Shown here: positions 1 through 64,000 of the stretch, one piece after another
Layout: every line of letters starts with the position of its first letter
Position numbering within the stretch: the first letter of the stretch is position 1
NCBI RefSeq assembly: GCF_031432975.1
Contig: NZ_CP133838.1
Span: forward strand, 2,418,001-2,482,000
Direction: 5' to 3'
Source: Buttiauxella selenatireducens
GTDB taxonomy: Bacteria > Pseudomonadota > Gammaproteobacteria > Enterobacterales > Enterobacteriaceae
Length of the DNA stretch: 64,000 nucleotides
Notes under the pieces: generated by a model
Database searches by the model: none
What the model saw: the letters and a program-made list of their open reading frames with translations, nothing else
Told to the model about the DNA's origin: nothing
Program-made: the position numbers and the translations under genes

Positions 1-1
1 G

Positions 2-121
2 GCGGTTAAATCCGTGGCGCGTCGTCCACTGAAAATGCTGCTGGCGCTCATTCTTGAACCCATGATGGCAAAAATTTTGCGCAAAGTTTCAGCGCGTTAC
101 AACAGCCCATCGGTGAAGTAA
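2..121 (+). CDS. pspD: Phage shock protein D, C-terminal end only
   Basis: The window opens inside this gene; 39 codons and a TAA remain. The visible residues include KSVARRPLKMLLA followed by a hydrophobic LILEP stretch, which matches the C-terminal half of E. coli PspD, a small peripheral inner-membrane protein of the phage shock (envelope stress) operon. The C-terminus (RKVSARYNSPSVK) is somewhat longer than I remember for E. coli. The position just before ycjM agrees with the K-12 order psp-ycjM, except that no pspE follows. The assignment rests on residue recall, not on an alignment. Confidence 0.85.
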   Translation, partial: AVKSVARRPLKMLLALILEPMMAKILRKVSARYNSPSVK

Positions 122-137
122 CGCTCCATGCCTGCCC

Positions 138-160
138 GTTCCGCTCGTTTTGAGCGGAAC
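138..160 (+). terminator. Inverted repeat ending the psp operon
   Basis: A perfect 9-bp stem (GTTCCGCTC / GAGCGGAAC) with a 5-base GTTTT loop lies 17 bases after the pspD stop. No T-run follows it, so it is a weak candidate for an intrinsic terminator or an RNA 3'-end stabiliser. Confidence 0.5.
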
Positions 161-244
161 AATCCCCGATCTACCTTTCCTTTCTCTGCCGTTTCATTTT
201 AATTTGCGTTACCTCACAAATATTAATCTTCAGTTCTCGCTGCG

Positions 245-273
245 TTGACAGAAAAATAAACCGGGAGTAGTCT
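245..273 (+). promoter_or_regulatory. Sigma70-type promoter of the ycjM operon
   Basis: A perfect -35 hexamer TTGACA (245-250) is followed by a 17-base spacer and TAGTCT (268-273) as a weak -10. Transcription would start near 280, immediately before the operator-like palindrome at 283-296. This is the expected geometry for repression by a LacI-family protein, and such a gene (ycjW) lies at the far end of the cluster. Confidence 0.6.
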
Positions 274-282
274 CGCTTTCCG

Positions 283-296
283 TGGTACCGCTCCCA
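283..296. promoter_or_regulatory. Probable YcjW operator O1
   Basis: TGGTACCGCTCCCA is an imperfect palindrome with a central CG (10 of 14 positions symmetric), typical of LacI-family operators. The same 14 bases occur in exact reverse complement at 10289-10302 before pgmB. It sits just downstream of the predicted ycjM transcription start. The assignment to YcjW is inference from the paired copies and the adjacent repressor gene. Confidence 0.6.
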
Positions 297-310
297 TGAG
301 AAAACTTAAG

Positions 311-1996
311 ATGCAAAAAATTAAAGAATTACTGTCTTCAATTTATGACGACACGTTAAATAAATCAGTTACAGACGCTTTTATTTCGCGGGTAGAGCAG
401 GGCAAGCATGTCAGTATGAAAACCCGCAAGCAAGATTGGGATGAAAGCGATGTCGTGCTCATTACCTATGCTGATCAATTTCATCACCAGAATGATAAAA
501 CCTTAAAAACGCTGGGTGATTTTTATAGCCAATGGCTAAGTAAGAGTTTCTCACATATACATCTTCTGCCATTTTATCCATGGTCATCAGATGATGGTTT
601 TTCGGTAATTGATTATCATCAGGTTGACCCTGTATGTGGCGGTTGGGACGATATTGCAAAGTTAAATAAATCAACCAGGCTCATGTTTGATTTTGTTTGC
701 AATCATATATCAGCGAAAAGCAGTTGGTTCCAGCAATATCTGGAAGGGAACCCTGAGTTTAAGAATTTCTTTATATCGGTTGATCCAGAATCTGACTTAT
801 CAGCCGTTACACGCCCTCGTGCATTACCACTGTTATCACCATTTACTCTTTCAGATGGCACAAAACAACATATCTGGACCACCTTCAGCGACGACCAAAT
901 CGACCTCAATTTTGCCAATCCGCAGGTACTGCTGGCAATGGTTGATGTCTTGCTGCATTACCTGCAAGCAGGGGCAGAATATGTTCGCCTGGATGCAGTG
1001 GGATATATGTGGAAAACGCCCGGCACCCGCTGTATTCACCTTGAAAAAACGCATCAACTCGTTAAGCTTTTCCGCGCTGTTGTCGATGAAGTCGCGCCTG
1101 GCACAGTGCTGATTACCGAAACCAACGTTCCGCACAAAGACAATATTTCCTACCTCGGTAACGGCCATGACGAAGCGCATATGGTGTACCAGTTCCCACT
1201 GCCGCCGTTGATACTGCATGCTATCCACACCGGCTCGGCTCAGGTGCTAAGTCAATGGGCTACGTCTTTAGAAACCGCTGAAAACAGCAATACCACCTGG
1301 TTTAACTTCCTTGCTTCACACGACGGTATTGGCCTCAATCCGTTACGCGGAATATTGCCTGAAGAAGACATCCTGAACCTGGTGAATGAGTTGCAGGAGC
1401 AGGGCGCATTAGTTAACTGGAAGAATAATCCGGACGGCACACGTAGCCCGTATGAAGTTAATGTGACTTATATGGATGCGTTGAATCGACGGGATAGCAG
1501 TGACGAAGAGCGTCTTGCGAGATTTATCCTTGCGCACGCTATTTTACTGGCATTCCCCGGCGTTCCGGCAATATACATTCAAAGTATTCTTGGTTCGCGT
1601 AACGATTATGCGGGTGTTGAACGCCTGGGTTACAATCGGGCGATAAATCGCCAAAAATATAACCTGCAAGATATAGAAAACCAATTATCCGGTGAAAATG
1701 AATTACGTGAACAGGTCTATAAAAAATTATCACACCTGATTAATGTTCGTAAAAAACAGGACGTTTTCCATCCTGATAGTTCTTTCGAAACGCAATGTAT
1801 GAACAACAGCTTGCTGGTCATTAAACGTCGTTCAGTAAAGGGTAATAATGTCCTGGCGCTATTTAATTTAAGTCGCGAGCCACAGCGCTACATGCTGCCA
1901 GATAATAATTTTGAAGATTTAATTACCGGGCTGGAAATAAACGGAAAGCAATCTTACGACATGCAGCCTTTTCAGGTGTTATGGCTTAGCTATTAA
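311..1996 (+). CDS. ycjM: Glucosylglycerate phosphorylase (GH13_18, sucrose phosphorylase-like)
   Basis: A cytoplasmic GH13 subfamily 18 enzyme that phosphorolyses glucosylglycerate to glucose 1-phosphate and glycerate (also called ggaP in E. coli). Numbered from the upstream ATG at 296, the GH13 residues are clear: nucleophile Asp233 in RLDAVGYMWK, acid/base Glu275 in ITETNVPHKD, and Asp343 in FLASHDGIGL. The residues SRNDYAGVERLGYNRAINR and PAIYIQSILG match the E. coli protein closely. I place the start at ATG 311 (MQKIKELL) because it aligns with E. coli YcjM and the ATG at 296 overlaps the operator; neither start has a good ribosome binding site, so this is uncertain. First gene of the ycj operon. 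The product feeds PgmB downstream. Confidence 0.9.
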   Translation: MQKIKELLSSIYDDTLNKSVTDAFISRVEQGKHVSMKTRKQDWDESDVVLITYADQFHHQNDKTLKTLGDFYSQWLSKSFSHIHLLPFYPWSSDDGFSVIDYHQVDPVCGGWDDIAKLNKSTRLMFDFVCNHISAKSSWFQQYLEGNPEFKNFFISVDPESDLSAVTRPRALPLLSPFTLSDGTKQHIWTTFSDDQIDLNFANPQVLLAMVDVLLHYLQAGAEYVRLDAVGYMWKTPGTRCIHLEKTHQLVKLFRAVVDEVAPGTVLITETNVPHKDNISYLGNGHDEAHMVYQFPLPPLILHAIHTGSAQVLSQWATSLETAENSNTTWFNFLASHDGIGLNPLRGILPEEDILNLVNELQEQGALVNWKNNPDGTRSPYEVNVTYMDALNRRDSSDEERLARFILAHAILLAFPGVPAIYIQSILGSRNDYAGVERLGYNRAINRQKYNLQDIENQLSGENELREQVYKKLSHLINVRKKQDVFHPDSSFETQCMNNSLLVIKRRSVKGNNVLALFNLSREPQRYMLPDNNFEDLITGLEINGKQSYDMQPFQVLWLSY

Positions 1997-2011
1997 TATA
2001 AGGGAATAACC

Positions 2012-3304
2012 ATGAATACGTCCAAAACGGTGCTGTTATCAGCACTGATAGCCGCTGCTTTGCTTACGGGTTGTAAACAGGATGAATCGCAGCAGGTCAC
2101 GATTGAATTTATGCATTCGTCGGTAGAGCAGGAACGTCAGGCGGTTATTAGTCAATTGATTGAGCGTTTTACTAAAGAGAACCCGCAGATTGTCGTCAAA
2201 CAGGTGCCGGTTGAAGAAGACGCCTATAACACCAAAGTGATTACGCTTGCCCGTTCTGGTGCGCTGCCGGAAGTTATCGAAGTCAGCCACGATTACGCCA
2301 AAGTCATGGACAAAGAACAGCTTATCGACCGCGATGCGGTGCGGACAGTGGTCGGGCAGGTTGGCGAAAGCAATTTCTATGACGGCGTGCTGCGTATCGT
2401 GCGCACCGAAGACGGCAAGGCTTTTACTGGCGTGCCGATTAGCGCCTGGCTGGGTGGCATCTGGTACCGCAAATCCGCGCTGGCGAAAGCGGGTATCAGC
2501 GAGCCGAAAAACTGGACGGAACTGTTGAATGCCGCACGCACCATGACGCACCCAGCCGAGAAAAAGTACGGCATCGCGCTGCCAACAGCTGAAAGCGTCA
2601 TGACCGAGCAAACTTTCTCGCAGTTCGCACTCTCCAACGGGGCAAACGTGTTTGATGCGGCAGGCAAAGTCACCGTTGACTCGCCAGAGATGCTGGCCTC
2701 ACTCAATTTCTATCGCGACCTGGCGGGCTTCACCATGCCTGGCTCCAACGACGTGATGGAAATTAAAGACGCCTTCATGAACGGTACCGCGCCGATGGCC
2801 GTTTATTCCACCTACATCCTGCCTGCTTTCTATAAAGAGGGAGCGCCGCAAGATCTCGGCTTCGTGGTGCCGACGGAAAAATCTGCCGCGGTTTACGGCA
2901 TGCTGACTTCGCTGACCATTACTTCCGGCCAGACCAAAGAAGAGACGGAAGCGGCGGAGAAATTTGTTTCGTTTATGGAGCAGGCACAGAACTCGGCGGA
3001 CTGGGTGATGATGTCGCCAGGTGCCGCACTGCCGGTCACCAAAGCCGTCGTACAAACGCCAACCTACAAAGACAATCCGGTGATCAAAGCCTTCGGCACA
3101 TTGCCCGCCGAGCTGATTGCCCAGTTCCCGAATGTGCAGGTGTTTGGCTCAGTAGGGGAGAAAAACTTTACCCGCATGGGCGATATCACCGGTTCGGCGA
3201 TTCTTAGCGAAATGGTCAACGGTGTGACGGTGGGCAAACAAGCTACCGCACCGGCGCTCGAGAAAAGCCAGCAGCGCATCGTCGAATTGATGAAACAACA
3301 CTGA
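2012..3304 (+). CDS. ycjN: ABC sugar transporter, substrate-binding lipoprotein
   Basis: The extracytoplasmic solute-binding component of the YcjNOP importer. The N-terminus is a lipoprotein signal peptide with lipobox LLTGC (Cys21), so the mature protein would be lipid-anchored in the periplasm. The rest is a family 1 (sugar) binding-protein fold of about 400 residues, with the typical IRPVGQVGE-like interior and QFPNVQVFGSVGEKN near the end. GGGA precedes the ATG by a short spacer. It starts 15 bases after ycjM and is followed 17 bases later by ycjO, consistent with one transcript. The substrate is probably a glucoside or glucosylglycerate, inferred from the surrounding enzymes. Confidence 0.9.
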   Translation: MNTSKTVLLSALIAAALLTGCKQDESQQVTIEFMHSSVEQERQAVISQLIERFTKENPQIVVKQVPVEEDAYNTKVITLARSGALPEVIEVSHDYAKVMDKEQLIDRDAVRTVVGQVGESNFYDGVLRIVRTEDGKAFTGVPISAWLGGIWYRKSALAKAGISEPKNWTELLNAARTMTHPAEKKYGIALPTAESVMTEQTFSQFALSNGANVFDAAGKVTVDSPEMLASLNFYRDLAGFTMPGSNDVMEIKDAFMNGTAPMAVYSTYILPAFYKEGAPQDLGFVVPTEKSAAVYGMLTSLTITSGQTKEETEAAEKFVSFMEQAQNSADWVMMSPGAALPVTKAVVQTPTYKDNPVIKAFGTLPAELIAQFPNVQVFGSVGEKNFTRMGDITGSAILSEMVNGVTVGKQATAPALEKSQQRIVELMKQH

Positions 3305-3321
3305 GTGCAGGATAAGTGATT

Positions 3322-4194
3322 ATGAAGAAGTGGTTATCAGGCCGCTCGGATATGCCATTCGCCATGATGCTGCTCGCCCCCAGCCTGCTGTTGCTGGGAG
3401 GATTAGTGGCGTGGCCGATGCTGTCGAATATCGAAATCAGTTTTCTGCGTCTGCCGCTGAACCCGAATATCAGTGCGCGATTTATCGGGCTGGAAAACTA
3501 CATCAACATCCTGACGGACGCGGCCTTCTGGTACTCGTTGTGGACCACCTTCTGGTACACCGCGCTGGTGGTGCTGGGCAGTACCGGATTAGGGCTGGGC
3601 GTTGCGCTGTTCTTTAACCGCGAATTTCGCCTGCGCAAAACGGCGCGATCCCTGGTGATTCTGTCCTACGTTACGCCGTCGATCTCGCTGGTGTTCGCCT
3701 GGAAATACATGTTCAACAGCGGCTACGGTATCGTGAACTACCTCGGCGTGGACGTTCTGCATATGTTTGATGAGGCGCCGCTATGGTTCGACAACCCCGG
3801 CAGCAGCTTCTTCCTGGTAGTGCTGTTCGCCATCTGGCGCTACTTCCCGTATGCCTTTATCTCGTTTCTGGCGATTTTACAGACCATCGACAAATCTCTG
3901 TACGAAGCGGCGGAAATGGACGGTGCCAACGCCTGGCAGCGTTTCAAAATCGTCACGCTACCAGCGATTATGCCGGTGCTGGCAACGGTGGTCACGCTGC
4001 GCACCATCTGGATGTTCTACATGTTTGCCGACGTCTGGTTGCTGACCAGCAAAGTGAACATACTCGGCGTCTATCTCTACAAAACGGCCTTTGCCTTTAA
4101 CGACTTAGGGAAAGCGGCTGCAATTTCGGTGGTGCTGTTCGTCATCATCTTTGCCGTCATCCTGCTGACCAGAAAACGGGTAAATCTCAAATGA
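3322..4194 (+). CDS. ycjO: ABC sugar transporter permease (MalF-like)
   Basis: Inner-membrane permease with six hydrophobic segments and the EAA cytoplasmic loop that docks the ATPase (YEAAEMDGANAWQRF, about residues 195-210). It pairs with YcjP to form the channel and with the ATPase YcjV. The start at ATG 3322 (MKKWLSGRSDM) is chosen over a GTG at 3316 because AGGA at 3309-3312 is well spaced from it and the residues align with the E. coli start. 290 residues, close to the E. coli length. The stop overlaps the ycjP start by four bases, indicating translational coupling. Confidence 0.92.
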   Translation: MKKWLSGRSDMPFAMMLLAPSLLLLGGLVAWPMLSNIEISFLRLPLNPNISARFIGLENYINILTDAAFWYSLWTTFWYTALVVLGSTGLGLGVALFFNREFRLRKTARSLVILSYVTPSISLVFAWKYMFNSGYGIVNYLGVDVLHMFDEAPLWFDNPGSSFFLVVLFAIWRYFPYAFISFLAILQTIDKSLYEAAEMDGANAWQRFKIVTLPAIMPVLATVVTLRTIWMFYMFADVWLLTSKVNILGVYLYKTAFAFNDLGKAAAISVVLFVIIFAVILLTRKRVNLK

Positions 4195-5036
4195 CTGCGA
4201 ATAACCGCAAACGGCTCGGGCGCGTGGGCTTTTATCTGGGGCTGGCGCTGTTCCTTATCATCACGCTATTCCCGTTCTTTGTGATGCTGATGACCTCGTT
4301 CAAAAGCTCGCAAGAGGCGATATCGCTGCATCCGACCATCTTCCCGCAGCATTGGACGTTACAGCACTACATCGACATTTTTAACCCGGTGATTTTCCCG
4401 TTTTTGACCTACTTCAAAAACAGCCTGGTGGTGTCGCTGACGTCATCCGCCATTGCAGTGCTGATTGGCATTCTCGGCGCTTACGCGCTGTCCAAACTGC
4501 GATTTAAAGGGCGCATGACCATCAACGCCAGCTTTTACGCGGTGTACATGTTCTCTGGCATTTTGCTGGTGGTGCCGCTATTCAAAATTATTACCGCGCT
4601 GGGGATTTACGACACTGAGCTTGCGCTGATTATCACCATGGTGACGCAAACCTTGCCTACGGCGGTGTTTATGCTGAAAAGCTACTTTGACACCATCCCG
4701 GATGAAATCGAGGAAGCGGCGATGATGGACGGCTTAAACCGTCTGCAAATCATCTTCTACATCACCGTGCCGCTGGCGATTTCCGGCCTGGTTTCGGTGT
4801 TCGTCTACTGCTTTATGGTGGCGTGGAACGACTACTTGTTCGCCTCTATTTTCCTCTCCAGCTCCGCCAACTTCACGCTGCCGGTTGGCCTGAGTACGCT
4901 GTTCAGTACGCCGGATTATGTATGGGGACGCATGATGGCAGCCTCATTAGTAACGGCACTGCCAGTGGTGGTGATGTACGCGATTTCCGAGCGCTTTATT
5001 AAAAGCGGCCTGACGGCGGGCGGGGTCAAGGGTTAA
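4191..5036 (+). CDS. ycjP: ABC sugar transporter permease (MalG-like)
   Basis: The second inner-membrane permease of the YcjNOP-V importer, 281 residues with six predicted membrane segments. The EAA loop reads EEAAMMDGLNRLQIIF. Its ATG overlaps the ycjO TGA (ATGA), the normal arrangement for coupled permease genes. It is followed by a 153-base gap holding a palindromic repeat before ycjQ. Strong match to E. coli YcjP by residue recall. Confidence 0.92.
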   Translation: MTANNRKRLGRVGFYLGLALFLIITLFPFFVMLMTSFKSSQEAISLHPTIFPQHWTLQHYIDIFNPVIFPFLTYFKNSLVVSLTSSAIAVLIGILGAYALSKLRFKGRMTINASFYAVYMFSGILLVVPLFKIITALGIYDTELALIITMVTQTLPTAVFMLKSYFDTIPDEIEEAAMMDGLNRLQIIFYITVPLAISGLVSVFVYCFMVAWNDYLFASIFLSSSANFTLPVGLSTLFSTPDYVWGRMMAASLVTALPVVVMYAISERFIKSGLTAGGVKG

Positions 5037-5055
5037 GTGAGCGCCGGATTGTTTT

Positions 5056-5158
5056 CCCTCACCCCGACCCTCTCCCAAAGGAGAGGGGGAAAAACACGAC
5101 AGGCGAGGGATAACTCGATCTAGTCCCCTCTCCCTCAGGGAGAGGGCCAGGGTGAGGG
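5056..5158. repeat. Composite palindromic intergenic repeat (CCCTCTCCC family)
   Basis: Two oppositely oriented copies of a CCCTCACCC-N3-CCCTCTCCC unit face each other: the left copy begins at 5056 and the right copy ends at 5158 as GGGTGAGGG. Each copy also contains its own short hairpin (CTCTCCC AAAG GAGAGGG and CTCTCCCTCAGGGAGAG). Related copies are at 13052-13083 and 32271-32305. It lies between ycjP and ycjQ inside the operon, where a large RNA hairpin could affect decay or readthrough of the transcript. Confidence 0.85.
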
Positions 5159-5189
5159 TGGTTTTATCAAATTTATAACGGAGCAAATC

Positions 5190-6239
5190 ATGAAAAAATT
5201 AATCGCAAGCGCACCACGCATAGCAACCTTAGTGGAGTACGAAGACCGCCCGGTGGCGGCACATGAAGTCAAAATCAAAGTGGCGTTTGGCGCGCCTAAA
5301 CACGGCACCGAAGTGGTCGATTTCCGCGCCGCCAGCCCGTTTATCGATGAAGAATTTTCGCCAGAATGGAATTTGTTCGTACCACGTGCGGAAGGTGCCG
5401 CTCGCGGCATTGAATTCGGCAAATTCCAACTCGGCAATATGGTCGTGGGCGAAGTGGTCGAACGCGGTGCAGACGTTACCGAATACCAGTTGGGTGACCA
5501 GGTTTGCACCTACGGCCCATTGCAGGAAACGGTGATTGCCAACGGCGTGAATAACTACAAGTTGCGCAAAATGCCTGCGGGTTCGAGCTGGAAAAACGCC
5601 GTTTGCTACGACCCGGCACAGTTCGCCATGAGCGGCGTGCGCGACGGCAACGTGCGCGTAGGGGATGTTGTAGTGGTGATTGGCCTCGGCGCAATCGGGC
5701 AGATTGCCATTCAACTGGCGAAGAAAGCGGGCGCATCCATCGTGATTGGCGTTGATCCTATCGCACACCGCTGCGAAATCGCCAAACGCCACGGCGCGGA
5801 TTTTTGCTTTAACCCGGTCGGCACAGATGTCGGTCTGGAAATCAAAAAAATCACCAACAAGCAGGGCGCGGACGTGATTATCGAAACCAGCGGCCACGAA
5901 ACGGCGCTGCAAGCAGCACTGCGCGGCATTGCTTATGGCGGCACCATCTCTTACGTGGCTTTCGCCAAACCGTTCCACGATTTCAACCTGGGCCGTGAAG
6001 CGCACTTCAACAACGCGAAAATCGTCTTCTCACGCGGCAGCAGCGAACCGAACCCGGACTACCCGCGCTGGAACCGCAAGCGCATCGAAGAAACCTGCTG
6101 GGAACTGCTGATGAACGGTTATCTCAATTGCGAAGACCTGATTGACCCGGTGGTGCCTTTTAATGAGAGCGCCGAGAGCTACATGAAGTTTGTCGATCAG
6201 AACCCGGACTTGAGCATCAAAATGGGCGTTTGTTTTTAA
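5190..6239 (+). CDS. ycjQ: D-guloside 3-dehydrogenase (zinc-type medium-chain dehydrogenase)
   Basis: A medium-chain alcohol dehydrogenase-fold enzyme of 349 residues. In E. coli YcjQ oxidises C3 of gulosides with NAD+, acting with YcjS and YcjR to interconvert D-glucosides and D-gulosides. The dinucleotide-binding motif GLGAIGQIAIQLAKKAG is at about residues 165-181. AACGGAG precedes the ATG. It is separated from ycjR by 16 bases. Cytoplasmic. Identification is by strong similarity and by its place between ycjP and ycjR. Confidence 0.9.
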   Translation: MKKLIASAPRIATLVEYEDRPVAAHEVKIKVAFGAPKHGTEVVDFRAASPFIDEEFSPEWNLFVPRAEGAARGIEFGKFQLGNMVVGEVVERGADVTEYQLGDQVCTYGPLQETVIANGVNNYKLRKMPAGSSWKNAVCYDPAQFAMSGVRDGNVRVGDVVVVIGLGAIGQIAIQLAKKAGASIVIGVDPIAHRCEIAKRHGADFCFNPVGTDVGLEIKKITNKQGADVIIETSGHETALQAALRGIAYGGTISYVAFAKPFHDFNLGREAHFNNAKIVFSRGSSEPNPDYPRWNRKRIEETCWELLMNGYLNCEDLIDPVVPFNESAESYMKFVDQNPDLSIKMGVCF

Positions 6240-6255
6240 TTTAAGGAGTTAAATC

Positions 6256-7044
6256 ATGAAAATCGGTACTCAAAATCAAGCGTTCTTCCCAACAGATATT
6301 CTGGAAAAATTCAAATATGTCAAAGCGATGGGTTTTGACGGTTTTGAAATCGACGGCAAGTTACTGGTAGAAAACGTGGCGACAGTCAAAGCGGCGATTG
6401 CCGAAACCGGGCTGCCAGTCACCACCGCCTGTGGCGGCTACGACGGCTGGATCGGGGATTTTATTGAAGAGCGTCGTCTGAACGGTCTGCAACAGATTGC
6501 TCGCATCCTCGAAGCGTTGGCAGAAGTGGGCGGCAAAGGCATTGTGGTACCCGCCGCGTGGGGCATGTTTACCTACCGTCTACCGCCGATGACCTCGCCG
6601 CGCAGCCAGGTGGGCGACCGTAAAGCGGTCAGCGATTCCCTGCGTTTTCTTGATGAAGTTGCCGCGCGTACCGGCACCCACGTATTCCTCGAACCGCTTA
6701 ACCGCTACCAGGATCACATGATCAACACCCTGGCGGATGCCCGTTCGTATATCGAAGAAAACCAGCTTAAACACACCAAAATCATTGGTGATTTCTATCA
6801 CATGAATATCGAAGAAGATGACATCAGCGAAGCGTTCCACACGCAGCGCGATCTTCTCGGTCACGTGCATATCGCCGATAACCATCGCTACCAGCCGGGC
6901 AGCGGCAGCATTGATTTCAAAAAGCATTTCGACCAGCTACGTGCTGATGGTTATGACGGCTACATCGTCTATGAAGGCCGTATTCGCGCTGAAGATCCGG
7001 CAGCGGCTTACCAGCAATCGCTGCAATTTTTACGTACCTGTTAA
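6256..7044 (+). CDS. ycjR: 3-dehydro-D-guloside 4-epimerase (xylose isomerase-like TIM barrel)
   Basis: 262 residues of the sugar phosphate isomerase/epimerase TIM-barrel family. In E. coli this enzyme epimerises C4 of the 3-keto intermediate made by YcjS and YcjQ. Metal-ligand type segments are visible: VFLEPLNRYQDHM (Glu), IIGDFYHMNIEED, HVHIADNHR and IVYEGRIR. TAAGGAG lies seven bases before the ATG. The gene is nine bases upstream of ycjS. Confidence 0.9.
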   Translation: MKIGTQNQAFFPTDILEKFKYVKAMGFDGFEIDGKLLVENVATVKAAIAETGLPVTTACGGYDGWIGDFIEERRLNGLQQIARILEALAEVGGKGIVVPAAWGMFTYRLPPMTSPRSQVGDRKAVSDSLRFLDEVAARTGTHVFLEPLNRYQDHMINTLADARSYIEENQLKHTKIIGDFYHMNIEEDDISEAFHTQRDLLGHVHIADNHRYQPGSGSIDFKKHFDQLRADGYDGYIVYEGRIRAEDPAAAYQQSLQFLRTC

Positions 7045-7053
7045 GAGGTCGAC

Positions 7054-8094
7054 ATGAGCCGAAAACTCAGGGTGGCGATAGTCGGTGCAGGTCAGGTGGC
7101 TGAAACCGTTCATGCGTCGTATTACCTGTCAAGGGAAGATCTGGAACTGGTGGCGGTCGTCGACAGCCATGCTGAACGGGCCAGCGAATTTGCTGCAAAA
7201 CTGGGTATTCCCCATGCGTTCAGCGATGCCGGAGAAATGTATCGCCAGTGCCAGCCCGATATCGTGAGCGTCTGCACGCCAAACCGTTTTCACCACCAGC
7301 ATGTAATGCAGGCGTTGGAACACGGCTGCCATGTGATGTGCGAAAAGCCCCCGGCGATGACGCCGGAGCAGGCCGCTGAAATGCGCGACGCAGCTCGCAA
7401 AGCGGGAAAAGTGCTGGCCTACGACTTCCACCACCGTTTCGCCAGCGACACCCAACTGCTGCGCGAACAGGTGGTGGCCGGAACGCTCGGCGAGATTTAC
7501 GTCACCAACGCCAAAGCGCTGCGCCGCTGCGGCGTACCAGGCTGGGGCGTGTTCACCAACAAAGCGCTACAGGGCGGCGGGCCGCTGATCGACATCGGCA
7601 TTCATATGCTCGATGCGGCGATGTATGTGCTCGGCTTCCCGGCGGTGCGTCGGGTGACGGCGCATTCGTTCCAGAAACTCGGCACCCGTAAACACAGCGG
7701 GCAGTTTGGCGAGTGGGACCCGAAAACCTTCACCGTGGAAGACGCGTTATTTGCCACCCTCGAGTTTCAAAACGGCGGCATTCTGCGCCTCGAAACCTCT
7801 TTTGCGCTAAATATTGCGCAGCAGTCGGTGATGAACGTGGAGTTCTGCGGCGACAAAGCCGGAGCCACGTTGTTCCCCGCGCATATTTATACCGATGAAG
7901 ACGGGCAGCTAGTGACGTTGTCACAATGCGAAGTAGCTGATGACAACCGCCACTTCAAAAGCATGCAGGCGTTTGTCGATCACGTGCTCGGCGCACCCGT
8001 CAGCATTGCCGACGCGGAGCAGGGTTATCTCATTCAGCAACTGGTCGCGGCGATTTATCTGGCGGCAGAACTTGGAACCAGCATCGACTTATGA
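7054..8094 (+). CDS. ycjS: D-glucoside 3-dehydrogenase (Gfo/Idh/MocA family)
   Basis: An NAD(P)-dependent oxidoreductase that in E. coli oxidises C3 of D-glucosides. The N-terminal Rossmann motif VGAGQVAET starts at about residue 10, and the family signature CEKPPAMT occurs near residue 95, its Lys being the catalytic one. 346 residues, a few fewer than I recall for E. coli. The stop overlaps the ycjT ATG by four bases. It completes the YcjS-YcjR-YcjQ three-step inversion of the sugar C4 centre. Confidence 0.9.
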   Translation: MSRKLRVAIVGAGQVAETVHASYYLSREDLELVAVVDSHAERASEFAAKLGIPHAFSDAGEMYRQCQPDIVSVCTPNRFHHQHVMQALEHGCHVMCEKPPAMTPEQAAEMRDAARKAGKVLAYDFHHRFASDTQLLREQVVAGTLGEIYVTNAKALRRCGVPGWGVFTNKALQGGGPLIDIGIHMLDAAMYVLGFPAVRRVTAHSFQKLGTRKHSGQFGEWDPKTFTVEDALFATLEFQNGGILRLETSFALNIAQQSVMNVEFCGDKAGATLFPAHIYTDEDGQLVTLSQCEVADDNRHFKSMQAFVDHVLGAPVSIADAEQGYLIQQLVAAIYLAAELGTSIDL

Positions 8095-10322
8095 GCACTT
8101 TGACATCCTTAAAAGAGCCGCAGTTTAGTCCTCATACCCTGAATAAATTCGCCACCTTAATGGCTGCCGGAAACGGCTATCTGGGCCTGCGTGCCTGCCA
8201 CGAAGAAGCCTACACCGATCAGACGCGTGGCATGTATCTGGCCGGTTTTTATCACCGCGCAACACCGTCAGAAACCACCGAACTGGTGAATCTGCCGGAT
8301 GTTTTGCAGATGCGCATCGAGCTGGACGGCGAGATTTTCACGCTATTGTCTGGCTCGATCGTTGATTACCGCCGTGAGCTGAATTATGCAAACGGCGAAC
8401 TGGTACGTCGCCTGACCTGGCTTGCGCCAAACGGCAAGCGCTACCAAATCAACTGCCAGCGTTTTTTGAGCGCGGCGCAACATTCGCTGCTGTGTTCGCG
8501 CATCGCCATTACGCCATTGGATGACAGTGCATCCGTCACCATCAGCACCGGCATTGACGCCACGCAAACCAACAGCGGCCGCCAGCATCTGGACGAAATC
8601 AGCGTGCGCGTGTTTGAGCAGCGCTACCTGCAAGGCTGTTACCGCACGCTGGATGGTGAAAACGAAGTCACGATCGCCAGTTTTTGCGCCGTGTCGCCGG
8701 AAACCAGCAACAGCTTTTTTGCCAAAAACCGCCGCCTGACACAGCATTGCAGCGCAAGCATTGCCAAAGGAAAAACCTTCCAACTGGAAAAAACCAGCTG
8801 GATAAGTTGCTCGCGCGATGAGGGTTACGGCGCTGAATCAGTGCTGGAAAACCTGATTAATTGCGTGAAAAGCGGCTACGACAATTTGCTGGCAGAATCG
8901 GCAAGCGTCTGGCGCAATTACTGGCAGCGCAGCCGTGTGGAGGTGATAAGCGAGCATTCTCAGGACCAGCACGCGCTGGACTTCGCGCTTTATCATCTGT
9001 TCGCCATGACGCCTGCCCACAGTGAGCGGTGCAGCATTGCCGCCAAAGGGCTGACCGGCGAAGGCTATAAAGGCCATATCTTCTGGGATACCGAAGTGTT
9101 TTTGCTGCCATTCCATTTAATGACGCAGCCAGAAATCGCCCGTCAATTGTTGAGTTACCGCTGGCATAATCTGGCGGGCGCACAGGCCAAAGCGCAGAAA
9201 AATGGCTATCAAGGCGCGCTGTTCCCGTGGGAAAGCGCCTGGTCCGGCGAGGAAGAAACGCCAGAGTTTGCGGCGATTAATATCCGCACCGGATTGCGCC
9301 AGAAAGTCGCATCGGCGCTGGCGGAACATCACCTGGTGGCGGATATCGCCTGGGCGGTGGATGCCTATTATCAGGCGACTCTCGACGAAACCTTTATGCG
9401 CGAGCGTGGCGTGACGCTCTTGTTGGAAACCGCGCGTTTCTGGATCAGCCGGGCGGTTGAAGTGAACGGGCGGCTGGAGCTGCACGATGTGATTGGCCCG
9501 GACGAATACACTGAGCATGTCAACAACAACGCCTATACCAACTATCTTGCATATCACAACGTCAAGCTGGCGCTTAAATATGGCTGTTTTGATGCGGAAT
9601 TAAAAAACCTGGCAGAAGATTTCCTTACGCGCCTTTGGCTGCCTGCTTCTGACGATAATCAGCTTATCGAACAGGACGATACTTTCTTCAGCAAGCCAAC
9701 TATCGATCTGGCGAAATACAAAACGCAGCAGGGCACCCAGGCGATTTTGCTGGATTACTCGCGCGCCGAAGTGAACGAGATGCAGATCCTCAAACAGGCC
9801 GATGTGGTGATGCTGACTTACATGCTGCCGTGGCTGTTCACGCAGCAACAGCTTGCGGCGAACCTCGATTACTACGAACCGCGCACCATTCACGATTCTT
9901 CGCTCAGTAAAGCCATTCACGGGGTCATTGCTGCCCGCAGTGGTCGCCTTGCGCAGGCTTATCAGTTCTGGCAACAGGCATGTCTTATCGATTTGGGCGA
10001 CGACCCGCACAGTTGTGATGATGGTATTCACGCTGCCGCCACGGGCGCCATCTGGCTTGGCGCGGTGCAGGGTTTTGCCGGGCTAACGGTCGAGCGGGGC
10101 GAACTGCATCTGAATCCGCATTTACCGCAAGCCTGGCGTTCAATTTCTTTCCCGTTTGTCTGGCAGGGGGCGCAGGTTCAACTGAGGTTAACTTCCCAGC
10201 AGATCAGCATCATCACTACTAAGCCGCTGCGCATCGTGATTGAAGGCGTGGAAACAGAAGTTTTGCATGAGTTTGTCACGCCTGTTACTGGGAGCGGTAC
10301 CACAAAAGGAGAATGCCTGTGA
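8091..10322 (+). CDS. ycjT: Kojibiose phosphorylase (GH65)
   Basis: An inverting disaccharide phosphorylase of family GH65; E. coli YcjT splits kojibiose into glucose and beta-glucose 1-phosphate. The general acid is Glu472 in [17 protein letters not shown], and the phosphate-site region [17 protein letters not shown] is present. Other family segments are [11 protein letters not shown] at the N-terminus and [13 protein letters not shown]. 743 residues, slightly shorter than E. coli. The gene is coupled at both ends (ATGA overlap with ycjS, overlap with pgmB). Its last 35 bases contain the second operator-like palindrome. Confidence 0.92.
10289..10302. promoter_or_regulatory. Probable YcjW operator O2, inside the end of ycjT
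   Basis: TGGGAGCGGTACCA is the exact reverse complement of the palindrome at 283-296 upstream of ycjM. It lies 17 bases before the pgmB start, inside ycjT coding sequence, about 10 kb from the first copy. It could repress an internal promoter for pgmB-ycjV-ompG, serve as an auxiliary looping site, or act as a roadblock. Confidence 0.5.
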
Positions 10323-10981
10323 GACTCAAAGCGGTGATTTTCGATCTCGATGGCGTGGTGACCGACACCGCCCATCTGCATTTTCTCGCCTGGCGGCAGG
10401 TGGCGGGTGAAATAGATATTGAGATCGACGAGCAGATCAACGAGCAACTCAAAGGCATCAGCCGCATGGATTCGCTGGAGCGTATATTGCGCAGCGGCGG
10501 GGTGGCAGAACGCTTTAGCCAGCAGGAAAAAGATCAGCTTGCGGATCGCAAAAACCAGCTGTACGTCGAGTCACTCAAGCAACTGCATCCTGGTTCGATT
10601 CTGCCAGGAATTGCGGCGCTGCTCGCAGAATTACGCAAAAGTGGAATTTTGGTGGGGCTGGCGTCGGTGTCGCTGAATGCGCCGCGCATTCTGGACGCGC
10701 TTGAGCTAACCGAACAGTTCGATTTCTGCGCCGATGCCAGCAAAATTCAGCGCTCAAAGCCCGATCCGGAAATCTTCCTCGTTGCTTGCGCAGGGCTGGG
10801 CGTCACACCTGAAGAATGTATTGGTATTGAAGATGCACAGGCGGGTATCGAGGCGATTAATGCCAGCGGCATGCTTTCGGTGGGGATTGGCTCAACGCTT
10901 AGCGGTGCGGATTTGCTGCTGGCATCGACCAGCGAACTCAGCTTGCCGCTGTTGTTATCTACCCGACAAAATAACGAATAA
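10319..10981 (+). CDS. pgmB: Beta-phosphoglucomutase (HAD family)
   Basis: Converts beta-glucose 1-phosphate from YcjT into glucose 6-phosphate, joining the pathway to glycolysis. HAD motifs are clear: nucleophile Asp9 and Asp11 in [18 protein letters not shown] as motif [11 protein letters not shown] with the motif III Lys, and [10 protein letters not shown] choose GTG 10319 as the start: AGGAGA ends at 10311 with good spacing, it overlaps the ycjT stop as GTGA, and it aligns with the E. coli N-terminus. The ATG at 10313 is too close to the ribosome binding site. Also known as ycjU. Confidence 0.92.
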
Positions 10982-10991
10982 GGACAAGGCA

Positions 10992-12059
10992 ATGGCACAA
11001 CTTTCGTTGCAGCACATTCAGAAGATTTATAACAACCAGGTTCACGTGGTGAAGGACTTCACCCTGGAAATCGAAGATAAAGAATTTATCGTTTTTGTCG
11101 GGCCATCGGGTTGCGGTAAATCCACCACCTTGCGCATGATTGCCGGGCTTGAGGAGATTAGCGGCGGCAAGTTGCTTATCGATGGCGTCTGCATGAATGA
11201 CGTTCCGGCGAAATCGCGTGATATTGCGATGGTGTTCCAGAACTACGCGCTTTATCCGCATATGTCGGTGTACAACAACATGGCGTTCGGGCTGAAAATG
11301 CAGAAGCTTGATGCGAAAATCATCGACGAACGCGTGCAGTGGGCGGCCTCTATTCTTGGTCTGAAAACCTATCTCGACCGCCGTCCGGCGGCACTTTCCG
11401 GTGGGCAGCGCCAGCGTGTGGCTTTGGGACGCGCCATTGTGCGCGAAGCGGGCGTCTTCCTGATGGATGAACCGCTCTCTAACCTTGATGCCAGGCTGCG
11501 CGTGCAGATGCGTGCGGAAATCGGCAAGCTGCATCAAAAGCTCAACACCACCATGATTTACGTTACCCACGATCAGACCGAAGCGATGACCATGGCGACG
11601 CGCATTGTGGTGATGAAAGACGGTATCATTCAGCAGGTTGGCGCTCCGAAAACCGTTTATAACCATCCGGCTAATATGTTTGTTGCCGGTTTTATCGGCT
11701 CGCCGTCGATGAACTTTATTCGTGGCACATTAGAAAACGGTTATTTCGTTACGGAAACATTAAAGCTCAAACTTCCGGAAAACAAATTAGCTGCGCTTGA
11801 GCCTTATCAGCGAAAGCCAGTGGTATTTGGCATTCGCCCGGAAGATATTCATCCGACAGAACAGGGCATAGATGCACATATCACGGTGGCGGAATTAACC
11901 GGAGCCGAATTTATGCTGTATTCCACCATTGGCGGGCATGAATTAACGCTGCGCGCTAATGCGGATGCGGATTATCGGGCGGCACAAAACATAAAAATCA
12001 CCTTTGATATGAATAAAAGTCATTTTTTTGACGCTGAAACCGAATGCGCCATCAACTAA
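10992..12059 (+). CDS. ycjV: ABC sugar importer ATPase (MalK/MsmX-like)
   Basis: 355 residues with Walker A GPSGCGKST (37-45), signature LSGGQRQR, Walker B FLMDEPLSNLD and switch histidine in YVTHDQTEA, followed by a C-terminal MalK-type regulatory domain. It supplies the ATPase for the YcjNOP permease, which has no other ATPase gene in the cluster. As I recall, ycjV is a disrupted pseudogene in E. coli K-12; here it is open and full length. An in-frame upstream extension to 10734 overlaps pgmB and has no ribosome binding site, so the ATG at 10992, preceded by AAGGACAAGG, is used. Confidence 0.93.
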   Translation: MAQLSLQHIQKIYNNQVHVVKDFTLEIEDKEFIVFVGPSGCGKSTTLRMIAGLEEISGGKLLIDGVCMNDVPAKSRDIAMVFQNYALYPHMSVYNNMAFGLKMQKLDAKIIDERVQWAASILGLKTYLDRRPAALSGGQRQRVALGRAIVREAGVFLMDEPLSNLDARLRVQMRAEIGKLHQKLNTTMIYVTHDQTEAMTMATRIVVMKDGIIQQVGAPKTVYNHPANMFVAGFIGSPSMNFIRGTLENGYFVTETLKLKLPENKLAALEPYQRKPVVFGIRPEDIHPTEQGIDAHITVAELTGAEFMLYSTIGGHELTLRANADADYRAAQNIKITFDMNKSHFFDAETECAIN

Positions 12060-12079
12060 ATAATTAAAACTGTACCCTG

Positions 12080-12103
12080 CCGGGAAGTTATTCCCGGTTT
12101 TTT
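12080..12103 (+). terminator. Rho-independent terminator after ycjV
   Basis: Stem CCGGGAA / TTCCCGG with loop GTTA, followed directly by six T residues. It sits 21 bases after the ycjV stop and before ompG, so ompG may be expressed by partial readthrough or from its own promoter. Confidence 0.85.
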
Positions 12104-12127
12104 AGTTGTTTTTGACAAGGAAATAAA

Positions 12128-13039
12128 ATGAAAAAGTTAATTCAATGCGCAGCGCTTATTGCCTGTGCCGGGCCTCTCTATGTTCATTCCGCAGAAACTG
12201 ATAGCTGGCATTACAACATTGGTGCGATGTACGAAATAGAAAACGTTGAAGGACAGGTGGATGATAAAGATGGATTATACGAGCCATCTGTCTATTTTAA
12301 TGCGACTTACGGTGACTGGACGATTGCGCTTGCGATGTATCAGGAAGGCCCGGTAGATTACAGTAACTTCACGCGAGGCACTTACTTTAATCGTCCGGAA
12401 CTGAATATCCGTTATCGCTTTATTGAAAACGACAGCGGTTCGTTTGGTTTTACCACCGGCGTGCGTAATTACGGTTATCATTTTAAAAACGATGATGGTT
12501 CTGAAAACGGTACGGCAAATACTCAACGCTGGGGCTTTATTCCTGATTACAGTTTGAAAATTAACGATGCATTAAGCTTTGGCGGCTGGTTTGCTTACTA
12601 TCGTTTCGATAATGATCTCGACCAGACGGGATATTCCGATAGCCGTGTCGAAACGGAAACCGGCCTGACATGGACAATTAATGAAACGTTTACGCTAAAA
12701 ACAAATTACTACTTAGAACGTGGATTTAATACCGAAAGCGATAAAAACAACGGTGAATTCTCGACGCAGGAAATGCGTATTTATCTGCCGATTACCTTAG
12801 GAAGTAACACTTTTACGCCGTATACCCGTCTGGGACTGGATCGCTGGACGAACTGGGACTGGTCAGAAGACATCGATATTGAAGATCATGACTACAACCG
12901 CCTTGGTTTGCTGTATGCCCATGACTTTAATAATGGTCTGTCGATGACGTTGGAATATGCCTACGAGTGGCAACACCATAACGAAGGCGACGATGATAAA
13001 TTCCATTACGCCGGTATTGGTGTAAATTACGCGTTTTAA
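12128..13039 (+). CDS. ompG: Monomeric outer-membrane porin OmpG
   Basis: A 14-stranded monomeric beta-barrel that lets oligosaccharides pass the outer membrane. A signal peptide of about 22 residues is followed by the typical start of the mature protein (WHYNIGAMYEIENVEG). The residues VETETGLTWTINE, NYYLERGF, FSTQEMRIYLP and the terminal HYAGIGVNYAF (ending in Phe, as required for barrel assembly) match E. coli OmpG. AAGGAAATAAA precedes the ATG. Linkage to the ycj operon matches K-12 and suggests it imports the operon's glucoside substrate. Confidence 0.95.
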   Translation: MKKLIQCAALIACAGPLYVHSAETDSWHYNIGAMYEIENVEGQVDDKDGLYEPSVYFNATYGDWTIALAMYQEGPVDYSNFTRGTYFNRPELNIRYRFIENDSGSFGFTTGVRNYGYHFKNDDGSENGTANTQRWGFIPDYSLKINDALSFGGWFAYYRFDNDLDQTGYSDSRVETETGLTWTINETFTLKTNYYLERGFNTESDKNNGEFSTQEMRIYLPITLGSNTFTPYTRLGLDRWTNWDWSEDIDIEDHDYNRLGLLYAHDFNNGLSMTLEYAYEWQHHNEGDDDKFHYAGIGVNYAF

Positions 13040-13051
13040 CGGTGGTTATTT

Positions 13052-13083
13052 CCCTCTCCTGGGGGAGAGGGTTAGGGTGAGGG
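13052..13083. repeat. CCCTCTCC-family palindromic repeat
   Basis: CCCTCTCC TGGG GGAGAGGG followed by TTAGGGTGAGGG. It is one half of the composite element seen at 5056-5158. It lies between the convergent ompG and ycjW genes, where its hairpin could work as a bidirectional terminator. Confidence 0.8.
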
Positions 13084-13085
13084 CA

Positions 13086-14081
13086 TTAATACCCCAGCGT
13101 GGTAGGAATAATCGTCCTTGGCGGAACACTTTTCCCTGCTATCTTATCAAATAACAGCGCACTGCCCGCATGCCCTAATTCAAAGGTGGGCACTTCAATT
13201 CCATCCGGCGGTGGCGAGAGCAGAAAACTCAGCATATCGTTGCTGTAACCGACGATGGAAAGTTGTTGCCCAATAGAAAGACCTTTTTCATTGGCAATAC
13301 GATAAAGACTCATTAATTTAAGACTGTCGGTGGCAAATATGGCTTGCGGTAGTTCTGAACCACTTAATAGCTTTTCTGCGGCTTCCAGCGCGGTTTCGTG
13401 GGTATAACCGCCGTTGACTATCCATTCCTGTGGCAAATTTACGCCATGTTGCTTCAGGCAATCTTTAAATCCAGCCAACCGATCTACCGAAACGTGGTAA
13501 TCCAACGGCGCGTGCAGGCAAGCTATTTTGGTATGGCCTTTATTTAACAATGTCTCGGTGAGCTTGATGCTATCGTGATAATTATCGGTATCGACCGAAC
13601 AAACATTTTTAAAATCCCCGTCAACTTTTCCAATCACTACCACCGGAATAGCATATTGATCCAGTTCTTCAAAAAAGGTTTCGTCGGTCGGTGAGCTGAG
13701 CATAATTATGCCCTTGATCATTTTCTGCTTAATTTTATTGACGCATTTTTGCAGGTCTTCCTGGCTGTTTTTGGAGGTTTGTAGAATAACGTCAAACCCT
13801 TCCTGTTCGGCCCGCGCAGTAATGGTGTGCAGCACTTCAGAGAAAAAGGGATTTCCCGCCGTGGTTTTTGTTGATCGCGTGGAAATGACCATAATGGCGT
13901 CAAAGCCCGATGAGGTCAGGGCGCGGGCTAATTTATTCGGCTGATAATTGAGCTCTTCAATCGCTTTCAAAACGCGTTCTAATGCTTCAGGTGAAATATT
14001 AGTCTGCTTATTAAGCACTCTTGATACGGTTGATTTGGAAACATTCGCCAGGCGAGCAATATCATAAATAGTGGGCGACAT
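13086..14081 (-). CDS. ycjW: LacI-family transcriptional repressor of the ycj cluster
   Basis: A 331-residue LacI/GalR-type regulator. The N-terminal helix-turn-helix reads [19 protein letters not shown], with the hinge helix [10 protein letters not shown], followed by a periplasmic-binding-protein-like effector domain. In E. coli YcjW represses the ycj genes and affects thiosulfate sulfurtransferase expression. I start at ATG 14081 (MSPTIYD), which aligns with E. coli; the upstream ATG at 14120 has no ribosome binding site. The gene converges on ompG. The likely operators are 283-296 and 10289-10302. Confidence 0.92.
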
Positions 14082-14190
14082 GACTGAACCGGTCCTGTTC
14101 TGCGCCAAAAGATAACGCATATTACTGAAGGTGTATGATGCTGTCTATTCGCGATGCAATGCGTAAATAGCGTGTAAAATTGAAGGACTG

Positions 14191-14220
14191 TCTTTGATTT
14201 ATCACCATTTACCCCCATAA
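14191..14220 (+). promoter_or_regulatory. Possible sigma32 heat-shock promoter of ycjXF
   Basis: CTTTGA (14192-14197) and CCCCAT (14213-14218) are separated by 15 bases, resembling the sigma32 consensus CTTGAA-N13-17-CCCCATNT. ycjXF belongs to the heat-shock regulon in E. coli, which supports the call. The -35 is imperfect. Confidence 0.5.
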
Positions 14221-14262
14221 CTTCTCAGAGAACAACTTCTGACAGGTGCAACCAGGACGCAG

Positions 14263-15660
14263 ATGAACAGAATCAAGAATGAACTGAATGCCCTGATGAA
14301 TCGGGGCGTGGACCGCCATTTACGCCTTGCCGTTACCGGTTTAAGCCGTAGCGGCAAGACGGCATTTATCACCTCGATGGTGAATCAATTATTAAGCGTA
14401 CATAACGGTGCGCGTTTGCCACTGCTAAACGCGGTGCGAGAAGAACGCTTGCTCGGTGTAAAACGCGTGCCACAGCGGGATTTAGGCATTCAGCGTTTTA
14501 CTTATGATGAAGGCCTGGCGCAGCTTTATGGCGACCCGCCGAGCTGGCCGACGCCAACCCGTGGCGTCAGCGAAATGCGCCTGGCACTGCGCTATCGCTC
14601 AAACGACTCGCTGCTACGCCATTTTAAAGACACCTCAACGCTGTATCTGGAGATTGTCGACTATCCAGGCGAATGGCTGTTGGACTTGCCAATGCTGGCG
14701 CAAAATTACCTGTCATGGTCGCGCCAGATGACCAGCCTGCTAACGGGCAACCGCGGTGAATGGTCAGCGGTTTGGCGTAAGTTATGCGAAGGGCTGGACC
14801 CACTGGCGCCAGCCGATGAAAACCGGCTTGCCGCGATTTCAGAAGCGTGGACGGAATACCTGCTGCGCTGTAAGCGTGAAGGGCTGCACTTTATCCAACC
14901 GGGTCGTTTCGTCTTACCCGGCGATATGGCGGGCGCACCGGCGCTGCAATTCTTCCCGTGGCCGGATGTGGACGATGTCGGTGAATCTAAACTCGCTCAG
15001 GCTGACAAAACCACCAATATTGGCATGCTGCGCACGCGATTTGATTACTACTGTGAAAAAGTAGTGAAAGGATTTTATAAAAATCACTTCCTGCGTTTTG
15101 ACCGGCAAATTGTGCTGGTGGATTGTTTGCAACCGCTCAACAGCGGTCCGCAGGCGTTTAACGATATGCGTCTTGCACTGACACAATTGATGCAAAGTTT
15201 CCATTACGGCCAGCGCACGCTGTTCCGTCGTCTGTTTTCGCCTGTCATCGACAAATTATTATTCGCGGCGACTAAAGCCGACCACGTCACCGTTGATCAA
15301 CACGCCAATATGGTGGCGCTGCTTCAGCAACTGGTACAGGACGCCTGGCAAAATGCAGCCTTTGAAGGTATCGACATGGACTGTATGGGGCTTACGTCAG
15401 TGCAGGCAACACAAAGTGGTTTGGTCGATGTGAAAGGGGAACAAATTCCGGCGCTACGCGGTAATCGGTTGAGCGATGGCGAGCCGTTGACTGTTTATCC
15501 AGGCGACGTTCCTGCACGTTTACCAGGCAGTGCATTCTGGGAAAAACAGGGTTTTCAGTTTGAACAGTTCCGCCCACAAGCCATGGATGTTGACCGGCCG
15601 ATGCCACACATTCGGATGGACGCGGCACTGGAGTTTTTAATTGGGGATAAATTGCGATGA
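14263..15660 (+). CDS. ycjX: YcjX, P-loop GTPase-like stress protein
   Basis: A 465-residue protein of the DUF463/YcjX family. The P-loop GLSRSGKT is at residues 26-33, and DYPGEW near residue 135 is a switch-like Asp motif. YcjX is reported as a GTP-binding protein of the heat-shock regulon, but its exact cellular role is not settled. It is cytoplasmic by sequence. The last four bases overlap the ATG of ycjF. AGGACGCAG precedes the ATG. Confidence 0.93.
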
Positions 15661-16718
15661 ACGAACCATTAAAACCGCGAGTCGATTTCGCGCAACCACT
15701 GGATGTGGAAAAAGAACCGAGCTTTAAAGCCGCACATGCTTTTAGCGAACCTGAAGCGGAAAAATTCATTCCAGCTTTAAACTCGCTGGACGAAGTGGAA
15801 GATGAAGGACAGGCCGAAGCGGTTATTGAAGCCGCGCTACATCCCAAACGCAGCCTGTGGCGGCGCATGGTTCAGGTGGGACTTGGACTGTTCGGCGTCA
15901 GCGTGGTAGCGCAAGGGATTCAGTGGACGCACAACGCTTTTGTTACGCAGGACTGGATAGCGCTCGGCGGGGGGATTGCTGGAGGGTTGATCATCGCCGC
16001 GGGTGTCGGTTCGGTAGCAACTGAATGGCGTCGTTTATGGCGCTTGCGCCAGCGAGCAGAAGAACGTGATGAAGCACGTGATTTGATGCATAGCCACGGC
16101 ATGGGAAAAGGGCGGGCATTTTGTGAAAAACTGGCGCGTCAGGCTGGACTTGATCATGGGCATCCTGCATTACAACGCTGGTACGCGGTGATTCATGAAA
16201 CGCAAAATGATCGCGAAGTGGTTGAGTTGTACGCCCGTTTGGTGCAACCCGTTCTCGATAACCAGGCGCGGCGGGAAATTAGCCGTTCGGCGGCTGAATC
16301 GACCTTAATGATCGCCGTCAGCCCGCTGGCGCTGGTGGATATGGCCTTTATCGCCTGGCGTAATTTGCGTTTAATTAACCGTATTGCCACGCTGTACGGC
16401 ATCGAACTGGGTTATTTCAGCCGCATCCGCTTGTTCCGTCTGGTGTTATTGAATATCGCTTTTGCCGGGGCCAGTGAGCTGGTGCGCGAAGTCGGGATGG
16501 ACTGGATTGGCCAGGATCTCGCGGCGCGACTTTCCACACGAGCCGCGCAAGGGATTGGTGCTGGACTACTGACGGCGCGTTTGGGGATCAAAGCGATGGA
16601 GCTGTGCCGTCCGTTACCATGGATTGACGGTGATAAACCCCGACTGGGGGACTTCCGTAAACAGTTGCTGGTACAACTCAAAGAAACGATGAGTAAATCA
16701 TCCACTCAATCTAAGTAA
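15657..16718 (+). CDS. ycjF: YcjF, inner-membrane protein (UPF0283)
   Basis: 353 residues. An acidic, probably cytoplasmic N-terminal region of about 65 residues is followed by hydrophobic segments ([32 protein letters not shown]) and a C-terminal DUF697-like domain with [20 protein letters not shown]. It is translationally coupled to ycjX and co-conserved with it. Function unknown beyond heat-shock linkage in E. coli. Confidence 0.92.
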
Positions 16719-16821
16719 ACTAGTGGATGTCGCTGCACTAATCCCGAAACAGTAGTTTTTCATAGGGTGAATTAGGGCTGCGACATCCTGTAACACAAAT
16801 CTCGCAAACCCCGCATTTATC

Positions 16822-16839
16822 TGTCAACTTTTCCTGACA
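16822..16839. promoter_or_regulatory. TYR box (TyrR operator) at tyrR
   Basis: TGTCAA-CTTTTC-CTGACA fits the TYR-box pattern TGTAAA-N6-TTTACA, including the essential G-N14-C spacing. It overlaps the -35 hexamer of the predicted promoter, which fits the autorepression known for E. coli tyrR. Confidence 0.7.
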
Positions 16840-16863
16840 CATCATATACGTCTGGAGTATTAT
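16834..16863 (+). promoter_or_regulatory. Promoter of tyrR
   Basis: CTGACA (16834-16839), an 18-base spacer, and TATTAT (16858-16863). The -35 lies inside the TYR box, so TyrR binding would block RNA polymerase. Confidence 0.6.
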
Positions 16864-16908
16864 TGGCGCACTCAATGACTCCGCTTAATGCAATTGAAGG
16901 ACATCTCC

Positions 16909-18471
16909 ATGCGTCTGGAAGTCTTTTGCCAGGACCGCCTTGGTCTGACTCGAGAATTACTTGATTTACTAGTGCTGCGTAGTATCGATTTGCGAGGTAT
17001 CGAAATTGATCCCATTGGGATTATCTACCTCAATTTTTCCACTCTGGATTTCGATTCATTTAGCAGCCTGATGGCTGAAATCCGTCGAATTCCTGGCGTG
17101 AGAGACGTGCGCACGGTGCCGTGGATGCCGTCAGAGCGCGAGCACCGCGCCCTGAGCGCCTTGCTGGAAGCGCTGCCAGAGCCGGTTTTGTCGCTGGATA
17201 TGAAAAGCAAAGTGGAGATGGCGAACCCGGCAAGTTGCGCACTGTTTGGGCAAAACGAAGATAAGTTGCGTAACCATAACGCAGCCAGCCTGGTGAACGG
17301 TTTTAACTTTATGCGTTGGCTTGAAAGCGCGCCGGTGGAGTCGCATACCGAACATGTGGTTATCAACGGGCAAAACTTCCTGATGGAAATCACGCCGGTT
17401 CATTTAGATAACGAAAACGAAGGCACTTCGCTTGTCGGTGCGGTGGTGATGCTGCGTTCCACGGTGCGTATGGGCCGCCAACTGCAAAATCTTTCTAATA
17501 CCGATGTGGGGGCATTCAGTCAGATTGTCGCCATCAGCCCAAAAATGCGCCACGTCGTCGATCAGGCGCATAAACTGGCAATGCTTAACGCACCGCTGCT
17601 GATTGTGGGTGATACGGGTACGGGTAAAGATCTGCTGGCACATGCCTGCCATCTGGGTAGCCCACGAGCACAAAAACCTTATCTGGCACTGAATTGCGGT
17701 TCGATGCCGGATGATGTGGTTGAAAGCGAGCTGTTTGGCCATGCACCAGGCGCTTATGCTAATGCCGTCGAAGGTAAAAAAGGCTTCTTTGAACAGGCGA
17801 ACGGGGGTTCTGTTCTGCTGGATGAAATTGGTGAAATGTCGCCCCGCATGCAGACTAAATTGCTGCGTTTCCTCAATGATGGAACATTCCGTCGAGTGGG
17901 TGAAGAGCATGAAGTGCATGTTGATGTGCGGGTGATTTGCGCCACGCAAAAGAACTTGATCGAGATGGTGCAAAAAGGGGAGTTCCGCGAAGATCTCTAT
18001 TATCGTCTGAACGTTCTGACTCTGAATCTGCCACCGCTGCGTGACAGGCCGCAAGATATCATGCCGCTGACAGAACTGTTTGTAGCGCGATTTGCCGATG
18101 AGCAAGGTGTACCGCGTCCAAAACTGGCTAATGATTTGAGCAACGTGCTTACGCGCTATGGCTGGCCAGGTAATGTGCGTCAGTTAAAAAATGCGATTTA
18201 TCGCGCATTAACGCAATTAGAAGGTTACGAGCTTCGCCCACAAGACATTCTGCTCCCTGATTTTGATACTGCGAGTTTGGTTGTTGGGGAAGAGGCGATG
18301 GAAGGATCGCTGGATGATATTACCAGCCGCTTTGAGCGTTCAGTGCTGACGCAGCTTTATCGCACCTATCCAAGTACGCGCAAGCTTGCTAAACGTCTTG
18401 GCGTTTCGCATACCGCGATTGCTAATAAATTGCGTGAATATGGATTGAGCCAAAGAAAAACGGAAGAGTAA
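16909..18471 (+). CDS. tyrR: TyrR, aromatic amino acid regulator
   Basis: The regulator of aromatic amino acid biosynthesis and transport. An N-terminal ACT domain (MRLEVFCQDRLGLTREL) is followed by a PAS domain, an AAA+ ATPase domain and a Fis-type helix-turn-helix (STRKLAKRLGVSHTAIANK). Walker A is GDTGTGKD (234-241). I use ATG 16909, with GAAGGA eight bases upstream, instead of ATG 16888; it matches the E. coli start. The protein is 520 residues. At 281-287 it has GAYANAV, in the place of the sigma54-contacting GAFTGA loop of enhancer-binding proteins; my recollection is that E. coli TyrR (513) lacks these seven residues. Confidence 0.95.
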   Translation: MRLEVFCQDRLGLTRELLDLLVLRSIDLRGIEIDPIGIIYLNFSTLDFDSFSSLMAEIRRIPGVRDVRTVPWMPSEREHRALSALLEALPEPVLSLDMKSKVEMANPASCALFGQNEDKLRNHNAASLVNGFNFMRWLESAPVESHTEHVVINGQNFLMEITPVHLDNENEGTSLVGAVVMLRSTVRMGRQLQNLSNTDVGAFSQIVAISPKMRHVVDQAHKLAMLNAPLLIVGDTGTGKDLLAHACHLGSPRAQKPYLALNCGSMPDDVVESELFGHAPGAYANAVEGKKGFFEQANGGSVLLDEIGEMSPRMQTKLLRFLNDGTFRRVGEEHEVHVDVRVICATQKNLIEMVQKGEFREDLYYRLNVLTLNLPPLRDRPQDIMPLTELFVARFADEQGVPRPKLANDLSNVLTRYGWPGNVRQLKNAIYRALTQLEGYELRPQDILLPDFDTASLVVGEEAMEGSLDDITSRFERSVLTQLYRTYPSTRKLAKRLGVSHTAIANKLREYGLSQRKTEE

Positions 18472-18475
18472 CAAC

Positions 18476-18500
18476 AATGCCCCCGGTTCTCGGGGGCATT
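18476..18500. terminator. Bidirectional terminator between tyrR and tpx
   Basis: AATGCCCCCG / CGGGGGCATT with a short GTTCT-containing loop separates the convergent tyrR and tpx. No long T-run is present on either side, but the stem is strong and well placed. Confidence 0.7.
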
Positions 18501-18505
18501 AACAC

Positions 18506-19012
18506 TTAAGCCTGAAGAGCTTCCAGTGCTGCGGCATAATCCGGCTCGTTAGTGATTTCATTCACTAACTGGCTGAATACCACTTCATTTTTCTCATTCA
18601 GAACGACGACTGCACGAGCAGTCAGGCCTTTCAGAGCGCCTTCGGCAATACCCACGCCATAAGCCTGCTGGAATTCCGGGTTACGCAGTGTAGACAGCGT
18701 AATCACGTTGCTCAGGCCTTCAGCGCCGCAGAAGCGGGACTGTGCAAATGGCAGATCGGCAGAAACACACAGAACAACGGTGTTATCCATCTCAGTCGCC
18801 AGTTGGTTGAATTTGCGCACGGAAGCGGCACACACGCCGGTATCGATGCTTGGGAAAATGTTCAGTACTTTACGTTTTCCATCAAACTGGCTCAGTGCAA
18901 CATCAGAGAGATCTTTTGCTACCAGAGAAAAAGCTTCAGCTTTGTTGCCAACTTGTGGGATCTGACCTGCAACCGCTACAGGGTTGCCCTGGAAATGAAC
19001 GATTTGTGACAT
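18506..19012 (-). CDS. tpx: Thiol peroxidase
   Basis: A periplasm/cytosol-associated atypical 2-Cys peroxiredoxin that reduces alkyl and hydrogen peroxides with thioredoxin. Peroxidatic Cys61 lies in [14 protein letters not shown] and resolving Cys95 in QSRFCGAEG, the same positions as in E. coli. 168 residues, full length. AGGAAAATCAAAC precedes the ATG. It is divergent from ycjG. Confidence 0.96.
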
Positions 19013-19153
19013 GTTTGATTTTCCTGTTTACATATAATTAACGCCGCGAACAGTGTATGTCAGTATTCATCGTCTGAATATAAAAAACTGATACTGCAAG
19101 TGAAAGTGTTCTCTGGCTATACTCAGCGAAAGTCCTCGCGCAATGGAAAACTA

Positions 19154-20119
19154 ATGAGAACAGTTAAGGTTTATCAAGAAGCATGGCCTCTTCACACGCC
19201 ATTTGTGATTTCTCGCGGCACCCGCAGTGAAGCCGTTGTCGTCGTCGTGGAGCTGGAAGAAGATGGGATTAAAGCAGTCGGCGAGTGCACGCCGTATCCA
19301 CGCTACGGAGAAAGCGCGGTTTCGGTACTGGCACAAATTACCGCCATTATTCCGCAGCTCGAAAAGACGTTAACACGTGAACAATTACAAGAACTGCTTC
19401 CGGCCGGTGCGGCGCGAAATGCAGTTGACAGCGCTTTGTGGGATCTCGAAGCACGGCGACGTCAACGTACCCTTGCGTATGCCGCAGGTGTTGAACTTCC
19501 TGAATTAATCACGACTGCGCAGACTGTGAGTATTGCAGAGCCTGAGCAAATGGCGGCGGCGGCTAAAATATTGTGGGATAAAGGTGCGCGTTTGCTGAAG
19601 GTCAAAATTGATGACCGATTAATCACCGAGCGCATGGTCGCTATCCGTGCCGCAGTACCCGAAGCGGTGCTGATTGTGGATGCCAACGAAGCCTGGCACA
19701 GCGATGGCTTGGCAGCGCGTTGCCAACTGTTGGCCGATCTTAATGTGGCGATGCTTGAGCAACCCTTACCTGCGGGGCAAGACAGCGCGCTGGCGAACTT
19801 TATCCATCCATTGCCTATCTGCGCTGATGAAAGCTGCCACACTCGCGAAAGCCTGGCGGAGCTGAAAGGGCGCTATGAGATGGTCAATGTGAAACTGGAT
19901 AAAACCGGAGGGTTAACGGAGGCGCTGGCACTCACTCAGGCTGCTCGTGAGCAAGGTTTTGATGTGATGTTAGGCTGCATGTTATGTACGTCGCGAGCAA
20001 TAGCTGCCGCGTTGCCGCTGGCAGCTAAAGTGCGTTTTGCCGATCTCGATGGGCCAACGTGGCTGGCGGTGGATGTCACCCCTGGGCTGCACTTCGAAAC
20101 CGGCAAACTCTATCCGTAA
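19154..20119 (+). CDS. ycjG: L-Ala-D/L-Glu epimerase
   Basis: An enolase-superfamily enzyme that epimerises the L-Ala-D-Glu dipeptide from murein recycling to L-Ala-L-Glu. The superfamily residues are visible: KVKIDD (acid/base Lys), VDANEAW and MLEQPL (metal ligands), CADESC (third metal ligand) and NVKLDKTGG (second catalytic Lys). I place the start at ATG 19154 (MRTVKVYQ), aligning with E. coli; the frame is open upstream but has no homology there. 321 residues. It neighbours mpaA, which supplies its substrate pathway. Confidence 0.93.
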   Translation: MRTVKVYQEAWPLHTPFVISRGTRSEAVVVVVELEEDGIKAVGECTPYPRYGESAVSVLAQITAIIPQLEKTLTREQLQELLPAGAARNAVDSALWDLEARRRQRTLAYAAGVELPELITTAQTVSIAEPEQMAAAAKILWDKGARLLKVKIDDRLITERMVAIRAAVPEAVLIVDANEAWHSDGLAARCQLLADLNVAMLEQPLPAGQDSALANFIHPLPICADESCHTRESLAELKGRYEMVNVKLDKTGGLTEALALTQAAREQGFDVMLGCMLCTSRAIAAALPLAAKVRFADLDGPTWLAVDVTPGLHFETGKLYP

Positions 20120-20135
20120 TTAATCCGTAACGGCT

Positions 20136-20843
20136 TTACTTTTGCCAGTGTAAAAGCCCCATCATGGCATGCAGATACCGCTCACTCGCTTCGTCAGCTG
20201 AGATGGGCGGGAATTCTGCGGTAATACACGGCAGATCTAAATCTGCACACCAACTGCCAAACGAACCCGGCGTCTCGTATCCTACGCTTGTGACCAGCGG
20301 CAACTCAAACTCTTTGGCAAGCCATGCGCCCAACGGGGAGTTATCTGGATCTTCTATGCAGCCTAAAGGATCGTGGAAGGAGACAACCCAGGCGGGTTGC
20401 AAGGTATGAATCAACTGGCAAAGGGCGGCGGTTTCCGGTTCAGACCCCGGTTTGTTTCCGGTGGACAACACCACATCACGTTTATCCGCGCTGCTGTTCC
20501 AACGATAAACCGTTTCTCCCGATTTCCAGTTCGCAGCAGGGAAGTTGCGATTTAAATCAACGCCGTTGGCGTTGGCGCGTAAACCAAGCTGGCAGCCGTC
20601 TGGATTCACGGCAAGAACCACATGGTGGTGGCGGTGTTCCGGCTCGAGCGTGCGTAACGCGCATGACAGAGTGACCATCGCAGCATTTTCATCGCCATGC
20701 GTTCCCGCAATAATTAACCCGCTGCGTTGTTCACCCGGTGTTGCCGGGAACCAAATCAATGGTGCGCCAAACACAGATTTCCCATAACGTTCGGAGCCGT
20801 GTGGCAAATGGCCGCGTTGTGAGCGAGGACGGTGGCCTGACAT
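20136..20843 (-). CDS. mpaA: Murein peptide amidase A
   Basis: A cytoplasmic zinc carboxypeptidase-like enzyme that cleaves the gamma-D-Glu-diaminopimelate bond of murein tripeptide during recycling. The zinc motif HxxE appears in AGTHGDENA, the third ligand in SFHDP, and ITAEFPP holds the catalytic Glu region. I use ATG 20843 (MSGHRPRSQ), with AAGGA five bases upstream, because it aligns with E. coli; the longer frame to 20918 is not conserved. 235 residues. Convergent with ycjG. Confidence 0.93.
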   Translation of the reverse strand: MSGHRPRSQRGHLPHGSERYGKSVFGAPLIWFPATPGEQRSGLIIAGTHGDENAAMVTLSCALRTLEPEHRHHHVVLAVNPDGCQLGLRANANGVDLNRNFPAANWKSGETVYRWNSSADKRDVVLSTGNKPGSEPETAALCQLIHTLQPAWVVSFHDPLGCIEDPDNSPLGAWLAKEFELPLVTSVGYETPGSFGSWCADLDLPCITAEFPPISADEASERYLHAMMGLLHWQK

Positions 20844-20942
20844 AGTGTTCCTTTTGTGCATGATGTGTTGTTTGTGCTCATTAATAACAGCGTTTTGAGA
20901 AAATCTCATCTGAAACAACGTGCTGTCAGACCAAAAAGAAGT

Positions 20943-21422
20943 TTAATTGGCTTTATTTTCCGCTTCGCCATAGAGATCGTTGGCGATTTCACCAGCGAAT
21001 TTGTCCAGTGCGCCGCATTGATAAACATGTGAACCCAGTGCCAGGCTATAGTTCATACCTTTCAGATTAGTGACGGCACCTCCCCAAACAATATCGGGGC
21101 GTTCTTTTGTATCAGCGATATAGGTTTTTGATAACCCATCAAACACGACAGGTACATATTTATCGTACTGCTTGTTTTCCGCAGTTGAAGTAGCCGACGC
21201 AAACAGGTCAATCATTCCAGTTTGATTGTTCTTCAAACCAATTAGCATACGGCCGTTATCGTTACCTTCCATTTCAGCAACGTGTATTTCAATCGTTTTA
21301 CCGCAGGTTTGATGCCAGGTGGCTTTCAGATTGCCCAATAATTCAGGTGCCGAATCGGCCCATGCCGTTGAAAAAGAACCCGCTGCCAGTGTCAGCACAA
21401 CTAAACTACGATTTATCATCAT
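20943..21422 (-). CDS. Unrecognised exported protein between mpaA and mppA
   Basis: A 159-residue protein that I do not recognise. The N-terminus is a good Sec signal peptide (SLVVLTLAAGSFSTAWA, cut likely before DSAPE). The mature part is about 135 residues with two cysteines (HQTCGK and YQCGAL) that could form a periplasmic disulfide. It ends in an Ala/Glu/Asn-rich tail. AGGA lies six bases before the second of two adjacent ATGs, so 21422 is preferred over 21425. It sits in a murein-recycling neighbourhood and is divergent from mppA, but no function can be claimed. Confidence 0.75.
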   Translation of the reverse strand: MMINRSLVVLTLAAGSFSTAWADSAPELLGNLKATWHQTCGKTIEIHVAEMEGNDNGRMLIGLKNNQTGMIDLFASATSTAENKQYDKYVPVVFDGLSKTYIADTKERPDIVWGGAVTNLKGMNYSLALGSHVYQCGALDKFAGEIANDLYGEAENKAN

Positions 21423-21670
21423 CAATCCTGTTTTATTAATATGGATATAAAGGGCGGGATATTAAGAGTTATCGCGATAGATTGGTCATGCTAAAGATGC
21501 TATTAAGGCTGAAAGGACGATTTTTCGGAATAGGTTCCAAGAAATAGCGTTGTTGTTTTGTTTTTTGTCGTGCTTTTCATATCGTCCTCACAGGAAAATA
21601 CGCTATATTTTCTGCACTTATGCCTGCTTGGCCAATTATCTAAAAATATTAATAATTAAAGGGATTGTTG

Positions 21671-23290
21671 ATGAAAAAAATCTTCCATATTTGTTACTGT
21701 GCGCTGGCTGTTTCCTGTGCAATTTCAAACGCCTGGGCGGCAGATGTCCCTGCAGGTACAAAACTTGCGTCTGACCAGAGCCTGGTGCGCCATATCAAAG
21801 ATGAGCCCGCTTCTCTGGACCCGGTAAAAGCCGTGGGTTTACCCGAAATTCAGGTTATTCGCGATCTGTTTGAAGGGTTGGTTAACCAAAATGAAAAGGG
21901 GCAACTGGAGCCCGGTGTTGCGACCAAATGGCAAAGTAATGATAACCGCACCTGGACATTTACCTTGCGCGATGACGCTCGCTGGTCAGATGGAACGCCG
22001 GTCACGGCACAAGATTTCGTCTATAGCTGGCAGCGTTTAGTTGATCCGAAAAATACATCCCCATTTGCCTGGTTTGCCGCACTCGCTGGCATCAATAATG
22101 CGCAAGCTATCATTGATGGAAAAATGCCTGCGGATAAATTGGGCGTGACGGCAGTCGATGCCAAAACATTGCGCATTCAATTAGATAAACCGGTGCCGTA
22201 TTTCCCTAATCTGACCGCCAACTTCTCGTTCTATCCAGTACCTAAAGCGGTGGTGGAAAAATTCGGTAACGACTGGACCAAACCGGGCAATCTGGTGGGG
22301 AATGGTGCGTACACGCTAAAAGATCGTGTGGTGAATGAAAAACTGGTCGCGGTGCAAAATAAGAATTACTGGGATAACAGCAAGACGGTGATAACCCAGG
22401 TTACATTTGTCCCAATTAATCAGGAGTCGTCAGCGACAAAACGCTACCTGGCGGGGGATATCGATATCACCGAGTCTTTCCCAAAAACTCTCTACCAAAA
22501 ACTGCTCAAAGATATTCCAGGCCAGGTTTATACTCCGCCGCAATTAGGAACGTATTATTACGCGTTTAATACCCAGAAAGGCCCAACCGCTGATGCGCGC
22601 GTTCGTCTGGCACTCAGTATGACCATAGACCGTCATATTATGGCTGATAAAGTATTGGGTACCGGTGAGAAACCGGCGTGGCGCTTTACCCCTGATGTTA
22701 CCGCAGGCTTCAAACCAGAACCTTCTCCGTTTGAGCAAATGAGCCAGGAAGAGGCCAACGCTCAGGCGAAAACATTGCTGCGGGCGGCGGGTTATGGCCC
22801 CAACAAACCGCTTAATCTGACGCTGCTGTATAACACTTCGGAAAACCATCAAAAGATTGCTATTGCAGTGGCTTCGATGTGGAAGAAGAATCTGGGCGTC
22901 GATGTGAAACTGCAAAACCAGGAATGGAAAACCTATATCGACAGCCGTAACACCGGTAATTTCGATGTGATTCGCGCATCCTGGGTCGGTGATTACAACG
23001 AGCCGTCCACCTTCCTGTCACTGCTAACGTCTACTCACAGCGGTAATATTTCGCGCTTCAACTCGCCGGAATACGACAAACTTATGCAGCAGGCAAGCCA
23101 GGAAACAACGGATGCCGCGCGTAATAAAGATTACAACCAGGCTGAAAGAATCATTCAGGAACAAGCGCCGATTGCTCCGATTTATCAATACACGAATGGT
23201 CGTTTAATCAAGCCATGGCTGAAAGGGTATCCAATTAATAACCCTGAGGATGTTGCTTACAGTCGTACCATGTACATTGTGGCGCACTGA
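21671..23290 (+). CDS. mppA: Periplasmic murein tripeptide-binding protein
   Basis: An OppA-family solute-binding protein that delivers murein tripeptide (L-Ala-gamma-D-Glu-Dap) to the Opp permease. The signal peptide ends at about residue 23 (ISNAWA). Conserved blocks include RHIKDEPASLDPVKAVGLPE, FVYSWQRLVDP, GNGAYTLKDRVVNEK and YGPNKPLNLTLLYNTSENH. I start at ATG 21671, with AAAGGGA six bases upstream. 539 residues. It belongs functionally with ycjG and mpaA just upstream. Confidence 0.95.
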   Translation: MKKIFHICYCALAVSCAISNAWAADVPAGTKLASDQSLVRHIKDEPASLDPVKAVGLPEIQVIRDLFEGLVNQNEKGQLEPGVATKWQSNDNRTWTFTLRDDARWSDGTPVTAQDFVYSWQRLVDPKNTSPFAWFAALAGINNAQAIIDGKMPADKLGVTAVDAKTLRIQLDKPVPYFPNLTANFSFYPVPKAVVEKFGNDWTKPGNLVGNGAYTLKDRVVNEKLVAVQNKNYWDNSKTVITQVTFVPINQESSATKRYLAGDIDITESFPKTLYQKLLKDIPGQVYTPPQLGTYYYAFNTQKGPTADARVRLALSMTIDRHIMADKVLGTGEKPAWRFTPDVTAGFKPEPSPFEQMSQEEANAQAKTLLRAAGYGPNKPLNLTLLYNTSENHQKIAIAVASMWKKNLGVDVKLQNQEWKTYIDSRNTGNFDVIRASWVGDYNEPSTFLSLLTSTHSGNISRFNSPEYDKLMQQASQETTDAARNKDYNQAERIIQEQAPIAPIYQYTNGRLIKPWLKGYPINNPEDVAYSRTMYIVAH

Positions 23291-23313
23291 TAGAATTAAT
23301 GATGAATGACGCT

Positions 23314-23351
23314 AAGCTTATCCGCCAGACTGACGGGGCGGATAAGCTTTT
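23314..23351. terminator. Bidirectional terminator after mppA
   Basis: A 13-bp stem AAGCTTATCCGCC / GGCGGATAAGCTT with a 10-base loop, ending in a short T-run. It separates mppA from the leftward yoaK-like gene. Confidence 0.8.
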
Positions 23352-23363
23352 GCGAAACGCGTT

Positions 23364-23462
23364 TCAGGAGGTGGAAGTGGCGTAGCCGCCGACAATAAAC
23401 CAGGTGATGAACACGATCGCAGCAACAATTATCGCGATAGGAAACAGAACACCAATTTTCAT
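23364..23462 (-). CDS. YoaK-like 32-residue membrane peptide
   Basis: A 32-residue protein beginning MKIGVLFPIAII, with one membrane helix and ending GGYATSTS. It closely resembles E. coli YoaK (MRIGIIFPV..., also 32 residues) by recall. It starts eight bases after the diguanylate cyclase stop on the same strand, so the two are probably cotranscribed. Single-helix inner-membrane protein of unknown role. The longer frame running to 23549 only overlaps the cyclase gene. Confidence 0.75.
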   Translation of the reverse strand: MKIGVLFPIAIIVAAIVFITWFIVGGYATSTS

Positions 23463-23469
23463 TTTTATC

Positions 23470-24642
23470 TCATTTGTCAGTTTGAAAAATTTGCCACTGG
23501 TTGCGGCCCGCTTCTTTGGCTGCATACAACGCGGCATCAGCTTCTGCAATAAAGCGTGTCGCAGTGGTTGCAGGCGTTAAACTCGTGATGCCCTGGCTTA
23601 TGGTCACATAAGCTGCGACCGGAGACTCCGCATGGAGTATCCCCAACATGTGTATGTTTTGCTGAATTCGTTTTGCGACGTCAACTGCTTGCTGCTCGGT
23701 GGCATCAGGCAGCAACATAATAAACTCTTCCCCGCCAAAACGCGCCGCCACGTCCTGTGTCGAACGGGTGGCCCCCTCCAGACATTTTGCAATACTCCTC
23801 AGACATTCATCACCCGCCTGATGGCCGTAATGGTCGTTGTATTTTTTGAAGTAGTCGACATCCAGCATGATCAATGACACCGAAGTATTGCACTGCTGGT
23901 GACGCTGTATCGCCTTATCCAACAATAAATGGAAAGAGCGGCGGTTGGCGAGGCCGGTAAGAGGGTCGTGATTCGCCAGGCTCTGCAACTGCTTAATCAG
24001 CTCTCTGTTTTCTTGTTCGCGACGAATAGCCAGCACGAACCATCCACGTAAAATCCTGCGTCCGGACTCAAAAAGGCATGCCAGCAGCACGTAAAGTACG
24101 GCATTTAGCACCGTCAGATCGGATGGGTAGACAAAATTGCATACCAGAATAACCAGCCAAATTGGCAGGGTGAAACTGAGCAATACTCGACCATCAAAAT
24201 AGAGCGAAATCAGAGCGGTGAATATCAGTAACGCCGCGAAGGGAAAAACAATGCGCGAATCACCGCTGGCCAGGAGTATGTAAAAACAGCCGACCCATAA
24301 TGCGCTGATGCAAAGCAGGGTGCCGTGCAGGAATTGGCTCAACCATTCCGCATATTGGTCATGCGCCATACGCAAAATAAAAATGCCTGACGATGAAAGG
24401 GCGAGAACCAACCCCATAACCGTTTCGAGTTCCGGGAATAAATGCGTAATTTGGGCGATTGATTGTACTGGCGTAAAATAATGACGGCCTAAAATAAACA
24501 GGCAGAACAATAGGTTAATCCATAGAAACCATCGCCCGCTCACCGTTATCGCTCGCTGTCGCATGCTCTTAAGGCGAAAGTCTAAGTCAGGGGTAGCCTT
24601 ACGTCTTTCTTGCAAATCATTCTCCGTATGCCGATTTGGCAT
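23470..24642 (-). CDS. Membrane-bound diguanylate cyclase (GGDEF)
   Basis: The N-terminal half has about six hydrophobic segments (from WFLWINLLFCLFILG onward), a membrane sensor of MASE type. A C-terminal GGDEF domain begins near HDPLTGLANRRSFH. The active-site motif is GGEEF in AARFGGEEFIM, so the enzyme should make c-di-GMP. The inhibitory I-site (RxxD) position reads STQD, so product inhibition may be absent. The start is uncertain: I chose ATG 24642 (MPNRHTEND), but the frame is open to 24729 and neither has a clear ribosome binding site. I do not assign a specific E. coli dgc ortholog. Confidence 0.85.
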   Translation of the reverse strand: MPNRHTENDLQERRKATPDLDFRLKSMRQRAITVSGRWFLWINLLFCLFILGRHYFTPVQSIAQITHLFPELETVMGLVLALSSSGIFILRMAHDQYAEWLSQFLHGTLLCISALWVGCFYILLASGDSRIVFPFAALLIFTALISLYFDGRVLLSFTLPIWLVILVCNFVYPSDLTVLNAVLYVLLACLFESGRRILRGWFVLAIRREQENRELIKQLQSLANHDPLTGLANRRSFHLLLDKAIQRHQQCNTSVSLIMLDVDYFKKYNDHYGHQAGDECLRSIAKCLEGATRSTQDVAARFGGEEFIMLLPDATEQQAVDVAKRIQQNIHMLGILHAESPVAAYVTISQGITSLTPATTATRFIAEADAALYAAKEAGRNQWQIFQTDK

Positions 24643-24781
24643 GACTGTATTTAAAAAGCCAACATAAATGTAACATTTTTTATCCTGCAAATTCAGCGTG
24701 TTTGCCTGTTTTTCCGAGTTACATAGCAAAAGAAGACGGCTAGACTGACAATAGTATTGTGGTCACACGTGGAGAAATGCA

Positions 24782-25765
24782 GTGGAAACCATCAAGGGAC
24801 ATCAGTTGATTGTGCCGGATGCCGTATTTGCCTGGCAATTAGATGGCAAAGGCGGTGTCGATACCATCGAGGATAACGACACCATTGATGCTGAGCATCC
24901 TGGTTGGTTGCATCTGAATTATACCCATAGAGACAGTGCCAACTGGCTTGCGACAACGCCAGTGCTGCCAAATTATGCTCGTGATGCACTGGCGGGGGAA
25001 AGTTTACGCCCGCGTGTGTCACGCATAGGAGAGGGCACGCTCATTACTTTGCGCTGCATAAACGGCAGCACGGATGAACGGCCAGACCAACTTGTCGCCA
25101 TGCGTTTGTATATTGATGAGCGGCTGATTGTCTCAACGCGTCAGCGCCAGGTGCTGGCTCTGGATGATGTGGTCAACGATCTTAAAGAAGGCGCAGGTCC
25201 CGTCGACAGTGGTTCGTGGCTGGTGGATGTTTGCGATGCGCTGACCGATCATGCCAGCGAATTTATCGAACAGCTGCACGATAAAATCATCGACCTTGAA
25301 GATAACCTGTTGGATCAGCAAATTCCGCCTCGTGGTTATCTTGCGTTACTGCGTAAACAATTGATTGTGATGCGCCGTTATATGGCCCCTCAACGTGATG
25401 TTTACGCCAGGCTTTCCAGCGAACGTTTACCGTGGATGACCGACGATCATCGCCGTCGTATGCAGGATATTTCTGACAGGTTAGGGCGCGGACTGGATGA
25501 AATTGATGCCTGTATCGCACGAACCGCCGTTATGACCGATGAAATCGCGCAGGTTATGCAAGAAGCGATGGGGCGACGCACCTATACCATGTCATTGATG
25601 GCGATGGTCTTTTTGCCCAGCACATTTTTGACCGGATTATTTGGGGTGAATTTAGGCGGTATCCCAGGCGGCGGCTGGCATTTTGGTTTCAGTATGTTCT
25701 GCATCATGTTGGTGGTTCTTATAGGCGGTGTTGCCTGGTGGTTACATCGTAGTAAATGGCTGTAA
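24782..25765 (+). CDS. zntB: ZntB zinc transporter (CorA family)
   Basis: A CorA-superfamily inner-membrane transporter for Zn2+. A large cytoplasmic N-terminal domain is followed by two C-terminal helices. The signature GVN loop lies in [16 protein letters not shown] between them. 327 residues, equal to E. coli. Translation starts with GTG at 24782; GGAG lies seven bases upstream, and this matches the E. coli N-terminal residues. Followed by the FnrS small RNA gene as in K-12. Confidence 0.95.
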
Positions 25766-25811
25766 AATTTAACATTTTTTACATGTGCCAGACTATAAAA
25801 GGCGGCCATAA

Positions 25812-25825
25812 TTGAGCGAGGTCAA
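25812..25825. promoter_or_regulatory. FNR box of fnrS
   Basis: TTGAG-CGAG-GTCAA matches the FNR consensus TTGAT-N4-ATCAA in 8 of 10 defined positions. Its centre is about 42 bases upstream of the first base of FnrS, the class II activation position. Confidence 0.8.
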
Positions 25826-25860
25826 TATATGGAACGTCGGTTCAAGGCAATATCTCTCTC

Positions 25861-25979
25861 GCAGGTGAATGCAACGTCAAGCGATGGGCGTTGCGCTCCA
25901 TATTGTCTTACTTCCTTTTTTAGAATTACTGCATAGCACAATTGATTCGTACGGGCCGACTATAAGTCGGCTTTTTTTT
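25861..25979 (+). ncRNA. fnrS: FnrS small RNA
   Basis: About 119 nucleotides beginning GCAGGTGAATGCAACGTC and ending with a terminator, stem GCCGACT / AGTCGGC with loop ATA, then eight T residues. The sequence is nearly identical to my recollection of E. coli FnrS, including GCGTTGCGCTCC in the first part and the same position after zntB. FnrS is an Hfq-binding RNA made under anaerobiosis by FNR; it represses aerobic metabolism and superoxide-defence mRNAs. The main difference from E. coli is a shorter terminator loop. Confidence 0.92.
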
Positions 25980-26090
25980 GTCTGCGATTCTGGCCGCCAT
26001 ACTTCAAGCTGTATGTTCGTTGGCTACGTTTGCCTGCAACTCGAATTATTTTGGGTATATGCTTAAAGGGAGACAAAAGTGGAGGAAATT

Positions 26091-26225
26091 ATGAGCGCGT
26101 ATATCAGAGATTCCATTCCGACAGATCCTGCTCCCGTGCCAGAGCACATTCCCAAGCCGCAACCTCTCCCCGAACCGTTAGATCCCGACCCAAAACCGAT
26201 TATTGATCCACCGCCGTTCAGGTAG
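26091..26225 (+). CDS. Proline-rich 44-residue small protein
   Basis: A short open frame beginning MSAYIRDSIPTDPAP and continuing with repeated PxP and PDP steps to IIDPPPFR. A full GGAGG lies five bases before the ATG, which is the main reason to believe it is translated. It lies 111 bases after FnrS on the same strand and converges on ttcA. No signal peptide or membrane segment; about a third of residues are proline. I do not recognise it and cannot name a function. Confidence 0.55.
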   Translation: MSAYIRDSIPTDPAPVPEHIPKPQPLPEPLDPDPKPIIDPPPFR

Positions 26226-26230
26226 AAGAT

Positions 26231-26254
26231 TCCCTCTCTCAGCAGAGAGAGGGA
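26231..26254. terminator. Palindrome between the small ORF and ttcA
   Basis: TCCCTCTCTC / GAGAGAGGGA with loop AGCA. It probably ends both convergent transcripts and is a shortened relative of the CCCTCTCC repeat family. Confidence 0.6.
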
Positions 26255-26262
26255 TGAGAGGA

Positions 26263-27198
26263 TTACTTGATTTCGAGAATATCGAGGCGTTGCAAAGGTG
26301 CTTCGTTGTCATCTTCTTCTGGCTGCCAGCCCACAGGTTGCATTGGCAGTTCTTCGCGGTCAAAGGCCAAATCGCCGCCATCAACAACTTCTGCACCGTG
26401 AGTAATACCAGCAAAATCAAACAATTCAGTGTCACACATGTGTGAAGGCACCACATTTTGCATCGCGCTGAACATGGTTTCGATACGGCCAGGATAGCGT
26501 TTATCCCAGTCACGCAGCATATCGCCTATCACCTGGCGTTGCAGATTCGGCTGAGAGCCACACAAGTTGCATGGAATAATTGGATATTCACGCGCGGTAG
26601 CAAAGCGCTCAATGTCCTTTTCGCGACAGTAAGCCAGTGGACGAATCACAATATGCTTGCCGTCATCACTCATCAGTTTTGGTGGCATGCCTTTCATCTT
26701 GCCGCCATAGAACATATTCAGGAACAACGTCTGGAGGATGTCGTCGCGGTGATGTCCCAGCGCAATTTTCGTCGCGCCCAACTCAGTGGCAGTACGATAA
26801 AGGATGCCGCGGCGTAAACGAGAGCACAGAGAACAGGTGGTTTTGCCCTCTGGGATCTTATCTTTCACAATGCTGTAGGTGTTTTCTTCGACGATTTTGT
26901 ATTCAACGCCGATGCTTTCCAGATACTGCGGCAGAATATGCTCAGGGAACCCCGGTTGTTTCTGATCAAGGTTAACCGCAACCAGGCTGAAGTTGATTGG
27001 CGCGCTCTGCTGCAAATTGCGCAGAATTTCCAGCATGGTGTAGCTATCTTTGCCGCCAGACAGGCAGACCATAATGCGGTCGCCTTCTTCAATCATATTG
27101 TAATCAGCGATCGCTTCACCCACGTTACGACGCAGGCGTTTTTGTAATTTGTTGAGGTTGTATTGCTCTTTCTTGGTAACGTCTTGTTTGTCTTGCAT
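26263..27198 (-). CDS. ttcA: tRNA 2-thiocytidine biosynthesis protein
   Basis: Forms 2-thiocytidine at position 32 of several tRNAs, using ATP and an iron-sulfur cluster. The PP-loop reads SGGKDSYT, and the CxxC pair is CSLC, with a second cysteine group in PCNLCG. 311 residues, as in E. coli. In K-12 the Rac prophage is integrated in this gene; here the gene is uninterrupted, although accessory genes follow immediately beyond its 5' end. Confidence 0.95.
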
Positions 27199-27351
27199 TT
27201 AATTGGCACTCTAACGCTAAAAGGGGCGCCACAGGGGCATGGCTAGCTACATGGCGTGTATGGTACGGATTGCGGCGACGAATGTCAGCACGAATTGCAG
27301 TAAAAAACACCCTGTGAAGCACGGTTAGCGTTATCCCCGTATTGGGGAAAC

Positions 27352-27534
27352 TCAGCCCGTCGCTGCAATTTTACCAAGGAAAGTGAGCAGATGTGCTGGT
27401 AGATCGAAGGCATTAATGAGCAACATTAACCAGACCAGCGACAGTATCACCAGGATGGCACTGGCTATTTTGAATGCCCAAATCAGTGGGAATCGTCTTT
27501 TCAAGAAAGTCTGACAATTATCGGGTGGTATCAT
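27352..27534 (-). CDS. Possible small membrane protein (doubtful)
   Basis: A 60-codon frame whose middle encodes a convincing membrane helix (IASAILVILSLVWLMLLINAF) preceded by a basic segment KRRFP. No ribosome binding site is visible before the ATG at 27534. I do not recognise it. It could be a real single-helix protein or a chance frame in the 400-base space between ttcA and bor. Confidence 0.35.
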   Translation of the reverse strand: MIPPDNCQTFLKRRFPLIWAFKIASAILVILSLVWLMLLINAFDLPAHLLTFLGKIAATG

Positions 27535-27604
27535 TCGGAAGGGTAATTATTAATATGTTGAAAGTAATAAATTAAATGCCGGTGAATGACACCGGCATCC
27601 TGGC

Positions 27605-27895
27605 TTATTTAGAGCAGTACACGCGAGCTTCGCGTGGGGTATAAATACCAAAGGTAATAAAGCCCAGGAAACCATTGACGAAGGTCTGTTGAACTTCAGT
27701 TCGTACCACTTTATCAGCACCACCACATACCGCCGCAGCATCAACCGTTTTGGCTTGGCCAATTCCGCTGACAAAGAAGTGATGCGTCGTGGTTTGCTGT
27801 GGTTTCTCAGCAATATCTTTGTTTATGGTAAATGTCTGCTGTGCACAACCCGATAACGCCGCTGCCGCTACAATCGCAATCGCTAACTTTTTCAT
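27605..27895 (-). CDS. bor: Bor-family outer-membrane lipoprotein
   Basis: A 96-residue lipoprotein: signal MKKLAIAIVAAAALSGC with the lipidated Cys at 17, then QQTFTINKD, THHFFVSGIGQ, VCGGADKVV and GFITFGIYTPREARVYC. These match phage lambda Bor, a lysogenic-conversion lipoprotein linked to serum survival, also carried by E. coli prophages. I start at ATG 27895, preceded by AAGGA; the frame extends to 27943 without homology. Its presence suggests a past prophage in this interval. Confidence 0.88.
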   Translation of the reverse strand: MKKLAIAIVAAAALSGCAQQTFTINKDIAEKPQQTTTHHFFVSGIGQAKTVDAAAVCGGADKVVRTEVQQTFVNGFLGFITFGIYTPREARVYCSK

Positions 27896-28012
27896 TTTCC
27901 TTACATCCCTATTTTTATATGTGAACTGCGCGTAGCTTCGCACTGTAATAAAGGGATGTGAAGTCTTGTTGGTGAGCGAGTAAGATTTATCTTAATTCTG
28001 TTTCATTTCCGT

Positions 28013-29209
28013 TTATACAATGAAAATATCGACGCCTGGTTTCCATTGGCTATCAAAAAATGACACCAGCGATGCCGGTCGATAAATTTGCATGCCCCAT
28101 TGGCCTTTACTGTCCTGAACGGGTAATGGGTTAGGGTAGTTCACTCGGGAAATGGCTGAGTGATGAATGGCCAAATCAGCAGACGCCGGTCTTTTAAACT
28201 TGCGTACACTCAGTGAATATTTAATCTTGTACCATTCACAATGGATTTGCCCACAGAAGTCAGCTACCCAGTTATCGGCTTGCAGTTTTACACCCAGATT
28301 AACCAGTTCATCCCGCATCCATAAATACGCGCCATTAGATAAGCCATTACCATTATTAACGCTACTATAACCGCCGCCGACATCAGCATGAATGCCGGGG
28401 AAGAGTACCTGTATAATATCTTTCCTTTGATCCCAATAGGTCGGGGTGAAATCCCGGCGCATTTCATCAATGGCTAACGCCTGCCTGCCGTATTTAACGT
28501 GTTCACCGAGGCTGGTATCGGTAAAACGATAAACATCCACGCGCTCATCATTCCAGTATTTTGGAATGCCTAATGCTCCTACTGTTTCCCAAACCGCGAC
28601 GGCTTCAATAGGGACAAAATAGAGCATCTTATTAGGGTCGATTTTATCGTGAAGAAAGTATGGCGCATCACGGATGATTCTATCCAGTAAATCACCATTG
28701 ACATTAGAATGTTCCCGATAGCTTCTCCATACGGCGGTGCCTAGTCGATACGCCTCCTCTTTATCATTACTTAGGTCGTATTGTGTCGCATCCAGCAGGC
28801 CACATTTACCAATCATTCCAGCCAGCGCTCGCACCGTATACGCACCACGGCTAAATCCAACCAGATAGATCTTGTCGCCTTTAGCGTAATTTCTGCTGAT
28901 GAAGGTATAACCGCGCACAATACGCTCAACCATTCCCGCACCAAATACACCGCCCATTATTTTTTCTAGCCAATTATTAGAGTCGCCGACACCATGCAGA
29001 TATTTGCTGACCTGGTAAACCACCCCTGATTTTGTGGTGGCGACCTTTTCTTGCTCATCGCGCAGAAACATATCCGGTGCATCTGCTGTACCGTCAAGTT
29101 CCGAAAATAGCCGCAGAACATTAGTCCGGTCAGGAATGCTATCGCCATTATCGTCATTTCCTGGGCCGTTCCAGGTTCCGTCAGCACAAAATATAATGTT
29201 TTTGCTCAT
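28013..29209 (-). CDS. DUF2235 alpha/beta-hydrolase (Tle1-like)
   Basis: A 398-residue protein of the DUF2235 family. The N-terminus IIFCADGTWN is the usual family opening, and the nucleophile motif GFSRGA is at 118-123 (Ser120). Some DUF2235 proteins are type VI secretion phospholipases (Tle1). No signal peptide is seen. ATG 29209 is chosen because GAGG lies six bases upstream; an ATG four codons earlier is less well placed. It begins 34 bases after the stop of the transglycosylase fusion on the same strand, so the two are likely one operon. Substrate unknown. Confidence 0.82.
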   Translation of the reverse strand: MSKNIIFCADGTWNGPGNDDNGDSIPDRTNVLRLFSELDGTADAPDMFLRDEQEKVATTKSGVVYQVSKYLHGVGDSNNWLEKIMGGVFGAGMVERIVRGYTFISRNYAKGDKIYLVGFSRGAYTVRALAGMIGKCGLLDATQYDLSNDKEEAYRLGTAVWRSYREHSNVNGDLLDRIIRDAPYFLHDKIDPNKMLYFVPIEAVAVWETVGALGIPKYWNDERVDVYRFTDTSLGEHVKYGRQALAIDEMRRDFTPTYWDQRKDIIQVLFPGIHADVGGGYSSVNNGNGLSNGAYLWMRDELVNLGVKLQADNWVADFCGQIHCEWYKIKYSLSVRKFKRPASADLAIHHSAISRVNYPNPLPVQDSKGQWGMQIYRPASLVSFFDSQWKPGVDIFIV

Positions 29210-29242
29210 GTCTGGCCTCATTCAAATCAGAACAGGATGACG

Positions 29243-30685
29243 CTATTTAAAGATAGAGCTAAAGCTACTGATGTCTTTATTCTCATTCCATTTTGTTTGT
29301 ACTTCTTCTTTCATACAATCATTAAACCATGAGACGAAATTATCAATGTGTCTGCCGGTTCCTTTTGGATAGCAGTGCATTTTCCAGCGATTGGCAGACG
29401 CATTATCAACGCGCAATGATCCTGCGTTATAGGCTGCGGCAACTTTAGGCGGGTCAAAATGAGTCACGTAACGTTGATGGGCAATATAAGCCGTTCCGGC
29501 TTCAATAGATGTGGCAGGGTCAAGCAGGTCGTCGCCGGTAAGTGAAGGCCGTCCCAATGCGCCGCGGGCAGTTTTGACCAGTGTTTGCATTAACCCAACG
29601 CTTTCGTCATGGATTTGCGGTTCCGCGCGTCTGGCGTTCCTGTCACCACCACTTTCTGTTGCGATAGTGGCGATGATCAGTTCAACGGGAACACCATACA
29701 TTTTCGAGGCTTGCACGCAATACGGGCCATACAGATCCCATATTTTCTCAACGGTGGTCGGTTTACCTTGTGTGCCTGACGGGGTGGTCCCCTGAATTGA
29801 AATCCCGTCTTTCTGCAAATTCCAGCTCACACCGCTGCTAATAAAGTCATGCGGGGCGGCCAGTTCACTCCATGTGTCATTGAGCAGGGTTGGTTTCGCG
29901 GGAACAGGAGGAGAGGCGATATCGTCAGAGCCACGGGCGCTGGAGCGGGGGATCTCCTGCTGAGGTTTTTCCTGAGAAGCATTCGACGCGGTGTTACTCG
30001 CGTTCGCCGCATTCGTCTCCAGTGTTTTCGCAACACTTTCACCGAGATTCTTAAAGCTGCTGGCCATCTCGATGCCTTTCTCTTTCGACCCCTGACTACT
30101 GCCCCAATAATAGCCAACGATGTTGGATGCTAATCCGTTGATAAAGCCAATGACAGTACCAATGATGCCGAATACTGCGGTCACAATGCTTTGCTTATCA
30201 CTGGGGATATCCACACCAGGAATAAGCAATAATAACGAGGTAATAATAACGACCAGCAATCCGCACATAGCTATCCAGACAATTTTAATGCCTGAATTAA
30301 AGATATTACCGGCAATACCCGAATTAATTTGGAAGTCCTGGATGCTTTGTTTTTCCTGTAAAGCCAGCTCAGCGAAACGTATCCCTGAAGTTATCTCATA
30401 GTGCTTCAGGCTTTCTTCGGCACTTCTCAGGTCTGTAACGATAGAAGGGGACGTTTGGTTATTTTTGATGACATCAACAATCTGTTCAGGTGTCATCGCC
30501 GCAGGGTTAATCGAGTTTCCGGCATTATCGCTTTGTTGGGCCACATTGGCGGACAAGTTTTTGCTCAGAATACTGGACACCACCGTAGCGGCTATAAGGT
30601 TCAGGGGGGGAGGCAGGCTAAGCGCGGTCAATAAAGTCGGGGCAACGCTTCTGATTAATAGCTTAATGTTGTCAGGAATATTCAT
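29243..30685 (-). CDS. Three-helix (holin-like) protein fused to a lytic transglycosylase domain
   Basis: 480 residues. The N-terminal part has three hydrophobic segments (about 14-40, 133-156 and 165-192); the last is followed by VGYYWGSSQGSKEK, a motif common after the last helix of small phage holin-like proteins. A Ser/Ala/Pro-rich linker leads to a GH23 transglycosylase domain: catalytic Glu344 in TIATESGGD, then SVGLMQTL and AAYNAGSLR. It would act on peptidoglycan. The start is uncertain: ATG 30685 (MNIPDNIKLL) is chosen, but the frame is open to 30751 and no good ribosome binding site is seen. Upstream of the DUF2235 gene in a probable two-gene operon. Confidence 0.8.
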   Translation of the reverse strand: MNIPDNIKLLIRSVAPTLLTALSLPPPLNLIAATVVSSILSKNLSANVAQQSDNAGNSINPAAMTPEQIVDVIKNNQTSPSIVTDLRSAEESLKHYEITSGIRFAELALQEKQSIQDFQINSGIAGNIFNSGIKIVWIAMCGLLVVIITSLLLLIPGVDIPSDKQSIVTAVFGIIGTVIGFINGLASNIVGYYWGSSQGSKEKGIEMASSFKNLGESVAKTLETNAANASNTASNASQEKPQQEIPRSSARGSDDIASPPVPAKPTLLNDTWSELAAPHDFISSGVSWNLQKDGISIQGTTPSGTQGKPTTVEKIWDLYGPYCVQASKMYGVPVELIIATIATESGGDRNARRAEPQIHDESVGLMQTLVKTARGALGRPSLTGDDLLDPATSIEAGTAYIAHQRYVTHFDPPKVAAAYNAGSLRVDNASANRWKMHCYPKGTGRHIDNFVSWFNDCMKEEVQTKWNENKDISSFSSIFK

Positions 30686-30887
30686 GCTACAGCTCATGAC
30701 GTGGGTGACCATGAATAAAGTTAAATTCTGAACTGGACCATTAACCCTCATCTGTTTTCATGATTTTAAATGACTCACTAAACATCGCCCTGAAAATGCA
30801 AACAAAACGTCAGCAGCGTTACCCCCTCAAATCTGCTAACATGCGCGCCAGACGCTGTCTGACAGCCCATTAATTGAGAGTATAATT

Positions 30888-32261
30888 GTGACATCTTTTT
30901 CTACCCTAAACGTTCTGCCTGCAGAACAACTCGCCAATCTCACCGAACTTGGTTATCACACCATGACGCCTGTTCAGGCGGCTGCATTACCCGCGATACT
31001 GGCTGGGAAAGATGTCCGTGCACAGGCAAAAACCGGTAGCGGTAAAACGGCAGCATTTGGTTTGGGCTTGCTGCAACATATTGATGCCAGCCAGTTTGTT
31101 ACTCAATCTTTGGTGTTATGTCCAACACGCGAATTGGCCGACCAGGTGGCTAAAGAGTTACGCCGTCTGGCGCGTTATATGCCAAATATCAAAATATTGA
31201 CACTGTGCGGTGGACAACCGTTTGGTGCGCAACGCGACTCTCTGCAACACGCTCCGCATGTGATTGTGGCAACGCCTGGCCGTTTGCTCGATCACCTGAA
31301 AAAAGAGACGGTTAATTTAGATGCTCTGCAAACGCTCGTGCTGGATGAAGCTGACCGTATGCTGGACATGGGTTTTGCCGATGCCATTGATGATGTCATT
31401 GGCCACGCGCCGCAAGACAGACAGACATTACTGTTCTCCGCAACGTGGCCTACGGCGATTGCAGCCATTAGCTCTCGTGTACAGCGTACGCCAGAAACGA
31501 TTGAAATTGATTCAGTAGACGAATTGCCGTCTGTTGAGCAGCAGTTTTATGAAATCTCCCGCAGCGGGAAAATCAGTCTGTTACAGAAATTACTCAGCAA
31601 GCATCAACCTGCATCTTGTGTGGTGTTCTGTAATACCAAAAAAGATTGCCAGGCCGTTTGCGATGCGTTGACTGAAAGCAACCAAAGTGTGCTGGCGCTG
31701 CACGGTGATATGGAACAACGTGACCGTGACCAAACGCTGGTTCGCTTCGCAAATGGCAGTAGCCGTGTGCTGGTGGCAACAGATGTTGCTGCGCGCGGGC
31801 TGGATATTAAAGCGCTGGAAATGGTCATTAACTATGAATTGTCATGGGACCCGGAAGTCCACGTTCACCGCATTGGCCGTACCGCACGCGCGGGTGAAAG
31901 CGGTCTGGCGATTAGCCTGTGTGCTCCGGAAGAAGCACAACGTGCCAGCGTGTTAGCTGAAATGCTTAATTTGTCTCTGAACTGGCAACCCGCTCCAACG
32001 GGCGGCAGCATCAAGCCGCTTGAAGCGACAATGACGACGCTGTGCATTGATGGTGGCAAAAAAGCGAAAATGCGTCCGGGCGATATTCTCGGTGCATTGA
32101 CCGGCGATATGGGGTTGGATGGGGCGGATATCGGCAAGATTGATGTTCATCCGATGCATGTCTATGTCGCGATTCGTGAGTCTGTGGCGCGTCATGCATG
32201 GAAGCAACTACAGCAGGGTAAAATCAAAGGCAAATCGGTTAAAGTGCGTTTGCTGAAGTAA
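30888..32261 (+). CDS. dbpA: ATP-dependent RNA helicase DbpA
   Basis: A DEAD-box helicase that remodels 23S rRNA hairpin 92 during 50S assembly. Motifs in order: TPVQAAALP (Q), AKTGSGKT (I), PTRELADQ (Ia), LDEADRM (II), FSAT (III), ARGLDIKALE (V) and HRIGRTARAG (VI). The C-terminal RNA-binding domain includes DGGKKAKMRPGDILGALTGD. 457 residues, as in E. coli. Translation begins with GTG at 30888 (TTGAGAG upstream), matching the E. coli N-terminus. In K-12 dbpA follows fnrS directly; here it is about 5 kb away. Confidence 0.95.
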   Translation: MTSFSTLNVLPAEQLANLTELGYHTMTPVQAAALPAILAGKDVRAQAKTGSGKTAAFGLGLLQHIDASQFVTQSLVLCPTRELADQVAKELRRLARYMPNIKILTLCGGQPFGAQRDSLQHAPHVIVATPGRLLDHLKKETVNLDALQTLVLDEADRMLDMGFADAIDDVIGHAPQDRQTLLFSATWPTAIAAISSRVQRTPETIEIDSVDELPSVEQQFYEISRSGKISLLQKLLSKHQPASCVVFCNTKKDCQAVCDALTESNQSVLALHGDMEQRDRDQTLVRFANGSSRVLVATDVAARGLDIKALEMVINYELSWDPEVHVHRIGRTARAGESGLAISLCAPEEAQRASVLAEMLNLSLNWQPAPTGGSIKPLEATMTTLCIDGGKKAKMRPGDILGALTGDMGLDGADIGKIDVHPMHVYVAIRESVARHAWKQLQQGKIKGKSVKVRLLK

Positions 32262-32270
32262 TCCTGAAAA

Positions 32271-32305
32271 CCCTCTCCCGAACACGACAGCGTGCCGGGA
32301 GAGGG
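32271..32305. repeat. CCCTCTCC-family palindromic repeat between dbpA and gapC
   Basis: CCCTCTCCCG and CGGGAGAGGG flank an inner CACG/CGTG stem. It separates the convergent dbpA and gapC and probably ends both transcripts. Its core shares ACACGACA with the composite repeat at 5056-5158. Confidence 0.8.
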
Positions 32306-32311
32306 AGTGCA

Positions 32312-33313
32312 TTACTCTTTGGCGACGGCGTCCAAAACCCGCACCAACTGAGTTACAAAGCCATATTCGTTATCGTACCAGGCTACGGTTTTCACTAATT
32401 GCAAATCACCGACTTCGGTCACTTCAGTTTGGGTCGCATCGAACACTGAGCCGAAATGCGTACCGACAATATCAGACGAAACAATTTCTTCATCGGTATA
32501 GCCAAATGATTCATTGTTTTCCGTGGCCTTTTTCAGGGCGGCATTAATCTCATCGACCGTCACTTTTTTCTCCAGAATCGAGACTAACTCAGTCACTGAA
32601 CCTGTCAGGGTCGGCACACGTTGCGCATGCCCTTTGAGCTTGCCCTGCAATTCAGGGATAACCAGCCCAATGGCTTTTGCCGCGCCGGTTGTGTGAGGAA
32701 TGATATTTTGCGCAGCGGCGCGAGAAGCACGCAAATCTTTCCCTCGCGGGCCATCGACCAGCGATTGTGTGCCGGTATAAGCGTGGATCGTGGTCATCGT
32801 GCCGAGTTTAATGCCGAAGTTGTCATGCAGGGCTTTTGCCATTGGCGCAAGACAGTTAGTGGTACAGGATGCGACGGATAGGATTTTATCCTCAGGCGTA
32901 ATGGTGTTGCAGTTCACATTGAAAACAATGGTTTTCATGTCGCCCGCAGGGGCAGAAATGAGTACTTTCTGCGCTCCCGCGTCCAGATGCGCGCTGGCTT
33001 TTTCTTTCGAAGTATAGAAACCGGTGCATTCAATCACTATCGCTACGCCATCTTTTCCCCACAGAATATTTTTGGCGTCTTTCTCGGCATACACCGCAAT
33101 TTTCTTGCCGTTGACCACCAACGAATCGTCGGTGTAATCCACCGTGCCATCGAAGTTACGATAACTGGAGTCATGCTTGAGCAGATAGGCCAGAACTTGC
33201 GGTGAGGTAAGATCATTGATGGCTACAATCTCCACCTCACTTTGGGTTTCCAGCACACGGCGCAATACCAGCCGACCAATACGACCAAAACCATTAATAC
33301 CGATTTTTTTCAT
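32312..33313 (-). CDS. gapC: Glyceraldehyde-3-phosphate dehydrogenase C (intact)
   Basis: A 333-residue NAD-dependent GAPDH. The Rossmann motif is NGFGRIGR, the catalytic Cys lies in [13 protein letters not shown], and the catalytic His region is [16 protein letters not shown]. Asp in AINDLTSP supports NAD specificity. ATG 33313 is used, with GAGG nine bases upstream; the longer frame to 33337 has no homology. It is divergent from cybB, the neighbour of the gapC pseudogene in K-12, which supports gapC over gapA. In K-12 gapC is disrupted; here it is open throughout. Confidence 0.9.
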
Positions 33314-33503
33314 AACCCGAACCTCATATCTCAACATTGAGAGTTGCTTAAATCTTAATCAATTGTAGTGATGGTTCAGAATTGAGAGGGTCGCAAACCG
33401 ATGTTGTTAAGAAAATTGAGAGGGAATTTCATCAGATGTTAATGATTTTTAGAGGGATTGCCGCTATCCTGGAAAAATCATTGTGACAAAGCAGGGCACT
33501 CAA

Positions 33504-34034
33504 ATGCGTAGCAAATACACCGCGTTGCAGATAACGCTTCATTGGCTGGTTTTTTTACTGGTAGTGGGGGCTTATTGCGCGATGGAACTGAAAGGTTTTG
33601 CACCTCGTTCTTATCGGCCAATCTTTAATGCCACTCATGTTACCTGCGGGATCAGCGTCTTCTTTTTGATGATTGCGCGTCTGCTGGTTCGCATTAAATA
33701 CCGTGCGCCAGCGATAACGCCGAAGCCGCACCCGGCAATCACCGGGGTGTCGCATTTAGTACACACCATCATCTATTTGATGTTCATTATTCTGCCGATT
33801 CTGGGTTTCTTAACCGTGTACTTTAAAGGCAGTGACTGGTCGGTATTTGGCATTTCGATGCCACATGCGATTGAGCCTGATGAGGATATGGAGTTCACCA
33901 TCAAAAGCTACCACGAACTCATCGCCAATATTGGCTACTTCGTTATCGGCATTCATGCTTTTGCGGCACTTTTTCATCATTATGTGTGGAAAGACAACAC
34001 CTTGCTGCGCATGATGCCCGGTAAAAAGGACTGA
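33504..34034 (+). CDS. cybB: Cytochrome b561
   Basis: A 176-residue inner-membrane di-heme cytochrome with four hydrophobic helices. Candidate heme histidines occur in ITLHWLVFL, NATHVTCG, HLVHTIIYL and HAFAALFHHYVW. It oxidises ubiquinol and can reduce superoxide in E. coli. ATG 33504 (MRSKYTALQI) is chosen with AGGG eight bases upstream; GTG 33483 is less likely. The C-terminus WKDNTLLRMMPGKKD is almost identical to E. coli. Confidence 0.93.
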   Translation: MRSKYTALQITLHWLVFLLVVGAYCAMELKGFAPRSYRPIFNATHVTCGISVFFLMIARLLVRIKYRAPAITPKPHPAITGVSHLVHTIIYLMFIILPILGFLTVYFKGSDWSVFGISMPHAIEPDEDMEFTIKSYHELIANIGYFVIGIHAFAALFHHYVWKDNTLLRMMPGKKD

Positions 34035-34053
34035 GCTTCTTCCCTGACCAGAT

Positions 34054-34074
34054 ACCCCACTTGAACAGTGGGGT
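34054..34074. terminator. Terminator between cybB and the next leftward ORF
   Basis: ACCCCACT / AGTGGGGT with loop TGAAC, no long T-run. Located between convergent genes. Confidence 0.65.
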
Positions 34075-34088
34075 CGTAAAGAAATGCG

Positions 34089-34361
34089 TTACTGGTATTC
34101 AGCAAACCCTCGGTCTGATTCTGTTTGACCAACATATTCAAAAGGCAGCAGTTGCACTATTCGCTCGTCATAGTGCCAGCCTTGTGCATCCCTGTTGATG
34201 GTGTGACCAGGAGTAAGGCAAACATCTGTTACACAACGTACAACAGCATATTTACCATCATCGAACGCAACCCTGTGGATACAAACTGGAGGAATAACAG
34301 AGCGTAAACATCTCACTTCCAGAATCGATCCTGCTCTTTTTTGTTCGGTATGCTTTTTCAT
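34089..34361 (-). CDS. Unrecognised 90-residue protein
   Basis: A short cytoplasmic-looking protein starting MKKHTEQKRAGSILEVRCLR. GGGGGA lies five bases before the ATG at 34361; the frame extends to 34406 without a better start. It has three cysteines and no membrane segment. I do not recognise a family. Its place between cybB and AT-rich accessory genes suggests acquired DNA. Confidence 0.5.
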   Translation of the reverse strand: MKKHTEQKRAGSILEVRCLRSVIPPVCIHRVAFDDGKYAVVRCVTDVCLTPGHTINRDAQGWHYDERIVQLLPFEYVGQTESDRGFAEYQ

Positions 34362-34705
34362 CTTGTCCCCCTTGCGGGAAGTGAGCAGGTGATATTGAGT
34401 AACCATCCAGCTTCGAGATAAATGCGATTGCGGGACATGACAGACACCTTTGTCGTTTCCACTGCACGCGTAACCGTGAGATACACTGGCTGTCAGTTCA
34501 GAATGGGGCTGAAGTCAGGATAAGTCATTCATAACCCATATTTACAGTCCATTATGGTTAGAACACAGCAATGCCGGGTAGTTCATTTTATGAACAAATG
34601 TATGTCTGTTTTGCGGGTTATAATCTGGCTTAAAGGGCATCTGACATTCATTTCGAGTGCCCTTTAAGCCAAAATGAAACTCATACCACCGCAGAAAAAT
34701 TGGAA
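34362..34705. other. 344-base intergenic region with a long inverted repeat
   Basis: AT-rich, with no supported gene. The only clear structure is a 13-bp inverted repeat at 34627-34639 / 34658-34670 (GGCTTAAAGGGCA and its complement) around an 18-base loop. It lies just past the end of the leftward glycosyltransferase gene and is probably its terminator, although no T-run follows. Confidence 0.6.
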
Positions 34706-35674
34706 CTATTTCTTTCTCAACCTTACGATAGTGTTGAGATAAAAAGGCAGAATGAGAATTTGAATCTTTCTGGAAATTCTGAATTCATTTATAAAAGGCA
34801 TTAAAGCTTTTTGTAATTTCCGCTGTTCTTGACGTGAAAAAATCGCCTGCTTATTCTTAATGAGCATGTATTTTATAAAGTTAAACACTCTTTGAACCGT
34901 TGGGAAAAGTATTGCTTTTGTTTCAGGCCTTTCTTTTGAAAGATCAGATAATGTTGTTGCCACGTAAACTAAATCAGAAAGATCGTTTTGTCTAAAGGTC
35001 TGCGTGATACTTTTCTTATGAAAACGATACCAGATCAGTGATTTGTTAATTCCAAAAATGCATTTGCTTTTTAAATACAAAGCAGGGACTGTGCTCATGT
35101 CCTCATACAACCGGCCTTCTGGAAACTCAATGCCGTTATCAATAAACAATGACTTCTTATAGACTCTGGCCCACGGATACCATTTGCACCGTTGAAATGC
35201 AGGTTTCAGTTGTTCAATAGACACAATCCGCTCTTTGCCGGCAAAAACTGCACAATCAATATGCTCGACTATATTTGAAATCTCACTTTCAAACTGATCA
35301 GCATTAAACTCAATAATATCAATCGTTGAATCATTAAGTAGCGATGGAATTTCGGACCAAAAATCCTGATGATAAAAATCATCTGAATCCAGCAGAGAAA
35401 TATATTCACCAGACGCAATACTTAACCCTTTGTTTCTGGCAGCAGATAACCCCGCATTTTCTTGATTGATAACGATCAGATTTTTTTCAGGATAGCGCTG
35501 TGAAGTCTTTATTATAATTTCGTTGCTGTTGTCCGTTGAACCATCATTGACAATAATTATCTCCACATCACTATTAGCATAAGGGAGGACAGATTCCAGA
35601 CACTCTTCAATAAAGTCAGCGGCGTTATAGCATGGGATGATAATGCTTAATTTCATCAAAGTATCGGCGCTCAT
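34706..35674 (-). CDS. Family 2 glycosyltransferase
   Basis: A 322-residue GT-A fold enzyme: LSIIIPCYNAADFIEECLES at the N-terminus, VNDGSTDNS (nucleotide binding), SAARNKGLSIASGEY, and the metal-binding LLDSDDFY. The acceptor is unknown; such enzymes build capsule, O-antigen or exopolysaccharide. No membrane helix is obvious, though the C-terminus is hydrophobic (KIQILILPFYLNTIV). The start is uncertain: ATG 35674 or ATG 35656, neither with a good ribosome binding site. The gene is much richer in A and T than its core neighbours and stands alone, so it was probably acquired. Confidence 0.85.
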   Translation of the reverse strand: MSADTLMKLSIIIPCYNAADFIEECLESVLPYANSDVEIIIVNDGSTDNSNEIIIKTSQRYPEKNLIVINQENAGLSAARNKGLSIASGEYISLLDSDDFYHQDFWSEIPSLLNDSTIDIIEFNADQFESEISNIVEHIDCAVFAGKERIVSIEQLKPAFQRCKWYPWARVYKKSLFIDNGIEFPEGRLYEDMSTVPALYLKSKCIFGINKSLIWYRFHKKSITQTFRQNDLSDLVYVATTLSDLSKERPETKAILFPTVQRVFNFIKYMLIKNKQAIFSRQEQRKLQKALMPFINEFRISRKIQILILPFYLNTIVRLRKK

Positions 35675-35865
35675 TTTTTGTTCTATTTTTGAATTGTTGC
35701 GACATTTTAGCACTGACTCATACGCGCTGCGAAATTTACAGTATCGACGAGGGCTTATGTGACCAGGTGGGCGTTTGCAATCAACACTTGTTGAAAATTG
35801 AAATTGTGTTTATTTCCATGTTGGCTTGATGCTATCCTGACGACACTTTTTACTCGCCGGACAAG

Positions 35866-36243
35866 ATGATGCTGATAACACGTTACCCAACAACGAAACC
35901 ATTCCCTTTCTCTGACATGGTGGCATCGCAGGGATTTCTGTTTTTGTCGGGGCAGGTGTCAATGACAGCCGAAGGAGAGCCTGTCTACGGTACCGTTACG
36001 GAACAGACTTTAAATATCATGCACGCTGTAACCAAGACGCTAAATCGCGCAGGGGCGAGCCTGAATGATGTTGTTCGGGTGCAGGTCTGGTTAAGTGACA
36101 TGAAGTATTTTGCAGAATTTAATCGGGCATACGGCAGTTTCTTTCACGAAGTCTACCCATCAAGGACAGTGACCAGCAGTACTCTGGCTTTTGGTATGGA
36201 TGTCGAAATTGAGATTCAGGCGACAAACCCTGGGAATAAATAA
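35866..36243 (+). CDS. RidA-family (YjgF/YER057c) protein
   Basis: 125 residues of the Rid enamine/imine deaminase superfamily. The core is visible as LFLSGQVSMTAEGEPV, VVRVQVWLSDMKYFAEFNRAY and YPSRTVTSS, with the substrate-binding Arg at 100. RidA proteins hydrolyse reactive enamines from PLP enzymes. Two adjacent ATGs (35866, 35869) could start it; GGACAAG lies just upstream. It is the first gene of a tight three-gene operon with a YheO-like regulator and a PhzF-like enzyme. Confidence 0.88.
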   Translation: MMLITRYPTTKPFPFSDMVASQGFLFLSGQVSMTAEGEPVYGTVTEQTLNIMHAVTKTLNRAGASLNDVVRVQVWLSDMKYFAEFNRAYGSFFHEVYPSRTVTSSTLAFGMDVEIEIQATNPGNK

Positions 36244-36899
36244 TGACATACGAACGAGAAGCGCTGATTAACGTTCTGTCGGCTGCACTGGAAGCACTAA
36301 AAACCACACTGCCTTTAAATACTGAAGCTGTGCTGCATGACCTTACTCAACCAGAGGCGTCAGTGGTAAACATTATTAATGGGCATGTCAGTGGGCGAAA
36401 AATTGGAGATGCTCTTCTTAAAGGGCCCGAGGATGATAAAGGGTTTTTGGGATTGTTTGACGTGCCAAAGCAGACATCAAGCAAGGTTTTCAACGGTTAT
36501 ACCACGACGACTTCTGGCGGAAAGGTCTTAAATAGCGCCTCCACATTGTATTACAACTCAGATGGGACGCCTTTGGTTGCCTTTTGTATTAACGTCGATA
36601 CTGATGTTGTTACTCGTCTGATGCGTGATCTTGAGTATTTGGTTCCTTCGCCGCTGGACTATGCCGAACAGGAAAACACGCTTGCAGGCGTTCCTGAAGA
36701 GTCTCTTGATGAGTTCCTTTCCCGTTTTCGGATGACCGGTTCTGAAAGTCAGAAAGAGTACAGAATGAGAGTGGTCTCCGAAGTTCAAGCGATGGGGTTT
36801 TTCAAAATAAAAGGAAGTGTTAATCACCTTGCGAAGATGCTCGGGGTGACCCGGTTTACTATTTATAATTATCTGGAAAAACTGAATGCAAAATCATAA
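36243..36899 (+). CDS. YheO/DauR-like transcriptional regulator (PAS + HTH)
   Basis: A 218-residue protein with a YheO-type PAS domain (about 20-120; VLHDLTQPEASVVNIINGHVSGRKIGD) and a C-terminal helix-turn-helix (HLAKMLGVTRFTIYNYLEKL). Its ATG overlaps the TAA of the RidA gene by one base, and its end overlaps the PhzF gene by 14. Relatives include E. coli YheO and Pseudomonas DauR, which controls D-arginine catabolism. It probably regulates this operon in response to a small ligand, perhaps an amino-acid derivative. Confidence 0.85.
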   Translation: MTYEREALINVLSAALEALKTTLPLNTEAVLHDLTQPEASVVNIINGHVSGRKIGDALLKGPEDDKGFLGLFDVPKQTSSKVFNGYTTTTSGGKVLNSASTLYYNSDGTPLVAFCINVDTDVVTRLMRDLEYLVPSPLDYAEQENTLAGVPEESLDEFLSRFRMTGSESQKEYRMRVVSEVQAMGFFKIKGSVNHLAKMLGVTRFTIYNYLEKLNAKS

Positions 36900-37704
36900 T
36901 GCAAACAGCATCCCTTTTTATCAGGTTGATGCCTTCACATCCCAGCCGTTTGGCGGCAACCCTGCAGGTGTTTGCCCTCTCACGGAATGGCTTAGTGATG
37001 AGACGCTGCAAGCGATCGCTATTGAAAATAATATCTCTGAAACCGCTTTTTTCGTCCCGGTAGAGGATGGTTATCACTTGCGTTGGTTTACACCTGGCTG
37101 TGAAGTTGATCTGTGTGGCCATGCCACACTGGCGACAGCATGGGTTCTGTATAACAAACTGGGTTACACCGGTGAATTGGTGCGCTTCCACACCCGTAGC
37201 GGCGTGCTGACGGTCAGCAGGCACGGTGAGGAATATTGTATGGACTTCCCGGTGACCTGGCCTGAACCTGTCGCTATAGCACCAAACCTAACTGAATCAC
37301 TTGGTATCAGTGAAAAGGACATTATCGGGGTCTGGAAAGCTCCAGATATTATTGTCCTGCTCCGGGATAAGGCCATCATTGATACGATGGAGCCTGATAT
37401 GAATAAGCTGGTGCAAATAAAGGCGCGTGGTGTGGTCTGTACCGCAGAGGGAGCCCATGATGGACCCTTTGATTTCATCTCTCGCTGGTTTGGGCCACAG
37501 GTGGGGGTCAATGAGGATCCCGTTACCGGATCAGCGCATACCTGGCTTGTGCCTTTATGGTCAACTCTGCTCAATAAAACCGAATTCTGCGCTCAGCAGG
37601 GGGGAACACGTAAAGGGGAACTGCGCTGTGTGTTGCGTGATGATGATCGCGTAGAGCTATACGGTTCTGCCCGCATGACCATCGAAGGGCGGTTCTATCT
37701 TTGA
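36886..37704 (+). CDS. PhzF-family isomerase/epimerase-like protein
   Basis: 272 residues with the PhzF fold, related to diaminopimelate epimerase. Typical segments: VDAFTSQPFGGNPAGV, catalytic Glu52 in ISETAFF, FTPGCEVDLCGHATLA and NEDPVTGSAHTWL. PhzF enzymes isomerise or tautomerise small metabolites. It overlaps the upstream regulator gene by 14 bases, so translation is probably coupled. With RidA it suggests an enamine or amino-acid detoxification or catabolic step; the substrate is unknown. Confidence 0.88.
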   Translation: MQNHNANSIPFYQVDAFTSQPFGGNPAGVCPLTEWLSDETLQAIAIENNISETAFFVPVEDGYHLRWFTPGCEVDLCGHATLATAWVLYNKLGYTGELVRFHTRSGVLTVSRHGEEYCMDFPVTWPEPVAIAPNLTESLGISEKDIIGVWKAPDIIVLLRDKAIIDTMEPDMNKLVQIKARGVVCTAEGAHDGPFDFISRWFGPQVGVNEDPVTGSAHTWLVPLWSTLLNKTEFCAQQGGTRKGELRCVLRDDDRVELYGSARMTIEGRFYL

Positions 37705-38114
37705 CAGTGATCGCCTCAGTCAGTCTTCGTTCTAAATGAATCATTCCCTTTCAAAGACGTCTACACATCCCGCTGTTTGTATCCAAATTACAGGGTCTGA
37801 ACAGCAGCCAGAATTTGTAATTTACGCTCCGGAATCAGGAGCGTTTTAGGGGCAAAAACGCGCATAAATCTCGAATTGGGGGCATATAGGGGGCAAAGTA
37901 GTAGGTATTAACAACACAATCAGCTTTTCCAGTTCAAAGAGGAATTCCCTACTACAAAATGCTGAGGCGATGGTAGCAGTTGTAGCCCCATGAGCACCAA
38001 ATGTTGACTGGCCGCCAGTACCTGAATTTATCTAGTAGCTACAAATTAGTTACATTTGCCCAGATTCTGGACCAGCGTTATGATGTTGTTCCCTAAGTTA
38101 AATGGGCTTAAAGA
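37705..38114. other. 410-base intergenic region with repeated GGGGCA motifs
   Basis: No supported gene. It holds the PhzF operon terminator (37824-37847) and then three direct GGGGCA/GGGGGCA motifs at 37849-37854, 37878-37884 and 37889-37895, the last two 11 bases apart. The rest is AT-rich and leads into the toxin-immunity-like pair. It may be an old integration boundary. Confidence 0.5.
37824..37847 (+). terminator. Terminator of the RidA-YheO-PhzF operon
   Basis: ACGCTCC / GGAGCGT with a seven-base loop, followed by TTTT. It lies 120 bases after the PhzF stop. Confidence 0.75.
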
Positions 38115-38564
38115 ATGGATACGGTTGAAGAGCTGGGCGGGACGTACTTCTATCATGGACAAGCAAATTTAACGCCTGGCGAATTGTTCGACGTGATCTT
38201 TTTAGAACAATTTTGCGACGAACTGGGAATTGGCATTGAATCCGGGGCAGCTATTCTTGCCGGTCAGCCGTGGCTAAAAACCAGGACAAAACCCGGTACG
38301 GCAATCAAAGGTACAAGCGTAATTTCAAAGTATGGGCGGATGCTTCTGAGAGATGCGAGAACGCCTTTTGGGATCAGGGTGCCGACCCCTGTCGGTTTCA
38401 GGATGCAAAAAACGAATAAGCTTGCAGCCGTTCTCGCTCGTTATGTTCCCTGGCTTGGGTGGGTTGGCCTGATAAACTCGATTTATCAGGTATCTCGGAA
38501 AACTCAGAACAAATACAATCTGATTGCCCGACCGAAAGACCGCATACAGTGGACTTATTTCTGA
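38115..38564 (+). CDS. Putative secreted toxin-like protein next to an orphan Hcp
   Basis: 149 residues that I cannot place in a named family. A stop codon lies two codons upstream in frame, so it begins at ATG 38115, with only a weak AAAGA before it. A hydrophobic segment (LARYVPWLGWVGLINSIYQV, about 108-127) is followed by a basic tail ending RIQWTYF. Its stop overlaps the ATG of the next gene by one base, as in toxin-immunity pairs, and a converging hcp gene lies 350 bases away. The role as a type VI cargo toxin is inferred from arrangement only. It could also be the C-terminal fragment of a larger effector. Confidence 0.6.
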   Translation: MDTVEELGGTYFYHGQANLTPGELFDVIFLEQFCDELGIGIESGAAILAGQPWLKTRTKPGTAIKGTSVISKYGRMLLRDARTPFGIRVPTPVGFRMQKTNKLAAVLARYVPWLGWVGLINSIYQVSRKTQNKYNLIARPKDRIQWTYF

Positions 38565-38893
38565 TGACAATACAAGACGAAGTATTAGCCATGTTCAGGA
38601 ATGAGATACCAGGGTATTTAGACGAAAACTGGAAAGAAACCCCTCTGGAATTCGATTCAGATTTGTTCGAAACACCTGGTGATGATTTTGAAGATGCTTT
38701 AGAGAAGTATCAGGAGATCTTCAAAGTTGACCTGACCTTCGTCAACTGGTCTCACTATTTTCCCTGGGAAAACACCCCGTTATTTACCCGATTGTTTAAA
38801 GCAAAAAGAAAAGAAGTGGAGAAAACAAGAAAACCCTTAACGGTTCGAATGTTTGCAGAATCGGCTGCGGCGGGACGATGGCTCTATGATTAA
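38564..38893 (+). CDS. DUF1493-like acidic protein, putative immunity partner
   Basis: 109 residues starting MTIQDEVLAMFRNEIPGY. It is strongly acidic in the first half (DSDLFETPGDDFEDALEKY) and resembles the DUF1493 family, which is common in type VI secretion islands. The ATG overlaps the preceding TGA (TGATG), so translation is coupled. The longer open frame from 38459 only overlaps the upstream gene. A cytoplasmic antidote to the upstream product is plausible but not shown by the sequence. Confidence 0.65.
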   Translation: MTIQDEVLAMFRNEIPGYLDENWKETPLEFDSDLFETPGDDFEDALEKYQEIFKVDLTFVNWSHYFPWENTPLFTRLFKAKRKEVEKTRKPLTVRMFAESAAAGRWLYD

Positions 38894-38916
38894 GGGGCTA
38901 ATCTGCCCCCTTTGTT

Positions 38917-39399
38917 TTATGCGGTTTGACGATCATTCCAGGAGTCGGAATAAATAATATTCCCGTCGTTGTGTTTCCAGGTGATTTTTTCATAGCGCAA
39001 TTCTACGGATTCTAAGTGATTGCTGTTGCTGTCTTCCGGGGATGCCATCGTCGGAGATATTGAAACAACACGAACGCCTTCCAGCATCATATTGAAGTAT
39101 TCAACTTCCTGGCCCGCATCGTTAATGCGATACCATTTAATTTCTGCGGATTCCAGATTTTGCCCCGTTGCCACAGCTTTATAGATATACGGGCTGGAGC
39201 AGTCGAAATCTTTAACAACCAGCATAGGCGAGTGCATACGCGTACCTGTTACTTTCCCGGTCGCATTGTCGGTTGGGATCATCAAATTGTGATGAAAACC
39301 TTTTACTTCGATGCTGTACTCACGCCCTTTGACATCAACGCCACCTTTAATGAGCGCGCCACCATCATCTTTTAGCCATAAATATGCGGGTATAGCCAT
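38917..39399 (-). CDS. hcp: Hcp-family type VI secretion tube protein (orphan)
   Basis: 160 residues: MAIPAYLWLKDDGGALIKGG at the start, HSPMLVVKDFDCSSPYIYKA in the middle and YFNMMLEGVRVVSISP, all standard Hcp segments. Hcp hexamers stack as the inner tube of the type VI apparatus and can carry small effectors in their lumen. AAGGA is 10 bases before the ATG. No tss, vgrG or clpV gene is in this window, so it must work with an apparatus encoded elsewhere. It converges on the toxin-immunity-like pair. Confidence 0.9.
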   Translation of the reverse strand: MAIPAYLWLKDDGGALIKGGVDVKGREYSIEVKGFHHNLMIPTDNATGKVTGTRMHSPMLVVKDFDCSSPYIYKAVATGQNLESAEIKWYRINDAGQEVEYFNMMLEGVRVVSISPTMASPEDSNSNHLESVELRYEKITWKHNDGNIIYSDSWNDRQTA

Positions 39400-39632
39400 G
39401 CTGCAAATTCCTTTTTGATTTATATAAGGATTGCATTTTCACGCATTGCCCACATAAAAAGAATGGTTTTTTCAGATGAAATGATCACGAAATTTTTCCG
39501 AGCAAACCCGAAAAAAATGATATGTGTTTGATTGTTTTGACGTGTTTTTGCATGTGTTTTTGAGTGGGTGTTCTATCTTACTGATAGTAATGAAAAATAT
39601 AAAATTACCAATGAGTTAAAAATTAAAATACA

Positions 39633-39649
39633 ATACCCCCCTATAGTAT
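39633..39649. promoter_or_regulatory. FrmR operator
   Basis: ATACCCCCCTATAGTAT, a G/C tract flanked by ATA/TAT, is the form of operator bound by FrmR/RcnR-type repressors. It matches my recollection of the E. coli frmR site and lies 13 bases before the frmR ATG. Confidence 0.8.
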
Positions 39650-39662
39650 CAAGAGGCCCGCT

Positions 39663-39938
39663 ATGCCACATTCACCTGAAGACAAAAAACGGATTCTGAC
39701 TCGCGTGCGGCGAATACGCGGGCAAACGGAAGCGATAGAGCGCGCGCTGGAAAATGGGGATCCTTGTATCGCTATTTTGCAGCAAATCGCAGCCGTGCGC
39801 GGCGCGGCCAATGGCCTGATGGGCGAAATGTTGGAAATCCATCTGAAAGACGAACTGGTCGCGGGGGAGACATCCGAGGATCAGCGTACTGTGCGCATGG
39901 CAGAAGTCAGCCAATTACTCCGCTCTTATCTAAAATAA
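39663..39938 (+). CDS. frmR: Formaldehyde-responsive repressor FrmR
   Basis: A 91-residue all-helical repressor of the CsoR/RcnR family. The formaldehyde-sensing features are the N-terminal Pro2 and a Cys in ENGDPCIAILQQ (Cys35), which become methylene-bridged. It derepresses frmA when formaldehyde rises. GAGG precedes the ATG. The operator lies immediately upstream and frmA follows after 32 bases. Confidence 0.93.
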   Translation: MPHSPEDKKRILTRVRRIRGQTEAIERALENGDPCIAILQQIAAVRGAANGLMGEMLEIHLKDELVAGETSEDQRTVRMAEVSQLLRSYLK

Positions 39939-39955
39939 AATTCACACTCACCTGA

Positions 39956-41089
<1,134 letters not shown>

Positions 41090-41102
41090 CCGCTAAACTG
41101 AC

Positions 41103-41142
41103 CCTCGCTGATTACTCTGCGGAGTGAATTGGCGAGGTTTTT
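41103..41142 (+). terminator. Terminator after frmA
   Basis: CCTCGC / GCGAGG with an inner ACTC/GAGT stem, followed by TTTTT. Confidence 0.8.
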
Positions 41143-41154
41143 ATATCCCCAAAA

Positions 41155-41442
41155 TCACGCTTCCAGATGCTCGCCATTTTCCCGCATCCATTGCGCAAGT
41201 GAGTCCAGTGTCGGGCGCAGTGACTTTCCTAACTCGGTTATCTGATATTCAACTCTCGGCGGGACCTCCGCAAACACTTCTCTTGTCACCAACATTCTTG
41301 ATTCAAATTGCCTTAATTGCCGTGTGAGCTCTTTTTGTGTGATGGGATGCACCGCGCGCTGCAAGTCACTAAAGCGCACCGGCTGGTCGATAATGATGAG
41401 TCGATAAAGAATGGGATGAAAGCAGTTAAGACAGGCTGATGA
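41155..41442 (-). pseudogene. HxlR-type regulator remnant, N-terminus lost
   Basis: The frame encodes CFHPILYRLIIIDQPVRFSD, then LQRAVHPITQKELTRQLR, PPRVEYQITELGKSL and LAQWMRENG, the winged-helix core and C-terminus of HxlR regulators. The expected N-terminal segment with the conserved Cys and the first helix is missing: a TAG lies upstream near 41443 and no ATG is available. A GTG at 41379 opens a 74-residue frame but would lack the first DNA-binding helix. The gene has decayed, or a deletion removed its 5' end. Confidence 0.7.
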
Positions 41443-41556
41443 ATACTAATCTCAAAGGCCCTTTTTTCTTGATCCAGGCTTTACTGCCGATGCTGTCTAA
41501 CCCGTCTTCGGTGATTGTCTGTGGCTCGGTCAGAGGTGTAAAAAATATTTAACCGA

Positions 41557-41604
41557 ACTCAGTTCGATTTAAGGGATGACATCATCGCGTAAATCGGACT
41601 GAGT
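41557..41604 (-). terminator. Terminator of yncJ
   Basis: Fifteen-base arms ACTCAGTTCGATTTA / TAAATCGGACTGAGT with one mismatch, around an 18-base loop. On the minus strand a T-rich stretch follows. Confidence 0.65.
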
Positions 41605-41613
41605 TAAGAATCG

Positions 41614-41859
41614 CTACAGTTGATAAGTGCCCGGACGGCGTTCATTGACGTGGAAATGTTGCTCACGAAAATCGGCGGCAGAATCTTCGGCGGCCTGACG
41701 TATTTCATCGCTATCGGCCTGATGGCGTAGCAACATGTCAGCACTTTTGACGACCAAATACAGGTGACCGTGAGTTTGAGCAGTCGTTTGGCCAGAGAAC
41801 AGCGCCGCACCGACCAGTAACAAAATCATCCCCAGTTTTGACCGTAATTGTTTAACCAT
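41614..41859 (-). CDS. yncJ: YncJ-like exported protein (DUF2554)
   Basis: An 81-residue protein with a signal peptide (LGMILLLVGAALFSGQTTAQ) and a mature region of about 50 residues containing LVVKSADMLLRHQADSDEIR, AEDSAADFREQHF. This matches E. coli YncJ, a small periplasmic protein of unknown role. ATG 41859 is used with GAGG nine bases upstream. Several other in-frame ATGs lie upstream. Histidine-rich near the mature N-terminus (THGHLY). Confidence 0.8.
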   Translation of the reverse strand: MVKQLRSKLGMILLLVGAALFSGQTTAQTHGHLYLVVKSADMLLRHQADSDEIRQAAEDSAADFREQHFHVNERRPGTYQL

Positions 41860-42068
41860 AATCATCAACCTCATTAACGTGACGGGCACACTGTATAGAT
41901 AATTTCGATTAGTTACTATTCAACTTTTAGAAAAAAAGCAAAATTATTGTCAGCAATGTAAAAGAGTTGTTTGTTAACTTTTGGTTTACGATTTGTTGAT
42001 TAAAGGCATGCCATGCTGCAAGCCTTTTGCCAGTGAAAAGGGCGCAGCATGGGCATTAAAAGAGAGGA

Positions 42069-42398
42069 TTAGTGGGCGACTGATTTTGAAAATAGGTTAA
42101 TGACTAACACGCCCAAAATGATCAGTGCCATACCCGCAATCGCAGGCCAGTCGAGTTTTTGCCCCAGGAATATCCAGCCCACTGCACCAATCAACACGAT
42201 CCCGGCACCTGACCAAATCGCATAAATAATCCCGGTAGGGATAGTACGCATGGTGATGGATAAACAATAAAACGCCACCCCATAAAACAGAATGGTGATA
42301 ACACTCGGCCATAAACGGCTAAAACCTTCCGATAGTTTAAGTGAGGTGGTTGCGATCACCTCGGCAATAATGGCGACAATCAGCCAAAGATAAGTCAT
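42069..42398 (-). CDS. emrE: Small multidrug resistance transporter (EmrE-type)
   Basis: A 109-residue, four-helix SMR protein that would exchange protons for cationic drugs. The essential membrane Glu is residue 13 (IAEVIATTSLK), and the family segments PTGIIYAIWSGAGIVLIG and GMALIILGVLVINLFS are present. It works as an antiparallel dimer. ATG 42398 (MTYLWLI) aligns with known starts. Gene name assigned by similarity; other SMR subgroups are possible. Confidence 0.85.
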   Translation of the reverse strand: MTYLWLIVAIIAEVIATTSLKLSEGFSRLWPSVITILFYGVAFYCLSITMRTIPTGIIYAIWSGAGIVLIGAVGWIFLGQKLDWPAIAGMALIILGVLVINLFSKSVAH

Positions 42399-42726
42399 GT
42401 CCGTTTCTCCCACAGATATTCAGCTCGACAATGTAAAGTTCAAAGCCATTTCAGGCAAGAAATTGACATCCTCAATACTAAAAATTCTCATTTTCATTAA
42501 CTCGCTTAATCTGCTGTAACAATTAGAAAAGTCAGTGAAAAATTCTAGTCAACTCCCTCATGATATAATTTTAATGATTTAAAGAGTTGCCTTTAATAGA
42601 TTAATACACTTTCCGTGTTTACCTGATTGTTTTATGATACCGGTAACATGCGGAACCTTATTGCTTACCCGTCAGGCCTCGTATGGAAGAGTTCAGTGGG
42701 TTTTACATGGCCTTTGGGGATTGAGA
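42399..42726. other. Intergenic region before nfrB
   Basis: AT-rich promoter region shared by the divergent emrE and nfrB genes. The clearest element is an extended -10, TGATATAAT, at 42561-42569 pointing toward nfrB; no good -35 is seen. Nothing else is recognised. An open frame enters nfrB from 42634 but has no ribosome binding site. Confidence 0.5.
42561..42569 (+). promoter_or_regulatory. Extended -10 promoter of nfrB
   Basis: TGATATAAT is a perfect extended -10 element, 158 bases before the nfrB start. Confidence 0.5.
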
Positions 42727-44952
42727 ATGGACTGGTTTGTTGATTACTTTTCAACGTATCTGTACGGATTGAAAGTCATCGCTATTACTCTGGCGATACT
42801 GATGCTAATAAGCGGAATTGATGACTTATTTATTGATATCGTCTACTGGCTTCGCCGTGCATGGCGCTCAGTGACGGTCTACCGTAACAACGATTATCTG
42901 GACTACAAAGCCCTGTATGAGCCGCAAGAAAAAGCGCTGGCTATTATGGTTCCCGCATGGAATGAAACGGGCGTTATCGGTAACATGGCGCGACTTGCCG
43001 CCAGTTCTCTTGATTACGAGAATTATCATATTTTCGTCGGCACCTATCCGAATGATCCAGATACACAACGCGATGTCGACGATGTTTGTGCACGCTTTCC
43101 GAATGTCCATAAAGTCGTGTGCGCCCGACCTGGCCCCACCAGCAAAGCGGATTGCCTGAATAACATTCTCGACGCTATTTTGCAGTTTGAACGCAGCGCT
43201 CGTTTTAATTTCTCCGGCTTTATTCTGCACGACGCGGAAGATGTGATTTCTCCACTCGAATTATGCCTGTTTAATTATCTGGTCGACCGAAAGGATCTCA
43301 TTCAGATCCCGGTATATCCGTTTGAACGTAAATGGACTCACTTCACCAGCCTCAGCTACCTGGATGAATTTTCCGAACTGCACGGTAAGGATGTTCCGGT
43401 ACGCGAAGCGTTAGCGGGGCAGGTTCCGAGCGCAGGTGTGGGCACCTGTTTTAGCCGTCGCGCGGTGTTAGCGCTGTTGGCTGACGGTGACGGCATTGCG
43501 TTTGATGTGCAGAGTTTGACGGAAGACTACGACATCGGTTTCCGTTTACGCCAAAAGGGCATGGAAGAAATTTTCTGCCGCTTCCCGGTGATGAACAAAA
43601 ACGACACCACCCGAAAACCGTTTGGTCAGCGCGCCCGTACCGCCAACGTTATCTGCGTGCGTGAATATTTCCCTGATACCTTTGCGACAGCAGTGCGACA
43701 AAAGTCGCGCTGGATAATCGGTATTGTCTTTCAGGGATTTAAAACACACCGCTGGAGCTCAAATCCGGTACTGAACTATTTCTTATGGCGAGACCGTAAA
43801 GGGGCAATCGCCAACTTTTTAAGTTTTGCCGCGATGCTGGTGATGCTGCAACTGGTCGCGATCATGATTTATCAGCGCTGCGTTGATGGGGCATGGCAAT
43901 TCTTGTCTATCTTCGTGGGGGGAACCTGGCTCACCACGCTGCTGTGGATTAACTTTGGCCTGATGACCAATCGCATTATTCAACGCATGATTTTCGTCAC
44001 CGGCTATTACGGAATGAGGCAAGGTTTGCTGGTGATCCCGCGCCTGTTCTGGGGGAACCTGATTAACTTTGTGGCTAACTGGCGCGCCATTAAGCAGGTT
44101 ATTCAGCACGGCGATCCGCGTCGCGTTGCATGGGATAAAACCACGCATGATTTTCCAACCGTCAGCGAGCAACGCTCAACCCAGCCATTGGGTTACATCC
44201 TTGTGGATTCCGGCGTGATTACCCGCCAGCAACTTGAAGAAGCTCTGCAAAATCGCATTCCCGGCCTGAAATTGGGCGGCAACCTGGTACAACTGGGCTA
44301 TATCACGGCGGTTCAGCTTGCGGTCGCGCTGGCAAAACAGGCTGAAGTACCGATGGAATCTATTGACTCCCTCACGCTCGATCCGCAACTGATCAACAGC
44401 ATCCCGGCAAAAGTGGCACAACACCATGCGGTACTGCCATTGCGTATCGAAGGCGAGAACCTGATTCTGGCCTGTGAAAACACCCTCGATCCGGTTTCTC
44501 TCGCAGCGCTGAGTCGCAAAGTTGGCCGTCCGGTCAAATACGTTGTGGTGCCACGCGGTCAGGTTGTGATTGGACTGCGCTATTGGTACGGCCAGGAAGC
44601 GTTATTGAAAGAAAAACAATTACTGGAAAGTGCGGTAAGTGAAGCTCTTCTCACCGAGTCACAGGCGGCTGAAATCTGGGATAAATATGTCTCCGGGCAA
44701 CTGCTGTTTGCGGAAGTGTTGACCACAGAATCCCACCTCAATGAGGCCGTTTTGCGCGCGGTGCTATTGCGCTACGAGCGCAGCGATTTGATGTTTGGCG
44801 AATACCTGGTGCAAGAAGGTGTGGTCAGCCAGAACGTGGTGGATCACGCGCTGGAACAGCAGAAGAAACTGCAACCCTCTCTGAGCAAGTTGCTGCTGAA
44901 AGCAGGTATCAATCAATTGCAACAGGCACGCCTGGCAGGGGAAGCAATATGA
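42727..44952 (+). CDS. nfrB: NfrB, c-di-GMP-binding glycosyltransferase for N4 receptor glycan
   Basis: 741 residues. A family 2 glycosyltransferase domain holds AIMVPAWNETGVIGNMA, LHDAEDVISPLEL, SLTEDYDIGFRLR and the QxxRW-like RQKSRWIIG, with membrane helices before and after it. The C-terminal part (GYILVDSGVITRQQLEEALQ onward) is a MshEN/GIL-type c-di-GMP-binding region. In E. coli NfrB makes the NGR exopolysaccharide that phage N4 binds and is activated by c-di-GMP. ATG 42727 aligns with E. coli. Coupled to nfrA by a four-base overlap. Confidence 0.93.
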   Translation: MDWFVDYFSTYLYGLKVIAITLAILMLISGIDDLFIDIVYWLRRAWRSVTVYRNNDYLDYKALYEPQEKALAIMVPAWNETGVIGNMARLAASSLDYENYHIFVGTYPNDPDTQRDVDDVCARFPNVHKVVCARPGPTSKADCLNNILDAILQFERSARFNFSGFILHDAEDVISPLELCLFNYLVDRKDLIQIPVYPFERKWTHFTSLSYLDEFSELHGKDVPVREALAGQVPSAGVGTCFSRRAVLALLADGDGIAFDVQSLTEDYDIGFRLRQKGMEEIFCRFPVMNKNDTTRKPFGQRARTANVICVREYFPDTFATAVRQKSRWIIGIVFQGFKTHRWSSNPVLNYFLWRDRKGAIANFLSFAAMLVMLQLVAIMIYQRCVDGAWQFLSIFVGGTWLTTLLWINFGLMTNRIIQRMIFVTGYYGMRQGLLVIPRLFWGNLINFVANWRAIKQVIQHGDPRRVAWDKTTHDFPTVSEQRSTQPLGYILVDSGVITRQQLEEALQNRIPGLKLGGNLVQLGYITAVQLAVALAKQAEVPMESIDSLTLDPQLINSIPAKVAQHHAVLPLRIEGENLILACENTLDPVSLAALSRKVGRPVKYVVVPRGQVVIGLRYWYGQEALLKEKQLLESAVSEALLTESQAAEIWDKYVSGQLLFAEVLTTESHLNEAVLRAVLLRYERSDLMFGEYLVQEGVVSQNVVDHALEQQKKLQPSLSKLLLKAGINQLQQARLAGEAI

Positions 44953-47729
44953 ACATTCGCCTGAACCCCCTGGCCGTACTGATCTGCGGTGCACTGATAA
45001 TGACACCCGCATTCGCCGCAAAAGAAGGGTCACAACAAGATCTGGGCTTAAACGATTACCGCTACTTCAAGGTGTATCCGCATATCGAACGGGCGCATCA
45101 GGCCATGAAAGCCAATGATGAAACGCGGGCCTTGAGCAGCTTTGAACATGCGCATGAAATGGCGCCTGAAAGTGTGCGCCTGACATTGTGGCTGGCAGAA
45201 GCTTATCGCTATTTTGGTCACGATAAGAAAGCGCAGGCATTTCTGAAAGATGAACTCAAGAAGAAGCCACACAACCCCGATTTACAGCGAGCGCTGGCGG
45301 CAATCCCCGTTCCCGAACCGCAGATTAACACCCTCGGAGAACTGCTGGCGTTGCAGAAGCAGTGCGACGCTGAGCCAACCGTAGATTGCCGCAGTAAAGT
45401 AGGTAACTATGCTATCAAGTTCAATCAGTTAAGCATCGCCCGTGCTCAGCTCTCAGACCCGACATTTCGTCATACCCAAGCCGCTCAACAACTCACCAAT
45501 AACTACATACAGCGTGCGATTTTCAGGCAGCAGTGGACAGCGGCAGACCAGGGTTACGCACTGTTAGACAGTGATGCCACATTGAGTGAGGCTCAGTACC
45601 AGCAATGGTTTGCCATCTTGTTACATATGCGGCGTGACCAGCGAATTTTGGATTTACAAAGTCAGGGCGTGATGAATAGCCCGGGTATGCAACTTGCCTA
45701 TGCTCAGTCACTGGCTGAACGTAACGCGCTCATGCCACTGCGTCATTATCTCACCAGCCGTAAACCGGCGTTTAACCATCCTGCTGAGGAGCGGAACTGG
45801 CTGCGTTTACTGGCAACTTACTGCAAGGAACCCGGTAAAACGGTGGCCAACTGGACGGTTAAATACCCAGAAAACCAACAGTATGTGTTATCAACGTTAG
45901 TTCCCATCCGTATCCAGAAAGGCGACTGGCAGGGGGCAAACGCACTGCTAAGTAAAATCCCCGACGATCAGGGGCTTGATCAGCGACTGGCGTTGAGTCT
46001 GGCACGCAACGACACGCAAACCAGCCTGCAGATGATCCGCCATATCAGCCAGACGCGCGATTTATCTTCGCAGGAGCTGGAAAATATCAGCTACCAGTTG
46101 GTTGTCATGGATCAGGGGAAAATGGCCGCTGAATTGCTGCTGCGCTACTGGCCATTTTCGCGGGCGGGCAAGTTGCAGAATTCGCTATCGACACGTTTGT
46201 ACACCCAGCTTGCGCTTCATCCTGACGGGTTGTCCGCCGAGAGCCGAATGCGACTGGAAAAACCGTTACCCACGGCCACACAGCGTATGGCTCAGGCGCG
46301 GCTGTTCCAGGGGCAAGAAAACTGCGCCATCGTCCGAAATTTGTTGGGCGACATGTCGGTCGAGTATGACGCGCAAAGCTGGTCACATCTGGCGCAATGC
46401 TATTCTGACCGGCCAGGACTTGCCCTGTATGCCGCGCAACAAGCGCTGGCGCGCGACCCATCACCGTTTTATCAACGACAAGTGGCTTACCTGGCGTATG
46501 CCGCGGAAGATTATCAGTTAGCACAGACCAGTTGGTCACGCATACCCACCAGCGCCCTGTTGGATAACGATGTGCTGGCGGCAGCTCGCACCGCCAGGCT
46601 CTCAGGCAACGATAAGGCGTTTGATTATTGGCAGGATGTGGCCTGGCATCGTGGGATGGCGGAGCTTAAATTCGACTCCGCGCCGACACAAGATGACGCC
46701 GCACGTGGTTGTGCGTTGTTAGCGCAAGGTAAACATTCTGAAGCCCGTGACGCACTGGAAAAAGCCCGCGTGACTTATCCCGATTCGCCGGAAATCCTGA
46801 GTCAACTGGTCTATCTCAACGAGCGACTGGATGATAAACCTAAAACACGTGAGTACAGCGAACGGGTGGTGGATGACATTGATAATTCCCTCACGCCGCA
46901 ACAACAGTTGAGCGATAAACAGAAAGAAGACCGCTTTGAGTTCCGCCGCATCCATGAGGACAGCGATCGTCGTTGGACCTTTACTTACGATGGTTCTTTC
47001 GGTTTGACGCCGAACTCCATGAATAGCGGTGGCAGCAGTAGCAGCGCCCAGCAGGGAAAAAGTTATCGTAGTTATGAACAATTTGAAGCGGAGTACCGTA
47101 TCGGTAAAAACCAACTTATCGACGGCGATCAGCTTTCCGTTTACAGCCGAATTTTTGCCGGTAGCGAAAATGACGGCGAGCATAACTTTATGCCGGTCTA
47201 TGAGCCGATGCTCGGCCTGGGCGTGCGCTGGAAACCGCTGCGTGATCAGGTCATTTATCTGGCGGCTGAGCAGCAAATTCCCCTCGGAAATCACGATGGA
47301 AAAACGGATGTCATGCTGCGGGCCAGCGCGTCGTTCTTCAATGGCGGCAAATACAGCGATGACTGGCATCCCACCGGAAATGGCTGGATGGCGCAGAATT
47401 TGTATCTGGATGCGGCGCATTTCGTGAAAGCGGACTATCAGCTGTATACCGCAGATTACCGCATGAGCTGGCACCAGAAAGTGAATGGTCACCAAACGGT
47501 CGAGCCATACTGGCATGCACAGTACAACGCCAGCACCGACACACCTTATCGCGATAATACGCTGGGTGGCGTCGGGGTGCGGCTGAATACCTGGTTTGGT
47601 GAAACGCACTACACGGCTTTCCCGCACAAGGTCAGCGTAGGTCTGGAATATCAACGCGCATTTTCCGGCCATAACCGCGACACCGATTCCAAAAATAACC
47701 TCTTCCTGACCTTAGGAGCTCGCTGGTAA
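44949..47729 (+). CDS. nfrA: NfrA, outer-membrane exporter and phage N4 receptor
   Basis: 926 residues. A signal peptide (LAVLICGALIMTPAFA) precedes a long periplasmic TPR-like helical region (for example ALSSFEHAHEMAPESVRLTL and LAEAYRYFGHDKKAQAFLK), followed by a C-terminal beta-barrel from about residue 670 ending FLTLGARW. It exports the NfrB glycan and is contacted by phage N4 at adsorption. It is shorter than the E. coli protein (about 990 by recall). Overlaps nfrB by four bases and ybcH by one. Confidence 0.92.
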   Translation: MNIRLNPLAVLICGALIMTPAFAAKEGSQQDLGLNDYRYFKVYPHIERAHQAMKANDETRALSSFEHAHEMAPESVRLTLWLAEAYRYFGHDKKAQAFLKDELKKKPHNPDLQRALAAIPVPEPQINTLGELLALQKQCDAEPTVDCRSKVGNYAIKFNQLSIARAQLSDPTFRHTQAAQQLTNNYIQRAIFRQQWTAADQGYALLDSDATLSEAQYQQWFAILLHMRRDQRILDLQSQGVMNSPGMQLAYAQSLAERNALMPLRHYLTSRKPAFNHPAEERNWLRLLATYCKEPGKTVANWTVKYPENQQYVLSTLVPIRIQKGDWQGANALLSKIPDDQGLDQRLALSLARNDTQTSLQMIRHISQTRDLSSQELENISYQLVVMDQGKMAAELLLRYWPFSRAGKLQNSLSTRLYTQLALHPDGLSAESRMRLEKPLPTATQRMAQARLFQGQENCAIVRNLLGDMSVEYDAQSWSHLAQCYSDRPGLALYAAQQALARDPSPFYQRQVAYLAYAAEDYQLAQTSWSRIPTSALLDNDVLAAARTARLSGNDKAFDYWQDVAWHRGMAELKFDSAPTQDDAARGCALLAQGKHSEARDALEKARVTYPDSPEILSQLVYLNERLDDKPKTREYSERVVDDIDNSLTPQQQLSDKQKEDRFEFRRIHEDSDRRWTFTYDGSFGLTPNSMNSGGSSSSAQQGKSYRSYEQFEAEYRIGKNQLIDGDQLSVYSRIFAGSENDGEHNFMPVYEPMLGLGVRWKPLRDQVIYLAAEQQIPLGNHDGKTDVMLRASASFFNGGKYSDDWHPTGNGWMAQNLYLDAAHFVKADYQLYTADYRMSWHQKVNGHQTVEPYWHAQYNASTDTPYRDNTLGGVGVRLNTWFGETHYTAFPHKVSVGLEYQRAFSGHNRDTDSKNNLFLTLGARW

Positions 47730-48595
47730 TGATGAAAATCCTTTTAACCACGTTGCTTCTGGCAGCCCCGGCTGCCAATGCCATGAATGCAGTGATGTAT
47801 CAGCCGCAACTGCGCGATACCACCGTCTCCGACGCGCAGTGGCAACATGTGTTGAGTCAACTCAAAGGGCAGGGAATTGATACGCTGGTATTGCAGTGGA
47901 GCCGTTACGACCAGGCTTTCACAGCCGGGGAATCTCGCGCCTGGCTTGAGCATAAAGCGCAACTTGCTCTTTCTGGCGGCCTGAAGCTGGTTATCGGTCT
48001 GTCGGCAGATAGCCAGTTTTTTGAGCGGCAAAAACAGCCTGGGCCGGCACTTGAAAACTACCTCAACCATTTGCGCGCTAATGACGTAGCGGTGGCAAAG
48101 CGCTGGGTAGACGTGCTGGGTGCGCAGTCGATTTCTGGCTGGTATATCAGCAGTGAACTCGATGATCGGCGCTGGCGCGACCCGCAAATGCAACGGTTAG
48201 CAGAAGAGTGGATGAAGAAAACGCGTTTGTCGCTGGCCGCCGTTGCGGATAAACCCGTTGCGGTCAGTAGCTTCTTCGCCGGAAACATGACGCCTGATTC
48301 ATACCGCAAATGGGTCACGACCTTAAGCCATAGCGGCGTAAAAGTCTGGGTGCAAGATGGTGCGGGAACGCAGATGTTGACGGAGGCTGAGCGGGCGTTG
48401 TATCTGCAAGCGCCCAGCGCCGGGAAGGTTATCGAACTGTTCCGTCAGGACAAACAGTCCAGGACGTTTAAAGCGACTCCGGCACCCGTGTCATATCAGC
48501 AAAAATGGCTGGCAACACCTGTCCCGCAAGGGCAGGACAGAGTCTATTTCTCACTGCGTTATATGAGTGCGGCCAACGGCGTGTTGGCCCACTAG
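47729..48595 (+). CDS. ybcH: YbcH-like exported glycoside hydrolase-like protein (DUF4434)
   Basis: 288 residues with a short signal peptide (LLTTLLLAAPAANA) and a TIM-barrel-like DUF4434 region (MYQPQLRDTTVSDAQWQ, IDTLVLQWSRYD, GWYISSELDDRRW). It shares the TAATG junction with nfrA, so it is translationally coupled. In E. coli ybcH is also next to nfrA. A periplasmic glycan-trimming hydrolase would fit, since polysaccharide secretion systems usually have one, but no catalytic activity is established here. Confidence 0.85.
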   Translation: MMKILLTTLLLAAPAANAMNAVMYQPQLRDTTVSDAQWQHVLSQLKGQGIDTLVLQWSRYDQAFTAGESRAWLEHKAQLALSGGLKLVIGLSADSQFFERQKQPGPALENYLNHLRANDVAVAKRWVDVLGAQSISGWYISSELDDRRWRDPQMQRLAEEWMKKTRLSLAAVADKPVAVSSFFAGNMTPDSYRKWVTTLSHSGVKVWVQDGAGTQMLTEAERALYLQAPSAGKVIELFRQDKQSRTFKATPAPVSYQQKWLATPVPQGQDRVYFSLRYMSAANGVLAH

Positions 48596-48609
48596 TTCAG
48601 AGCAGATAA

Positions 48610-48732
48610 TCAGGATTTAAATCCGGCCGCGCTCATCAGCAGCCGGAAACCCATCCCAACGGTGGTCAGTGCTAAAACACTGCCGCCCCATAACACCACC
48701 ATCCACATCAAACGCATACCCGTCTGTTTCAT
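48610..48732 (-). CDS. Small subunit of cyanide-insensitive quinol oxidase (DUF2474-like)
   Basis: 40 residues, MKQTGMRLMWMVVLWGGSVL onward, with one membrane helix and a basic end. Its ATG overlaps the TGA of the subunit II gene by one base (TGATG). DUF2474 or CydX-like single-helix peptides of this kind follow CIO oxidase genes and stabilise the complex. It is too short to appear among long open frames but is clearly coupled to the operon. Confidence 0.8.
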   Translation of the reverse strand: MKQTGMRLMWMVVLWGGSVLALTTVGMGFRLLMSAAGFKS

Positions 48733-49745
48733 CAGTGATACCCCTCACCATGCTGTACTTTTCCGCGGAAAACGTAATAACTCCAGAAGGTGTAAACCAA
48801 AATAATCGGGATGATAAATAGCGCACCCACCAGCATAAAGCCCTGGCTTTGCGGCGGTGCGGCAGCCTGCCAAAGGGTAATTGACGGCGGGATCAAATAC
48901 GGCCAAATGCTGATACCCAACCCGCTAAAACCGAGGAAAATCAACCCCAATGTCAGCAAAAAAGGTGTGCTGTGCCAGCTGTTTTCGCGACCCACTGACG
49001 ACCATATCAAGGCGCTGCACACCAGCACCAGTAACGGCACCGGCAACAGGAAGTAAAGATTTGGCAGGCTAAACCAGCGTGTAGCCATTTGCGGATGTGC
49101 AAGTGGCGTCCAGATGCTGATAACCGCGATGATCACAAGCATCACAATCAGCAGTGGCTTCATCAGTTTACGCATGGTTTTGAGCAGAGGATCTTCGCTT
49201 TTCATCACCAGCCAACTGGCACCCAGCAGCGCATAGGCCACCACCAGGCCGATGCCGCAGAACAGATTAAACGGTGTTATCCAGTCGAGCTGCGAGCCGC
49301 TAAAAGTGCGCCCGGTCACCGGAAAACCTGAGATAACCGCGCCAACCACAATGCCCTGGCAAAATGTCGCGACGATTGAGCCGCCGATAAACGCCTTATC
49401 CCAGAAGGGGCGATGCCCAGGCGTGGCTTTAAAGCGGAACTCAAAAGCCACACCACGGAAGATCAGCCCAAGCAGCATTAGCGTCAGTGGAATCGTTAAC
49501 GCATCGACAATCACCGCGTAAGCCAGCGGGAAGGCGCCGAACAAGGCCGCTCCGCCTAACACCAACCAGGTTTCATTGCCGTCCCACACAGGCGCGACAC
49601 TGTTGACCATGACATCGCGATCTTCTGCATCACGGACAAACGGGAACAGGATGCCGATACCGAGATCAAAACCGTCCATCACGATGTACATCAGGGTGGA
49701 AAATACAATAATCACAAACCAAATGACTGACAGATCAACGCCCAT
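48732..49745 (-). CDS. cioB: Cytochrome bd-type quinol oxidase subunit II (CioB)
   Basis: 337 residues with about eight membrane helices. Conserved CydB segments: MDGFDLGIGILFPFVRD near the N-terminus, VWDGNETWLVLGGAALFGAFP and RGVAFEFRFK. It forms the terminal oxidase with the product of the upstream gene. Its ATG shares a base with the subunit I stop. CydB and CioB cannot be separated by this subunit alone; the call follows subunit I. Confidence 0.88.
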   Translation of the reverse strand: MGVDLSVIWFVIIVFSTLMYIVMDGFDLGIGILFPFVRDAEDRDVMVNSVAPVWDGNETWLVLGGAALFGAFPLAYAVIVDALTIPLTLMLLGLIFRGVAFEFRFKATPGHRPFWDKAFIGGSIVATFCQGIVVGAVISGFPVTGRTFSGSQLDWITPFNLFCGIGLVVAYALLGASWLVMKSEDPLLKTMRKLMKPLLIVMLVIIAVISIWTPLAHPQMATRWFSLPNLYFLLPVPLLVLVCSALIWSSVGRENSWHSTPFLLTLGLIFLGFSGLGISIWPYLIPPSITLWQAAAPPQSQGFMLVGALFIIPIILVYTFWSYYVFRGKVQHGEGYH

Positions 49746-51145
49746 TAGCGTAACTCCTCGGTGGTTTCTGATACCGCTGAAAGCGGGCGAGAAGGGGTAC
49801 CGTGTGCTGGCGGCGTGTCGTCATTAAACGGCTGCGGGCCTTTTTTGATTTGGCGAATCATATAGCTGTAGCCCACGCCAAACACCGACATGTACACCAC
49901 AAAGAAGGTCAACAGACTGATGCTCATCTGCAAATTTCCATGCGCTGAAACCGCATCTTTGGTACGCAGCAAGCCATACACCACCCACGGTTGACGGCCG
50001 ACTTCCGTGGTCACCCAACCGGCAAGAATGGCGATTAGTCCGGACGGACCCATCCACAACATAAATTTCAGAAACGGGCGGCTGTCATACAAACGGTCGC
50101 GATAACGCAACCACAGGCTGAACACGCCAGCCAGAATCATCAGCATGCCAAGCCCCGCCATAATGCGGAATGACCAGAACACCATGGTGGAATTTGGTCG
50201 GTCTTCTTTCGGGAACTCTTTAAGCGCCGGGACTTGTTTATCCAGACTATGGGTGAGGATCAGACTGCCGAGCGCCGGGATTTCCAGCCCGTAACGCGTG
50301 CGTTCTTGCTCCATATCTGGCCAGCCAAACAGCAACAGTGGCGTGGGTTCGCCTGGTATATTTTCCCAGTGCCCTTCAATAGCGGCAATTTTCGCGGGTT
50401 GATGCTTCAGGGTATTCAGGCCATGCATGTCACCAATCATCGCCTGTAACGGGGCGACGATTAACGCCATCCATAGCGCCATCGAAAACATCGTTTTGAC
50501 CGCTGGGGTTTTGTTGCCGCGCAGCAAATGCCAGGCGGCAGAGGCCCCAACAAAAAATGCGCTACTCAGGAACGCCGCCACCGACATATGCAGCAAACGG
50601 TAAGGGAATGACGGGTTAAACACCACGGCGAACCAGTCCACCGGCACTACCTGGCCGTTGTGGATTTCAAACCCTTGCGGTGTCTGCATCCAGCTATTGG
50701 ACGCCAGGATCCAGAAGGTGGACATCAACGTGCCCAGCGCGACCATACAAGTAGCAAAGAAATGCAGCCCAGGCCCCACGCGCTTCCAGCCAAATAGCAT
50801 GACGCCAAGGAACCCAGCTTCCAGGAAAAAGGCCGTCAGGACTTCATAAGTCAGTAGCGGCCCGGTAATGATACCGGCGAACTGTGAAAAACTGCTCCAG
50901 TTGGTGCCAAACTGATAGGCCATCACCAGGCCGGACACCACGCCCATGCCAAAGTTAACGGCGAATATCTTCGACCAAAAATCGTAAAGCGAGCGATAAA
51001 CGGGGTTTTTAGATTTCAGCCACAACCCTTCAAGCACCGCCAGATAACTGGCAAGCCCAATGGTGATGGCCGGGAAAATAATATGGAAGGAGACCGTAAA
51101 AGCGAATTGGATCCTTGCCAGATGAAAAGCGTCTAAATCGAACAT
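49745..51145 (-). CDS. cioA: Cyanide-insensitive quinol oxidase subunit I (CioA)
   Basis: 466 residues. Heme-binding and quinol-site features are MFDLDAFHLARIQFAFTVSFH, EAGFLGVMLFGW, KHQPAKIAAIEGHW and GRQPWVVYGLLRT. The protein is shorter than CydA (about 522) because the Q-loop between KHQPAK and the GRQPW motif is short, which is the mark of CIO-type oxidases. ATG 51145 has GAGG seven bases upstream; the frame extends to 51157. The oxidase would transfer electrons from ubiquinol to oxygen with low sensitivity to cyanide. First gene of a three-gene operon. Confidence 0.88.
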   Translation of the reverse strand: MFDLDAFHLARIQFAFTVSFHIIFPAITIGLASYLAVLEGLWLKSKNPVYRSLYDFWSKIFAVNFGMGVVSGLVMAYQFGTNWSSFSQFAGIITGPLLTYEVLTAFFLEAGFLGVMLFGWKRVGPGLHFFATCMVALGTLMSTFWILASNSWMQTPQGFEIHNGQVVPVDWFAVVFNPSFPYRLLHMSVAAFLSSAFFVGASAAWHLLRGNKTPAVKTMFSMALWMALIVAPLQAMIGDMHGLNTLKHQPAKIAAIEGHWENIPGEPTPLLLFGWPDMEQERTRYGLEIPALGSLILTHSLDKQVPALKEFPKEDRPNSTMVFWSFRIMAGLGMLMILAGVFSLWLRYRDRLYDSRPFLKFMLWMGPSGLIAILAGWVTTEVGRQPWVVYGLLRTKDAVSAHGNLQMSISLLTFFVVYMSVFGVGYSYMIRQIKKGPQPFNDDTPPAHGTPSRPLSAVSETTEELR

Positions 51146-51294
51146 GCGCAACCTCATAGCACAAAAACTTCGAAGCTATGTTAGAGGGTTGCATGGGGAT
51201 TAAGCAGAAACAGAAAGGCGTTTTTTAACTATAACAGTTGATGAATATCGCGTATTTTTAGATGACTGATATAGACGGTGAACATCGGTTAACC

Positions 51295-52707
51295 ATGAAA
51301 AAATACCAACAACTTGCGCAGCAAATTATTGACCAAATTGCTCTTGGCGCGTGGCTGCCGGGGGATAAATTGCCCTCATTGCGCGAGCAGGTAACCATGA
51401 GCGGCATGAGTTTTATGACCGTCAGCCATGCTTATCAAACGCTAGAAAGTCAGGGCGTAATTGTTGCGAGGCCACAATCTGGCTATTACGTCGCTCCCCG
51501 GCCCGCCGTGCGTAGCGCGCCAGTCCCTGCCAAAGTGACGCGTGACGAATCCGTCGATATCAATACCTACATTTTTGATGTATTGCAGGCCAGTTGCGAC
51601 GCAACGGTCGTCCCATTCGGCTCGGCATTTCCTGACCCCCGTTTGTTTCCGCTTTCGCAACTGAACCGCTCGCTGGCGACGGTCAGCAAAACTGCGACCG
51701 CCATGAGCGTGATTGAAAACTTACCGCCGGGTAACGAAGCCTTGCGACATGCTATTTCCAGGCGTTATGCGCAGCAGGGAATGCAGGTGTCACCAGAGGA
51801 GATAGTGATCACTGCGGGTGCACTGGAGGCGCTTAATCTCAGCCTGCAAGCGGTCACCGAACCAGGGGATTGGGTTATTGTTGAAAACCCCTGTTTCTAC
51901 GGCGCATTACAGGCACTGGAACGCTTACGCTTAAAGGCGCTGTCGGTGGCAACCGATCCGGAAAATGGTATTGACCTGGTCGCTCTGGAGCAGGCGCTCA
52001 ACGACAATCCGGTGAAAGCGTGCTGGTTAATGACCAACAGCCAAAACCCTTTAGGCGTGACACTGTCACCTGAAAAGAAGCAGCAACTGGTTGCACTATT
52101 ACAGCAGCACAATGTCACGCTGATTGAAGATGATGTTTACAGTGAATTGTACTTCGGGCGCGAACGCCCATTACCGGCTCGCGCGTATGACGAGCAAGGC
52201 ATGACATTGCATTGTTCATCCTTTTCAAAATGCCTGGTGGCGGGGTTTCGCATCGGTTGGGTGGCAGCCGGTAAACATGCGCGACGCATTCAGCAGTTAC
52301 AATTAATGAGCACACTTTCCACCAGTTCACCCATGCAACTGGCTCTGGTTGATTATCTGGCGACCAAGCGTTACGACACCCATTTACGCAAACTTCGGCG
52401 TGTTCTGGCTGAACGCAAACAGCAAACCTGGCAGGCGTTGCATCAGCATTTCCCCAGCGAGGTAAAGATTCATCACAGTGAAAGCGGCTATTTTCTCTGG
52501 GTCGAATTACCGGAATATATGGATGCCAGCATGCTGAGTGAGCAAGCTATTGCCCACAAAATCAGCATTGCACCAGGCAAAATGTTTACCACTGGCGGCG
52601 CATGGCATAACTATTTTCGTCTCAATGCTTCCTGGGCTTTAGATGAACGGGAACAACATGCGGTTATTACGCTGGCCGGGTTAATTCGACAACAAATAAA
52701 GGAGTGA
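51295..52707 (+). CDS. ydcR: MocR-family regulator with aminotransferase domain
   Basis: 470 residues. The N-terminal GntR winged helix reads MKKYQQLAQQIIDQI, DKLPSLREQVTMSGMSFMTV, followed by a fold type I aminotransferase domain with the PLP lysine in SFSKCLVAGFRIGW and NPCFYGALQ. It matches E. coli YdcR, which stands before the ydcSTUV operon there too. MocR proteins sense PLP or amino compounds. ATG 51295 aligns with E. coli; the frame is open from 51262. Divergent from the oxidase operon; its end overlaps the next gene region. Confidence 0.92.
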   Translation: MKKYQQLAQQIIDQIALGAWLPGDKLPSLREQVTMSGMSFMTVSHAYQTLESQGVIVARPQSGYYVAPRPAVRSAPVPAKVTRDESVDINTYIFDVLQASCDATVVPFGSAFPDPRLFPLSQLNRSLATVSKTATAMSVIENLPPGNEALRHAISRRYAQQGMQVSPEEIVITAGALEALNLSLQAVTEPGDWVIVENPCFYGALQALERLRLKALSVATDPENGIDLVALEQALNDNPVKACWLMTNSQNPLGVTLSPEKKQQLVALLQQHNVTLIEDDVYSELYFGRERPLPARAYDEQGMTLHCSSFSKCLVAGFRIGWVAAGKHARRIQQLQLMSTLSTSSPMQLALVDYLATKRYDTHLRKLRRVLAERKQQTWQALHQHFPSEVKIHHSESGYFLWVELPEYMDASMLSEQAIAHKISIAPGKMFTTGGAWHNYFRLNASWALDEREQHAVITLAGLIRQQIKE

Positions 52708-52709
52708 AT

Positions 52710-53246
52710 ATGGAATACCAGACCGAACGCCTGATTTTACGCCCATGGAAACACAGTGACCGCGAGCCGTTTGCCGCAATGAACGCCGATCCCGACGTCA
52801 TGCGTTACTTCCCATCGACGCGCACACGCGAGGAAAGCGACAATATGGTGACGGCGGCTGACCACATCCTCGCCCAGAAAGGCTGGGGCTTATGGGCAGT
52901 CGAAGAAAAAAGCAGCGGGGCGTTTATGGGATTTGTTGGCCTGAATATTCCGGGTTATGAATTGCCGTTTTCTCCGGTGATTGAAATTGGCTGGCGTCTG
53001 GATAAACCGTTTTGGGGCAAAGGTTACGCCCCTGAAGCAGCACGAAAAGCGCTGGAAATCGGCTTCAACCAACACGCAATGGACGAAATTGTCGCCTTTA
53101 CCGCGCTGGAAAACCTGCAATCACAACGCGTGATGGAAAAAATTGGCATGTGTCGTTGCGAAGAATTCGACCATCCCTCCATCAAGAAAGGCCAGCCGTT
53201 GTGCCGGCACGTGCTGTATCGCGTGACAAAAAATCAGATGCGTTAA
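52710..53246 (+). CDS. GNAT acetyltransferase (RimJ/RimL-like)
   Basis: 178 residues: TERLILRPWKHSDREPFAAM at the N-terminus, EIGWRLDKPFWGKGYAPEAA as the acetyl-CoA binding motif, and FTALENLQSQRVMEKIGM. This is the RimL-type N-acetyltransferase fold; substrate unknown. AAAGGAG lies five bases before ATG 52710, which is preferred over the overlapping GTG at 52704. It starts two bases after the ydcR stop, so the two are probably cotranscribed. Confidence 0.88.
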   Translation: MEYQTERLILRPWKHSDREPFAAMNADPDVMRYFPSTRTREESDNMVTAADHILAQKGWGLWAVEEKSSGAFMGFVGLNIPGYELPFSPVIEIGWRLDKPFWGKGYAPEAARKALEIGFNQHAMDEIVAFTALENLQSQRVMEKIGMCRCEEFDHPSIKKGQPLCRHVLYRVTKNQMR

Positions 53247-53574
53247 GTGACATCGGCAAATCTGCCGCCGCGCGTCAACGCTGCCCATGCAGGCAGGCGG
53301 CTGCCTCGGCCAATATCAATGTGTGGGATATTCAACCACGATCACAAAACTCTGCCATATAACTGAAACGCGTCGATAATCGCACAACAATTCGATTAAC
53401 GCCGTTGACGCTACGGTGAGGTAACTCCTATTGTGGGGTGACCTTGCCACAAACCCAGGGTTTGGTGTGATGCTACGTAGTACGTGAGCCAATTCTTTTC
53501 CAAAAAACAGAGCACAGCCCAGGTCGAAACTCACAAATAAATAGCCTATTGGGATAGGCTCTAAGGAGAATTGA
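53247..53574. other. 328-base intergenic region before the muconolactone isomerase-like gene
   Basis: No supported gene. An imperfect palindrome CACAAACCC-A-GGGTTTGGTG lies at 53448-53467, and a GCTACGTAGTACGTGAG stretch follows at about 53471-53487. Either could be a regulator binding site, but no regulator gene is adjacent and the call is weak. TAAGGAG precedes the next ATG. Confidence 0.4.
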
Positions 53575-53865
53575 ATGTTATTTAAAGTTGAGATGACGGT
53601 AAATATTCCACTTGATATGCCAGTGGAAACCGCCGCTGAAATTAAAGCAAAAGAAAAGGCTTATTCACAACAGTTACAAAATGAAGGCAAGTGGCGTCAT
53701 ATTTGGCGCGTGGCTGGGTTATATTCCAATGTCAGTATTTTTGATGTTAAAGATGCCGAAGAGTTACACAATTTACTCTTGGCCTTACCGCTTTATCCGT
53801 ATATGAATATTAAAGTCGACGCATTATGTCGTCATCCGTCATCCATTCGCGATGACGATAAATAA
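53575..53865 (+). CDS. Muconolactone delta-isomerase-like protein (CatC family)
   Basis: 96 residues, the exact usual size of CatC: MLFKVEMTVNIPLDMPVETA, ending with SIFDVKDAEELHNLLLALPL and YPYMNIKVDALCRHPSSIRD. CatC isomerises muconolactone to 3-oxoadipate enol-lactone in catechol degradation. No other catechol or beta-ketoadipate gene is in the window, so here it may have another small-lactone substrate. TAAGGAG lies six bases before the ATG, and a terminator follows. Confidence 0.85.
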   Translation: MLFKVEMTVNIPLDMPVETAAEIKAKEKAYSQQLQNEGKWRHIWRVAGLYSNVSIFDVKDAEELHNLLLALPLYPYMNIKVDALCRHPSSIRDDDK

Positions 53866-53880
53866 TAAAAACTAACCTGC

Positions 53881-53910
53881 GCCATGCCTTTTAGGGCATG
53901 GCTCCCTTTT
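53881..53910 (+). terminator. Terminator after the CatC-like gene
   Basis: GCCATGCC / GGCATGGC stem with a T-rich loop, followed by TCCCTTTT. Also suited to ending the leftward VOC gene. Confidence 0.75.
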
Positions 53911-53921
53911 CACTGCCAGCA

Positions 53922-54308
53922 TCACGAAGTGATTTCAATCAGGTTACCGTCTGGGTCGGCAATCACCGCCTCGTAAAATCCATCCCCCGTCCAACGTGCT
54001 TCGTGGACCAGCGCGCCCAGCGGCTTAAGGCTTGCTACCAATTTATCTACTGCTTCGACAGAACCGAGACTAATCGCAATATGCGCCCAGCCGGTGCGGT
54101 TATCTTCACGAGCAGGTTTGTCGACAAGACCTGGCAAGGTCATTAATTCCAGTGCCGGGCCACTCGCGAGCGTCACAAAATGGGAGATAAACCCTTCACG
54201 ACGCTTTGAGTGGTAGGCCTCACCAATATGCGCATTGAAATGTTCGCGCCAAAAAGCGCAAGCATCCTCGAGGTTATTGGTCCACAGGGCAATATGAGCA
54301 ACCTGCAT
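53922..54308 (-). CDS. VOC/glyoxalase-bleomycin resistance family protein
   Basis: 128 residues of two beta-alpha-beta-beta-beta modules. Metal-ligand type residues occur in MQVAHIALWT (His5), ALELMTLPG (Glu), WAHIAIS (His) and NLIEITS (Glu). This is the pattern of glyoxalase I-like metal enzymes, but the family is broad and the reaction cannot be named. AGGTAAG lies upstream of the ATG. It is transcribed toward the CatC-like gene. Confidence 0.85.
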   Translation of the reverse strand: MQVAHIALWTNNLEDACAFWREHFNAHIGEAYHSKRREGFISHFVTLASGPALELMTLPGLVDKPAREDNRTGWAHIAISLGSVEAVDKLVASLKPLGALVHEARWTGDGFYEAVIADPDGNLIEITS

Positions 54309-54611
54309 TTCTTACCTCCATCCATATGAAATTTCGATAATTGCGTAAATCTGTCTGGTGACACCACCAGTGCATTTACACGCTGTCTACACTAAAAAAA
54401 TGTCCGGTTATGGTATCGCAGGTGCGTGCTCTCTGGTGCTTCGAAGTCGTGCTTTACTGCGCTGTATATCACAACCTGGTGAAATTTCCTGTTGCCAGCA
54501 TGCTTGCCATATTTGCGCAGACTATTGTTTTTCTACGGGGAATTTTTTTGCACTTTCGGCACTGATTCTTCATAGCGTGCCGCCTTTACCTCTCAGACAG
54601 GAGTAGCAGCA
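54309..54611. other. 303-base region upstream of ydcS
   Basis: No gene supported; a short open frame inside has no ribosome binding site before a convincing start. The region should carry the ydcS promoter, but I find no strong sigma70, sigma54 or regulator motif. CAGGAG precedes the ydcS ATG. Confidence 0.4.
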
Positions 54612-55757
54612 ATGCGTACAAAACAGGCTATTTGGTCTCTTTCCACACTCTGTTTGACCGTGCTTTCAGCACAGGCGGCAGGGCTTCCGGACAAACTCGG
54701 TGCCGGAGAAGGGCAACTCGATATTATTGCCTGGCCGGGTTACATCGAGCGCGGCGATACCGACAAAGCGTATAACTGGGTAACGGATTTCGAAAAAGAA
54801 ACCGGCTGTAAGGTCAACGTTAAAACTGCCGCCACGTCTGACGAAATGGTCAGCTTGATGGCGAAGGGCGGTTATGACCTGGTTACCGCATCGGGTGATG
54901 CTTCGTTACGCCTGATTATGGGCAAACGCGTGCAGCCGATTAACACTGCATTGATCCCAAACTGGAAAAACGTCGATCCTCGTCTGGTGAAAGGCTCGTG
55001 GTTTAACGTCGATGGCAAAGTGTACGGCACGCCGTATCAGTGGGGGCCAAACCTGCTGATGTACAACACCAAAACCTTCCCAACTCCACCAGACAGCTGG
55101 AGTGTGGTGTTCGTCAAACAAAATTTACCTGACGGTAAAACCAACCAGGGCCGCGTACAGGCCTATGACGGGCCAATCTATATCGCCGATGCCGCGTTGT
55201 TTGTGAAAGCCACACAGCCGCAACTGGGCATTGACGACCCCTATCAATTGACGGAAGAACAGTATCAGGCGGTGCTGAAAGTGTTGCGCGATCAACACGG
55301 CCTGATTCACCGCTACTGGCATGACACCACCGTTCAAATGAGCGACTTCAAAAACGAAGGTGTGGTGGCGTCCAGCGCCTGGCCGTATCAGGCCAACGCC
55401 CTGAAAGGTGAAGGCCAGCCGATTGGTACGGTATTCCCAAAAGAGGGGGTCACAGGCTGGGCGGATACCACCATGCTCCACGCTGAGGCCAAACACATGA
55501 ACTGTGCCTACAAGTGGATGAACCACTCGCTGACCCCGAAAGTTCAGGGTGATGTGGCGGCGTGGTTTGGCTCTCTGCCAGCGGTGGTTGAAGGGTGTAA
55601 AGCCAGTACGTTACTGGGCGACAAAGGCTGCGAAACCAACGGCTTTAATTACTTCGATAAGATCGTGTTCTGGAAAACTCCGGTAGCAGAAGGCGGGAAA
55701 TTTGTGCCGTACAGTCGCTGGACCCAGGATTACATCGCCATTATGGGTGGCCGTTAA
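54612..55757 (+). CDS. ydcS: ABC transporter periplasmic binding protein YdcS
   Basis: 381 residues, family 1/spermidine-putrescine type binding protein. The signal peptide ends near residue 22 (TVLSAQA). Conserved parts: GQLDIIAWPGYIERGDTDKA, KVNVKTAATSDEMVSLM and VYGTPYQWGPNLLMYNTKTF. In E. coli YdcS is linked to putrescine uptake and has polyhydroxybutyrate synthase activity. First gene of ydcSTUV-patD. AGGAG is well placed before the ATG. Confidence 0.93.
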   Translation: MRTKQAIWSLSTLCLTVLSAQAAGLPDKLGAGEGQLDIIAWPGYIERGDTDKAYNWVTDFEKETGCKVNVKTAATSDEMVSLMAKGGYDLVTASGDASLRLIMGKRVQPINTALIPNWKNVDPRLVKGSWFNVDGKVYGTPYQWGPNLLMYNTKTFPTPPDSWSVVFVKQNLPDGKTNQGRVQAYDGPIYIADAALFVKATQPQLGIDDPYQLTEEQYQAVLKVLRDQHGLIHRYWHDTTVQMSDFKNEGVVASSAWPYQANALKGEGQPIGTVFPKEGVTGWADTTMLHAEAKHMNCAYKWMNHSLTPKVQGDVAAWFGSLPAVVEGCKASTLLGDKGCETNGFNYFDKIVFWKTPVAEGGKFVPYSRWTQDYIAIMGGR

Positions 55758-55770
55758 GCCTGGAGGAGTT

Positions 55771-56796
55771 ATGTCGTACGCTGTGCAGTTTCATAATGTC
55801 TCGCGCCTTTACGGTGAAGTACGCGCCGTCGATAACGTCTCGATTGATATTGAAGACGGTGAGTTTTTCTCCATGCTCGGGCCATCTGGCTCGGGCAAAA
55901 CCACCTGCTTACGCTTGATCGCCGGTTTCGAACAGGTCTCTTCCGGCGAAATCGCGATTTTTGGCAAGCCGGCACAAGACGTGCCGCCTTATCAACGCGA
56001 CGTCAACACCGTTTTCCAGGATTACGCACTGTTCCCGCATATGACGGTGCTGGAAAACGTCGCATACGGGTTGATGGTGAAAGGTGTGGATAAAAAAACG
56101 CGGCTCGCCAAAGCGCAGGAAGCGCTTGAGCGCGTGGCACTGGGTTTTGTTCATGCCCGCAAACCATCACAGCTTTCAGGGGGGCAGCGTCAGCGTGTGG
56201 CGTTAGCCCGCGCACTGGTAAATCGCCCACGCGTGTTGTTGCTCGATGAACCCCTTGGCGCGTTGGATCTCAAACTTCGCGAGCAGATGCAGGGCGAGCT
56301 GAAAAACCTCCAGCGCGAGCTGGGCATCACCTTTATTTTCGTCACGCATGACCAAAGTGAAGCGTTGTCGATGTCCGATCGTGTGGCGGTATTCAATAAC
56401 GGACGTATTGAGCAGGTTGATACACCACGCCAGCTTTATATGAAGCCGCGCACCGCGTTTGTGGCGAGCTTCGTTGGCACCTCAAACGTGCTGCAACCTG
56501 CGCTTTCCGGGAAAGTATGCGGGGAGGAAACGTTATTTTCCCTGCGCCCTGAACATATCGTTCTGAGTGATGAACCGAGCCACAGTAACGAAATCCGTGT
56601 TAACGGCATGATCCAGGAAATCCACTATCAAGGCGCGGCGACGCGATTTGAACTGCGCCTTGCCGGTGGTGAAAAGCTGTTGGTCAGTGAGGCGAATCCG
56701 CAACGTGTTATCAGCGAAGAACGCTATCAAATCGGCCAGCAGGTCACCGCAGTTTGGCCCCGTGCGGCGATGGTTGCACTGCAGGGGGAAGGATGA
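55771..56796 (+). CDS. ydcT: ABC transporter ATPase YdcT
   Basis: 341 residues with Walker A GPSGSGKTT, signature LSGGQRQR, Walker B LLLDEPLGALD and the H-loop VTHDQSEA, followed by a TOBE-type C-terminal domain. It energises the YdcUV permease. ATG 55771 follows GGAGGAG; the frame entering from 55702 overlaps ydcS and is rejected. 13 bases separate it from ydcS. Confidence 0.93.
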   Translation: MSYAVQFHNVSRLYGEVRAVDNVSIDIEDGEFFSMLGPSGSGKTTCLRLIAGFEQVSSGEIAIFGKPAQDVPPYQRDVNTVFQDYALFPHMTVLENVAYGLMVKGVDKKTRLAKAQEALERVALGFVHARKPSQLSGGQRQRVALARALVNRPRVLLLDEPLGALDLKLREQMQGELKNLQRELGITFIFVTHDQSEALSMSDRVAVFNNGRIEQVDTPRQLYMKPRTAFVASFVGTSNVLQPALSGKVCGEETLFSLRPEHIVLSDEPSHSNEIRVNGMIQEIHYQGAATRFELRLAGGEKLLVSEANPQRVISEERYQIGQQVTAVWPRAAMVALQGEG

Positions 56797-56797
56797 A

Positions 56798-57742
56798 ATG
56801 GATATGAGTCTTCCTGCCTCCCACACTGACAACCGCCTGATGCGGCGCGTTGCCACGTTCTTGTGGCAACGCCCGGGATTCTGGCTGGCCTTATTATTGT
56901 TGCCGCCACTGCTGTGGTTTGGCGTCATTTACCTTGGCTCATTACTGACGCTGCTGTGGCAAGGGTTTTACACCTTCGATGATTTCACGATGTCGGTCAC
57001 GCCGGATCTGACGTTCGCAAACATTGCAGCGCTGTTTAACCCGGCGAATTACGACATCATCCTGCGCACCCTGACAATGGCGATTGCGGTAACGCTCGCC
57101 AGTGCGGTGTTGGCGTTTCCGATGGCGTATTTTATGGCGCGCTACACGTCCGGCAAGCTGAAAGCGTTTTTCTATATTGCCGTGATGCTGCCGATGTGGG
57201 CCAGCTACATTGTTAAGGCTTATGCCTGGACATTGCTGCTCTCACGCGACGGTGTGGCGCAATGGTTCCTGCAAAATATGGGGCTGGAGCCGCTGCTAAA
57301 TCTGATGCTGACCATTCCGGCCGTCGGCGGCAATACGCTTTCTACTTCCGGTTTTGGGCGCTTTCTGGTGTTTCTCTACATCTGGCTTCCCTTCATGATT
57401 TTGCCGATTCAGGCTGCACTTGAACGTTTGCCACCGTCATTGTTACAGGCCTCGGCGGATTTGGGTGCGCGTCCGGCTCAAACCTTCCGTCATGTGATTT
57501 TGCCTCTGGCGATCCCGGGTGTGGCTGCCGGTTCGGTGTTTACGTTTTCGCTGACGCTCGGTGATTTTATTGTGCCGCAACTGGTGGGCCCGCCGGGATA
57601 CTTCATTGGCAACATGGTGTATTCCCAACAGGGCGCGATTGGCAATATGCCGATGGCTGCCGCCTTTACGCTGGTGCCGATTGTTCTGATCGCCATTTAT
57701 CTTTCTCTGGTGAAACGACTGGGGGCTTTCGATGCACTCTGA
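56798..57742 (+). CDS. ydcU: ABC transporter permease YdcU
   Basis: 314 residues, PotB-type permease with about six membrane helices and the EAA loop [27 protein letters not shown] precedes ATG 56798; a second ATG two codons later is possible. The open frame from 56648 overlaps ydcT and is rejected. Its end overlaps ydcV by 11 bases. Confidence 0.92.
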
Positions 57743-58538
57743 ACGCGCACCGTTTTTACTCAAAGTGGCGGCCTGGGGCGGGGTCATCTTCCTGCATTTC
57801 CCGCTGCTGATTATTGCGCTTTACGCGTTTAACACCGAGGAAGCGGCTTTTAGTTTTCCTCCCAAAGGGCTGACGCTGCACTGGTTCAGCGTGGCGGCGT
57901 CGCGAGGGGATATTCTCGATGCTGTGACGTTGTCACTTAAAATCGCCGCGCTGGCAACTATACTTGCGTTGATACTTGGCACACTTGCCGCCGCAGCATT
58001 ATGGCGACGCGAATTCTTTGGCAAAAATGCCATCTCATTGCTGCTGCTGTTACCCATCGCATTACCGGGAATCATTACGGGTATCGCGTTATTAACGGCG
58101 TTCAAGATGATGAACTTTGAGCCAGGTTTTCTGACCATTGTGGTCGGCCATGCCACATTTTGCGTCGTGATTGTGTTTAACAACGTCATCGCCCGTTTCC
58201 GTCGAACCTCATACAGCTTGATTGAAGCGTCGATGGATTTGGGGGCCGACGGCTGGCAGACCTTCCGCTACGTCATTTTACCCAATCTGGGGTCGGCGTT
58301 ATTAGCCGGGGGCATGCTGGCGTTCGCGCTGTCATTTGATGAAATTATTGTCACCACCTTTACGGCCGGGCATGAGCGCACGCTGCCGTTGTGGTTACTC
58401 AATCAACTTGGGCGGCCTCGTGAAGTTCCGGTCACCAATGTGGTGGCATTAATGGTGATGCTGATGACCACCATTCCGATTCTAGGGGCGTACTGGCTGA
58501 GCCGTGGCGGCGATGAAGTTGCGGGCAGCGGTAAATAA
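57732..58538 (+). CDS. ydcV: ABC transporter permease YdcV
   Basis: 268 residues, PotC-type permease; EAA loop [19 protein letters not shown], with six hydrophobic segments. The C-terminal tail [11 protein letters not shown] is cytoplasmic. Coupled to ydcU by overlap; patD follows after 18 bases. Confidence 0.92.
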
Positions 58539-58556
58539 CGTTGAGAAGGTATCACT

Positions 58557-59981
58557 ATGCAAAACAAACTATTAATTAACGGCCAATTAGTGGACGGCCA
58601 GGGCGAGAAATTGCCGGTCTACAATCCGGCAACGGGAGAAGTGCTGCTCGAGATTGCCGAAGCCACGCCGGGCCAGGTTAATGACGCGGTACTGGCTGCG
58701 GATAACGCATTCGCCACTTGGGGACAAACCACACCGAAAGAGCGTGCGGAACATCTGCTAAAACTGGCTGACGTTATCGAACAACATAGTGACGTGTTTG
58801 CTCGTCTTGAATCCCTTAACTGCGGTAAGCCTTTCCATTGCGTGTTGAATGATGAAATTCCAGCGGTAGTGGATGTGTTCCGCTTTTTTGCGGGTGCAAG
58901 CCGTTGCCTGAATGGGCTGGCGGCGGGTGAATATCTCAGTGGCCATACGTCGATGATCCGTCGTGATCCCGTAGGCGTAGTGGCGTCTATCGCTCCGTGG
59001 AACTACCCGTTGATGATGGCGGCCTGGAAACTCGGCCCGGCACTTGCCGCCGGGAACTGCGTGGTTATCAAACCGTCCGAAATCACGCCTCTTACGGCCT
59101 TTAAACTCGCGGAACTGGCGAAGGATATTTTCCCTGCGGGTGTGGTGAACGTGCTGTTTGGGCGCGGGCAGACGGTTGGCGATGTGCTGACCGGTCACAC
59201 AAAAGTGCGCATGGTGTCGTTAACCGGCTCGATTGCGACTGGCGAACATATTATCAGCCATACCGCACCGTCGATTAAACGCACCCATATGGAGTTGGGC
59301 GGCAAAGCACCGGTCATTGTCTTTGATGATGCAGACCTTGATGCGGTGGTAGAAGGTGTGCGTACTTTTGGTTATTACAACGCAGGTCAGGACTGTACTG
59401 CGGCATGTCGGATATACGCGCAAAAAGGAATTTACGACAAGCTGGTTGAGAAACTAGGGGAAGCGGTCAGCAGCCTGAAATACGGTGCACCTGAAGAGGA
59501 GTCCACCGAACTCGGGCCGTTGAGCTCTGCCGCACACCTTGAGCGTGTCAGCAACGCGGTGAACGCCGCCAAAGCGCTGCCCCATGTCAAAGTGGTGACC
59601 GGTGGCGCCAAAGTAGAAGGGCCAGGATATTACTTCCAGCCAACGCTGCTTGCGGGTGCGAAGCAGGAAGATGACATCGTGCAGAAAGAGGTGTTTGGCC
59701 CGGTCGTCAGCGTCACGGTGTTTGATGACGAAGAACAGGTGCTGGGCTGGGCTAACGATTCCAGCTACGGCCTGGCGTCTTCTGTCTGGACAAAAGATGT
59801 TGGCCGCGCCCATCGCCTTAGCGCACGTTTACAGTATGGCTGTACGTGGGTGAATACCCATTTCATGCTGGTGAGTGAAATGCCACACGGCGGGCAAAAA
59901 CTGTCGGGTTATGGCAAAGATATGTCGCTGTTCGGCCTGGAAGATTACACCGTGATTCGGCATGTGATGATTAAGCATTAA
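58557..59981 (+). CDS. patD: Gamma-aminobutyraldehyde dehydrogenase
   Basis: 474 residues of the aldehyde dehydrogenase superfamily. Catalytic Cys lies in [11 protein letters not shown] and the general-base Glu in [10 protein letters not shown]; the NAD motif is [11 protein letters not shown]. It oxidises 4-aminobutanal to GABA in putrescine degradation, which explains its linkage to the YdcSTUV polyamine importer. Also called ydcW or prr. Last gene of the operon. Confidence 0.94.
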
Positions 59982-59992
59982 TCGCAATTCAC

Positions 59993-60014
59993 CTCGTCAA
60001 ATGGAGTTGACGGG
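59993..60014 (+). terminator. Inverted repeat after patD
   Basis: CGTCAA / TTGACG arms with a six-base ATGGAG loop, extended by CCT/GGG. No T-run follows. Confidence 0.45.
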
Positions 60015-60200
60015 GGAATCCTCAGACCATTATGTCCATAAATCCATCGCCTATTAAGGCCCCTCCAATGAAATAAACCTATTAGTAATCTTATATTAAG
60101 CCACGCTTAACTCTTCTGAATTCGAGATATTCCACACTTTCCCCGCGCCTATTAGCGGTATAATTTGATGTTTACGTCTTGAGGGATTCAGGAGTGTTCG

Positions 60201-60737
60201 ATGCTAAATAATATACAACCAGGAGGACTACGGCTGCTAACTCCAGGTGAAATTGCCCTGGCAAATTCCCTGTATGGATTTAGCATCTACTACAACCGAG
60301 TGTGGATACATCGGGAAGGCTATCTTCCGATGAATCTTCAACCGGATGACATAGGCATGACGCCGGATGGTGAAATGTGGTTCAGGGGTAAGTATGAAGA
60401 CGATTTCTCAATGCCCAGGAGGTGGGACAGTGTAGAGCAGCGCCATCTTTTCCTGCACGAAATGATGCATGTCTGGCAGAATCAGCATGGTATGTGGGTC
60501 AGAACTCGCGGACTATTTTCACGCTTTGTCGATTATTCTTATAGCCTTGATAAAGATAACCTTAGCGATTATGGCATGGAGCAGCAAGCAAGCATCGTTA
60601 GTGACTATTGGCTTCTAAAAACATACGGATTTAGCAACTACGCGCATCTGATCGAGAGCCGGGACTATAAGCCTGATGAGCCATATTCTGATCTTCTCCA
60701 GAAGTATGAAAAAGTGCTTCGGAATTTCCCTAGATGA
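60201..60737 (+). CDS. HExxH metalloprotease-like putative T6SS toxin
   Basis: 178 residues with the zinc-protease motif HEMMH at 86-90 (Glu87), followed by VWQNQHG. No signal peptide or membrane segment. The short size, the HEMMHVWQ form and the coupled lipoprotein downstream recall the C-terminal metallopeptidase toxin domain of VgrG2b and related stand-alone proteins in Enterobacteriaceae. Such proteins act in the periplasm of the target cell. A strong AGGAG lies six bases before the ATG. Its stop overlaps the next ATG by four bases. Assignment as a toxin is inference. Confidence 0.7.
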   Translation: MLNNIQPGGLRLLTPGEIALANSLYGFSIYYNRVWIHREGYLPMNLQPDDIGMTPDGEMWFRGKYEDDFSMPRRWDSVEQRHLFLHEMMHVWQNQHGMWVRTRGLFSRFVDYSYSLDKDNLSDYGMEQQASIVSDYWLLKTYGFSNYAHLIESRDYKPDEPYSDLLQKYEKVLRNFPR

Positions 60738-61084
60738 GAAAGTTAATTCTCCTGGCCCCACTTGTCGTGTTTCTCACCGGTTGCCCCGGCCGTGATGGTC
60801 TGAAGATGAGCGAGCACAGGCAAGTTTCCGTTGACGGGGATCGCGTCTGCTTTACCGTGGACAAGCAAGATGTATTATCGCGCTACCAGTTAGCCACTAA
60901 TGGACAGGATTACAAGGTACTATTGAGCGCGAATCCGGTACGTCTCTCTTATCCCGATACCTGCTTCACAACCCATCTTGAGGCGGGTGTGACGTATGGG
61001 GTGAGTTATGCCTTAAACGGGAAAAACTATTTCTACACATTCATCATTGATCGTGAAGGCAATGTTTTAGACTTAGGAAAATAG
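60734..61084 (+). CDS. Putative periplasmic immunity lipoprotein
   Basis: 116 residues with a lipoprotein signal (lipobox FLTGC, Cys17) and a beta-rich mature domain holding two cysteines (RVCFTV and DTCFTT), possibly a disulfide. Its ATG overlaps the upstream stop (ATGA), tying its synthesis to that of the HExxH protein. A periplasmic lipoprotein is what would be needed to neutralise a toxin acting in the periplasm. It is similar in form to lipoproteins annotated as T6SS immunity proteins. Confidence 0.7.
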   Translation: MRKLILLAPLVVFLTGCPGRDGLKMSEHRQVSVDGDRVCFTVDKQDVLSRYQLATNGQDYKVLLSANPVRLSYPDTCFTTHLEAGVTYGVSYALNGKNYFYTFIIDREGNVLDLGK

Positions 61085-61114
61085 CCGATGTTATTATCGG
61101 CACATAATAAATAT

Positions 61115-61138
61115 CCACTGGTATAGCCGGTGGTTTTT
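61115..61138 (+). terminator. Terminator of the HExxH-lipoprotein pair
   Basis: CCACTGG / CCGGTGG stem (one G-U pair) with loop TATAG and five T residues, 30 bases after the stop. Confidence 0.8.
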
Positions 61139-61152
61139 CATATGTGCCTATC

Positions 61153-61626
61153 TTAATGATCAAGATACAGATAGTGCATCCAGCTCGTCATTCGCAGTAG
61201 CACCTTACGCATCACAGAAACATGGGTAAAGTGGTCGGAATAGACCGCAACCTGGGCAAAAATACCATCCGGTAACTCATCGACTTGTGCATTTGGCGCA
61301 AGCTCAATGATTGCCAGCACGCCGTCACTTCCAGGGGTTAGCGTCAGTGATTGCAGCGTACCCTGAGCCTGATAAGAACCACCCGGGACGACAGGCAAAA
61401 TAGTCGTGAGTTTTCCTGGGAAAACCTGCCCTGGCAACGCATTAAAGACCACTTCGGCTTCATCACCCGCTTCTAAACGTAACAACGAGTTCTGTCTGAA
61501 TTGTGCAATAATCTGGCGTTTTTGTTTCGGAATAAACACCATTACCGGCCGTAATGGCAGGGCTGCCGCGTATGTCCCTGGGCGGATCAGCACTTGTGTC
61601 ACGTAACCATCACTCGGCGCTACGAC
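61153..61626 (-). pseudogene. yiaV: YiaV-like HlyD-family protein, 5' part lost
   Basis: The frame matches the C-terminal 157 or so residues of E. coli YiaV, a periplasmic membrane-fusion (HlyD-type) protein: [39 protein letters not shown] and [12 protein letters not shown]. Upstream of APSDG (near 61620) similarity stops, and the open frame runs into the antisense strand of the sulfatase remnant. The N-terminal helix and coiled-coil parts (more than half the protein) are missing. The residues up to 61773 in this frame are therefore not a real N-terminus. Confidence 0.85.
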
Positions 61627-61629
61627 GAA

Positions 61630-62829
61630 ATGAAATACGTCGGCCTGTACCATCTGAATGCTTACACTTATGCCGATCCAGAATGGTTCCCGGAAATGGA
61701 CCCTAAGCTGCGTGAAATGTTCAAGAAAGTCACTCGCGGTGCGCTTTCGGGCAAAGCAGGTGAAACACCCCATGAAGATTTCAAAATTAACGGTCAGTAT
61801 GTCAACACTCCTGTCATAGATGGCAAAGAAGGTGTTGTTGGGATTCCTTTCTACGATCGTTACGTTGAAAAAGCCTCAATTGACTATCTGACTGAGAATG
61901 CCAAATCGGATAAGCCGTTCTTTATGAGTATTAACTTCATGAAGAACCACCAGCCTGGCATGCCTGACCCTGACTATAAGGGTAAATCCATGTCGAAGAG
62001 CAAATACGCTGATGGCATTGTCGAAATGGATGCTCGCGTAGGGCACATCATGGACAAAGTCCGTGAGCTGGGGCTGGATAAAAACACACTGGTTGTTTAT
62101 ACCACTGACAATGGCGCCTGGCAGGATGTTTACCCTGATGCGGGTTACACGCCATTCCGTGGAACGAAAGGGACTGTTCGTGAAGGGGGGAATCGTGTGC
62201 CAGCCATCGCATGGATGCCGGGTAAGATTAAAGCTGACGTGCGCAACTTTGACATCGTCGGTGGCCTGGATCTGATGGCAACCTTTGCGAAAGTAGGTGG
62301 TGTTACACTGCCAACGAAAGACCGTGCCGGGCAGCCAATCATCTTTGATAGCTTCGACATCTCTCCTGTACTGTTTGGTACTGGTAAAGATCCGCGCACT
62401 AACTGGTTTTACTTCACCGAAAACGAACTGTCTCCAGGAGCTGTACGCGTAGGAAACTACAAAGCGGTATTCAACCTGCGTGGTGATGACGGCGCGAAAA
62501 CTGGCGGGCTTGCGGTTGATACTAACCTCGGCTGGAAAGGGCCAGAGTCTTATGTTGCCGCTGTACCACAGATTTTCGACCTCTGGCAGGATTCTCAAGA
62601 ACGTTATGACATCTTCATGAATAACTTTAGCGAGCATACCTGGACATTAGTCAGTATTAACGAAGCTGTGCAAGAACTGATGAAAACCTATGTTAAGTAT
62701 CCGCCGCGTAAAGTTCAGAGTGAGGCTTACAACGGCCCAATCACCCTTAGCCAGTACGAGCGTTTCCAGCATGTGCGCGACGCACTGAGCAAGCAAGGAT
62801 TCCAGATGACGATGCCTGCTGGTAACTAA
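61630..62829 (+). pseudogene. Arylsulfatase (AslA-like), N-terminal part lost
   Basis: About 399 residues of the C-terminal portion of a type I sulfatase, from [19 protein letters not shown] to the stop. Visible parts include KPFFMSINFMKNHQPGMPDP, LDKNTLVVYTTDNGAWQD and GYTPFRGTKGTVREGGNRVP. The N-terminal region with the signal peptide, the CxPxR-type formylglycine site and the first metal ligands is absent, so it cannot be active. It meets the yiaV remnant head-on at about 61620-61630. The frame is otherwise open, suggesting the deletion is recent. Confidence 0.85.
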
Positions 62830-62903
62830 GTTCCTTTGATGCAGGGCCTCGCTAAGCTGGTGGGGCCCTTACTGGTTTGAATAAGAGTGTAAGAGTAAAA
62901 GCA

Positions 62904-64000
62904 ATGAAACACAGTACCACCGTCCCCATTACGCCACTGGCAAAAGCGGCGAACTTTAAAGTGGGATATAAACGACGCTACCACATGATGGCAAAGCCCA
63001 CGGGATCAACCTGTAATCTTGATTGCAGCTACTGCTTTTACTTACATAAAGAAGAATTGCTGGATCAACCACATGACCGGGGTATGGATGACAAAACGCT
63101 GGAAGATTTCATCCGCCAGTACATCGAAAGCCAGGACGGTGAACAAATTATATTCTCATGGCAAGGCGGTGAACCCACATTGATGGGTGTTGATTTCTTT
63201 GAAAAAGTCGTTGCCTTGCAGCGCAAATACCAACCAAAGCACCAGAAGATTGAAAACGATCTCCAGACCAATGCGGTGCTGATTAATGACAGATGGGCCA
63301 GATTTCTCAAAAAACATAATTTTTTAGTGGGCGTCTCTATTGATGGGCCACGTGAATTACACGATCGCCACCGGCTGACCCGCAGCGGAAAACCTACATT
63401 TGATCTGGTGATGAAGGGTATTGATGCACTGAAAAGACATGGTGTGCCCTTCAACGCGCTTGCTGTTGTCAACAGAACCAACGCACGTTTCCCTCTTGAG
63501 GTATATCGCTTCCTGACTCAGGAAATAGGAGCGACGTATATTCAGTTCACACCTTGTGTAGAAGCGGTAGATTTCAAACAGACGGCACCGCAATTCTGGC
63601 ATGACGACATGATTCCGGTAACTGGCAGTCGACGGGCAAAACCTGGCGATCTGGATTCAATTGTGACCGACTGGTCGGTTGACCCGAACGACTGGGGAAC
63701 ATTCCTGATTGCGACATTTAAAGAATGGGTGAGTAAAGATTTGGGGCGAGTTCAGGTAAATCTATTTGAAACCGCAGTCGTGCAAACGATGGGAATGCCT
63801 TCTCAACTCTGTGTTACCGCGCCGTTTTGTGGCAAAGCGCTCGCGATTGAAAAAAATGGCGATGTATTTTCCTGCGACCACTATGTTTATCCTGAATATC
63901 AGCTAGGCAATGTTGCAACAGATAAACTGGATCATCTGGTCTTTTCTGAAAGGCAGAAAGCCTTTGGTATGGGGAAGAAAAATACGCTGCCAAAATACTG
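62904..64000 (+). CDS. Anaerobic sulfatase-maturating enzyme (radical SAM), cut by window end
   Basis: 365 codons are visible. The radical SAM cluster motif CxxxCxxC is CNLDCSYC in KPTGSTCNLDCSYCFY; IIFSWQGGEPTLMG and GVSIDGPRELHDRHR follow, and the first SPASM-type cysteines (CGKALAIEKNGDVFSCDHYV) are present. It converts a sulfatase active-site Cys or Ser into formylglycine without oxygen. AslB/YdeM type. It follows the sulfatase remnant by 74 bases as in the usual sulfatase-anSME pair. The ribosome binding site is weak. Confidence 0.9.
   Translation, partial: MKHSTTVPITPLAKAANFKVGYKRRYHMMAKPTGSTCNLDCSYCFYLHKEELLDQPHDRGMDDKTLEDFIRQYIESQDGEQIIFSWQGGEPTLMGVDFFEKVVALQRKYQPKHQKIENDLQTNAVLINDRWARFLKKHNFLVGVSIDGPRELHDRHRLTRSGKPTFDLVMKGIDALKRHGVPFNALAVVNRTNARFPLEVYRFLTQEIGATYIQFTPCVEAVDFKQTAPQFWHDDMIPVTGSRRAKPGDLDSIVTDWSVDPNDWGTFLIATFKEWVSKDLGRVQVNLFETAVVQTMGMPSQLCVTAPFCGKALAIEKNGDVFSCDHYVYPEYQLGNVATDKLDHLVFSERQKAFGMGKKNTLPKY

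Follow-up and report, generated by a model that had tools for sequence, protein, structure and literature searches.

Two adjacent genes lie on the minus strand of the window (the whole stretch of DNA analysed, 64,000 nucleotides of contig NZ_CP133838.1 from Buttiauxella selenatireducens), and all gene and domain coordinates below refer to that strand. The upstream gene (29243..30685), delimited by its ORF, its PF01464 match and its conserved architecture, joins a PHROG 1544-type membrane domain through a linker to a GH23 lytic transglycosylase domain, in a protein of 480 aa counted from the ATG that is kept in relatives. Since this architecture is conserved across relatives (in a 14-row alignment the SLT part is present in 13 rows), the fusion is not a chance ORF. 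The downstream gene (28013..29209) encodes a DUF2235/Tle1-like alpha/beta hydrolase of 398 aa. It likely starts at the ATG at 29209, 33 nt beyond the fusion stop and with GAGG upstream, and is probably co-transcribed with the fusion gene. Promoter-like sites (6) matched the mean of the shuffled sequence (6.1), and terminator-like sites numbered 6 against a shuffle value of 3.0 (sd 2.2).

The N-terminal holin-like domain (aa 1-215, 30041..30685) was delimited from the PHROG matches of the window protein and its relatives. It had been predicted to hold three hydrophobic segments. Two of these are strong TM segments by Kyte-Doolittle hydropathy, TM1 at aa 135-156 (30218..30283, 2.8) and TM2 at aa 167-192 (30110..30187, 2.1), while the first, at aa 14-43 (30557..30646), is weaker (1.6) and is interrupted by PPP within a conserved APTLL..PPPxN. 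Helix 5-22 is moderately amphipathic (moment 0.43), and the charge bias flanking the TM pair is weak. The GYYWGSSQGSKEK motif is found at aa 191-203 (30077..30115), and motifs of this type also occur in a protein of Synechococcus phage MinM1 and in prophage proteins of genome G228. Beyond a variable linker (aa 216-265, 29891..30040; dN/dS 0.29), the C-terminal region (aa 270-480, 29246..29878) consists of a GISI-prefix and the SLT domain with catalytic E344. This domain matched PF01464 over aa 324-432 with 62.9 bits against a cut-off of 21.3, and it carries E344 within ATESGG, GLMQ at 364 and AYNAG at 418; a catalytic Glu, GLMQ and AYNAG are motifs that we take to mark GH23/SLT lytic transglycosylases. 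E344, M366-Q367 and A418-Y-N-A-G422 are invariant in 11 of 11 rows, L365 being replaced by C in two viral rows, and the C-domain gave a PDB fold match to MltE (E 4.9e-4). By profile and motifs, it is a predicted GH23/SLT lytic transglycosylase.

The neighbouring hydrolase matched PF09994 (Tle1-like) with 226.3 bits and has its nucleophile S120 in GFSRG together with a GIHADVGG motif, so that it is assigned by profile to the Tle1-like family, with a predicted Ser nucleophile. Its predicted structure was too poor for use (mean pLDDT 42.8). Both enzyme assignments, and the joining of a membrane region to a transglycosylase with E344 in one ORF, agree with the original prediction. The same genome has a second DUF2235 gene, with a VipB gene approximately 27 kb away.

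A two-gene insert beside dbpA

The pair lies within a stretch (27969..30821) that is unmatched in relative G003, where ~220 bp separate the bor-side and dbpA-side matches. Of the nine Buttiauxella genomes that lack the fusion, eight have bor starting 274-357 bp from dbpA and nothing of the pair in between; the ninth (G006, L154) has no bor and carries a small ORF resembling the one next to the pair in Buttiauxella B2. Beside the pair in B2 and RIT691, the bor query gave no match. The pair is a two-gene insert beside dbpA of which bor is not part, and bor as a third member or immunity gene was ruled out since it also resides there where the pair is absent.

Both inserted genes are under purifying selection. 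Between the window and B2, DUF2235 had a dN/dS of 0.057 and the SLT part one of 0.064, and the N-domain gave pN 0.089 and pS 0.875; dS was saturated for the whole fusion and in both comparisons with RIT691. The strength of this selection weighs against a decaying, functionless prophage remnant, as do the occurrence of the same fusion type in 16 species, the presence of bor at the site even without the insert, and the window ORF list, in which no other phage gene was recognised between ttcA and dbpA. Such a remnant, which would account for the phage-type parts of the fusion and for a neighbouring gene of the bor family familiar from lambda, is hardly credible.

Phage relatives of the N-terminal domain

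In PHROG searches the window fusion protein matched PHROG 9990 (E 8e-4) and, more weakly, PHROG 1544 (E 0.014), the latter being matched with E 5e-11 to 9e-5 by all six scanned relatives that have the N-domain. Across 99 genomes of the family the PHROG 1544 profile was detected in two, and the window's genome, where no match attained E 0.001, was not one of them. In the reverse search the N-domain profile found standalone prophage proteins (best E 5e-8), and hhalign of the fusion N-domains against a phage/prophage/Mesorhizobium set, which includes two Mesorhizobium fusion rows, gave a probability of 96.4 and E 1.3e-9. It is via its relatives that the N-domain is assigned to the PHROG 1544 lysis-cassette membrane proteins, the window protein itself matching weakly. 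Furthermore, two different PHROG 1544-type N-domains are attached to the same SLT domain.

Phage context was read in five annotated regions chosen among 47 phage records matched. In four of these the PHROG 1544 member adjoins a cell-wall hydrolase or lies one small ORF away from it, the hydrolases being a lysozyme family protein, an LD-endopeptidase, an M15 peptidase and an amidase; in the fifth its neighbours are hypothetical. One prophage relative has a small holin and Terminase_2 beside it and an M15 peptidase ~1 kb off, and a PHROG holin is likewise matched by one of the phage members (E 1e-4). PHROG 1544 carries no functional assignment and two phage/prophage cassettes with a member of this type encode a further holin, so that the protein may be an accessory component or an antiholin. 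The fusion N-domain shares domain organisation and homology with these proteins, which in the phages read stand alone and are not fused to an endolysin, whereas their relative in the window is fused to a putative one.

No Pfam holin, PF11351 (GTA_holin_3TM) included, matched the window N-domain. In three of six phage/prophage proteins PF11351 scored sub-threshold (17.3-19 bits against a cut-off of 24.8), and unrelated families did at least as well in that scan (TMEM247, E 2e-4; Lipase_chap, E 0.007). Structure prediction of the N-domain gave a low-confidence model. In a BFVD structure search, the match at rank 13 to a 'Holin of 3TMs' (E 1.3e-3, 23% identity over 227 columns) is a weak lead with low TM-scores (0.20 and 0.37). 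Since the N-domain is akin to a lysis-cassette family, the holin-like label first given to it goes beyond a look-alike, and by homology the segments are not a plain anchor unrelated to holins; a holin function is suggested by sequence kinship.

The fusion might still be a membrane-anchored lytic transglycosylase, in which the N-domain would be a mere anchor of three TM segments and an always periplasmic SLT domain would open the wall locally with no pore. That the SLT fold matches the housekeeping enzymes MltE, MltC and Slt, that a third, weaker hydrophobic segment exists, and that PHROG 1544 holin activity is proposed from sequence, with another holin in some cassettes, would all suit this reading. 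We consider it possible, if doubtful, since the first segment is PPP-broken and partly amphipathic, the N-domain family occurs in lysis cassettes, and the conservation of the domain (37 invariant columns among 11 sequences) exceeds the apparent need of anchoring.

Distribution and the DUF2235 partner

The fusion type was found in 16 bacterial species of the alpha- and gammaproteobacteria and in 3 of 12 Buttiauxella genomes, the window's own counted. The whole fusion is also present on one viral contig piece, where a gene of a phage SSB family lies ~4 kb away. Relatives of the fusion carry extra C-terminal wall-directed parts (M15_4, PG_binding_1 and PHROG 3000). No match was obtained by tblastn of the fusion, the N-domain or DUF2235 against 50,697 phage records, nor was anything found when the standalone viral SLT was searched against phages; with the Mesorhizobium N-domain as query one phage record matched, and distant blastn in E. 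coli genomes found nothing. Among randomly sampled genomes, with at most 7 or 10 first-look candidates scored in each, the N-domain profile matched at least 3 of 398 across the phylum, one being the window's genome and the other two encoding standalone proteins of prophage type; within the order of G499 it matched at least 1 of 397, G499 itself. The C-domain profile was found in at least 5 of 394 genomes in the family of G505 (two previously known), at least 1 of 295 in the family of G502 (itself) and at least 1 of 295 in the window's own order (the window's genome itself). This sampling points to rarity of the fusion domains.

DUF2235 adjoins the fusion in only 5 of the 16 species, in two lineages; within Enterobacteriaceae the pair occupies two distinct sites, and Mesorhizobium has a distant one. 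DUF2235 is missing beside the other 11 fusions and is therefore an optional partner. Before this tally, Agrobacterium vitis (L036-L038), which has the SLT part alone, and Pseudomonas dw_358 (L035), which lacks it, were counted out; Methylobacterium E-045 (L034) was retained despite its out-of-frame N-terminus, L004 and L023, which are one genome of the window's species, were tallied once together with the window. Roseomonas L027 offered a short flank on either side, 0.7 kb upstream and 3.1 kb downstream, and in Alloyangia L029 the downstream flank was short at 2.4 kb. In the four plasmid records read, of 116 matching, no fusion-profile match lay within 5 kb of the plasmid DUF2235. The expectation that the two genes co-occur elsewhere was borne out in part, and the pairing is probably meaningful but optional.

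The genes had been suggested to form either a secretion effector set or a lysis/defence module. In the former case DUF2235 would act as a Tle1 phospholipase, accompanied by the fusion as a further effector injected by a T6SS or another contact-dependent system, which would be in keeping with PF09994 being the Tle1 catalytic family and with the three VipB genes of the window's genome. This sheath gene is, however, present in only 8 of 14 host genomes (most of those without it being drafts), and was not found in either Methylobacterium, Rhizobium cauense, Alloyangia, Paracoccus or Mesorhizobium camelthorni. No vgrG, T6SS gene or paired immunity gene was recognised by eye in the neighbour ORF lists, bor belongs to the site without the pair and so is no immunity gene of the pair, and the second DUF2235 gene would be a better T6SS candidate. 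With no link to secretion found, an effector set is very unlikely. The probability is similarly low for an anti-phage abortive-lysis module, by which the pair would kill the cell early in infection. Its patchy occurrence in Buttiauxella and its mobile, lysis-derived and accessory nature would be expected of such a module, but no convincing defence-family match emerged: PADLOC matched none of the three window proteins, eight of nine neighbour or relative proteins were without a match and the ninth gave a weak Cas3e match only (E 0.0056), and no sensor domain or defence neighbours were recognised.

Proposed function and known systems

We propose that the fusion is a natural holin-endolysin that arose from lysis genes of phages when the C-terminus of a PHROG 1544 membrane protein was joined to a GH23 lytic transglycosylase, and we put the probability of this homology-based reading at about 0.5. 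The pair would most likely be a domesticated one-polypeptide holin-endolysin for lysis or protein release, with DUF2235 as an auxiliary lipid-attacking enzyme or as cargo. The fusion protein would accumulate in the inner membrane as a two-TM hairpin (N-in/C-in), the transglycosylase being kept at the cytoplasmic face before triggering. Once triggered, the membrane domain would permeabilise the membrane or flip, and the tethered enzyme would gain the murein and cut the wall. The DUF2235 hydrolase would then be released as cargo, or may alternatively attack phospholipid, aiding outer-membrane opening in place of phage spanins, and the producer cell would lyse or release protein. In its fullest form, which we regard as unlikely, the proposal would describe a mobile, prophage-independent two-gene lysis machine of Gram-negative bacteria for programmed lysis or protein release, with the fusion both opening the inner membrane and carrying the murein cutter and a phospholipase replacing the spanins.

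In the literature searched, the one natural holin-endolysin fusion met was the TpeE-family fusion of Clostridium sporogenes, whose tethered enzyme is proposed, in the available portions of that paper, to flip across the membrane (PMC9527704). The two are alike in combining a holin-like domain with a wall hydrolase in one polypeptide, the holin role being putative in the present case. As those portions describe it, the Clostridium fusion comes from a Gram-positive host, has a TpeE domain with one TM and an amphipathic helix, and was found in six genomes (PMC9527704). The present fusion has two strong TM segments, unlike a TpeE-type domain, within a PHROG 1544-type domain, together with a GH23 SLT and an optional DUF2235, and it occurs in Gram-negative hosts of two classes and on a viral contig. 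It differs in kind from the Clostridium case and, on the reading proposed here, is a Gram-negative type of natural holin-endolysin fusion.

The Type 10 secretion system comprises holin, endolysin and spanin, with crosslink-cleaving endolysins described in the excerpted text (PMC10847048), and it resembles the present case in that phage lysis genes are retained by bacteria outside prophages. Here, in contrast with separate holin, endolysin and spanin genes, there is one fused gene, a transglycosylase takes the place of the crosslink-cleaving endolysins described there, and there is no known cargo; no spanin pair was recognised by eye among the neighbour ORFs. Tle1-like DUF2235 effectors (PF09994), which correspond to Tox-ABhydrolase-1 in the accessible part of PMC3482391, have a similar catalytic domain with GxSxG and GxHxD, whereas the present hydrolase is a short single-domain protein beside a lysis-type gene and outside a T6SS cluster. 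A literature search pairing Tle1 with spanin returned only an unrelated tumour paper. If DUF2235 attacks phospholipid, it would offer a non-spanin route for opening the outer membrane. How endolysins gain access to the wall via holins is debated, a large lesion and the flipping of C-terminal cargo being the two views given in the portions available of PMC9527704. Since cargo and holin-like domain are here combined in one natural chain, this question becomes testable in a Gram-negative host.

A membrane domain-transglycosylase fusion in a two-gene insertion

The minus-strand ORF at 29243-30685 encodes a protein of 480 residues in which an N-terminal membrane region is followed by a C-terminal SLT domain (PF01464, 62.9 bits, residues 324-432) with intact transglycosylase motifs (E344, GLMQ at 364 and AYNAG at 418). 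The next gene on the same strand (28013-29209), starting 33 nt after the fusion, encodes a DUF2235/Tle1-like hydrolase of 398 residues (PF09994, 226.3 bits), which has S120 within GFSRG as well as the motif GIHADVGG. The original prediction of an SLT fusion beside a DUF2235 gene was therefore confirmed, together with its coordinates and both residues, E344 and S120. AlphaFold modelled the SLT part with good confidence (block means of about 77-95 from residue 261 onward), and the best PDB matches of the model were MltE and MltC (best E 4.9e-4); Slt and MltF ranked lower. The fusion lies on a Buttiauxella chromosome, a single contig of 5.22 Mb, and is 97% identical to that at the Buttiauxella sp. 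A111 locus.

In nine Buttiauxella genomes without the fusion, nothing of the pair was found between dbpA and its neighbour. The neighbour was bor in eight of these, its start 274-357 bp off, while in the ninth (G006, locus L154) it was a small secreted-looking ORF of the kind that borders the pair in Buttiauxella B2 (L024). In genome G003 about 220 bp take the place of roughly 2.85 kb in the window. These sites therefore show the pair to be a two-gene insertion, and the Bor lipoprotein gene (27605-27892, minus strand; PF06291, PHROG 260), rejected as a member of the pair, is an unrelated resident. The flanking genes are different in Enterobacteriaceae RIT691. Purifying selection acts on both genes of the pair, and the pair is rare: the fusion was found in 3 of 12 Buttiauxella genomes, including the window's own and a second of the same species, and in its own order only in its own genome (1/295, first candidates per genome scored). 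Rfam gave a single match to the window that exceeded the gathering score, the FnrS sRNA (25861-25975, plus strand; RF01796, 112.9 bits).

Kinship of the N-terminal domain

Hydropathy gave the N-terminal domain two clear TM segments, at about residues 135-156 and 167-192, and a third, weaker one at the N-terminus that is broken by PPP. Sequence conservation is seen close to the start (APTLL..PPPxN), in a helical middle region and after TM2 ([FY]YWGSSQGSK). Counts of K+R in 11 sequences (0-3 before TM1, 0-2 in the loop, 2-3 after TM2) weakly favour an N-in/C-in hairpin; the AlphaFold confidence of the domain was low to moderate.

The window fusion matched PHROGs weakly (9990 at E 8e-4, 1544 at E 0.014), and the PHROG 1544 profile at E 0.001 gave no call in its own genome. 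PHROG 1544 was clear in its relatives (L029 5e-11, L032 1e-9, L035 3e-7, L031 1e-5, L026 5e-5, L027 9e-5), and in a profile-profile comparison the fusion N-domains matched the phage, prophage and Mesorhizobium set with a probability of 96.4 (E 1.3e-9). Since PHROG 1544 has no function label in PHROGs, five annotated phage regions were read out of the 47 records matched. A wall hydrolase was adjacent to the family member, or one small ORF off, in four of these: a lysozyme family gene in Shewanella phage MuM16-2, an LD-endopeptidase with holin III in Janthinobacterium phage Donnerlittchen, an M15 peptidase in Synechococcus phage MinM1 and an amidase in Vibrio phage D65. The genes upstream of the member in the fifth, Vibrio phage martha, are hypothetical. 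Furthermore, genome G228 has seven copies of this type (L053 and L055-L060; E 5e-8 to 4e-6 with the fusion N-domain profile), at least one inside a prophage-like stretch, and FWYGSSQGSKEK or FWFGSSQGSKEK was present in the six whose sequence was read. One copy adjoins a superfamily-II-like small holin and Terminase_2, with an M15 peptidase about 1 kb off. A 79-residue viral protein (L051:4965-5204) with YYWGSSQGSADK (PHROG 9990, E 1e-7) seems to be the TM2-motif unit in minimal form.

One phage member of the family matched a PHROG holin (E 1e-4). Two leads are weaker: three of six phage/prophage members gave sub-threshold matches to the holin family PF11351 at scores that unrelated families equal, and a BFVD protein with the name 'Holin of 3TMs' came 13th among the matches of the fusion model (23% identity over 227 columns, E 1.3e-3, TM-scores 0.20/0.37). 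Since two of the PHROG 1544 cassettes hold an additional holin, the family could be a lysis partner or regulator instead of a hole-former. The strongest rival explanation is that the N-terminal domain is a plain membrane anchor, since the hairpin topology is predicted and the PHROG 1544 function is putative.

Spread of the fusion and of its partner

A scan of the species-genome collection returned at least 16 loci. Of the 16 listed, 12 have SLT and a PHROG 1544-type domain in one protein: Buttiauxella (two species), RIT691, Methylobacterium (two), Roseomonas, Rhizobium, Alloyangia, a Chromatiaceae MAG, Paracoccus and Mesorhizobium (two). A further fusion lies on a Rhizobium jaguaris plasmid, and the N-domains of three more genomes with the fusion match the phage/Mesorhizobium profile (E 9e-52 to 3e-12). 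The Mesorhizobium-type fusion has a clearly different N-domain (FWLGSSQGSRSK) and the same SLT domain. Viral contigs bear standalone SLT domains of this kind, and one piece (L062) carries the whole fusion about 4 kb from a phage SSB family gene (E 1e-39). Judged from these sequences, the fusion is a real architecture. Wall-directed parts are added at the C-terminus of relatives, namely an M15_4 peptidase (L032) and PG_binding_1 (L029, L031). The alphaproteobacterial fusions L029 and L031 are closed by a PHROG 3000 domain (E 4e-35 and 2e-36; roughly residues 590-810), which also occurs in crAss-like and other phages and is perhaps another wall-acting domain; by eye, the C-termini of L022, L028 and L030 are similar.

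Other features were observed at single types of locus. The N-terminus of the Methylobacterium E-045 fusion (L034:6955-8430) is out of frame, a frameshift or assembly error. A hydrophobic protein of ~530 residues, with nothing convincing in a Pfam scan, lies directly upstream of the Mesorhizobium-type fusion at three loci (L032:5128-6720, L033, L145:8491-10071), including L145 where DUF2235 is absent, and is a candidate conserved partner. A ~1030-residue protein immediately before the Rhizobium fusion at two loci (L022:4715-7810, L028:3787-6867), with a weak solute-binding-protein match in L022 (PF00497, E 0.015), is a possible sensor.

Of 16 bacterial species with the fusion, five have DUF2235 next to it (the window's species, Buttiauxella B2, RIT691, Mesorhizobium camelthorni and M. 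alhagi). No adjacent DUF2235 was found in the other 11, where the Roseomonas and Alloyangia flanks are short, nor on L062. The Mesorhizobium DUF2235 shares only 34-35% identity with that of the window and therefore represents a second, distant pair. With at most five DUF2235 matches per genome of ~7 Mb and an assumed 7,000 genes or so, we put the odds of chance adjacency in any one genome at around 1 in 1,000. The linkage is therefore probably a meaningful one, yet optional.

Proposed function and known systems

The first interpretation is supported in part. Of the roles first suggested, lysis is favoured by the PHROG 1544 relatives in lysis cassettes. A secretion effector set, here a T6SS one, is unlikely, since VipB was not found in 6 of 14 host genomes and the window's own genome has a second DUF2235 (G000:C1:4789054-4789953), about 27 kb from a VipB gene, which is a likelier T6SS Tle1 effector. 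The pair may be a defence module, but scans of the window genes and of relatives and neighbours gave no positive evidence for this.

From sequence kinship, we favour reading the fusion as a domesticated holin-endolysin, in which an endolysin would be tethered to the C-terminus of a lysis-cassette-type membrane domain, and the pair as a natural holin-endolysin fusion or domesticated lysis cassette whose lipase-like partner is optional. No spanin pair was recognised by eye among the neighbouring ORFs. DUF2235, which PMC3482391 counts among the lipid-acting toxins, might stand in for spanins or be cargo. In the open full-text papers searched, DUF2235 and holin were not found together; DUF2235 and transglycosylase occur together in seven papers, PMC3482391 among them.

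The use of phage lysis genes by bacteria for protein release via lysis is described as the T10SS (PMC10847048). Brueser and Mehner-Breitfeld report a natural TpeE-family holin-endolysin fusion in six C. sporogenes genomes and propose that its C-terminal cargo flips across the weakened membrane and may act while anchored, and that holins with multiple TM helices may work likewise (PMC9527704). Compared with that fusion, the present family would be a Gram-negative case, unrelated in sequence type.
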